Assembly: GCF_016097555.1 (NCBI RefSeq)
Contig: NC_054706.1
Location: 54,334,009-54,398,008 of the forward strand
From: Gigantopelta aegis
Taxonomy: Eukaryota; Mollusca; Gastropoda; Neomphalida; Peltospiridae
DNA: 64,000 nucleotides
Direction: 5' to 3'
In this document: positions 1-64,000 of the stretch, piece after piece
Position numbering within the stretch: position 1 is the stretch's first letter
Layout: every line of letters starts with the position of its first letter
Notes under the pieces: model-generated
Told to the model about the DNA's origin: nothing
Databases searched by the model: none
Seen by the model: the letters and a program-made list of their open reading frames with translations, nothing else
Translations under genes and position numbers: made by a program

Positions 1-148
1 CATGTTTTGGAACACATTTTGACCCCAGTGTAACATATCTGCAAAACTCTGCTCTGTTAATGATGACAAAATTTTACAATTTTAGTTTGTTTTATATAAT
101 AAATACTTAGTGCTATCTTCAATAGTGTCTCTGTTATGGACATGGAAA

Positions 149-476
149 TAAGGAAATGTTTTATTTAACGACACACTCAACACATTTTATTTACGGTTAT
201 ATGGCGTCAAACATATGGTTACGGACCACATAGATATTGAGAGAAAAAACCCGATGTTGCCACTTCATGGGCTACTCTTTTCAATTAGCAGCAAGGGATC
301 TTTTATATGCACCATCCCATAGACAGGATAGCACATACCACGGCCTTTGATGTGCCAGTCGTGGTGCACTGGATGGAGCGAGAAATAGTCCAATGGGCCC
401 ACTGATGGGGATCGATCCCAAACCGACCGTGCATCGAGCGAGCAGGTTACCACTGGGCTACATCCCACCCCCATTC
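149..476 (-). repeat. Full-length tRNA-derived SINE, head 1 / tail B
   Basis: Read on the minus strand, the element starts with a tRNA-like head holding an A-box-like TAGCCCAGTGGT and a B-box-like GGGATCGATCCC. A conserved body follows (CCTGTCTATGGGATGG, ATAAAAGATCCCTTGCTGC), and it ends in a tail of the type TAACCGTAAATAAAATGTG. The 13-bp target duplication ATGGACATGGAAA flanks it at 136-148 and 477-489, so both ends are intact. Such SINEs are moved by LINE machinery and carry an internal RNA polymerase III promoter. The right end was later caught in the 414-bp tandem duplication. Confidence 0.85.
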
Positions 477-1610
477 ATGGACATGGAAAAACTGTTATGG
501 ACGTGGCATCATGTAAACTGTACAACAGGATCTCTGTCTTCATTTGTTTTAAAAAAATTATTTATACATAATTGACTAAAGGTATTTTTTAATTCTTACT
601 TCTTTTTAAAATATTTTGTCCAAAATTATAAAAAATAAAAACATACCGACCTTATGGTTTGAATTATGTTGTCAGAGCGGCACTGCAATTATTGCCTTAG
701 AGATTGCATGGGATCAAGAGGGCATCCTGGCAGTTTTAAGAACACACAGGGCTAGCCAAATTATCAATTACTGGTAAACTTAAAAAAATTAAACAAATAC
801 AGCCAATTTCCAATGAAATATCAATTATTACATGTAATTGATTTGCTGCGAGCGAGCAGGTTACCACTGGGCTACATCCCACCCCCATTCATGGACATGG
901 AAAAACTGTTATGGACGTGGCATCATGTAAACTGTACAACAGGATCTCTGTCTTCATTTGTTTTAAAAAAATTATTTATACATAATTGACTAAAGGTATT
1001 TTTTAATTCTTAATTCTTTTTAAAATATTTTGTCCAAAATTATAAAAAATAAAAACATACAGACCTTATGGTTTGAATTATGTTGTCAGAGCGGCACTGC
1101 AATTATTGCCTTAGAGATTGCATGGGATCAAGAGGGCATCCTGGCAGTTTTAAGAACACACAGGGCTAGCCAAATTATCAATTACTGGTAAACTTAAAAA
1201 AATTAAACAAATACAGCCAATTTCCAATGAAATATCAATTATTACATGTAATTGTTTCAGCGAGCGAAGGTTATAAAATTTGCATGGAAAAACTGTTTGG
1301 ACGTGGCATCATGTGAAATCTCGTCTTCATTTGTTTTAAAAAAAATTTATACATTTGGCGAGTGTAGAGCTAGCTTTTTAAAATATTTTGTCCAAAATTA
1401 TAATAAAAACCTGCAGACCTTATGGTTTGAATTATGTTGTCAGAGCGGCACTGCAATTATTGCCTTAGAGATTGCATGGGATCAAGAGGGCATCCTGGCA
1501 GTTTTAAGAACACACAGGGCTAGCCAAATTATCAATTACTGGTAAACTTAAAAAAATTCAATACAGCCAATTTCCAATGAAATATCAATTATTACATGAT
1601 TGTTTCAGCT
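435..1610. repeat. Three-copy tandem duplication, ~414-bp unit
   Basis: Units start at 435, 849 and 1261, each beginning with CGAGCGAGCAGG or a variant, so the spacing is 414 and 412 bp. Units 1 and 2 are nearly identical; unit 3 is shorter and more diverged in its first 150 bp. The unit contains the SINE head, the SINE target-duplication sequence and a stretch starting GGGCTAGCCAAATTATCAAT. Because the unit includes the SINE end, the duplication happened after the SINE inserted. A 97-codon open frame in unit 3 looks like chance. Confidence 0.9.
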
Positions 1611-1686
1611 GAAAATATAAAATTTGCCAATTGTTTTTGAAATTCGCAACTGACGAATTTGGCGAGTGCCAGAGCTAGCTCTGCAT
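1596..1686 (-). repeat. End fragment of the GGGCTAGCTCTGG MITE family
   Basis: The stretch ending GGCGAGTGCCAGAGCTAGCTC matches, on the other strand, the ends of the MITEs at 38993-39197 and 39480-39667. Only one end is visible here; the other is lost in the tandem array to the left. Confidence 0.55.
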
Positions 1687-1689
1687 CAT

Positions 1690-2210
1690 CTAATTCAATC
1701 CCTGCGACCTGTAAACAGCTAATTCAATCCCTGCGACCTGTAAACAGCTAATTCAATCCCCGCGACCTGTAAACAGCTAATTCAATCCCCGCGACCTGTA
1801 AACAGCTAATTCAATCCCCGCGACCTGTAAACAGCTAATTCAATCCCCGCGACCTGTAAACAGCTAATTCAATCCCCGCGACCTGTAAACAGCTAATTCA
1901 ATCCCCGCGACCTGTAAACAGCTAATTCAATCCCCGCGACCTGTAAACAGCTAATTCAATCCCCGCGACCTGTAAACAGCTAATTCAATCCCCGCGACCT
2001 GTAAACAGCTAATTCAATCCCGCGACCTGTAAACAGCTAATTCAATCCCCGCGACCTGTAAACAGCTAATTCAATCCCCGCGACCTGTAAACAGCTAATT
2101 CAATCCCCGCGACCTGTAAACAGCTAATTCAATCCCCGCGACCTGTAAACAGCTAATTCAATCCCTGCGACCTGTAAAAAGCTAATTCAATCCCTGCGAC
2201 CTGTAAACAG
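1690..2210. repeat. Minisatellite, 18 copies of a 29-bp unit
   Basis: The unit starts CTAATTCAATCCCCGCGACC and ends TGTAAACAG, repeated head to tail without spacers. Copies 1, 2, 17 and 18 carry CCCTGCG, while the fourteen inner copies carry CCCCGCG, except that copy 12 has lost one C and is 28 bp. Total length is 521 bp, exactly 18 x 29 minus 1. The inner copies are otherwise practically identical, which indicates recent homogenisation. Confidence 0.97.
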
Positions 2211-2640
2211 CGTTGTCTACTCATTACAGAATTTTGATATGGGTCAAGATTAGTAGACCAGTTTTTACTTTAAACAATGTGGCAGAGAATTTTAATAATA
2301 TAGCTAATTTTTAATTTGAATGACATCTGTATTCCAATGACATCACTTTGCATCTCCTTACAATAACAATAAACTGAGTACGTGATATTTCCATTTTAAG
2401 AATGCTGGAAAAATTCCAATGCAAAATTGCTATTGAAGTTTTTTTTGTTTGAACATTACTAAAGCATGTGAATGTGTTTGAAGAAAATCTATTAATAAAA
2501 AAAATGCACTATTTATGAAATATGGATTCCAAGTGAAATTACAATAGGATATATTATATTTATTGTATAAGAAGCCAAAACAAAGTTGCGAAAAGTGACT
2601 GTCGTCGACTTTAGGGGATGCAGATGACTAGTCCTCCAAT
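2211..2640. other. AT-rich stretch without recognisable feature
   Basis: No reading frame, RNA gene or repeat structure stands out here, apart from short A and T runs. Confidence 0.5.
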
Positions 2641-2649
2641 GATTAAATA

Positions 2650-4130
2650 GTTTAAAAAGAACTCGAGACAATTCGTCCACAACCAAAAATTGTTCTTGGA
2701 CAATTCGTCCACTACAATTTTTTTTGTTTTATTAGTTATTTACCATATATTTCATCCACGGACTAAATAAATGTAAAGACACTTTTTATTTTAGTGGAAT
2801 ATCGACACAGAGCATTGTCAGAGAAGTGCAGATTGTAACCTAACCTAGCTTTGCCATGTCTATATCTCTGACATTGCCAGTGGCTTTGCCCGCGACATAA
2901 GGGGGTTACCAAGTATGATGTGGACAATTTGACAGACATAGTCTAGTACAGTTATAATATTGTAATCATAATAGGGAATGGGACAATTAAAGTAAATTTA
3001 TGATTACTGTATTTACAAATTTATTATGACGCTATTTTTGAACGAGCTGTCAAAATTAATAATAATAATAATAATATATAGTTTGTGGAGAGTATAGCTA
3101 AGAGTTGAAGAAAGGATTCATGGCTGTACAAAGACAATAACAAGTTGATAATGCCACTAAAATTTAGTTTGTTTTATATACTAGTAGTTAACCACAAAAC
3201 GAAAATAATTAACCATTTCAATGGCTAAGTAGTAACATTTTATATTTATTGGTCTAAATGTTGTAATTGACTGGACGGTTGCTAGTCACTTCATACCATT
3301 GTCATTTCGTACCATAGTCATTTCGTACCTAATTTGGTCATTTCGTTCCATTGCAAAAAGTCATTTCGTACCCAAGTCATTTCATACTTTGGTCATTTCG
3401 TACCATAACTGAAAGTCATATCGTACCATGGCATAACAATTTATAACAATCACCCCGGTAGTGTCTTTTACAAAATAACATAAAATTACAAATTTGTGAT
3501 TAATTTAAGGGATATTTTATCACTAAGAGACTAAAAATTATTGCCATTTTGTAGAAACATTAGCAATTGGCTAATTTGGCAATCAGTAGGGTAGTTAATG
3601 TTTTAATGGTTGTTATTGTTTATTCTTAAACAAATAAGATGCAAAGAAGTTTGAAAAGAAGACCTAATAAATAAATAATATTTTGTTGGTTCATTATGTT
3701 TTGTTGTTTCTGACTAATTATCTGGAGCCATTTCACACAAAATTGAAGTTGGCAGTTAGTAGTAAAATGGAAATAACAGTTGACATGTATATAAATAAAT
3801 GATTTTGATTTTGATTTGTATTATGGGTATCAATAACGATATTCTGCACAATAACATGTTCTGATTATCAAACTGTCAAAATAAAGTTTTAAAAAAAACC
3901 CACTTCTTTTATGCTGTAGTCAATTTGTTTTCTATATACTGGTATGAAATGACTGGGGTACGAAGTGATTTTTTGCAATGGTACGATATGACCAAGGTGC
4001 GAAATGACTAGGCAGCATGGTACGAAATGACTTGGGTATGAAGTGACTATGATTCGACTGGACGAATTGTACGGTGGACAAAACGTCCAGAGGATGAACC
4101 GTCTGGAAAGCGACTTTATTGTCCGAACCA
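2650..4130. repeat. Fold-back element built from short inverted motif arrays
   Basis: Two motif classes occur on the left and again inverted on the right. The outer motif ACAATTCGTCCAC occurs twice at about 2668-2715 and inverted near 4055-4090 (GGACGAATTGTACGG, GGACAAAACGTCC). The inner motif TCATTTCGTACC(A) is repeated about seven times at 3280-3430 and inverted about six times at 3940-4050 (GGTACGAAATGACT). The middle, 3440-3930, is AT-rich and non-coding. The open frames over the right arm only reflect the repeated motif. The borders are approximate because I found no clean target duplication. Confidence 0.7.
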
Positions 4131-4137
4131 AAACTAC

Positions 4138-4741
4138 AAAAAATTACTCTCCTACCTTTAACTGCCATTAGATTTCCTCCAAAGTTTGTTCAGACGCAAA
4201 TCACCAAAAAAACCCACTACAACTACACAGATTCCACACACGAGACTGCAATGATGTCGCCGATATCGTCTTTGCTGTGATTGCATAGAAAAAAATACAT
4301 GCAGTTTTCTTCCGTCTGCCATGTTACTTGTTTATGGAATACTCTTCAAGAGGGGTGAAAGCCTCGAAAGTATGTGACACAATTAATATGAAATCAATGA
4401 TCTCTAGTGGTATCATTAAAAAAACAATAATAATAATAAAAAATAATAATAAATAATAGGACGTCATCACGTTTGCTTTTATATCATAACATGTTATGAC
4501 TGTTTGATTAAGTCCTATCCTTTCACCCCTCTTGAAGACTATTCCAAAAAAAGTCAAAATGGCAGCTGGCACAATATTACATGCTTTTTGCTCTATGCGC
4601 TCTCAGCGAAGTCAATATAGGTGACATAGTTATCATCTGGTATGTGGAATCTGTGTCACTGTAATTGGTTTTTTCAAGATTTCTGTCTGGACAAACTTTG
4701 GAGGAAATCTAACGGCAATTAAAGGTAGGAGAGTAATTTTT
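4138..4741. mobile_element. Palindromic non-autonomous DNA transposon with ~56-bp inverted ends
   Basis: The left end, starting AAAAATTACTCTCCTACC and running to about 4193, is matched by the inverted right end from about 4685 to 4741 with about three mismatches. A second inverted pair lies inside: CTTCAAGAGGGGTGAAAG at 4346-4363 and CTTTCACCCCTCTTGAAG at 4520-4537. The element therefore could fold into a long hairpin. It encodes nothing. An end-like fragment (AATTACTCTCC) recurs near 31350. Confidence 0.85.
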
Positions 4742-4799
4742 CGTACTTATGAGAAATATTCAAATGACTTGACTGTTTGATACGTATCTAAAAGCTTAC

Positions 4800-5640
4800 T
4801 GCCCTGTGCAGAGCCAGCTCTGCCCAGGACGGTTCTGCCCAGGACGGTCATGTGACGTGTACGGATCATTGCAGCCAGCGCTACACGGGACGACGCTACC
4901 CAGTACGTTCATTATGTGTGCTACTGGTTGTGTTCTGTCAGTTTATATCAGTATAGACCTACAGATATATCAATATTTCCTTTACTGTTAATGTGTTTTT
5001 CACCATATCTAAGTATATAAAACAATATACATATATTTTCTTTATTATTACTGACTTCCCCCCTCATATCTCAGTACACGTGTAGACAAACAACAACTGG
5101 TAACCATTCACTGCAGCTATACTATAGACCGTCCTGTGCAGAACCGTGCTGTGTAGGAACGTCCTGTACAGAGCCGTCATCACTATATATTTTTTTAATA
5201 CTCACACACACACACACACGTTTATATATATATATATATATATACAGTATATTTTTTTTTTTTCGCGTATTAGGAACATATATTTTCTTTATATACAAAA
5301 TATATATTTATTTCCTTTACTGTTAATGTGTTTTCCACTATATCTAAGTATATAAAATAATAGACCGCCTTGTGTAGGAACGTCCTGTATAGAGCCGTCA
5401 TCACTATATACATATATTTTTGTTAATACTCACACGTTATATATATTTTATTGATTATTATCCACAATATACATATATTTTCTTTATTATTACTGACTTC
5501 ACCCCCTCATATCTCAGTACACGTGTAGAACAACGACTGGTAACCGTTCACTGCAGCGTATACAATAGACCGTCCTGTGCAGAACCGTGCTGTGTAGGAA
5601 CGTCCTGTACAGAGCCAGTACGGTTTTGGTCCCTTATGGA
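4800..5640. repeat. Diverged tandem duplication (~440 bp) with AGGACGGT/GTCCTG motifs
   Basis: A segment containing GTACACGTGTAGA, CACTGCAGC and ACCGTCCTGTGCAGAACCGT occurs at 5053-5205 and again at 5497-5625, with a shorter third copy near 5363-5440. The lead-in TTTCCTTTACTGTTAATGTG occurs at 4975 and 5310. (CA)n and (TA)n runs sit at 5203-5245. The short open frames through it follow the repeats and do not look coding. Confidence 0.75.
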
Positions 5641-5644
5641 CTGT

Positions 5645-6117
5645 TTGACACTGACAGAATAAAACACAGTTTAATTTTGTCTTTGGATGTCTCAAGACCA
5701 ATGGATGGATTAAGAAGTATATATTGTTGGTGATGGGGAACTGGCAGACGTTTTACCAGAAAAAGTTTGCAAAAGTTAATATTCGAAAATTAATCACACC
5801 GATAATACATTATCATTATGGTACAATGCAAAAATCAAGCCGACTGGCAATCTTGATCGCACTTACGTTTACTTCTAAAACGCATATATTTTAGAAAGAG
5901 TCTTCTTGTTACACTGAGAAGTCGTAAGTGTGTATGAAGTTAGTATGCACAGAATTCAACTATATAAGTAAAAATGACATATTAAAATCCACGTAAATCC
6001 TACCGATCAACGTGGCACGAATATGTGTATTTTCACTTCCTTTTGAGTTTGCGCACTTGATTTTCTTCTTTTCTTCTTTTGTATAATCCGCCTGTTGTTC
6101 TTAGCGGCATTCTAGTA
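5645..6117. other. Unique-looking sequence, no gene seen
   Basis: No convincing exon, inverted repeat or SINE could be found in this stretch. Confidence 0.45.
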
Positions 6118-6500
6118 AAGGTTTGTTTTGCTTAACAACACAACTAGAGCTCGTTGATTAATTAATCATCGGTTATTATATGTAAAAACATTTGGTAATT
6201 CCGACATATACTCTTAGAGAGAAACCACGCTACATTTTCTATTAATAGCAAGAGATTTGATTACTTGATTGCTAGTCAATTCGTACCTTGGTCATTTCGT
6301 ACCATAGTCAGTTCGTATCTGATTTGGTCGATTATTTTATATGCACCATCCCACTGACACGAGAGCACATACCACAATCTTTGATATACCAGTCATGATA
6401 CACTGGCAGGAACGACAAATAGCCCAATAGGCTCACCGGTGGGGACCGATCCTATACCGACCGCGTATCAGGCGAGCGTTTTATCACCAGGCCTTCATTC
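6118..6500 (-). repeat. SINE head 1 / tail A, split by an insertion
   Basis: The 3' half reads (minus strand) from 6258 down to 6118 and ends with the GTTGTTAAGCAAAACAAACC-type tail. The body and tRNA-like head follow at 6334-6500. SINE sequence that is continuous in other copies is separated here by about 75 bp of unrelated motif repeat. The copy is well diverged, including GACACGAGAGCAC for the usual GACAGGATAGCAC. Confidence 0.75.
6259..6333. mobile_element. Short TCATTTCGTACC-type insertion inside a SINE
   Basis: The insert contains GTCAATTCGTACC, GTCATTTCGTACC and GTCAGTTCGTATC. This is the motif array of the fold-back element at 2650-4130. Similar GATTA strings lie at both junctions and may be an altered target duplication. 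It shows the motif array can move, or be copied, as a small unit. Confidence 0.65.
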
Positions 6501-7110
6501 TAACTATACAGGCCTAGTATAATACGAGGTGGGTAATAAAAGAAAGGAAGAGGGCGTCTAGGAAGAGGCCGCGCGCGCCAGGTACTGTTGGGGGGGGGGG
6601 GTGATAAATCGGCAACTAAACTGGATGCAGCGGCTTCTTCTGCGTTGCTGCCCTCGACCCATCCCAACAAGCCTGCCAGACCCAGAACTAACAAGCTTGC
6701 CAGACCAACAACTGACAAGCCTGCCAAGTCAGCTGTTGTTCGTTCCACACGTCGTTGTGGCTGACTCAGCAGCGAGTCCAAACCTAGCAGAAAAATGTCG
6801 GCTAGACTGGTTCACGTTAAACCAAATGGCCAAAACGTTAGTTTAACGTTTGCTGGCTGAACTTGGGGCTGATCAAGCTCCTCTCCAGACAAGCCGCCGC
6901 CACCATCGCGGAAGTCGCTGCCTGAGCTGAATCGGCCCGTTGAAAGCCCGCTATGAAACGGAAGGCCGTCACTCCACCGAGTGACCAACCTGCCAGGGGA
7001 AGGCCTCCCTCTCCTCAACAGGAAACGAGCGTCGCGAACTCTTGGAATTCGGGAGTAGTGCTGACCTACCGCCACGAGGGAATCTTCCGACAGGACTGCA
7101 CGACAGAGTC
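6501..7110. other. GC-rich segment with short open frames, unassigned
   Basis: This stretch is much richer in G and C than its surroundings and holds several short overlapping open frames on both strands, some proline- and lysine-rich. None extends far, and I recognise no domain. A 12-base G run lies at 6590-6601. The string AACGTTTGCTGG near 6846 recurs near 26650, so part of it is repetitive. A decayed mobile element is the likeliest explanation; a genuine exon cannot be excluded. Confidence 0.4.
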
Positions 7111-7117
7111 AGAAGAT

Positions 7118-7400
7118 TCAACTTATTTTCGTGCTTATATCCAATTAAGGTTCAAACACGTTGTCCTGGAGACACACACCTCGGCTATCTGGGCTGTATG
7201 TCCAGGACAGTGAGTTAGTTGTTAGTGCTTAGTGAGAGTGAAGAGGGTGTAGTGGTCTTACACCTACCCACTGAGTCGTTAAAACTCGCTCTGGGTGGGA
7301 GGCGGTATCGGGCTGCAAAGCCTGTACCTACAAGCCTTATGTCCGATGGTTTAACCCACGACACCATCGAGGCCGGTCAGAAGACTCCCTTTGGGCCAGC
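7118..7400 (-). repeat. SINE of the 'chloro-end' type C (tRNA-derived)
   Basis: On the minus strand this matches the copy at 26931-27193: a tRNA-like head (GGTTAAACCATCGGACATAAG), the block CCCACCCAGAGC, GACTCAGTGGGTAGGTGTAAG, then GGACATACAGCCCAGATAGC, ending in an AATTGGATATAAGCACG-like tail. The family differs in body and tail from the commoner SINEs of this window. Confidence 0.75.
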
Positions 7401-7756
7401 CTACATCTACGTAGTTAAGCATCGGGCGAACTGGTGTGAACATCTGCCTAACTACGTCTTCTAAGAGCTCATCAAGTCGCCGTAACTACCAACTCTCCTG
7501 CCAACCCTCTTACCAACATCCTTTGCCTCCGTGAGTATGGACTTTTTGTTGGACTTAAAAACGTTTTGGCCTTCATTCAAAAACAGTCCGGCTAAATTGC
7601 TCAAATGACCTTCAAACTTTGGTTGAGCGCTCAAATGTTTTGTTTGGCCTTTAACATGTCATTCTTGACTTGGAACTAATTTTTCAAAATTCCGTCGCCC
7701 ACCCCGTCCCAAAATTGGTCACTGGCGATGTCAGAGGCTACGTTTATTTTCATACT

Positions 7757-7800
7757 TCAGGGCCGTAGTTAGGATTTTTTGTTTGGGGGGGGGGGGGGGA
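7757..7800 (+). mobile_element. Left end of a hAT-like element
   Basis: CAGGGCCGTAGTTAGGATTT followed by a 15-base G run resembles the terminal sequence of hAT-type MITEs. No matching right end was found, so only a fragment is claimed. Confidence 0.45.
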
Positions 7801-7911
7801 GAGGGGAAGGGGCAACTGAGTAGTTAATAGTCTAAAACTCCTTAAACGGTTAAGAAGATAATTTTCTTTAAGTTTCTATATTTTTTTCTGGAATTTTTTC
7901 TGCCTGGTCAA

Positions 7912-8020
7912 AGGCCGTGGTATGTGTTTTCCTGTCTGTGGAAAAGTGCTTATAAAAGATCCCTTGTTGCATTAGGAAAAGGTATAGTGGGTTTCCTCTG
8001 ATGACTGATGACTGCACATT
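7912..8020 (+). repeat. Truncated SINE body
   Basis: GGCCGTGGTATGTG, CCTGTCTGTGG and ATAAAAGATCCCTTGTTGC are the shared SINE body. Head and tail are missing. It lies back to back with the inverted copy at 8084-8335. Confidence 0.7.
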
Positions 8021-8083
8021 GAGCTATTACAACTCGTTGAGCTATTAAAACTGAATTCAACACGTTCAAGAAGGAAATGTTCG

Positions 8084-8335
8084 ACTTAACGACGCACTCA
8101 ACACATTTTATTTACGGTTATCTGGCGTCGGACCAATGGTTAAGGACCACACATATATTGAGAGGAAACCCGCTGTCGCCACTTCATGGGCTACTCTTTT
8201 TCGATTAGCAGCAAGGGATCTTTTAAATGCACCATCCCACAGACAGGATAGTACATACCACGGCCTTTGTTACACCAATTGTGGAGCACCGGCCGGAACG
8301 AGAAATAGCCCAATGGGCCCATCGATGGGAATCGA
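8084..8335 (-). repeat. SINE, tail B, head incomplete
   Basis: The minus strand shows body and tail B (GTTGAGTGCGTCGTTAAGTC at the left edge). The tRNA-like head is cut just after the GGGAATCGAC-like B box region at 8325-8335. Confidence 0.75.
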
Positions 8336-8457
8336 CAAGTTAAAGGAATGCTAAAGCAAGGCTTTTGGACTGGTGTGCATATTCAACAATACATAATGCA
8401 CATTATTGCTTAATATCAACAAGTATCATCGTATAGTTAATTATTAAAACGGTTAAA

Positions 8458-8665
8458 TGTCATGTCATGTCATAGGGTTTTACGTGCACATTCAGAACAA
8501 GCTGTTGTAGCGCACGCCTGTCGTGGGCACAAGAGCCGGCCTTGGCCGGCTCCTCCGTCCATGACAGGAAAGGTTGTGGGAGGGGAGAGGAGGGACCGCC
8601 TGCACTGGCAGGTGCAAGGGAGCACCAGCAGCCCGACCGAATCGGTAGCAGGCGGGTGGGGGTGG
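8458..8665 (-). repeat. Repeat with pentanucleotide tail (SINE-like type D)
   Basis: The sequence from TCATGTCATG through GGGTTTTACGTGCACATTC to GCACGCCTGTCGTGGGC matches, inverted, the copy at 16725-16832. That copy ends in a (TGACC)n run and has GTGCACATAAAACCC and GACAGGCATGCG. The tail lies at the left here, so the element points to the minus strand. Confidence 0.65.
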
Positions 8666-9500
8666 TGGTGGTGCTATGGAATTTTGAATGGAGCCGTTAA
8701 TGCCAAAGAGAAAGTGGTGCGCAATTTTGATTGAGGAAGTTTGGCGCAATTTTGAACGGTCAGTCGAAAGGTAAATGGCTGAGCTAGCATAGGTTTTGAT
8801 ATTAGTGAATAGAGAGTAGCTCGTTAATTATAGACCTTTATGTCGCTGGTTGTCTCCCTAGGTTGCCCATAGGGCCCTTATAAGGACCTGACCGCTTCTG
8901 GTCGTGGCATGACAACTCAGGGGAGACTCGTGCAATTGTGTATTTGGCACTGGTAGGCAAGGTAGCTGTTCCGGGTTGGTCGGCTTGATGTTTGTTGACG
9001 GGGTCCTTCGTGTCCTCCTTTTAGTGTCACCAAGTACAAGTTACACCAGCAGCAAGTATTTGGGGTTTGGGTAGGGGAGGCCGATATTCTTTTGTTCAGC
9101 TTCCCCCGGGTGCATTTGCAATTGTGTACTCGGAACCAGTATTCTTTTGTCCGGTTCCTTATTAGAGCACGTGCTGGGCCATTAAATGGGTGCGGGTGCA
9201 GTCAATGCACCCTGTGTACTGATGCGGTGAGCGTGTAGTCTGTGTGTGGTTTCTAATTTTGTGTTAAGGTTGTACTTATTGTCTTAAGTCCCTATTCTAG
9301 TGTGTTCAACGGTCATTCATGACCACCCATCCCCCTCCGTCTTTGTATAGCATTGAATACAATGGCGGAGGGGGAGTTAGACTAATCTAGCTATCTAATT
9401 TAAAGGGTGAAACCCTTATAGTGTAGGTATTGGTTTAAAAAGCCTAATGCTTGACATACTTAACTTTATTACCAATGAATAAAAATGAGCTTAATAGTAT
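8666..9500. other. GC-richer unclassified segment, possibly a repeat
   Basis: Base composition rises to about half G+C with no long open frame. CCCCCTCCGTCTTTGTAT and ATACAATGGCGGAGGGGG at 9330-9372 form an inverted pair. The compact, GC-rich and frame-free character would fit a transposon leader region, but I found no second copy in the window to prove it. Confidence 0.35.
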
Positions 9501-10080
9501 CTAGTAGCAATTGTACACATTTATTCCAAATTCCGCCCACTTCAAACTTACCCCCCCCCCCCCCCCCTCCTGTCCCGAACTCACTCACTCAGAGAAAAGA
9601 AAATTATCACTTGGGTATCGTGAGTGGTCGTTTTTGCTCGAACGTATCCTACCAATAGGCCTAATAATAATGCATTTTTTCTTTGGATTTTTTAAAAGAA
9701 AAAAATACTAGAACTCCATTTCGTTATATTGATGCAAATTGAAATATATTTAGTTTTATAGTTTATTATACTATCAAATCATTTATGTTGTTTTACAAGT
9801 CAGGTTGATGAAAGCGAAGCGCCTTATTGTAAATTAGAGCATTTGTTTACGCTGTGCATAATAGAGAAGTTGGACCTGAGCTGACGTCACTTCGCCCCAA
9901 GCTTTACCACCGGACGTCACAAAAATGAAACAAAATGGCTGCCCCCAGTTAGCAGGAATAATCACGGTTTTTTATTAATTCTAAAATTACGCGTTTTTCA
10001 TTTGTTAAAGTGTCAGTATGTGTTGGTGGTCCGGGTGTGCATCTTAACACATAAAGCTCTTGTTGGAGTTTAGTCTACCT
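9501..10080. other. No gene seen; C17 run and repeat-like block
   Basis: A run of 17 C lies at 9551-9567. The block around GACGTCACTTCGCCCC and GACGTCACAAAAATG near 9885-9930 looks like dispersed repeat sequence, but I cannot set borders. Confidence 0.35.
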
Positions 10081-10250
10081 TTAAGAAACAGGCGAGCGCT
10101 TTACCACTGAGAGCTCTACGTCTCGTCCCCCGCAAGATGTTCAGATTATCGTTCTCGCTATCAACCACAGACGTGCTGACTGCATGAGATGCAAGACACC
10201 GATTAGTTGACTGGGATCGATCCCCGTCAGTGGGTCCATTGGGCTATTTC
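10081..10250. repeat. SINE head fragments in opposite orientations
   Basis: GGCGAGCGCTTTACCACTG at 10091-10110 is the head 1 A-box region on the minus strand. GGGATCGATCCCCGTCAGTG at 10212-10231 is the head 1 B-box region on the plus strand. Both are partial, so this is a rearranged remnant and not a tRNA gene. Confidence 0.6.
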
Positions 10251-10654
10251 TCATGGGTGTACGGGCTCCAATTTTTGTAGGGGAGGGGGAGGGGGGGGGG
10301 GGACTGAATGTTGTCCGAATTAAACGAAAAAGCATTACTGCCAAACAGCAAACAAATCACTATGCGTTTTTACATGGTTTACAACTAATATATTTGGCAG
10401 AATTATGGAAATATATGGTGAAAAGGTTTCAGGCCAGCGTATTTTGCCCGAATTTGAGGATTTGCTATAGCACTGGGGGATGAGGATGGGGGGGGGGGGG
10501 GGCATGTTTACCCTGCAACTCTCTCGTACGCTTATATTCTTTCTTTGATACTCAACGTGGAGAACTGGTAATATATTATCTGGCAGACTTCCATATCGAA
10601 CCCATCGGTTCATCATTCAAGCACGCTTGTTGTGGATAACCACCTCGATTTTTG

Positions 10655-10830
10655 TATGGGGCTCTCTGTTTAGGACAGGAGTTGATGGCCAATGAGAAAG
10701 ACGTCAGTGCAGTGGACTCACACCTTCCTAATAAGCGATTACTAGTCGCTTTGGATGGAAGCTTGTGCTGGGATAAGAACCCAGTACCTTCCAGTCTTAA
10801 AGCTAGTGGCTTAACCATTACGTTACTCGT
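10655..10830 (-). repeat. SINE type C, diverged copy
   Basis: On the minus strand the head reads TAACGTAATGGTTAAGCCAC with GGTACTGGGTTCTTATCCC as B-box region. The body carries GTCCACTGCACTGACGTC and the end TCCTAAACAGAGAGCC. A further copy of the family, also on the minus strand, is at 39347-39700. Confidence 0.55.
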
Positions 10831-11350
10831 GTCAGTGATATCATTTTACCTTACAACGCGTTGTTGATAAACGGGTCCAACCCATTTGCGATCGTTCGAT
10901 ACGTGTTAAAATAATTAAATCAATTAAATAAATCATATATATACATCCCGTTGTATTAATTGCTGAAATGAATGCCCAGATGTGTGTTTGTTGCTGAAAT
11001 AGAAAGGGAAGAAACAATTATATACATTGTGTATATTGGATATTTTATGCCAAATGCACTAGGCATATAAAACTTGTCTTATGATTAGGCCTAGGCCTAC
11101 TGGTTGCGTCGGCCATTTTGATTTGCAGTTTCGGCACCTAGCAAAACCATCATGTATTATTTTGACCAAAATTTCAAATTAACGACTTATTGCAAAATTG
11201 ACAAGCTTAAAAATAATCAATAAGAAGTTATGCGTTATTATCTTTTTTAACTGACAGTTTCCCAGTCCCCACTTGTGTGGATAAAAATGTCATAAAACCA
11301 GAATAGGCAACTTCTACTCTATTTGATTAAAATAAATCTCGGCCTATTTT
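10831..11350. other. AT-rich sequence, no feature seen
   Basis: No frame, SINE or inverted repeat could be recognised. Confidence 0.45.
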
Positions 11351-11357
11351 AAAGGGA

Positions 11358-11733
11358 CAGACCCTAGTTTTTAAACATTCAGGCATATTTTTCACCTAGA
11401 CTTTAGTTTCAACCCGTAAAAATAGACTGTGACTAAGTTTGGTTAATTTACAAACCTGTAACAAATTTGGATACAACAGAGTGAAACAAGTGAAATGCCC
11501 TAAAAATCGACTAACACGCAACTCCATAACCGTTACTTCTCAGGCGCACGTATGTTTTTGAAAATATGAAAAATGCATTTTGTGGTATTAGAAACACCAA
11601 GATGTCTAGAAACACTTCAGTTGTACGGGAATGGATAATCTAAAGTATAAAATATAAGTAATGTTCGATTGCAGTGATCATAAACGGCTCTAATAATGAT
11701 AAATATGCCTTAGTGTTTAAAAACTAGGATCTG
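11358..11733. mobile_element. MITE with CAGAYCCTAGTTTTTAAACA ends
   Basis: The left end CAGACCCTAGTTTTTAAACA and the inverted right end CAGATCCTAGTTTTTAAACA differ by one base and extend to about 28 bp. The 376-bp element has no coding capacity. The CAG/CTG termini suggest a hAT or CACTA-like source, but no exact target duplication remains. Confidence 0.8.
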
Positions 11734-12084
11734 AATGAACTACTTCTACTTCTATACTGGTTTTTCAGTTTGTGATAAAAAGAAATATACCTCTCGCTTA
11801 CACACAATAAAATTAGAACAAAAGAAAAAGTCTTATCTTTTTATTCACCCACCCCATACCCCGATTTTGTGGGCTGGGAGTTGTGGAAAGGTTTAACATT
11901 ATGACGTCATAGACAATGTACGGACCGTTAGCCCATCATCAGGGTTAGTTTTAAATATAATTATATAGTAATTATTATTGTTTTTGTACATCTTAAAATC
12001 TTTCTTCTTTTTACAGTGTTTCAAATTACTGTTTAAAATATTTTATTCTTTTTTTTGTGTTTCAAAGACAAGAAAACCTTTTGA

Positions 12085-13875
12085 TGTATCATTCAGCAAA
12101 AGAAGTCAACGGTGTGTACCCACAACCACTAAAGCACGTGTCAAAGGATGGTGTGCACCACCAAATAACATTCTACACAAACAATCAAGGGATTGTGTCC
12201 ACCCCAAAAACATTCAACATCAACAATCAAAGGATAGTGCACGACAAAAAATCATCCCATATCAACAATCAAAGGATGGGTGCACACCACAAACACATTC
12301 AACATTAACTATCAAAGGATGCTGCGTTCCCCCAAAACATGCAACATCAACAATGAAAGGATCGGTACTCACCTCAAAAAGATTCAACATCAACAAAGGA
12401 TGGTGTGTACCCCAAAACATATTTAACATAAAAAAGCAAAGAATGGGTGCGCACAAAAATATTCAATATCAATAAGCAAGCAATGGGTGCACTCCATAAA
12501 CATTCAACATAAAACAAAGGGTGGTGTACACCCAAAAACATTCAACATCAACAATCAAAGGAATGTGTGCACAAATCCAAATCATCAACATTAACAATCA
12601 AAGGATAGTGCGCACCCTTAAAATAATTTAATATCAATAATCAAAAGATGGGCGCGCACCCAAAAAACCCACATCCAACATCAACAATCAAAGGATGGTG
12701 TGCATCCCAAAGACATTCAACATCAACAATCAAAGGATTGTGCGCACTCCAAAAGACATCCAAACATCAACAATTAAAGGGAGGTGCACATCCAAAAACA
12801 AATGATACGTTACAACAAAAACATATTCAATATCAATACGCAAAAGATGGTGCACACTCCAAACACATGCAATATTAGCAATCAAAGGACGGTGCGCACC
12901 TGCCATTTTTATTTTTTTTATTCAATATCAATAACCAAACGATGGGGTGTACTCCATAAACAGCCAACATATTCAACAAAGGATGGTGTGAAAACATTCA
13001 ACATCAACAATCAAAGGATGGTGTGCACCCCAAATACATTCAACATTAACAAAGGATGATGTGCACCCCAAAAACATCAAAGGATGGTGCACACCTACAC
13101 AGACTATTCAATATCGTTAATCAAAAGATGGGGTGCACTCCATAAACATTTAACATCAACCAGGATGGTGCGCAACAAAACACATTCAACAGCAACAATC
13201 GAAGAATAGTGTGCAACCTATAACATAATTCAACATTAACAAAGGATGATGTGCACCCCAAAAACATTCAACATAAAATAAATCAAAGGATGGGTACACA
13301 CCGCAAAAACATTCAACATTAACAATCGAAGGATGGTGTGCAGCCCAAAAACATTCAACATAAAACAAATCAAAGGATGGGTACACACTGCAAACACATT
13401 CAACATTAACAATCAAAGGATGGTGCGCACCCACAAAAATGTTCAGTATCAATAAACAAACGATGGGGTGCACTCCATAAACATTCAGCATCAACAATCA
13501 AAGTATGGGTGCACACCCCAAACACATTCAACATCAACAATCAAAAGGTGGTGCACACCAAAAACACATTCAATATCAACAATCAACAGACGGTGCGCAC
13601 CGCAAACACAATCAACATTAACAATCAAACGATGGTGCGCACCCCCCCCCCCCCGAAAAAAAAAACCCACAAAAAAAACAACAACAACAAACTATTCAGT
13701 ATCAATAATAAAAGGTCGGTGCGCACTCCCAAACACAATCAACATTAACAATCAAAAGATGGTGCGCACCCCCAAAAAATATTCAATATCAATAAGCAAA
13801 TGATGGGGTGCACTCCATAAACTTTCAACATCAACAATCAAAGGATGGTGCGCATTCTCCCCCCCCCCCCTCCGC
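12085..13875. repeat. Degenerate minisatellite array, ~42-bp unit
   Basis: About 40 units follow the pattern TTCAACATCAACAATCAAAGG, then ATGGTGTGCACCCCAAAAACA. Many units centre on GGTGCGCACC, a perfect 10-bp palindrome, or GGTGTGCACC. Because 42 is a multiple of three, frames stay open for up to 165 codons as 14-residue peptide repeats (such as NINNQRMVRTPNTF) in two frames. Indels between units break every frame, so I do not call a gene. Poly-C runs lie at about 13640 and 13857. Confidence 0.9.
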
Positions 13876-14840
13876 AAAACAAAAAATTAAACACCAACAG
13901 TTAAAGGAGGATGCCCATCCCAATATTGCCAGGATTTTAAAAAATAAGTAAATGCTGAAAAAACTATATACTTTTATAACTGACGAGTTACACATAAGTT
14001 TGAAAAATATATGTGTGCGTCGACACCATAAAAATGTCCAGGACCCAATTTCACTAAACAAATTCGGTCGTCTTAAGACGGGGGCATAGGCTGCGGCGGG
14101 TATAGGTGTCCAAGGAAAATGTAGACAAAAGAATCAGTTTCGTCCATATTCGATCCCCTCACTCCAGATCCAGACCATGCTATGCCATTGTAAGAAAACT
14201 TGCTCTACAAATATTTAAACATAAAAGAATAAACTTGGAAGAATGGAAATTCATATACTACTACTTTAATTTCGTCTTTACGTATATATTTTTCAGTACC
14301 AACAGAGACCACCCATTGTACATAATAGCTTTTTATTTGCTTTGTCTGTACACTTATTATTTTTTTTTTTATTCAGGTGCCTGTGCAAGTAGGGGTCTAG
14401 ACTGGTGAACGAAGTCTCTAGGGGGTTCGGGTCATGCACACCCATAAATTATATTTAAAAAGACGAAAAATTTGGAGGCTTCGACCCCTAACTCGTTCCC
14501 GTCATCCCCGCCTGCCTTACTGTATTTGTGTACCCATATCTAATTTTATTACCCATATGGTCTACAATAAACGGTTAGATAAATGTATTATCCCACTCTT
14601 ATCTTTATGGCATGGACTATAATATAAATAATACATTGAAAACTGTTACAGTACACTTCTGACATCGCTACAGTTGCTATAGTAGCTGCAAGTCTGCGAC
14701 GGTTTGCTATGATATTGACATCATTCCGCGTCAATGTAATTGACATTGCTGAATGTTGTTAACCTTAATTGTAAAGCGATTACAATCATATTTAACGTTT
14801 GTTAGAAAGCACACTTTGTGGATAATAAATAAACATTCTT
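13876..14840. other. No gene recognised
   Basis: Short frames near 14106-14408 and 14434-14622 show no known motif and include low-complexity tyrosine- and phenylalanine-rich parts. I see no repeat borders. Confidence 0.4.
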
Positions 14841-14841
14841 A

Positions 14842-15008
14842 CACACCCGTTGGTGAGAACATCATTTGTTATTTTTTATAACACATACTTGTTCACATAT
14901 AGGCCCTATACGTGCGTTAACATTTTAAAGACATACGGCTGGCTGCTCCAGGTGATGGACATCTAATTGTGTAACCAATAATTCATGATGTTCTCACCAA
15001 CGGGTGAG
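14842..15008. mobile_element. TA-flanked MITE, CACCCGTTGGTGAGAACATCA ends
   Basis: The left end ACACCCGTTGGTGAGAACAT is mirrored by ATGTTCTCACCAACGGGTGA at the right. TA flanks both sides (14840-14841, 15009-15010). Length is 167 bp. Partial relatives lie at 32153-32290 and 61497-61590. TA targets and simple inverted ends suggest Tc1/mariner mobilisation. Confidence 0.8.
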
Positions 15009-15319
15009 TAAAAAAAAACGGTTTCTATATAGTAGTATTCAGAACAGAACTGAACTTATTTATATCTGGGGCTTACGAGGAACATAATCAAATATAGAAT
15101 TTGATCGTATACGGGTGTACACACACACACACACGCGTGTTGGTCAGATTTTATTATTTTTATGGCCCTAAAGTGAAGTGACACGGAACTATAAACGCGA
15201 CGGGATACCGACCAAAGGCTTAATAGCCAGGAAATGAGGAATGTATTGGGAGCATCTACACCGGGAAGGAGGGGGGGGGGGGGGGGGCAACATTGTCTGC
15301 CAGTCATGTTCTGGGGCGA

Positions 15320-15905
15320 AAGGAAAATATTTAAAATATATATTAAGGGTGCGCATGTCCTCCCGTAGTCTAATTTCTAATTTTTCTGTTACGCCAGTGA
15401 TGCCCACAATAGATTAAATATCACACTAATTGAACAGAGGACTTGTTTTGTTTGTAATAGTCAAGCTGTGGAAGATGAAAAACATTTTATTTTAGACTGT
15501 CCTATTTATTATGTTGAAAGGCAACAACTATTTGATAAGCTAAACTCCTTTTCCGACTTCTCTACTCTAAATAGCAATTTACAGTTTATATTTATTATGT
15601 CATACAATAATGGTGACATTGAAATTCTTAACCATGTATTAACATTTATTGACGGCTGTATTTCTAAACGTAAAGTTCTTGTTCCAGCTATCAGCGGGGC
15701 AGTAATTTAATTATTTCCAAGTACTTTAACCATTTATTTTTATAATATACTTTATTCCTACAAATATGATACAAATTCTGTTTCTCCGTCTGGCATGTAC
15801 ATTAATATTATTATTATTATTGTTATTGTTGTTATTGATGTTGTATGTTTGTTTTTATCTCTTTGCCGACACCAGCTTCTTTGGTAATATGCAATAAACT
15901 GAATA
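15320..15905 (+). mobile_element. 3' end of a non-LTR retrotransposon (LINE)
   Basis: The frame to 15710 gives the C-terminal cysteine-histidine motif of many LINE reverse-transcriptase proteins: CFVCNSQAVEDEKHFILDCP, i.e. CxxC-x(8)-H-x(4)-C. A 3' untranslated part follows, ending AATAAACTGAATAGAATTGA. The 5' part and the whole reverse-transcriptase domain are missing, as expected for a 5'-truncated insertion. Confidence 0.75.
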
Positions 15906-15980
15906 GAATTGAATTGTATTATTTAAAACGCTAGTATAAATTTTGTTATGGGTAAATACGGTATCAAGTATGACACACTA

Positions 15981-16029
15981 GCCCGAGTACTCTGACTGTA
16001 AGAGAGCTAGACGGACAGAGTACTCGGGC
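15981..16029. mobile_element. 49-bp miniature of the GCCCGAGTACTC MITE family
   Basis: GCCCGAGTACTCTG and its perfect inverse CAGAGTACTCGGGC bound a 49-bp element with TA on both sides (15979-15980, 16030-16031). The 660-bp copy at 31421-32080 has the same ends and TA target. It lies 95 bp upstream of the dehydrogenase start codon. Confidence 0.85.
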
Positions 16030-16123
16030 TACAGTGCAGACATGACCTGGTCGACCCGGATAATCTAGTTGGGTCAGGAAACTGGGTCTGAACATTATCG
16101 TTCTTATGCTATCAGTTGCAAAG

Positions 16124-19100
16124 ATGTCGTCCTCTGTTCCCGCGACAATGAAAGCTCTCGTGAAGGAGAAAGAGAGCGAGTCTTACATATACAAGGAAAT
16201 CCCCGTACCCGACCCTCAGGAGGACGAAGTGTTGATTCGAGTGGACTGTGTTGCGATCTGTGGCTCCGACATAAACCTGTACAAGTGGAACGACATCGCA
16301 CGGGTAATCGCGTCAATTCCATTCGTTCCGGGACACGAGTGCGCGGGTACCGTGGTCAAATGCGGGCCTAAAGCAAGTCTACCTTTGGGGTCAAAAGTGG
16401 GAGTCGAGAATCACTTTTTTTGCGGTTCGTGTTACCAGTGCAAGTTCGACAACCCTGCAATATGCCGCAACATGGGACAGTTCGGTCATGGGAAACTGAC
16501 ACAACACGGGGGCTGTTCGGAGTACTCGATCGTGCAACAAAAGTACCTGTATCAGTTGAAAAGAGACCTGAGTAAGTCTAGTTTTGAATGTTGTTTTTTT
16601 CTCTCTTTTTTTTTCTACTCATTATACATGTTGAACTAGAATACAAAATTTAGGGGCAGATGCTGAATTGTCCTAGGAAGGTGGTGCAACTTAAGGGCAC
16701 TTATAAAATACTTCGGCGGAAGTCGACACCTATAGGTAGGGCCTACTCATGACAGGCATGCGTTCCAGCAGGTTGCTCAGAATGTGCACATAAAACCCTT
16801 TGACCTGACCTGACCTGACCTGACCTGACCTAATGTTCCAAGGTACACTACAGTAATATGAATTTTATTTAAAAAATAAAATACACACCAGTAGTTTCCG
16901 AAGTACGTACTCACCCTCTCCCTCTCTCTCTCTCTCTCTAATAACTATAGGGTCAGCGGCGTTAGGTTATCACCGTCTCCCACCTGAATTTTCTGCGTTC
17001 AATGGGGTGCGCAACTGCTCCCCTAGTGCTGGAGCAAAACTTCAAATTGAGGCAAATATTACTCAGATATTCGGGCAAAATATGCTAGCCAGAGACCTTT
17101 TTACCATCTATTCCAAAATTAGATGTAATCCATGTTTAAAAACAAAACAAAAAAAACAACCCTGATGATTCGTTTGCAGTTTGGTAGTAATGCGAATATG
17201 AATAAATGAAGAGTTTAAGCGCAAAACGCGATATATCCATTTTTGATTTTCAGTAAAAATAAATTTTTTAATTGGCGTATATCGCGTTTTGATAAATAAT
17301 AATTAAAAAAACCCCAAAAAACCCCCGGGATTTACCCAATACAATTTCATAAGAATCAATCACGTTTTGCTGCAAATCAGCAGGCCTACGATTAGCCCGT
17401 ACTGACATACAATAATGGCTTTAACTAAAAACTAGAAAGAAAATGGTTTATATCGCGTTTGCGCCTGAACTCTTCAAATGTTGTCATCCAGATTCGGGCA
17501 TTTTCGTTTAATTCTGCCCAACCCCACCCCCTACAAAAATGGGAGCCCATACGCCTATGCATCCCAGAATCCTTTGAATTGCAGTTGTTTTTCAAAACAT
17601 GTTTAAACATTTAAAACAAAATAAATTAACAATGTGAAGAAAAAGGTTTAAGATGATGAACTAAAGTATAGTACCTTTAAGTAAGTATATATAACTGCGA
17701 TAGATACTCACCTCAGGTCTGTACCCAGACCTCAGTAACTGGGAGGGAGGTGTGTGTGTGTGGGGGTGGGGGGACAATAAAAAAAAGGTGATTCGGACAT
17801 TAATGTATAATATTATGATCTTTATCCGGACAAACTAGGCATCTTTAAACTTAAAAAGAGCTACCTTTTTCATAAGCAACATCCCCCACCCCACCCCACC
17901 CCACCCCACCCACCCCACCCCACCCACTGGGCACGCTCCTACATCTGGGCTTAAATGGCTCCTGTCATATATACCAAGTGAGGACCGTGTGAACGATATA
18001 TATGAAGTGGGTGCAAAGGCAGATCCAAGGACATGTTCCCTGAGCTCCCCATCTACAAAATTAAATAGCCCTATTTAATCAATTTCATTTAAGTGCCCTT
18101 TTCAGAGAGTTGGTTCATGTACCCATTTGTCCTTGGTCACTTCCCTAAAATATTTCCTGGGTGGGGTACATCCATAAAAGGATGGGTGGATGGGGCCACA
18201 AACACATTTTAAAATAACAGAACCAAAAAGAAGAAGAAAAAATATGTTTTAGGCATCAAGTGGGAAAGCGCAAATTTTATGGGCAGATGCTGAATTTCTC
18301 TAGAAAGGTGGTGCAACCTTAAAAAGGGCAGTTCTTAAATATTCCAAAGTACACCAATAGCAGTAACATTTATTTTAACTCCGCGATTCTAGCGGCCATG
18401 CAAAGTGTAATGTCAGTAAGATGTGGTTTTGATCGGATTGATTAGTATTGCAACACGTGATAGGCAATACGTATAGACTAATAGGGCCTCCAAGAGTCCA
18501 AAATATTGGACTCGAGTACTCGAGGGTCAAATTTGACCCGGACCCAAGTACCCTACACTTACGCTAGATGATAATGAGACTAAGGAATAAAGTAAAATAG
18601 CAATGCTGTTAGATCTACTGGTAGACCAGTAGAGCTAATTTTAATCAGACTGTAAATGAGAGTGACCTTCCTTAAACGAGTACTCGAGTCCAGTGAACGG
18701 ACACAAGTCTTGCTCGACTCGGCCCGTGTCCGAGTACTAGAGTACTTGTGAAGACCCTATAGGCTAGCATCGTGTATCTAAACTCATAGGGTTAATATAC
18801 ACATATATAAAATAGGACATGTATATAGTTCACATAATGTTATATTTTACAGCCCCTGAAGAAATAGCCATGCTTGAGCCACTGGGGGTGTCCCACAATG
18901 CTATTGAGAAGCTAGAAGTAAAAGACGAAGAGGTTTTAGTCATAGGCTGTGGACCAGTCGGCCTGCTGGCTCAAGCGGTAGCGAAAGCTCTTGGTGCCAA
19001 AAGGTGATTTTTATGTTATATGCACTGGCCTAGGAAGGGGGGAGGTGGGGGGGGGGGCAAGGGGCATATGCCCCCCACTTTTCAGATATTTTGCTTTATA

Positions 19101-21296
19101 TTTGCTTTATAATAGTGTAAAAGTGTGTAAATATAACAGTGTGTGGTATGTGCTATCCTGTATGTGGGATGATGCATATAAAAAATATCCCTTGCTACTG
19201 ATGAAAAAATGTAGCCCTTGCTACTAATGGAAAAATGTAGCGAGTTTTCTCTCTAAGGTCATATGTCAAAATTACCAAATGTTTGACACCCAATGGCCAA
19301 TTATTAACAAATAAATGTGCTCTAGTGTTGTTGTTAAACAAAACAAACTTTAACTTTATACACTATGTCTAGTTGTATGTATTTCTTCAATAATTAAACA
19401 AAAAATATTAAAAAGTTGTTGTTTTATCCTCAGACATTATTTTTCAGAGTGATCGGTGCTGATATCGACGAGACCCGACTTGAACTGGCTAAGAAGATGG
19501 GTGCCGATATTATCGTTAACACCATGAAAGAAAACCTCAAAGAAGTTAGTTCTTACTACGAACCTTAAATAAAACTGTTGAATGATATATTCCATTCTAT
19601 TAAATGTATGTTTGAAAGTGTCTCCACGATCGATGTTGCATTTAATATACATGTTTGTGCCTTATTATGTATATAGGCCTACAATCATTGACTAGCAGGT
19701 GTTTAATTACCATCTATGCTTTCATTGTTCTAATGAAAGATGTACACTTTTATCACCTTTAAAACACAATTACGTTTTGTTAACAGAGAGTACTTAAGTA
19801 TAATCAATTGTAAGAATAGCATCTTCACTCGTTCATCTGCTAATACCATTATATTTATATTTAAAACGAGGCCAATATGAAAATGTTCAAACAATAATAA
19901 ATGTTTTAAAAAGTATTTCAGTCTCATTATAATTTTGGATATAAACATTATTAATGCTTCTCGTGGTTAGAACTCTCTGGCGAAGTCAGATATTATGCCC
20001 ACGACAGGCGTGCTTGGATAGGTTTTTTTCCATATGAAAGCATGTCGAAAATTAATTACTGATTTTAAATGGATTAGGGCTGTTACCGAATTAATCATGT
20101 ATTTGTTATTTTATACGTAGATGGTGCACGCACACGCATGTACACACACACATACACACACACACAGACAGACAGACAGACACAAATACACACCCTTTAT
20201 ATTCACATGTCGCCCAATTTAAAATCCTGGTGGGTCGATTCTGGTATAGCTATTAACGCATGTATATTCTGTTATTTTAGTTTGTGATGAAACACACAGA
20301 CGGACTGGGTATTGGTAGAATATGTGAGTGCAGTGGAGCTCCCACCATGGTGAATTCCTCCTTTGGAATGCTCAGAAAAGGTGGTCATATCGTAATGGTG
20401 GGATTACCCAAGGAACCGCTTCATGTGGAAAACGTCCTGCAGGATGTTGGTATGACAATATTTTTGTTCTTAAATGACCCTGATTCTTTTTAAAATAATA
20501 CGAGTCTGCCAGGGCCGATATTTTCGAATCCATCTTAGCGCTACGAAATCGTAAAACCATTGTAGGTTATGACGTCAATATCTGTTGCAGTCAACTCAGA
20601 TCTCTTATAAAAAAATAAAAATAAAATGTTTCTTACTTATCCATTTCAGAGGACACTGTGTTATCCATTATATCTTACAGCGATATCCCACCTATGTTGA
20701 AGGTCGATATAAACAAAAAGATATCTAATGAAATTAACACTATTGAAGCTTATTTCTGTCTATGAGGTATTTAGAGCTGTAAGTAAGTTTTAGTTTAAAC
20801 GTTTCCCCCCCCCCCCCCCCCCCCGCTATTCATGCTGCTGTATTGACTTTGATGTGTTTTTTTGAAAGTTTAATCGTAAATTCCTGGAAAATATATCCTA
20901 GAAACACACTCGCGTAATTTTCAGTCATTCATTATTTTTTTCATTTTAATTAGACAAATTTTTAGTGTAGTTTTGATCGATATGAGGTTGTTTTAGCATA
21001 GAGTATACACGGTGATAAGGCTACTTCCATTGGAGATAATCGCGAAAATAAATAAGTGTCATAATCATTGTCATTTTGGTGTTTCTTTTGTAGTTTTCAA
21101 GTCACTGACGCTAAAGACTGTGCACGGTCGACAAATTTACCACACTTGGAGTGAAGTCGAGAATCTAGTGGCCGACAAGAAGATAGATGTTAACAAAATC
21201 ATTTCCCACAAATTTCAAATGTCTCATTTTGAAGAGGCATTTTCTGCTTTATTTAGTGGAAAAGCTTGCAAAATTGTCATATATCCCTCAGCCTGA
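16124..21296 (+). CDS. Zinc-dependent MDR dehydrogenase, L-threonine 3-dehydrogenase-like
   Basis: Five exons, 16124-16571, 18853-19003, 19448-19544, 20281-20449 and 21094-21296, join in frame with GT-AG borders to 355 residues. Catalytic zinc ligands: Cys46 (AICGSD), His71-Glu72 (GHE) and Glu158 (LEPLG). Structural zinc: Cys100, 103, 106 and 114. The Rossmann fold has GCGPVG at 181-186 and an acidic Asp205 after the second strand, which predicts NAD over NADP. The family oxidises secondary alcohols; MDR threonine dehydrogenase makes 2-amino-3-ketobutyrate in threonine breakdown. Residues 298-307 (TVHGRQIYHT) and the overall spacing resemble bacterial Tdh more than sorbitol dehydrogenase. Cytosolic location is inferred: I see no targeting peptide. 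ATG 16124 has A at -3 and is preferred over the in-frame ATG at 16106, which has C at -3. Substrate is not proven; a polyol or butanediol is possible. Confidence 0.9.
16725..16832 (+). repeat. SINE-like type D with (TGACC)n tail
   Basis: CATGACAGGCATGCG, GTGCACATAAAACCC and six to seven TGACC repeats at 16799-16830 match, inverted, the repeat at 8458-8665. It lies in intron 1 of the dehydrogenase gene. Confidence 0.65.
17018..17610 (+). repeat. Older dispersed repeat, copy A, broken by a MITE
   Basis: GCTGGAGCAAAACTTCAAATT, GATGATTCGTTTGCAGTTTGG, then (after the insertion) AAATGTTGTCATCCAGATTC and AAATGGGAGCCCATACG match the copy at 26725-27320 in the same order. The break falls at almost the same point as the SINE insertion in the other copy. 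Confidence 0.75.
17208..17475. mobile_element. 268-bp MITE, GAAGAGTT ends, AAAT duplication
   Basis: The left end GAAGAGTTTAAGCGCAAAAC and the inverted right end GAAGAGTTCAGGCGCAAACG continue for about 35 bp with few differences, including CGCGATATA. AAAT flanks both sides (17204-17207, 17476-17479). Removing it restores the order seen in the related copy at 26725-27320. Confidence 0.85.
17755..17935. repeat. Low-complexity G-rich and (CCCAC)n tracts
   Basis: GTGTGTGTGGGGGTGGGGGG lies at about 17752-17773 and a run of ACCCC units at 17886-17930, both in intron 1 of the dehydrogenase. Confidence 0.8.
18484..18757. mobile_element. TA-flanked MITE with CTCGAGTACTCGAG palindrome
   Basis: Ends GGGCCTCC and, inverted, GGGTCTTC sit next to TA on both sides (18482-18483, 18758-18759). 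Inside are several GAGTACTCGAG-like strings, including a perfect 14-bp palindrome near 18512. The strings lie as inverted pairs left and right, so the 274-bp element can fold back. It is in intron 1 of the dehydrogenase. Confidence 0.65.
19135..19350 (+). repeat. SINE, tail A, 5' truncated
   Basis: Body (GTGCTATCCTGTATGTGGGA) and tail A (TGCTCTAGTGTTGTTGTTAA, ACAAAACAAAC) are present. CCCTTGCTACT-GATGAAAAAATGTAGC is partly duplicated inside. Lies in intron 2 of the dehydrogenase. Confidence 0.8.
20129..20184. repeat. (CA)n and (CAGA)n microsatellite
   Basis: Alternating CA units are followed by four CAGA units within intron 3 of the dehydrogenase. Confidence 0.9.
20805..20824. repeat. Poly-C run of about 20
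   Basis: A homopolymer C tract in the last intron of the dehydrogenase; similar G or C runs recur throughout the window. Confidence 0.9.
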
Positions 21297-21629
21297 ATTT
21301 CTCAGATTACAAGGATCGTGAAATCGATATATACATATCTGTAAAATACATATTATACGTCCATATAAACAGGGTATTTGAATATATTTCTTGACTTGGC
21401 AAATGTCCTTGTAGCACATGTAGCACGTGCTACGGCTCCCGCACTTCAGGGGGTCCTGTGGTGATATGTACATTTACCCCCCCCCCCCAAGGTAATTTTC
21501 CCCCTCTCCCCGAGGGGGTTGCAAAATACATATCCTTGGAAGGGGCCTCGCTGTTATTTGTGCTACATGCCCCGCGGATCCTTAAACCTGCTCTAAGTGA
21601 CATCGCGTATGTTAAAGATTTTTATTTAA

Positions 21630-21831
21630 CAGGGGCGTAGGCTGGGGGGTTTCGGACGAACCCCCCCCTCTTCCCGCTGAAGCAAATAGTCCGCTTTCAG
21701 AACTAAAACATATGGGTTTATACATAATATGGACTGTCTGGTGGTGCAAAAACAAAATAGAAAAAGGGTCCACTTGGTTCATATTCGAAACCCCCCAGGT
21801 CAAGCTCACACTACGCCCCTGTTTAAATTGC
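21630..21831. mobile_element. hAT-like MITE, CAGGGGCGTAG ends, TTTAA duplication
   Basis: CAGGGGCGTAG at the left and CTACGCCCCTG at the right are perfect inverses. TTTAA flanks both sides (21625-21629, 21832-21836). The 202-bp element has GGGGGGTTTCG and CGAAACCCCCC as further inverted blocks. Confidence 0.85.
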
Positions 21832-21836
21832 ATTCA

Positions 21837-22690
21837 TTTCAATGTTAAATTAATATAAAAGGTTATTTCATTGTAATTATTGGTTGTGGCGCATGGGTTT
21901 TGTTGTTTGTTTGCTTGTTTGTTTTAACACAATAAACAACTCTTTGTTGTTTTATCTGTAAAATAATAAAGAAAAACTTATCGTATATCGACAAAAAGGA
22001 GGATTTCTTGAGAGAAAAAAACTGGCTTAAGTAATAAATATAATAATAAACTTGATACCAGTTACTTTAAAGTATTGGTCGCTTATAAAACAATGTTTAA
22101 TTTCTCACTCGATAAAGCTCATATGAAGTGAACATTAATTCGCATAAAACATAAGCTTGATAATAACTTGTGATTTGTTATCAGGACACACCAATTGTAC
22201 AAATATCAATATAACATACAACATTGCTTTACATGCATTGTAATATCGTGTAGATGTGTAACAATTATTCAAATATTATCGAACTTTTGAATGAAACAGT
22301 TTCAGTGACTGCGAATCTTTTCTTTTTTTTCTTCTTTTTTTTAAACATTAACAGTTTCCTTTCCAGTTTTACAACTGTCTGTTTTGGGTGGTGGGGGATG
22401 GGAGTGGCTGCAACATAATTCAAAGGAATTTGAGTTGTAATTGAACCAAATAATTAAATAAGTAACAGAGTCATTTTCAAACTGTTCGTACGCCAGTTGA
22501 TAATGTATGGTATGTAACGTATTTTGTACTTTTCTTTTTACATGCACATTACGCCAATGCTTTTTAAAGTAGACAAAATAAGATGTGGTAATAGTAAGGC
22601 GTAATTGTTTTTGTTGTGGTGTTGTTGGGGTTTTTTTTGGGGGGGGGGTTTGGATTTTTTTTGGGGGGGAGAGGGGTTATCTATAGTGCC
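21837..22690. other. Dehydrogenase 3' flank, no feature seen
   Basis: AT-rich sequence with candidate poly-A signals (AATAAA at about 21931 and 21963) that might end the dehydrogenase transcript. G runs at 22625-22675. Confidence 0.4.
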
Positions 22691-22795
22691 AATATTTCGT
22701 TAATATATGTCAAAACCGACAATTATTTCGTTAATATATATGTCAAAACCGACGATTATTTCGTTAATATATATGTTAAAACCGACGATAACCAT
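22691..22795. repeat. Three-copy minisatellite, ~33-bp unit
   Basis: ATTTCGTTAATATATATGTC followed by AAAACCGACGATT is repeated three times with small length changes. Confidence 0.9.
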
Positions 22796-22867
22796 ACGCT
22801 TTATGAATCGTCCATTCGTTTTTCTATGAACTACATTAAAACAATACGGTGTCCAAATTTCTCCTTG

Positions 22868-23176
22868 GGGTGGGACATAGCCCTGTGGTAAAGTGCTCGC
22901 TTGATGTGCGGTCAGTCTGGGATCGATCCCCGTCGGTGGACCAGTTGGGCTATTTCTCGTTCCAGCCTGTGTACCACGATTGGTGTATCAACAGCCATGG
23001 TATGTACTGTCCTGTCTGTGGGATGGTGCTTATAAAAGATCCCTTGCTAGTACTTATGGAAAAATGTAGCGGGTTTCCTCTCTAAGACTCAAAATTACCA
23101 AATGTTTGACATCCAGTAGCCTATGATTAATAAAATCAGTGTGCTCTAGTGGTGTCATTAAACAAAACAAACTTTT
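22868..23176 (+). repeat. Full-length SINE, head 1 / tail A
   Basis: tRNA-like head with A box TAGCCCTGTGGT and B-box region GGGATCGATCCCCG, the shared body, then tail A (TGCTCTAGTGGTGTCATTAA, ACAAAACAAAC). A 12-bp target duplication with one difference, AATTTCTCCTTG and AATTTCACCTTG, flanks it at 22856-22867 and 23177-23188. Confidence 0.9.
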
Positions 23177-23220
23177 AATTTCACCTTGTCCATGTTACAT
23201 GGCACATTATCATACGTTAC

Positions 23221-25850
23221 TCTTTTTTTTCTCTCTTTTTGTTTTCTTTCTTTTTTTTTTATTCAAATTTTTATTCGGAGCTTCAAACACATATTATTAC
23301 AGTACATAATGAAATGTTACATTTTCTGTTAAAACACAGTTATTAATACAAGAAGATATGTATTACATGTGAAGTACTCTACTGAGATATTGCCACTTTT
23401 TTCTTATTTTACTAGCTTTTTCCGGGGGATAAAGATAAAGAGAATACAATTCAATCTGCTTATAACGACGTATGTTGGCTAAACATGAAATATAATTTAG
23501 CTGAGTTTTTTCATTCTACAAATATGTATATAGTATTTTATTAAAAGCAAACAAAGATTGATAATATCAATATTTGGACTATTAATAAAAAGACCAAACA
23601 GAAGTACCTCAGTGGCATTAGGTATGACAGTGCCGCATTTTACATTTAGGTCATCTAGGAAGCAATACCAAATAGTTTTAACATACTGACATTCAACAAA
23701 TAAATGAACTAGAGTTTCTTTAGTATCACCACAAAATGTACATAATTTAGTTTCAAAAAGTTTGCATTGCATCAGCTTACTGTTAGTATAGTATATTCGG
23801 TGATTAATTTTGAACTGAAAAGATTGTAATTTCGCATCGTCAGTTATAAACATTTTCCCAATTGATCCCTTTATTTAATTTTTGTTGTGATTTAATTGGT
23901 TTTCCGTTTATTTTATCAATGAAAAGCTTGTAAAATGGCTTTGTTACTTTCTCGTGGTTTTTTTTAGAAGATTTACATTCGAATTGTGTATTTTATGTAA
24001 TTTATTAAAATTATTAAATCTAAGTGTGTGTTTCCATTCATTTGGTATTGCATCCAAAAGTCCATAATACTGTAAATAATTTACATTCAGTTGATAAAAC
24101 CTACAAAAATCCTCATAAGTAAAACAATTACCTTTATTATTTATCAGATCATTAACAAAATAGATGTTTTTTGTACACCAAGAATTATTAAAAAAAACAC
24201 TGACTTATTGTTTATTTTAATACATGGATTAAACCGTAGAGGCTGAGATAGAATGTCTTGTGGGGTTGTGGTGGGGTTTTGTTGAACTTCAGCCCAACAT
24301 GAAAATGCATCCTGCCAAAATTGATTAAATCTAGATATTACTTTCCTATAGCAGTCCTTATGTCAAAATAAAATTTTGTCTCCTCCCAGATCCTCCAAAT
24401 CATCAAGGAGGCTCTTCCAGGCAGATAAATTAAAAGGATCAACGAGTTTTTTTAACCATGATATTTTTAACGCACAAGAGAAAGACATAATATGAGGTAT
24501 TTACAGGCCACCTTTTTCATATTCCTTTATAAGTACATTTCTTTTAACTTTATCAATTTTTCCATTCCATATAAAGTTAAATAGTGTGGACTGTAATTCT
24601 TTTAAATAATGAAGTGGTGGATCTGGGAGGACTGTCAAGATTTGAATTAAAATTGGTAATGCCAGTGATTTTATTACAGTTGCTTTTCCAATTATAGATA
24701 TATTTCTGAAAGACCAATCGTTTAAGAGGTTTTTTTAAAAGATTGACATTTATTCCTAAAATTCTCAGAATAGTTGTCAACTTGCATTACGTTGTATTTA
24801 ATACCGAGAAGTTTAAATTTGCCATCATGATTCCATATAAAAAAAAATTATTTGTGTTGTATTCCACACTACAACCTCGTCTTGCCCCAATCCATATAGC
24901 TTGTGTTTTATCAAAATGTGCTCTCAGACCAGAACAGGCAGCCAATTTGTCTACTAAAAGAAGTGCGCTATTCAGTGACTGTTCCGTGTCGTCCAACATA
25001 AGGGATGTATCATCAGCATATTGCGTGATAAGATATTCTGTATTATTAATTTTAATTCCATTAATATTGGGGTCGTATTTTAACGCTGCACTTAAAACTT
25101 CAACTGCTATTATGAATAAATATGGTGACAGTGGGTCGCCTTGTCTGACCCCCCTTTCTATTGGAAAAAAAAGGGGACAAATGTCCATTATTTAGTATGC
25201 AACTCGAAACATCACCATAAAAAGTATTATTGAAACACTGGGCAATGGACGGACCAAGACCAATGAACCGTAAAACATGTTTAATAAAAGACCATTCTAA
25301 AGAATCAAAAGCTTTTTCAAAATCTAAAAGAAGAAGAATTCCAGGAATTTCTTCGTCCTCTATTTCTTTTTTTTCTTTTTTTTTCTTTTTTTGGAGTAAA
25401 TCCATAATTAACCTAGTACATTCTCCAATATATCGATTTTTCATAAAACCATGTTGTGTTTCAGTAATTATATTACTTAAAATACTTGTAATTCGATTAG
25501 CAATTGCTGCAGATGCAATTTTATAATCAACATTGAGTAGAGATATAGGACGCCAATTTTTCAAATAGTATTTGGGTTTTCCTTCTTTTGGGATACAAAT
25601 AATTATTCCCTGCTTTTGTGTTACGGACAAACTTTCATGTTCATAACCATAGTTTAAAGAACGTATCATATATACATGTAAATCTCGCCAAAAAACCTTG
25701 TAAAATTCAGTAGTAAAACCATCAAGACCAGGAGATTTACCATTTTTCATATTTTTCAATGAAATTCTACATTCTGCGTACGTTAATAATCTTTCTAATT
25801 TATCACTTTTGTCTTTGTCTAAAAAATTATCATACTCCATTGACAGGAAT
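23221..25850 (-). mobile_element. 5'-truncated LINE, L1/Tx1-like reverse transcriptase
   Basis: On the minus strand from 25840 the protein starts near MEYDNFLDKDKSDKLERLLT and shows reverse-transcriptase blocks: KSPGLDGFTTEFYKVFW, WRPISLLNVDYKI, LLLDFEKAFDSLEW, then RQGDPLSPYLF and the catalytic YADD. The far end has a C-terminal CTFCGDTKETLVHLFVEC motif. The blocks fall in three frames (25840-25100, 25188-24787, 23853-23497), with disruptions near 25150 and through 24000-24780, so it is inactive. The GLDGFTTEFYK style and the C-terminal motif point to the L1/Tx1 group. The A-rich tail is at 23221-23265 (as T on the plus strand). The endonuclease part is absent. Confidence 0.9.
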
Positions 25851-26724
25851 TATACACTTCGATGCCATTTCATCGGTTCTTGTTCAGGTTAGCCATTATA
25901 TTTTTGAATCTATCACATGTATTTGTTTTTGTCCATTACATTTGTTTGACACAACCAATATCGTATGAGTTTTTTCGTTAAAAATGCATTCATTCCTATA
26001 TTTAAATTCTTCATAAATTATTGTACAATGTTATAAAGTATTATACAATGAATAAGTGCTATGATTTACATGATGTTGTCTCTTTATAATATATTTTTGA
26101 ATACAGTTTATATTGTCTTTAAACTTGTCTCACCATTAATACCTTATACATCTCAATAAAGTGATTACATAAATATTTACAGTCTTCTGTGTTTGATGTA
26201 TACATACATTGGCACTATTTATGTTGTTACATGTATATACATTACATGCAGGTGAAGCTTTTATTATGGATATACATTGCTTAATTAAACAGATCGGGAG
26301 CCCCGGGTACATAGGCCTACTAATTGCACCCCCTTCCCCCGCATGTACGCTCACACACACACACACATACACATACACACATGAAAGAGTATTATCTGTC
26401 TGTTCAGTGTCATCGACTGTCGGGTATGCTATTCGCTTAAACATCGCTGGATCCTAATATCTAACTGTTCTACCATAACCTGCCCCGTCGGTTTAAAAAC
26501 CTGTCCCGTCCACCTAAGGTGAAGCGGATCCCTCAAACTCATGTGAATCAGGTATACCCCCCCCCCCCCATCCCGCCACTGTTTAGTATGTTTAAGATAT
26601 ATCCCCAGGGGTGAGTTCAGCCATTCCAAACAGAAAAACGTTCACTAACGTTTGCTGGTTGAACTTTGGGTTTATGAACATCTAAGCGTATGAGACCCGG
26701 GGGTGGTGGGGGGGGGGGTGGCAA
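25851..26724. other. No gene seen; microsatellite and G/C runs
   Basis: (CA)n at 26350-26382, a C run at about 26555-26567 and a G run at about 26708-26720. The rest is featureless AT-rich DNA. Confidence 0.4.
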
Positions 26725-27320
26725 TTGTCCTAATGCTGGAGCATATCCTCAAATTCGGGCAATAACGATAGATACATTCGAGAAAAATAAGGTGGGCTGA
26801 AACCATTAAACCATGTATTTGCATAATTCTACCCACAATATTGGTTATAATTCAAGTAAAAATTATTGATGATTCGTAAATGGAACCCTATATAGCTGTT
26901 TGGCAGTAATGCCAAATGTTGTTATCCACAACCGGTTTCGATAGCGTTGTGGTTAAGCCATCGGACATAAGTCTGGTAGGTGCAGGGTTCGTAGTCCGGT
27001 ACCGGCTCCCACCCAGAGCCAGTTTTAACGACTCAATGGGTAGGTGTAAGACCACTGCACCCTCTTCTCTGTCACTAACAATTAACCTACTGTCATGGAC
27101 AGACAGCCCAGATAGCTGATGTGTGTGCCTAGGACAACGTGCTTGAACCTTAATTTAATATAAGCACAAAATTAAGTTGAAATGAAATGAAATGTTATCC
27201 AGATTTGGGCATATTTGTTTAATCCGGGAAAAAATCAGCCTGCACCCCTACATAAATGGGAGCACGTACGACTGTTTATGAATCCTGTACCTCGTTTCAG
27301 CAACACATTGAAGTTGTTGC
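26725..27320 (+). repeat. Older dispersed repeat, copy B, split by a SINE
   Basis: GCTGGAGCATATCCTCAAATT, GATGATTCGTAAATGG, GTTTGGCAGTAATGCC, then ATGTTATCCAGATTTGGGC and AAATGGGAGCACGTACG parallel the copy at 17018-17610. Confidence 0.75.
26931..27193 (+). repeat. SINE type C, complete-looking
   Basis: tRNA-like head GTTTCGATAGCGTTGTGGTT with AGGGTTCGTAGTCC as B box, the body GGGTAGGTGTAAGACCACTG and CAGACAGCCCAGATAGC, and a tail ending in AAATG repeats. It sits inside repeat copy B, with ATGTTGTTATCCA before it and ATGTTATCCA after it as a probable imperfect target duplication. Confidence 0.8.
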
Positions 27321-28516
27321 TGCTGGGTGTTTTTAGTTTACTTCTTGATTAGTTTATCCTAACTGAAATCTATCTTTGATTATTCTTAAAGTTGTAAAAT
27401 TTGTCCCTATATACTAATTAGAGACATTTTTTTTTTTTACTATGAATAGTACGGCCACGGTCTTTGATGTACCAGTTATGTGGAACATTGGTTGAAATGG
27501 GGAAAAAGCCCTAGTCCAAAGAGGGCGATCGATTCTGCAATTCATCACACCTCGTGCGAACGCTCCGCCATATTTCGCGTCTACCATCAAAAGAACAACA
27601 AATGTGTTTACTAGTGTGGAAATCTGCGATTAATTATAATAATAATAAAATAAAATAAAGACAGGTTATGTTAACTTTGCGCAACGTCAAACATGGGATT
27701 TCCAATAACATTAGCGGATCCAGAGGGGTGTCGCAGAGGTCCCATGACCTACCTACTCCACCTAGTTGAAGTACCCCTTTAATGACTTAAAAACAATGAT
27801 CATCCATACTGTACAACCCTAAATTACCATGAAAATGCGTCTCTAAGCATCTTTAATTCAAATATTTCTGGAGAACATGTTCCCCTACGCTCGTATAAAT
27901 CTGGCTTCCTTTCGGAACTGGGCAAACTCAAAATTGCCTTTTATTAGAAATGTGTGACTAAATTCTGGATCCACCCCAGAATAAGCTAACAAAAGTTTCA
28001 TGAAAGTATAAGATCAACATTGTTTCATCTTTTACGTGCTGGGAAATCTAATTAAAAGTGACCGCCTTGTGGTAGTTTTTTCTACTGACTATAAGTTAGC
28101 TGTTTAGTGCTATATAGACAAACAATCTGGATTTATATAGATGATTTTGGGCATATACCAGCTAGTAGTATATTTAAATATCAAGAGCTTAGTATTTTTT
28201 CTTAGTAACGTATATCTGTAATGCTATATTTTATTCGTTATCTAATACATGTATATAGATAATATCTGAATATCTTTTCCAAGCCAACTCTCAGTGAAAG
28301 ATTAAATACCAAACCAGCTGCAACCATATACACTACTCCCACCAATGAAGCTGCAAAGGATCTTGTTTTTATCTACGTTTCCATTTATAGATAGCCTACG
28401 TGTACACCACTGCCTTTGATGTCACACTGCTTTAGACGTGGGGAGGGGGAGGGGGCTAAATCACTGAGCTACATCCCGCACATGATATGATATAGGCCAA
28501 TGATATGATATGATAT
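27321..28516. other. Mostly unassigned, with two small SINE remnants
   Basis: GGCCACGGTCTTTGATGTACC at 27451-27471 and the bases to about 27535 are a minus-strand SINE body/head piece. CACTGCCTTTGATG and GAGCTACATCCCGC at 28408-28480 are another. (GATAT)n lies at 28488-28520. The remainder shows no frame or repeat border. Confidence 0.5.
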
Positions 28517-29860
28517 GATATGACATGCCAATGACATATCGTATATTATCGCGAAAATCGTGGTCTGCGATTTCTAGACATGAATAATAGCGCTTTATGA
28601 GTACAAAATAACGGGGGTATTTTACAAATAAATGACAAATGGTATATGAATGGTAAACAACTGAAAATGTCTACATATTATAACTTTTTAGGTGTGTTAT
28701 TTTCCACAAGATTATCATGGACAAAATGTACGGATAATATGGCTTGTTAAGAAAGTGGCAGTACACATTTTATCGTATATCTGTTAGTGGTTTATTTAAA
28801 CGTTTTGATAGTAAGATAAAGCCTATATTATTGTATTGAGTAGAAATATGAGGATTAGAAGAAAGACCAGTTCGTGAAAAAATTCCATGCAAACGTTTGG
28901 AAATTTGTACTGGGTGTAGATAAACATGTATCAAGTAATGCAATATTAGCAGAATGTGGAAGATGTGGTCTTTATGTTTATTATTGTATTAAATGTGTTA
29001 AATATTGGTGTAAACTAATATTACGGCTAACTGATGACCGATACCCTACACAAAGTTATCCACTTATGAACAAGCTTGATATTGCTGGGTTACTCGGGCA
29101 ACGGGATAAGAACACTGTTAAACGCAAAGCCAGGATGTTGGTGATATATCCCAATTTGTATTTATATTTAGACCGAGATTAGAAGATTGTGGGAAACAAG
29201 GAATTTTAGGAAAACTTAATGATTAAGCTAGATTGTTGTTCTAGACTATAAACAGATGAAGTATTTATTAGATGTTGAATATTATATAACACACATCAAT
29301 GCAAGAGAAAATAGACGTATTGATAATTCATAAATTATCTTTACGTTGTAATATTAGAAAAAACTCGAATCTTCATTAGAAAACTAAATATGTCAAATGT
29401 GTAATAACAATTGTACTGAAGATCAGTTGCATTTTATATTTATTTGTAAAGCGTGTACATACTGACCTGCGAAATATATAGGCTACGTATAAGTATTAGA
29501 ATATTGCAAATATTGTAAAATTTAGTAAATTATTGAACTCTAATGATACACACATTCTTATGAATAGCATAATGTGTGTTAAACTAGCACTTAAATATTG
29601 ATCCGTTACTTGCAAGCTGTTAGTTAATGTATTTTATTTACTGATATCTTGTTTTTGTATATTGTAAACTATTATGTAAACTGTTGTATATGGGCCAATG
29701 GCCTACACACAGAAATGAATAAACATATGATATATGGTATTTTGTGTTGTGGTGTGGTGTGATGTGATATGACATGACAATGACATATCGTATATTATCG
29801 CAAAAATCGTGGTCTGCGATCTCTAGAAATGAATAATAGCACTTTATGAGTACAAAATAA
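28517..29860 (+). mobile_element. LINE 3' fragment bounded by 95-bp direct repeats
   Basis: Direct repeats at 28517-28611 and 29766-29860 differ at five of 95 positions. Between them, 28612-29765, lies LINE sequence: MNGKQLKMSTYYNFLGVLFS, then FVLGVDKHVSSNAILAECGR (frame 28874-29182), and a CNNNCTEDQLHFIFIC zinc-knuckle-like motif near 29400-29450. Stops and frame changes separate these blocks. The 3' end reads GGGCCAATGGCCTACACACAG then AATAAACATATGATATATGG. The clade is not assigned with certainty. The outer repeats look like an exceptionally long target-site duplication. Confidence 0.75.
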
Positions 29861-30114
29861 TTAAACTTTAAAATCATCTATAATTTGTTGCTTTAATGTT
29901 GTAGTTAGGTTTGTATTTGGCATTCATAAAATATGCTAATTATGAAAAATAAAGATTGCAGCTTTAAAAACGCGTCGGACTATGATGAGCAAGCGCAGTG
30001 GACATTTCCTGCTTGATAATAGAATTATGCCCCCTTTCAATGGCGTAGAACTCGGGATTATGACTTTTACTAGTATTTTTCTTTAATATTTTGTTTGTTG
30101 AAGTCTTTAGAAAA

Positions 30115-45108
<14,994 letters not shown>

Positions 45109-47945
45109 CAGTTTACTTTCTGTGATTTCCTTGGAAGTATGATACAGGCAGTAAATGGTGCTCTCCAAGAGATGCCAACTGTGTGTGGAAAAAATAAAAA
45201 TAGACAAATCAACACAAATATCACCCAGAGAACTTTCCTGTTGGAACTACATCTGACAGAAAACAACCTAGAAATGGACTTTTTAATGTGATGGTTGATC
45301 ATGAAAATAAGATACAAAGACAGGTGCTGGCAATAACCACAAAACTGAAGTCTTAAATAGTGTTGACATTCCGTTAGAATTTCATAACTGATCATTTGTT
45401 TTATTCAGTTTGTGCCAACTGATTATATTTCAATTATACAATTGAGTAGAATAGAAGGAAGGAAGGATTTGAATTGTTAAAAACTCTGCACCTTTATATT
45501 TTAACCAGATTAGATTTTATCATCTAAACTAGGAATGTATTAAATGTATTTTCCACGACAATCGGTTATGAATAATTGATACACCGAAACATGTTTTTAA
45601 AAAAAACATTATGAGCATAATATATATTCTTTTCCATTTACTGTGAGGACAACAGTGCTGTTATTTCATGTTGACCTTTCAAGGAAGGTCCCAAAGACAT
45701 ACCAGTACTGTAAACTGGGAAAACGTGTGTAAAAAAAAAAATTGTTATATATATATATATTCTTTTACATTTACTGTGAGGACAACAGTGCTGATATTTC
45801 ATGTTGGCTTACATGTACCCAGGTAAGATCCCAAATACATACAAGTACTGTAAACTGGGGGAAAATATGTGTGTAAAACTTTTGTATCATTTGTATCCAA
45901 CCTTAGTATTCAAATTTTTTATTCACACATTATTTACATTACAGATACACATTGCAGTTACCATTGGTTGGTTGTGAAATTCACACATAGTGAACATGAA
46001 TTCGTGAAAAAAACCTCACAGTAATAATCTGGTTTACAGTATCTTGGGTATCTGTTAAGAAATGAACTTGATGGCTAGTGTGAGAGAAGTCCGTGTATGC
46101 TCTTTCCATCTTAAACCCAATGGTTTTACAGGAGTGCAGAAAGTACTGGTCCACTCGACAAATGCGAGCAACAATTCTAAAGGACGAGCGAAAAAATATA
46201 ACAACCAGTGAGATGGGCAACCTATCGTTTTGGAGACTAAATAAAGCATTTCTGTTTTGTTGATTCCATATGTCACAAGTGGGCTATTTGACAAGAAATG
46301 TTGGATGATTTTATTTTTGAAACCAGATTATGTCCAAAATATTACTGAAACTTTGACTTCTCACTACTACCAACAAGTCGACAACTTGAGACTGCAAAAA
46401 AGAACTGCTTCACTGGCTGGATTAGTGCCTGGATACCTAATGATGTATTTATAGGAAACCTAAATCCCAAAGTGCCATAATTTTGTCAAAACCATGGCAA
46501 TAAAACATGATCAAATTATCCCCCCATCTAAATTTGCATCAAATTAATCTCCCTTAAGTAATTTTAGAGTAAGTTTATTTATGTTTAAGGACGCAGTCAA
46601 AATTTATTAACCTCCCATCTATTATTTTTTCTATTTTTGGTAGTAATTTTCAAAATTTCTAAATTGTCCCTATATTTAGGTTTTTCCTGCCCCGAGTCAG
46701 ACCCCCAATCATATCAGAAGCCGGACTCGGGATGGGTGTGTTCGAAACCATAAAGGTATATGAGCACGTTAAAATCCTATCCAAGTCCAAGCATGTTATT
46801 CCATTAGGTCCAAATACTAGCAATTTATGAAGTTCAAAGATCCATGTTAATTGTTTTGCTACCCACTGCAGATATATCTCCATAGCCTTTTCATCAGGCA
46901 AGTATATTGAAAATATGTTGTGTGGGTTCACTGATTTTAATATTGAGTATGATAGTTGAGAGACAATAATTTAAACTTGGATTGAAATAAAGGCCAAATC
47001 CTACGGGCAGTGGCTCCATAAGATACAAGATTGGACAGATTTCTTGGCAAGCAAACCGTTAAATATATTGATATTTAAAAAAAGAAAAAGAGAGAAATTG
47101 CTGTCAATTCTTTGGATAGATAGAACAAAGACAGTATCTTGCACCATTTTGTTCAGTAGATTCTAGTGCTAACATCTTTCTTACATATATACCCACACAT
47201 CAATGTTGTTTATAACTGACATATAGTGCTAAATTTGTGTGGTTTTTTTGTTGTTGTTTTTTTGCTTTCTGTTGATAATTAATTTTATGCTATTTCTATT
47301 CGCCATTTGAAATGGTACAAATAAATAAAACATTCTAAGAACATTTAACATACTGCTGTCCAGCCATTGCCATGATTTTCTACATGTACAATACTTAGTG
47401 CATTTTACGAATACAATATAATTATGCACCTGTACTGAAATGCTTTAAATACTGAATTCAGAACCCACAACTTATTTTATTGCATTCCACTGCTTTTTAT
47501 ATATTCTGTGGTATATAAAATACATCTTTTAAGTGATATGGTTTACTTTGGATCAGTGGTTATTGTACATAGTCTCGCAGAGAAGTCTGTCGTATCGAAC
47601 TTTGATTGTTCATTATTTAGTGGATTCGTGTATATACTGGTAGGTGTTTATTTTTGTATTTTTATTGATACTGTTTTTATAATCACTGGACTTCTGTTTT
47701 TTGAATGCACATCTATTTATTGTGAACTTCGTGAAAAATATGTCGATGTTGCTCAATTTCAGCTGAGAACTATTTTACAAACTTCTTAAACCAACTTTTA
47801 TTCATCTTTTTATCTAGGTTAGTGAAATACGTAAATAATAAAAATGTATATATATGCATGTAAATTTCTTTATTGGCGGTTTGTGATTTCTTGTTTTGTT
47901 TTTAGTCCAACTGGATGGGTCTATATGTTTTGTCTCCATTCTTCT
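45109..47945. other. PEF1 3' untranslated region and flank
   Basis: Sequence after the PEF1 stop shows no further exon. Candidate poly-A signals occur near 46499 (AATAAA) and later. A frame of 93 codons at 47508-47789 is hydrophobic, has no known motif and is likely chance. Confidence 0.4.
45605..45875. repeat. Two-copy ~130-bp tandem duplication in the PEF1 3' region
   Basis: ATTTACTGTGAGGACAACAG with GTGCTGTTATTTCATGTTG and AGTACTGTAAACTGGGAAAA recur about 125 bp later with small changes. Confidence 0.9.
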
Positions 47946-47949
47946 GTCA

Positions 47950-48225
47950 ACCCTGAGAGTGCTCCGCAAGGCTCAGTGGGTAGGTGTAAACCACTTGCAC
48001 CGGCCAGTGATCCATAACTGGTTCAACAAAGGCCATGGTTTGTGCTATCCTGCCCATGGGAAGCGCAAATAAAAGATCCCTTGCTGCTAATCGGAAAGAG
48101 TCCATGTAGTGGCGACAGCAAGTTTCCTCTTAAAATCTGTGTGGTCCTTAACCATATGTCTGACGCCATATAACCATAAATAAAATGTGTTGAGTGCGTT
48201 GTTAAATAAAACATTTCTTTCCATT
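47950..48225 (+). repeat. SINE, head 2 type, tail B, 5' truncated
   Basis: Starts inside the unit at GAGTGCTCCGCAAGGCTCAG, continues through the body, and ends with tail B (AAATGTGTTGAGTGCGTTG). Confidence 0.85.
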
Positions 48226-49734
48226 CTTCTGTCCGTCTGTCCCATGTTTTCCGGAATTCTTGTTTTCTACAATTCCTCAAGATACTTGAGCTGAAACTTT
48301 GTGCATAGCTTTATGATATACTGTTAGATGTCACGTTTCAGTGATTTACCCATTTTTCACAAGAGTTATAGCCCTTGAATAAACATTCCCTGTGTGGGAT
48401 CAAATGGCTCGAAAGAAACCCATAATTGCACCAGATGCACATATATCATGAACAGCAATCAAAGCATATACAGAAGAAAGGAGAGGAAAAGGTATGCAAG
48501 GAAAGACTTCTTGGGTAAAGCGATATCACTGGCCCAGTCTTTTCAAAAAAGTAAACCGAGACTTGTGTTCATATAACTGCTACCCGGATATGACGAGTGT
48601 CCTTACCTACATGTCGTTCAACCCGTATACCAAAGTAGATGGTTGATCCGCAACTACATTTTTTCACATGTATGATAATCTTGGCGACCTGGAATATGTT
48701 GACAGTGCAAGACGACGACCATGGAAACCATTCCATTTACACCAGGATGCCAGAATGCACCCCTCAAAATAGGTTGCCAACCAAGCTGAAATATGGCCCG
48801 TCGGTGAACAGTTATCAAAATGAACCCACACGAGGGGTGGGAATTGACTTGCCTCTTGTTAGCATTAGCAGCAATGGTTCTTTTAAATGCACTTTTCCAC
48901 ACAGGACAACACATCCATACTACTGTGACCTTTGTAGTGACAGAAAATTGCTTATTAGCGAAGACAATGCAGTTCTTGTGCACCAAACAAAATGGTTTGA
49001 AACAAATTGTAAATGGTTGAAATTTGTATCTTGTGAACACGCTATAATTTTGCAAAATCTTCTCGTTTAAATATTTTATTGAAAGCAATTTGATTTTCCT
49101 TCATTACCCTCAGGCATGCACAGTGTGCAAAATTTGTACAGTATCTTTTACCCCGAAGTATACAGTTATGTTTACAACATAACGTGATCTGTACTAAAAA
49201 TGACAAATACAAAGTAAAATATGCTCATTTTTATTAATGTTGGGTGGTGTTTGCAAAACAAATATGTACAAGTTGGCAGTTAATCAACTTGATTGTGAAA
49301 AGAAATTAGCACTGACCAAAGATCAACTTAAGCCACCAATAAATATTACATACCACTTTCTCTAAAAGGAAAGCTCAATAAATATGATACTTAATGTTCC
49401 AAGCAGTACTATTGGCTCAAGTGATCAAGACGTGGGAAAAAGAAATCATAAAGGGAGACAATGTTGTTAAGTGGAGAAACATCCACACCAATGAATGTAC
49501 AGGCAAAACAAGATTCTGGTAACATCACAAAGAAAAATATGTGACTGGAATTTGCTGTATGCACATCTAATATGGGTTAAGAAACAACATATTAAAACAA
49601 AAAGTACTGGTGAGGTACATGATACACCCATCAGGAGTTTGATGGAAAACCATATCTACATTAATGAATATGTTATGGGTATGATTCATGTCCAATTGTG
49701 AGAAATGTTTGCAATGGGATGGATGAACCGTTTG
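48226..49734. other. No gene supported; SINE remnant at 48836-48935
   Basis: Two overlapping open frames of 143 and 144 codons on opposite strands (48639-49070, 48654-49088) run through a decayed minus-strand SINE piece (TTAGCAGCAATGGTTCTTTT). Neither has a recognisable domain or partner exons, so I do not call genes. Confidence 0.5.
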
Positions 49735-50110
49735 GTTTGGACCAACCGCCATCCCAAGTTGTTCCTACATGTGGTTTAATGGTCCTGTATGCAATTATTA
49801 TACGATTTGGACAAAGATTTACTATTAATTGCAGTAGACAATGAAAAGTAGGTCACAATGACCTAGTAATAGTACTGAACACACTGCCTTCCCAAGTTGT
49901 TCCTACATGTGAGGTTTGATGGTCCTGTATGCAAGAAATGGTCCGAACAAGGATTTACTGTTATGTGCAACAGACCGTGAAAAGTAGGTCACAGTGACCT
50001 AGTAATAGTACGGAACACACTGCCATCCCAAGTTGTTCCTACATGTGAGGTTTGATGGTCCTGTATGCATGTGTATGCAAGATATGGTACTGACAAGAAA
50101 AAGTTAACAG
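49735..50110. repeat. Tandem ~137-bp repeat with palindromic AGGTCA sites
   Basis: CCCAAGTTGTTCCTACATG starts copies at 49753, 49891 and 50027 (spacing 138 and 136 bp). The first two copies contain AGGTCACAATGACCT at 49850-49864 and AGGTCACAGTGACCT at 49986-50000. Each is a perfect inverted AGGTCA pair with a 3-base spacer, the consensus of an oestrogen-receptor-type response element. The third copy stops before this point. Confidence 0.9.
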
Positions 50111-52254
50111 ACTGACGGATGTACAGCATACTATAATACAACCCATAGATGGGCATATAAAAATAAGACACACTGAACTGGCTTTTTAATTTTTTTTATT
50201 TAATGGATCCTTTTGTGAAATGGTAAAATGTGCAGTAATAGCGGAACAATTCAGGCTTGTTTTTTATGTTTGGTAGCACCTACTACAATAAAAAGAAATA
50301 GTTCATCCATTTTAAGCATGTAATCTAATCAATATTTTAGTTTAGATATATGCTTAAAAAACACTATTAATAGCACACTGCCACCATTATGAAATGCAAA
50401 AGTAACTATTAAAACCCAATTTTGGACATTTGTTGAATTAAGTGAAAGCAGGATTCTGTCAATTACAACCCAAATAATGTAAATTTAGCATCAAAGCATA
50501 TCAGGATGCTTTTTCAACTTGGAATACCCGCTTTACATCAACAAACTTGTAGCACTACATAAGTTAAAAAAAAATTCTAAGATGTTTATAATTATGACAA
50601 TACTTCCGATCCAAAATAAATTCATGTGTATAATATCAGTTGATCGTTCTATTAAATGCAGTTATTCACAACAGACAAAAACCAAGTTGACCAGCCTTGT
50701 TACAATGCATTATAACAAGTTTCGTCAACAAACAAAATATGGAACTAAATCTGGATCTTTCATACCATTAAGTAAGCTTCAAATATAAATCAACTAATTC
50801 TTCAGAAAGAGATCTTCTACCAACATATATGCGACTTATTATCAGACTGATCACACATTTTAAATTAAATATTTAACTTTTTTTTGGTCCTGTTTTTAAA
50901 TATTTAAAAATCCTTTTTTTTTTAAAACCTTTTATCAACATTTTTAAGTTATGAAAAATCATATCACAAATTGTAGTTGTTTATTTTTCAACAACAGCAC
51001 TACATTCTAAAGGAATGGTAAATTAAGCCATTTATTATTTTCAAACGAAATAAACAGTTATGTATTAAAGATACATTAACTGTAAATCTTTGTCACATAT
51101 TTGTCATCAGTTTATTTCAGGTGTGAAATGCAGGTATATTTTTTTTATTTCAACTAAAAAACCCAAATAGAATCCAGACAACTACACAGACTACAAGACT
51201 TAAATCACAAAGATTCATCTATGGTTAGAGAATTGAAATTCTTTATGGCAAATAATAAATTAGTGACCGCCTATCACAGTATCAAATTTCTAAATAAATA
51301 TATGCTTCATGCATAACATCTGCACAAAAAATATATATTTAAAATACAATATTTTTAAAAACACTATTTGCATTGCCACAAGATAATGTTGCTCAATATT
51401 AAAACTGGACACCTGTAGTAACTAGCTCCTATTACAGTAATTATGAGAATAAAATATAAATCCAGCTACCATGTATGTATTTATTCAACTTAATTGTGTT
51501 TTCTTGTTGAATGCAAATTGCAGAATTAGAGCCACATCAATGTCAATTTAACAAAGTGTATCTGCTGCAAACTTGCAGTCTGTGTTGTCTAGTGATGTTA
51601 TGGCCATAACGATAATTATGTTACTGTTTATTGTAAACCATGTAGGTAATACATTTATGTACAAAAGAAAACCATTTTTTTTGGTAATATACACACTGTA
51701 CATATATGTATATATACATATATACATAACACATTAATATTTCTATGCAAGATAAGGGATAATTTTTTGATAAACTGTTTTATGTTTTTATACAGTTACG
51801 ACAGATTTTAATAGCATAACAGATGACATTTTTTAATTTTTCTTTAACCCCATTAAAGACAAATGTTCTTTAAAAAAATTACACCCAGGTTTAAGTATCA
51901 ACTACCCCCAATATCTTTCAATAATGAATAATAAAAAATATTTAATTCAGATGGTATGAGTGGATATTGAATGTAATACAATTTGTGAGGTGATTACATG
52001 AACTAAACAAGTCCACAACAGGGTACAACTGTTAAATACTAAGCCATGCAAAAGATCTGACCGAGTGCAAGCAAATTGGATTCCATTAAAAACATATCTT
52101 TTCTTTGCAACATATTTTAAATTTAATTAGTATCTTTTAAAATAAATAATTTCAATATTTATCAAACTAGTGATAAAAGTTTAGCTGGGCTAGAGTAGAG
52201 CAGAAACTTTCATCAAATAATTCGACTTAAAAAATTTCAGAAACTTTCTGTTCT

Positions 52255-52259
<5 letters not shown>

Positions 52260-52309
<50 letters not shown>
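52260..52309. repeat. (AT)n microsatellite, about 25 units
   Basis: An uninterrupted AT run of about 50 bp. Confidence 0.95.
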
Positions 52310-52315
<6 letters not shown>

Positions 52316-52396
52316 CAATTAAAACTCAATTATTTTGTCAAATTAAAATAAAATTCACAACTGGAGATTCTGGCAAGTGGCAGAGCTAACCCTATT
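52316..52396 (-). mobile_element. End fragment of the GGGCTAGCTCTGG MITE
   Basis: AATTATTTTGTCAAATTAAAA and GGCAAGTGGCAGAGCTAACCCT match the end of the MITEs at 38993 and 39480. Only one end remains. Confidence 0.6.
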
Positions 52397-53106
52397 TAGC
52401 TGGATTGTTTTTAAAAAACAAAAACAAATATGTATGATAACATACTGAAAAGGACCTGCTAATAATATTCTAATCATAAAGTCGCTGACCTCATTGCCAT
52501 TTAAAAACAAACAAAAATGATACATTAACTTCAACCAACACAGAAATAAGATTGATGATATATTTTTTTGTTACATTTTACAAATGGTATAAATTTTAGT
52601 ATCAGCTCCATTACACTGAAATGGTACTAACCTACGATGACAAAGTATTCTAATTTCAAAACTATAATCTACAATTTTCCCACCTAGGAATCTGAAATGG
52701 ATGGCAAAATGACACACATTTTATTACTGGTCAAATTAAGGTTCAAACATGCAGATTTTGGACCACTTGTAAGTAAACTGGCACAAAATTTGATTATCAA
52801 GCAACATACCTGCTAAAAAACTAGGGCCACATTGCTTCAAAAACATTTGGTCAGAAGTTGGGTCAAACTTTTGAGTCCAAACACTACACAAATGATGCAG
52901 TTTTAAGTTTGAATCCAGCTAATACCAAGTTTTGTTACTGTATGTGCACAGGCATGGTCTTGAACAAAGAATGATCATTTTACACCAAAAGTGTTCATTA
53001 ATTGAACCAATCAGCAATTCAACTCCAAGTTGTTTTTCTGACTTCATATCAAAATTTTTTTTTTTAAAGAAAAAGGTTCTAAATATCACAAAACAAAGAC
53101 AATAAA

Positions 53107-56100
53107 TTAAAGAAGTCGACTTCGTTTTCTCGATGGAGAATCTATGACGACATCGGGAGACGTTGTCCTTTTTCTTGAACCTACATTTCTTGAAAATTCA
53201 TCATGGATAAATCGGTTGAGTTCTTCAATATTTCCCCAGGCTGGCTGAGGGCCACCTGCATGTGCGCCATACCCGACACTAATGTTAGACATTGCACCAT
53301 TTAATCCTGTGGAAAAAACAAAAGATGAAAAAAATCAGCGAAAACATCATTAAATTTGAGTACAAAAATCATATCTTTGTGTTTTAAGGTAAAATTTTAA
53401 AGATGTCCCCAACCTACAAAAAACAAAAGAAAAGGAAAAAAACCCCATCTTGGTCCGTTTTGTTCAGAATGGTAAGTTATCAAAGGCTATGGTATATTCT
53501 GCATGATATATAGTGAAACTTCTCAAAACCGGACCCTCTGTAAACCAGAATTCCCTCAAAACCAAACATTTTTCACGGTCCTTTTTTAAAAATCAGTACA
53601 AAACGTAACCTCTCTAAAATGGATATCTCTTTAAACAGGACATTTTATATGGTGCTGAGGGTGTCCGGAAAGTCATACAAAACGAAGGAAAAAAAAGGTC
53701 AGTTACTCTCTAGCTTCTTGCGACAAGAAGTCTTCTTATAACTATCCGCAAAGAAGTATACCAGTTTTTCAGGCCTCACGAGAGGTCAAAATCATAGAGC
53801 GAAGTCATTTCTCTCTCAAACTTTTGACAGGGCAAAGTTTTTAACAGGAGGGAGACTTAAATTTGTAATCTAAAAAAATAAATATGCAAAAAGAGTGATA
53901 TTAACCCAATACAGTCAAACCTGTCTTAGACGGGAACAATAAGGAGTAGTCAAAATCGACCACTTAAAACAAGTGGCTGCTGAATACATGTGAAACTTTT
54001 ACTGTCCGTAAATGTTTTCTTTTCTTTTTGACTGTCATTACTGTTAATTGATGGAAGCGCTTAGAGTTTTCTAAAAATCACTTTCTTCAGAAATAATGAA
54101 TGAAATAATAACCATTTGAAATTCATTCTCTCACATGTTTGTCTTCTCTTTTCATTTAATTACCACTCCATGCAGAGTATTGTGCTAGTGGATTATTTTA
54201 CCAATGTCAAGCTTAAATTACCGTACCCATGAAGGTTTAAAGTTTGCTTATTTGCTGCAACATGTCACTGTTAATTTAAGTGACCGCTTATTACAAGTGC
54301 ATTTACATTAAAAATCTTTTGGTAGGGAAAAAATGGCCACTTACTACAGGAGACCACTGATTACAGGTGGCTGTTAGGACAGGTTTGCCTAGAGGTATTA
54401 GTTTATAATTTTGACATTTTTCTTTGTACGTTGAAATTAGCTAATCATTCTCCTTTGTTTCCACATATTTTTTTTTCAATATATTTTCCGGTGAAGCATG
54501 ACCCAACCTCCCTAAAACATTTGCTCACCATAGTCTAGATCCCCACCCTTGTACAAGTTCCAGCATACATGCCTGACAACAGAATTAAAGTTACACACTT
54601 CAACAGTGAGTAGCACATCTAAGACTGCTTTTAGTACCAGACACGGGTGTCGTCCTAGCTAGACCGCCTATCTTTTAGCCTGTTGCATTATTTTATGGTG
54701 CCAGTGTCGCATCAAACTCTCAGCCACGTGACACCTAATTATTATCTATGAATACATGCAGGTGTTCCTCAAGTTCTTCACCATTCATCCGTGATTGTGT
54801 ACAATGCAAGGGTCACGATTTTTAAAAAGCGACACCGAGTTCGCCATACTGTAACTGGTATGGCGAAGTGTAGCTAGTCAAAGCAAAGTTTGGGCTTACT
54901 TTGCCCCACTTAGGTGAGCCATGGTTTTTAATTTTAAAAAATATGAACAAGACAAGTAACAAGACTGGACCTGTTCTTAACCACCATGCTATAATACAAT
55001 GTACAAACATTATTACAAAAAAACTACCTTGTAGTGCAATAGCTTCCCGGAAAGCATCTAAGTCCTGCTCCACAACATCCGATTCACTTTGAGGAACACG
55101 AGGCGAAGATCTCTCAAGTCCAACACGCGGAATTGGTCTCATCGATGAACTGCTGTGTCGATGATTTCGAGGTGGGGCAGTCTTTCCACACAAAAATGCC
55201 ACAAGTTCTTCCCGCCTTATGTGTCTTCTCTTTTTTCTCGCCCAGGCAATAATATCTCTAGTTTTGTGCTGCTTTCCACACTGGATGCCAAATTCCACAC
55301 ATGTTTGCAAAGAGTCTATACTATCTGTAATCAAAGCAACATGTTTTATTACTTTATTCTTACAGGTTTACATTATAAACACAAAATAAAAACTTAAGAA
55401 AAACACAATCTTTTACAAGTGTTCGTCAGTACTTTCTTGATGTTATAATCTTTTATTACTATGTACAGTGAAACCTCTTAAAGCTGGAATCCCCATAAAA
55501 TCGGATGTTTTCCAATGTCCCTTTTTAAATAGCCGTACAGAAGACAACCTCTCTAAACCGGATACCCAGGGCTCGCGCTGTCGGTAGCCAAATTAGCCAT
55601 TGGCTAATTTTAACAAAAAATGGCTAATAAAATTTACAACTGGCTAAAATTTTGGCTAAGCCATTTTCTGTCTTCTGATGTGAACAAACGGTTACATAAT
55701 CTATCCGACACCTCAAACATAATAATACTACCAAATATTCAATTAGTGTAATAGCGATCTCGCGACCGGTAACGAGAAACGGTGTCATGCAGAATACAGC
55801 GTAGGCCTTATAATGTTTGCTTATTTTAATAATCACGGTTATTAATGTTTAACGGCATGCATTCAACATGTATGACAGCAATGTCTGGAAGATCTGTAAC
55901 TTGTTATTTTTACTTTGTAAAATCTTTGAACCAAAGTAATAAAAACAGACCGACAATGCTTGTCAATTTGAATTAAACATGCCAGTTCAGGGCCAAAAGA
56001 CATGTAGGCCATCTCAAGGTCTGTGTTCAGCTAGACCGAGCGATTATGGCCACTTCGACTTCTCACTACTACTGATAACCAAAAATCAAAATTAGTCTAA

Positions 56101-59100
56101 GAAGAACACCCCAAAAAACCCACCTAAATTTTTATCAATTGTATGCTGTTTAAATATACATTACACAAACAATTACAACAAGAATAGCAATATGAATTAA
56201 TAACAAGGTATTAGCATTTGTATTTAAAAATAATGGGAATTGTAAACTTTATAAATATATGTCGTAGCCCAGGCCCGTAATTTATAATAACCTGTACATT
56301 AGTTAACAATAACATGGGACTATGCTCATTTCCATACCTGGCAAATTATAATGGCTATATTAGGATCTGACAGTATTGTTAGAAAATAATCAATAGGTAT
56401 AAATGTCAAGTAACTCCTTACATGTGTTTTACACATTTAGCATGCTGTAAATAAAATACACATGTGAACTACAAATCATAACACGAAAGCCCAAATACAG
56501 ATAATAGCAATTACATGCCTGCAGTAATTATAAATGTTTACAACATTTACCTCTTGTGGAGTAACTTTATATAGTGCACACATATTAGGGCATGAGCGAT
56601 CAAAAGATACAACCCATGAACACACATAGCATTTATCATACATTTTCACATCTTATTAATTTACAAATATACAGGTAGTGTTTGATGCATCGGTTACCTT
56701 TGTACAAATTAGTTAGCGATAATGCGGCACTCTGGAAAGGAAGCCATGTTGAAAGACCTTGTTGTCGATCTGTAGAGAAAAACATGACAAGAAATAATGG
56801 ATTATTACTAAAACCCTTAAAAATATTAATAGCAGACAAAAAAATTAAAGTCTTAAAGGAAACATGTCACGTAAACCATATTTGGCACCAACCATGTACA
56901 ATTAATTATAAATTGAATCACCTAAAAAAAATTTTTATAAAAAATTAATTACTTAAAATATCTCCATAAAAGAACCCCCGATACGAGCTCTTAGCGGAAA
57001 TTGCCGATCTTTAATGAGCAGGGCAATCACGAGGTCCGTGACGTCAGACGCGCCGCTTGATCTGACGCCTTACACTTAAAAGCATTAGTCCGTACCACTC
57101 ATAAAGAATCTAAGACTTGCACAGCTTACCAAAACAATGAGTGTTCGTTCGCAAAACGTTTTGCCGTATCAATATGAGCTGTTAGTAAATGAAGAAAGAC
57201 ACACATTTACTTACAACAGTTATACTAAAGAAAAAACAGATAGCAAGTCGGAGGGTGGAGAAACTGATGGTGCCAGACCAGACCGGTCGACCAATTTACA
57301 GCCCGGAGCCCGAAAGTAACCCGGAGACAAAACCAAAACTCGGATGCTAATGCCGAGGTGTATACTGTTCATATTTAGCATAAAGATACACCTCGATATG
57401 ATGTATTTAAATATGTAAAAAATATAAATGTAGGACAAATATTTTTTTTTTTTTTTTTTATAGAAAATATCGCATTTTTTATGTTCGGGCTGTACATAAT
57501 GAAATCTGTATGCACAGTGTACACAAACGCTCTAATTTACGACAAGGCGCTTCACTTTCATTAACCTGGCTTGTAAAACAACATAAATGACTTGAGAGTA
57601 TAATCAACTTTTAAACTAAATATATTTCTATTTGCATCAATAGAACGAAATGGGGTTATAGTATTTTTCTCTCATAAAAAAAGTAGCATATTATTAGGCC
57701 TATTGGTAGGGTGTGTTAGAGTAAAAACGACCACTCACGATACCCAAGTGATAATAATTTTCTTTTCTTTGGTACTACGTAATTGGTCAGTTTTGTAATT
57801 TTAGATGGGAAAGTCTACTTAATCAAGGGTTTTACAGCATTATTTACAGTAATGAAGCAGGGCGGCTGATAATGTCCATTAACATTGTACTATAGTCGGG
57901 ACAGGTTACGCCACAATACCCTGTGATCTTAAAAAAACTGGCACATATTTTGTACGTATGTCTAGACCGTGGTAATCACTTACCTGGTCGATACCCTGCA
58001 ATATACACCTGCCAATCAGGAATCACATGTGCAGGCCACGGAAAGAAAGGACCAATTAACTAAAACAACACTCCGTGATGTCAAGTCAGCCCGTGGATGA
58101 AACATAATAGTTATTTCGACACCGACAGTAGTGGTTTATTTTGTATTGAACTTCGTGTTGCTTTGGGGCTTCGGGCGATGAGGAACGTTTTTGTGACGTA
58201 TTCCACCCGAAGATTAAAAACATTATTTAAAATTATTATTGTTTTCTACAAGTTTTTTAAAAACATATTTAAATACATCGTACTGAGATGTATCCTCATG
58301 CCAAATCCCATGTTTGTATATGCCATATTTAATTACTTATTGACGTTTCCTTCTTCGGACGGTGAATACAGATTTTGTTATGTAGGCCTACAGCCCTAAC
58401 ATGAAAAATCTTTTTTTTTCCAAAAAAAAAAAAATAATAATAATTCTACATTTTTGTTTTAACATATATAAATACATCATGCTGAGGTGTATCTTTGTGC
58501 CAAATATGTACAATGTACACCTCGGTATTCGCAACAGAGTACTGTTTTTGTCTCCAGGTAACGTTCGGGCTCCGGGCTGTAAATAGGCCGACACCAAAGT
58601 ACTATGCGGTGTTGGTGTCCAATCTTTTCTTTTGCGATAAAATACATGCGTCTTTCTTCGGATACAATCCTTTGGAAAACCATAAAAAGACAATCCCGAT
58701 CGGTTTACACCCAAAGGCCGCACAGTACGGCACTGTTGGACTGAAAAGATCGTAAGCCCCTTACTCCATATATAAACAGTTAACAACAATGGAAGAGTAC
58801 AGCGGCTCTGATGTCACTTCCCTTTTTTTCCGAACGCTCACAAAGAAATATGCATAAATCGTACTTTGATACTGATTAGCGTAATTTCTTCATTTTAAGT
58901 TAACTACACGTATTTTATTGTTATAAAGTTATTTGTATATTATTTTTATATCATTTTTCTTTTAAAATGAGCTATAATATGGTCTCGTGTCATGTTTCCT
59001 TTAATTAACAGAAAAAAAAGATACTTTGAACCATAAATACAAGATGGATGTGGTAAGATGGGTACAATAACTATATCTTTACGAAAATATAATAGTCATT

Positions 59101-62100
59101 TCCTATCACATTGATTGTTTATAAATGGGCAATAAGAAAAAACAACATATCATCATATGATTATTAAATTATTAAAGACAATATATGAATCCACATTGAA
59201 TATAATAGCCATTGGTGTAGAACGAAATACATTGTGTAAGAGGCCATTTAACATATAAGTTAACTCTAATCACTGAATTTGTTTTTACAAAGTGGTATCT
59301 TCATCATTACTAATTCTGGTCAAATGACACTAGCCAATAATCCCTCATATATTAATAACACCAATGAAGTTAGGGTTAACAATAAAGCACATGTACTGTA
59401 CATGCAAAAGGAATTACTTACTCTGGGTCACACTGAATAGACATGTAAGATGTATATTCCAATCAATTCATGTGAAAAATAAACTGAACTTAAAACAAAT
59501 TCACTTCAATAACAAGGACACACATTCCATATTCTATAGTCTGTCCCATTATTCTATAAACATATTTTTGGTAAATAATTTCAGTTAGGTGTGAAGTAAG
59601 AAGAAAAGTAAAAGTGTTTTTTTTTTGGTTTTTACAAAATTGTATACATGTGCAATTTACAAGTCAATCGGCTCAGAAATAAACAACTTGTTCAGGGCTG
59701 CAGATAGTACTCGCCCGCTCGCCAAATGGGAGTAAAAATTCTTACGGACAATTTAAAAAATCAACTACCAGCCTGACAGTCTATCTCGTATCTGTCTGTT
59801 TTTATTTCATTTGACACATGATTTTGATCATTTACCAAGTGTTATTAATGTTTTGTCAATATATCTATATATTTCATTTGAAGTGAAGACACTTTATATT
59901 ACAATATTGTTAATAATATACAGTATTGTTCTATAGACTGGGGGACTAGTACAAATTATGGTGGGCTAGTAAATTTTAGCTGGTTCTGGTCCGGTGGGCT
60001 AGCTAAATATTTTCCATTTATACATCCCTATTTGTAGTAAATTCCGTAGTATGAAAAAAGACTTTCCCTGTGGGACAGACTATAGATTATAACCATGTGA
60101 CCTAAATTGACGAACACTGAAATTTCCAAGGACAAAACATATGCAATTTTTGGTTGGCTGCCATTTTACTTCTTTTTTTTTTTACAGAATACTCGTCAAG
60201 AGAGGTGAAAGCTTTCAAAATAAATAAGTAATGAATCTGACTTCCTGATGATTACTATATATACTGTAGCTCATGTCATTGTTAGACTACCTCATATCTC
60301 TCAACCCCTCACTCCTCTTGAAGAGTATTCCATAAAAATGCATAAAGGCAGACAAAAAAAATGTGCATACATGTGTTTTGCCATAGGAAATTTCAGTGTT
60401 CGTCAATTTTGGTGATTATTCATGCATTCTACCATATTTTATAGCACCAGGGGTGCAGAAATGGAAAATATTTCACCAGCCCGTTGGACCAGAATCAATT
60501 AAAATTTATTAGCCCATCAGCCTATAGATAGAGAATAATACATGAGTGGCAGTTAGATACCATTTATATCACAAGTTGTTTTAAAATTATCTAACGAGTA
60601 AAAGCGAATGTCAGGTTAACTATACATCACAGTCTAATCAATTTCCATCAAGTAGTTTTTCATTTAACCTTCTGAGTACTGCAGGCGAAATATCTTGCCC
60701 GATGTCACGTCAGTCGACATACTGTATACAGTGCATTCCCCAATTCATATTTCCCACCGTTTTGCACACGACACTCACCGGAAACGAAATATAATAAAAG
60801 AATTTTTTTTTTTTTTCAAAATGGTGGCTTTTGTTTTCATTTTGGTATAATATCCGCCCGGTCCCCTCCATTATTATTTTTAGTTAGGATTGAGGGTTAG
60901 GGTTAGGGTTGGGGTTGGGGTTATGGCTGGGGTTAGGGCTAGGGTTGGAGTTAAGGTTAGGGTTAGGGTTAGGGGAAGGGGGGACCGGGTGGATATTTTT
61001 CCTTGATTTTTTCAATTGAAAATACCTTGAAATTTTGAGTTCACAACATGTTTTTCGGCAAGTATTTTCGCTTGACAACAATGGCGGCATGTCGCGGTCA
61101 TTTTCAGGGATCGATAGCTGATTGTGACAGCTAATTTGATGATAAATTTGATTGTTTTACCAACAACAAAAATCACCAAATATTGCAATATGAATTGTAG
61201 TTCGGGTTTTAAAAAACATTCTGGTCAGAAAATCACCGTTATCGGGAATACTTGACATAAATACTGGACAGCTGGCCACAAATTCCCGTAAGTAAACGCA
61301 ACTTTTTCGATTTTTTGCCTAATTTTAATCACCATTAGCTGATCTAAAAATAATAAAAATTACAAAAACCCACGAAGATAATACTTACCGATTCATATGT
61401 GAACTTTATTTCATGTATTTATAAAATATTTAAGTGAATATATGTGAGTAAAAATTATAAACTTGTTAAAAATTAATCCAGTTGTCTAAAGGTTAAGGTA
61501 TGACATTGGTGACCTGATCATCACCTAGGAGCAGCCAGCCATACAGGTAATTAAAAATAATGAATGATGTTCTCACCAACGGGTGTGCAAGAAAACAATA
61601 TATTAATTATAATTTTTTAACAATATCTCTATAACACACCCCCCAAAGTCGGTTGAGTGCTTGCTCGAGGTGCTTGCGTCGCAGGATCAGATCACCTCGA
61701 TGGATCAACTGATTAGGGTTTTTCACATTTCAACCAGTGCACAAAGGCTGTGGTATGTGCTTTCCTGTCTGTGGGAAAGTGCATATAAAAGATCCCTTTC
61801 TGCATTAGGAAAAATATAGTGGGTTTCCTCTGATAACTGTGTCAGAATGACCAAATGTTTGACATCAATGTGCTTCAGTAGTGTCGTTAAACAAAACAAA
61901 AAAATTAATGGTACATGTAAGAACTGAGTCAGCTTGTACAATAACAAACATTTTAGTTTTTGTACCAGATACTGAGAGGCAAAATAAGGAGTTGGTATTT
62001 CTCAAGGGAATGAGGACCTCGAGGTCACGCAGATACTCTCCTTTAATTTTGACCCAGCGAGAATACTGCATTTGATTGAGCTGATAGGTGATGTGTGGGT

Positions 62101-62441
62101 TTTGGGGCGAGTTGACCCCAAGACCATTCTCATAGATAAAGGTGTAAACACTGAACATTAGTCATTATTATTTCAGTCCTACAGTCCGATGAAATAAATC
62201 AAAGAGTTCATTAACCAATGATTCATCCATTCGGATTTTAATCACCTTTATATAACTGAGCAATCGCTGTAGCAGAATTCTGGAAGGTCAACCACAGCTT
62301 TTTAACTGCGTATTCTTTTTCAGCTTGCAATCTGTCCTCCATGTTTGGTTCTGAATCAAGTTCGTCCAGACATTCATCTTCAAAATTTTGTAACCAGTTT
62401 TCGGCTGGCTGGTCCGAATCTTGATTCTCCTCTGGGTTCAT
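53107..62441 (-). CDS. HAPSTR1: HAPSTR1 (C16orf72) stress-response adaptor
   Basis: Four exons on the minus strand, 62441-62246, 56769-56698, 55324-55028 and 53306-53107, join in frame (all phase-1 introns) to 254 residues; human HAPSTR1 is about 275. Conserved blocks: LWLTFQNSATAIAQLYK (49-65), GLSTWLPFQSAALSLTNLYK (70-89), IRREELVAFLCGKTAPPRN in exon 3, DLDAFREAIALQGLNGAM across exons 3-4, and a basic C-terminus with VVIDSPSRKRSRLL. The order and spacing match human C16orf72 throughout. In mammals HAPSTR1 is a mostly nuclear protein that binds the ubiquitin ligase HUWE1, needs it for nuclear localisation, and tunes cellular stress signalling. The C-terminal basic cluster looks like a nuclear import signal. 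Upstream lies a shared promoter with the plus-strand gene at 62719. The start is supported by the human-like acidic N-terminal length and by lack of another upstream in-frame ATG near it. Confidence 0.96.
53510..53660 (+). mobile_element. Fragment of a GTGAAACYTCTCAAAACCGG element
   Basis: TAGTGAAACTTCTCAAAACCG, CGTAACCTCTCTAAAATGG and AAACAGGACATTTT are repeated motifs shared with 55456-55568 (CAGTGAAACCTCTTAAAGC, CAACCTCTCTAAACCGGATA). I regard both as one-ended remnants of a pogo/Tigger-like DNA transposon. HAPSTR1 introns. Confidence 0.55.
53912..54389. mobile_element. pogo/Tc1-like MITE, CAGTCAAACCTGTC ends
   Basis: CAGTCAAACCTGTCTTAGAC at the left and GACAGGTTTGCC at the right are imperfect inverses with TA at 53910-53911 and 54390-54391. 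Motifs GACCACTTA and AGTGGCTG/GTGGCTG recur inside in both orientations. Lies in the last HAPSTR1 intron. Confidence 0.65.
55456..55568 (+). mobile_element. Second GTGAAACCTCT element fragment
   Basis: ACAGTGAAACCTCTTAAAGC through ACCTCTCTAAACCGGATACC. It abuts another repeat-like stretch with TTAGCCATTGGCTAATTTT at 55590-55612 (GCCAATGGCTAA-type inverted strings). Confidence 0.55.
55640..56690. other. HAPSTR1 intron 2 sequence, no feature assigned
   Basis: AT-rich intron sequence without recognisable frame or clean inverted repeats. Confidence 0.4.
56857..59000 (-). mobile_element. Kolobok-like element, TTAA target, THAP remnant
   Basis: AGGAAACATGTCACG at the left and CGTGTCATGTTTCCT at the right are inverses with one difference and extend to ACCATATT. 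TTAA lies directly on both sides (56853-56856, 59001-59004). On the minus strand near 58760-58570 a THAP-zinc-finger-like stretch reads GLSFYGFPKDCIRR and KRKDWTPTPHSTLV, missing some cysteines. TTAA targets with THAP-type transposases are the signature of Kolobok. Inside, about 125 bp at 57297-57420 recur inverted at 58450-58590. The transposase core is gone, so this is a rearranged, dead, 2.14-kb copy in HAPSTR1 intron 1. Confidence 0.75.
59010..59690. other. HAPSTR1 intron 1 sequence, no feature assigned
   Basis: Low-complexity AT-rich DNA with no supported frame. Confidence 0.4.
59693..60030. mobile_element. CAGGGCTGCAGA-ended repeat
   Basis: Begins CAGGGCTGCAGATAGTAC. Its right part, inverted, reads GGAAAATATTTAGCTAGCCC and matches GGAAAATATTTCACCAGCCC at 60463-60482. 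The right border near TACATCCCTA is not fixed by an exact target duplication. Confidence 0.6.
60104..60410. mobile_element. MITE with AAATTGACGAACACTGAAAT ends
   Basis: AAATTGACGAACACTGAAAT at 60104 is mirrored by ATTTCAGTGTTCGTCAATTT ending about 60409. A second inverted pair inside (GTCAAGAGAGGTGAAAG, CACTCCTCTTGAAGAG) resembles the inner arms of the element at 4138-4741, so the two families share an interior. Confidence 0.85.
60447..60545 (+). mobile_element. One-ended copy of the CAGGGRTGCAGA repeat
   Basis: CAGGGGTGCAGAAATGGAAAA through TTGGACCAGAATCAATTAAAA is the inverted counterpart of the right part of 59693-60030. The other end is missing. Confidence 0.6.
60668..61492. mobile_element. 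piggyBac-like non-autonomous element, copy 2
   Basis: Inverted relative to 30634-31322, with closely similar sequence along the whole length. TTAA flanks it at 60664-60667 and 61493-61496. It lacks about 21 bp (GTTGAGTGGGTAC region) present in copy 1 and carries an extra insertion at about 60844-61002. HAPSTR1 intron 1. Confidence 0.85.
60844..61002. mobile_element. Small inverted-repeat insertion filled with TTAGGG-type repeats
   Basis: The ends ATATCCGCCCGGTCCCC and, inverted, ATATCCACCCGGTCCCC enclose about 14 hexamers of telomere type at about 60892-60974. Six are exact TTAGGG; the rest are TTGGGG, CTAGGG and similar. The related copy at 30634-31322 lacks the segment, so it inserted here later. 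Confidence 0.85.
61497..61590 (-). mobile_element. Partial CACCCGTTGGTGAGAAC-type MITE
   Basis: GATCATCACCTAGGAGCAGCC and ATGATGTTCTCACCAACGGG match the copies at 14842 and 32153. It lies directly beside the piggyBac-like copy. Confidence 0.65.
61642..61895 (+). repeat. SINE, tail A, diverged
   Basis: GTTGAGTGCTTGCTCGAGGTG (head remnant), GTGCTTTCCTGTCTGTGGGA (body) and TGTGCTTCAGTAGTGTCGTT (tail A). HAPSTR1 intron 1. Confidence 0.8.
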
Positions 62442-62718
62442 TATAACCTAAGAGGCACTATAAAAGTTCTTTCGTTTCACTTTTCTCATGGAATTATATT
62501 TTTTAATGTGAAAAACGTATATTTAGCTCTCTCCAACTGGCACAATCGCACAATCAGCGAACATTCGGGAGACAACGGAAGATGAAACTGCGCATGCTCC
62601 TTTCTTTTAGTATTATGCCGAAAACAACCGAAGTATAACGGAACAATATTTTGTAAATTCTAGGTGTTCCCGTAGGCTGTTATTTCCCAAGACAATAGTT
62701 TTCATAGTCTTTTAAGCC
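62442..62718. promoter_or_regulatory. Bidirectional promoter with NRF1-type site
   Basis: Only 277 bp separate the start codons of HAPSTR1 (minus) and the next gene (plus). TGCGCATGC at 62589-62597 matches the NRF1 core, and AACGGAAGA at 62573-62581 resembles an ETS site. No TATA box is evident. This fits a housekeeping bidirectional promoter; factor binding is inferred. Confidence 0.65.
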
Positions 62719-63106
62719 ATGACAGCCAAAGTGACCTCACCTGATGGTAAGTTATAATTAAATACTGACGTTCAAATACTAGCGATCCCAGACTCCTCTC
62801 CACGAGGCGGCCATCTTGTTTATTTTCATTCAGAGCCGGGAGCATTGCCGAGCTATTTAACTATTATTTTGTATGTTTTTGGTTGACAGCAGTTTTCCCC
62901 GGTAAAGGGGTAAAATCTGCAGACATTGGGCGAATTGCCAGCAAACACGTGAAAGTGACCGTCTCGCAAAGAAGTCCAACGACTCCAGGGCGAGATCGCC
63001 AACGTACGGTCACTGCTAATATGAATAACAGCACAATGAACCATGTTAATAAGGAGGTAAACAATTCCAATCATGAGGAAATGGAAACGGACCATAAGCT
63101 TGGTTG
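62719..63106 (+). CDS. 5' exons of an unrecognised gene, runs off the window
   Basis: Exon 1, 62719-62746, encodes MTAKVTSPD and ends at an ideal GTAAGT donor. The next exon starts after TTGACAG at 62890 and continues in the same phase as AVFPGKGVKSADIGRIASKH, then KVTVSQRSPTTPGRDRQRTV and a polar, Asn-rich part. It ends near 63102-63106 at one of two weak donors (GTTGGT or GTATAT). The 80-odd residues are basic and probably disordered, and I do not recognise the family. A real gene is supported by the in-frame splice, the head-to-head promoter and the YY1-type site. Further exons must lie beyond 64000 or in the remaining intron. Confidence 0.6.
62805..62818 (-). promoter_or_regulatory. YY1-type site
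   Basis: On the minus strand it reads CAAGATGGCCGCC, the strong YY1 consensus. It lies in the first intron of the plus-strand gene, just downstream of the likely start region, where YY1 sites of CpG-type promoters usually sit. Confidence 0.6.
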
Positions 63107-63766
63107 GTATATTTATTAGTTTTTATGTATATATACTGCTCTTTAGTCTTTTTGTTAGGGAAAACATAAACGGGAGCTAATGATTTTCACCAAAATTGTC
63201 AATGCTGTTACAATGACAGTTGGTGGCGGCAAAATTACATTAAAATCTCCTAGTGACAGATTAACTTGTTTCTAGAGATCAGTAATTCACAATTGTGTAA
63301 GAGTAAAGCTATTTTGCTAATTAAAATATATTTTACAACTGATGTAAACTCAGTGGTATTAAACAAGTTTTTGAAAAATCGATTTTAAATTATTTTTATT
63401 GGAAAGTACTAGCTCATATTTTGTACCTTAAATATTTAATTCCTGTTTTAACAATTTAATAACTGTCATAAATTGTAATATATCTCTCTTGTGTACAGGT
63501 TATGATCAGATGTTTGTATATATTTCAGCAGAGCTCTGTAAACATTGAGTTCTTGGCTAAGCATTTATATTAAGAATATACAATTTATAACTGAAGCTAC
63601 AACTAATATGATGTGCATTACAAATATTGGTTCCAAGACATGACTATATTACTTATTGATGAATAATGTAGGTAAACTCGGTAACAAAACATCAAATAGC
63701 AATGCTTACACATTTTTTAAATGATCAAATGAAGGTAACATATCTTACTAGAATAGAAAAACATTA
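63107..63766 (+). other. Likely intron of the rightmost gene
   Basis: AT-rich sequence without exon-like frame or SINE. No further coding exon can be named. Confidence 0.4.
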
Positions 63767-64000
63767 AAGGGATATTCCTGAGTTTTCTGCATTGTAAGAT
63801 GTTTCCGACTAATAAAATATTTCTACGATTAAACTTACATGTTAAATATATTTTCTTGTTTAGAATATCAGTGTCTGTATATTCAATGTGTTTCTGGTCG
63901 TCTTAATATTTGTAAGAAGCCCAAACTGGATGTTGTCTTCAAATAACTTCGTACATATGAAAAAATATATTTTAGGAAATAAAATGAAATTTAACCCAGT
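63767..64000 (+). repeat. Dispersed repeat beginning AAAGGGATATTCCTGAGTTT
   Basis: The block from AAAGGGATATTCCTGAG through TATTCAATGTGTTTCTGG to AAATATATTTTAGGAAATAA has the look of a dispersed mollusc repeat that I recognise only by style. It runs to the window edge and I see no second copy here. Confidence 0.4.

Follow-up and report, generated by a model that had tools for sequence, protein, structure and literature searches.

Interstitial TTAGGG tracts are often interpreted as traces of a former fusion of chromosomes or of the repair of a break. Is the TTAGGG-type array that lies in a 64,000-nt stretch of the genome of Gigantopelta aegis (NC_054706.1 of GCF_016097555.1, positions 54,334,009 to 54,398,008 of the forward strand; hereafter the window) such a scar, or was it carried to its present place? 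A first-pass annotation of this DNA had described the array as lying between inverted ends, inside a piggyBac-like copy whose sister lacks the insert, and had read it as a mobile unit that disperses telomere-like DNA and not as the product of a fusion or of simple end-joining.

The array was found to belong to a complete element of 159 bp at 60844–61002 on the + strand, delimited by ends that are constant in 40 copies and by an empty site in the sister of its host element. The ends have the form GG(TATA/AAAA)ATATCCGCCCGGTCCCC, are inverted and enclose a degenerate TTAGGG array. The left terminal inverted repeat (23 bp, GGTATA type, 60844–60866, + strand) contains the exact 17-bp core, and the right one (23 bp, GGAAAA type, 60980–61002, − strand) contains the core with one mismatch; these true ends, GGTATA... 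and ...TTTTCC, lie 6 bp beyond the 17-mer given in the first-pass annotation and agree with its coordinates. The left repeat is followed by a fixed segment, TCCATTATTATTTTTAGTT (60867–60885, + strand), which was present with at most 4 mismatches in 37 of the 41 rows of paired ends described below, and then by the hexamer array itself, which has its G-rich strand on the + strand. Tandem Repeats Finder placed the array at 60883–60974, with 15.2 copies of a GTTAGG unit and 77% matches, and a regular-expression count gave 13 hexamer-like units, six of them exact TTAGGG. By reading, the element holds nothing but the array and so has no transposase of its own; the 90-codon stop-to-stop frame that crosses it is translated array. 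As single-stranded DNA it is predicted to fold by pairing of its ends (z −3.1). The element is flanked by an 8-bp target duplication, TTCATTTT on the left (60836–60843, + strand) and TTGATTTT on the right (61003–61010, + strand), with one mismatch between the two.

The insertion lies within a TTAA-flanked host element, which by reading of the sequence spans 60668–61492 on the + strand. The sister of this host at 30634–31322 (− strand) does lack the insert, as had been claimed: the target TTGATTTT is present there once, unoccupied, as AAAATCAA at 31139–31146 (− strand). The unoccupied host junction had 895 matches in the genome at up to 3 mismatches, and its reversed control had none. The hallmarks of piggyBac are a TTAA target and CCYT-type ends, and by reading both copies of the host in the window have TTAA on each side and the ends CCTTCTGAG and CCTTTAGAC; the label "piggyBac-like" therefore seems reasonable for the host. 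It does not extend to the carrier of the array, for which piggyBac is ruled out by 8-bp duplications of varied sequence, not TTAA, and which has a link to Merlin-type transposases.

Other features were seen in the window. Frames that by eye resemble a Tc1-type transposase (34050–34993, − strand), a reverse transcriptase (24787–25849, − strand) and a zinc-type alcohol or sorbitol dehydrogenase exon (16064–16639, + strand) are present, and a 29-bp unit is repeated in tandem at 1690–2211 in eighteen copies with 98% matches.

The number of such elements was evaluated by searching the genome (1,149,253,464 bases or 1.149 Gb, in 5,216 contigs; contigs and loci are denoted by C and L numbers). The search for further inverted ends that the first-pass annotation had proposed gave many: the 17-bp core had 843 exact matches (427 + 416), and the 36-mer made of this core and the fixed left segment had 475 matches at up to 3 mismatches, with no match of the control in either case. 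The copies examined were 20 with exact ends on C1 and C2, together with 22 loci with one exact end. A script that paired ends at up to 3 mismatches each, run over all loci collected and the window copy, yielded 44 unique end pairs, 41 of which enclosed at least 4 hexamer-like units; the pairs set aside were L094 and L100, with short arrays, and L096, with a different interior. The 41 rows represent 40 copies, as one row of 331 bp is an artefact, a wider pairing of another L026 row, and the 40 copies include L003 and L108, which are a single insertion found at two places. Across the 40 array-bearing copies the ends were constant and the array length variable: the element started with GGTATA in 37 of the 41 rows and finished with TTTTCC in 36, and its length ranged from 93 to 225 bp, the artefact row aside.

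Target duplications were scanned for in the 41 rows at offsets of 4–8 bp and lengths of 6–10 bp. An 8-bp duplication with at most one mismatch was found at the GG...CC boundary in 20 of the 41 rows (20 of the 40 copies), perfect in 18. The same scan found none in the artefact row or in the remaining 20 copies, which make up the other 21 rows. When left flanks were compared with the right flanks of other copies in 200 shuffles, the mean number of such duplications was 0.095 and the maximum was 2. The family therefore has the features of miniature inverted-repeat transposable elements (MITEs), being short, transposase-free and present in many copies, with terminal inverted repeats and a duplication of fixed 8-bp length.

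Among the 22 loci with one exact end, L090, L092, L097, L101 and L105 had no acceptable mate, and the sole candidate mate at L093 had 5 mismatches. At L090 and L092 the left end and the array are present and the right end is missing. The TTAGGG-type hexamers behind the left end of L090 (C1:18801800–18804900) run on for several hundred bases with no recognised right end, and this locus is an overgrown or truncated copy. Different interiors lie behind the family end at L097 and L105, and the end at L101 runs into a transposase. It was also seen that the Merlin-type end opens onto interiors without a hexamer array at L096, L097, L105 and the first L026 end, and therefore the family of ends is broader than the array carriers.

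The composition of the arrays bears on whether they travel with the element. Over the 41 rows, 281 of the 507 scored units were TTAGGG, 100 were TTGGGG and 33 were TTAAGG, and the longest pure TTAGGG run per row ranged from 1 to 16 units, with at least 3 units in 21 rows. The variant block GGTTATGGCTGGGG was common to 10 of the 41 rows, all ten of which had different flanks. Because variant hexamers are common to unrelated sites, the array moves with the element, and the recurrence of variant blocks at such sites points to their descent from shared source copies. Loci L003 (C1) and L108 (C2) are identical at 2168 of 2199 aligned bases, both flanks included, and they are therefore a single insertion that was duplicated along with its surroundings. 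The element is 93 bp long at L003 and 117 bp at L108, a net difference of 24 bp or four hexamers, and so the length of the array changes without transposition. Past mobility, inheritance of the array and change of its length in place are thus established, the mobility being known from sequence signs of past transposition and not from direct observation.

To what extent this family accounts for TTAGGG tracts elsewhere was estimated with a (TTAGGG)5 query (INTERSTITIAL), which had 262 + 299 overlapping matches in the genome, with none for the control. The 100 matches listed span all of C1 and C2 and C3 as far as 46 Mb, and after merging they leave C1 with 7 arrays, C2 with 16 and C3 with 10 (to 46 Mb). 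All 7 arrays on C1 adjoin an exact family end. On C2 a family end was found at 11 of 16, by exact ends at 8 and by mismatched ends at 3 (L111, 1 mismatch; L113, 4; L112, 3). The total for C1 and C2 is 18 of 23 arrays with at least one family end; arrays elsewhere are thus not always end-less, an outcome that would have told against the first-pass reading. As for the other five arrays on C2, L116 belongs to a second inverted-repeat family, the array at L114 is enclosed by different inverted stretches, and L109, L110 and L115 have neither a family end nor other inverted ends within the 301–401 bp examined. On C3, a family end was found at 3 of the 10 arrays among the matches listed; the other 7 are unclassified, and therefore the share on C1 and C2 is not to be projected genome-wide and may not hold elsewhere in the genome. 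No (TTAGGG)5 match was found at either end of C1, and therefore chromosome-end telomeres are seemingly absent from at least this contig. The net effect is that most of the (TTAGGG)5 arrays on C1 and C2 were placed by transposition, and not by fusion or by telomerase acting at each site.

A tract made separately at each site, either through telomerase or through telomeric filler in double-strand-break repair, as in mammalian short interstitial telomeric sequences, has a published precedent in telomerase-linked insertion at breaks (Nergadze 2007), and L109, L110 and L115, without inverted ends in the stretches examined, could be tracts of this kind. As an account of the family it is highly improbable in view of the constant ends, the 8-bp duplications and the variant hexamers common to unrelated sites. 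For the window copy it is contradicted by the empty site and the end structure, and a fusion scar or break-repair filler is ruled out there by the ends, the duplication, the empty site and the array variants common to other copies; the first-pass rejection of fusion and simple end-joining therefore stands.

The origin of the ends was evaluated by looking for a transposase behind them. Merlin/IS1016 elements make an 8- or 9-bp target duplication, and duplications of 8 bp were found here. At locus L101 on C2, an exact 17-bp end is followed about 0.5 kb inward by a match to DDE_Tnp_IS1595 (36.3 bits in one scan and 38.9 bits in another, for which the cut-off was 27). One of the three L101 frames tested in Pfam matched PF12762 and the others were unmatched; the transposase reading is split between frames, so that this copy seems to be either broken or interrupted by an intron. 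A query of 931 bases from the L101 end to the transposase had 42 matches, the best relatives being on C12 (98%) and C10 (77%). The C10 relative has at the homologous place GGTATAATATCCGCCCGGTCCCC, which is identical over 23 bp to the left end of the MITE, whereas the C12 and C11 relatives had no such end within the 131 bp examined of each. When 60 bases from the C10 end were used as a query, matches at 86–90% were obtained in 14 other places. These include the array-bearing copies L024 and L012, which align with the C10 end over 46–49 bp (87 and 86%), so that the likeness extends past the inverted repeat. An IS1595-type transposase is thus found beside one family end at two loci, on C2 and C10. 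A search of L101, L120, L121 and L122 for the far end of the transposase-bearing element, covering about 1.9 kb from the near end, did not find it; this distance is greater than the mean length given for three curated bivalve Merlin elements, 1,635 bp. Positions 1–361 of L120 are a different repeat.

These results suggest that the array MITE is Merlin-derived, which is likely, not proven. A MITE of non-Merlin origin, from hAT or from some other superfamily that makes 8-bp duplications, to which the IS1595 link came by chance or by later nesting, would also fit the duplication length, as 8-bp duplications are common to hAT; a transposase-bearing element with two ends was not recovered, and only 1 of 10 PF12762 matches on C1 and C2 had an exact end nearby. 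Against this, it was homology to L101 that led to the C10 relative, whose end at the homologous place is identical over 23 bp, and the likeness to MITE copies continues past the inverted repeat, so a non-Merlin origin seems to us quite unlikely. As for hAT in particular, its ends begin with CAGNG, and although the family has its 8-bp duplication length, hAT is ruled out by ends that start with GG (GGTATA in 37 of 41 rows, GGAAAA in 36 of 41).

Whether the hexamers are telomeric in origin is a separate matter. A short seed inside the MITE may have grown by slippage, its likeness to TTAGGG being coincidental; 281 of 507 units are TTAGGG, the rest being variants such as TTGGGG and TTAAGG, and array length does change in place. 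This explanation is plausible but falls short of probable, because pure TTAGGG runs reach 16 units and because TTAGGG units also adjoin an end in a second family, whose ends are unlike those of the first. In the second family, L116 (C2:40112450–40112820) has inverted ends GG(T/A)AGGACTTTCCTTTGGCACTGTCA, and about ten TTAGGG units adjoin one of them. Its junction GGGTTAGTGACAGTGCCAAAGGAAAG had 649 genome matches and the longer junction TTAGGGTTAGGGTTAGTGACAGTGCCAAAGG had 467, each at up to 3 mismatches and with a control of zero, and the copies in L035, L058, L099 and L102 have about two or three TTAGGG units. That two families with unlike ends have TTAGGG beside an end is the best hint, though from few copies examined, that the capture or favouring of telomeric sequence is a recurrent event. 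It was also observed that array-bearing MITE copies lie at or near second-family copies in L099 and L102, an adjacency that suggests nesting. At L114 (C2:14579420–14579800), a short TTAGGG array lies between inverted GGACATTTGCCCCCC and GGGGGGCAAATGTCC, which recur several times locally, and this locus is possibly a third carrier.

The TTAGGG tract might be more than a passenger: telomerase or filler at excision breaks might give birth to such MITEs, or the G-rich tract might aid transposition or persistence, through binding of telomere proteins or folding into G-quadruplexes. We consider such an active part rather unlikely; if it were real, telomeric DNA would spread through these chromosomes mainly by way of MITEs.

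Taken together, these results indicate that the window feature is very probably a copy of a high-copy, non-autonomous cut-and-paste transposon, a MITE with TTAGGG cargo that likely files under Merlin. It is MITE cargo and not a fusion scar because of the constant ends, the 8-bp duplications, the empty site and the hundreds of end copies, and the proposal of a mobile unit dispersing telomere-like DNA is supported by the target duplications and the empty site. In the mechanism we propose, a Merlin-type transposase supplied in trans would recognise the 23-bp ends, excise the unit and reinsert it with an 8-bp duplication. The ancestor would have been a Merlin element that was mostly lost, with a short TTAGGG tract ending up between the two ends, and slippage would later have expanded and contracted the tract.

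Most (TTAGGG)5 tracts on C1 and C2 are transposon cargo and are therefore uninformative on fusions. The family offers a countable test of the spread of telomeric repeats by mobile elements, and its many independent copies make hexamer gain and loss measurable away from telomeres. The Merlin/IS1016 superfamily and its MITEs are said to have been described by Feschotte in 2004. The present family resembles them in its 8-bp duplication and in an end common to loci with an IS1595-type DDE domain, and it differs in that its interior is a TTAGGG-type array and that a complete two-ended parent was not recovered. Like other interstitial telomeric sequences (ITSs), its arrays are short TTAGGG tracts distant from chromosome ends. 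Inverted ends and 8-bp duplications are reportedly not part of the break-repair model, and both are present in this family. A break-repair ITS would be an end-less tract that is new at each site, and ends, duplications and common variants were found instead. The likeness to that class is that TTAGGG units are inserted at internal sites, and telomerase action at breaks has been described (Nergadze 2007).

Transposition by mobile elements is listed as a possible ITS route by Aksenova and Mirkin (2019), whose review cites tracts flanked by mobile elements, whereas here the tract is inside the mobile unit. A mussel study describes dispersed interstitial TTAGGG signals in FISH, with long arrays absent from the assembly, and short MITE-borne arrays may be one candidate cause of such signals. 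A full-text literature search, with most subscription papers outside its scope, gave no report of a TTAGGG-carrying MITE among the papers listed. Tandem-repeat MITEs are already known, and the telomeric cargo is apparently new within the literature searched. MITEs with hitchhiking tandem repeats reportedly include the (GTCY)n MITEs of insects (Coates 2011), the Xenopus MITE repeats (Hikosaka and Kawahara 2004) and the tandem-repeat MITEs of Donax (Satovic and Plohl 2013). The present family is like these in that a tandem array is carried inside a MITE and spreads along with it, and differs from them in its repeat unit, TTAGGG, which is the common telomere motif of animals.
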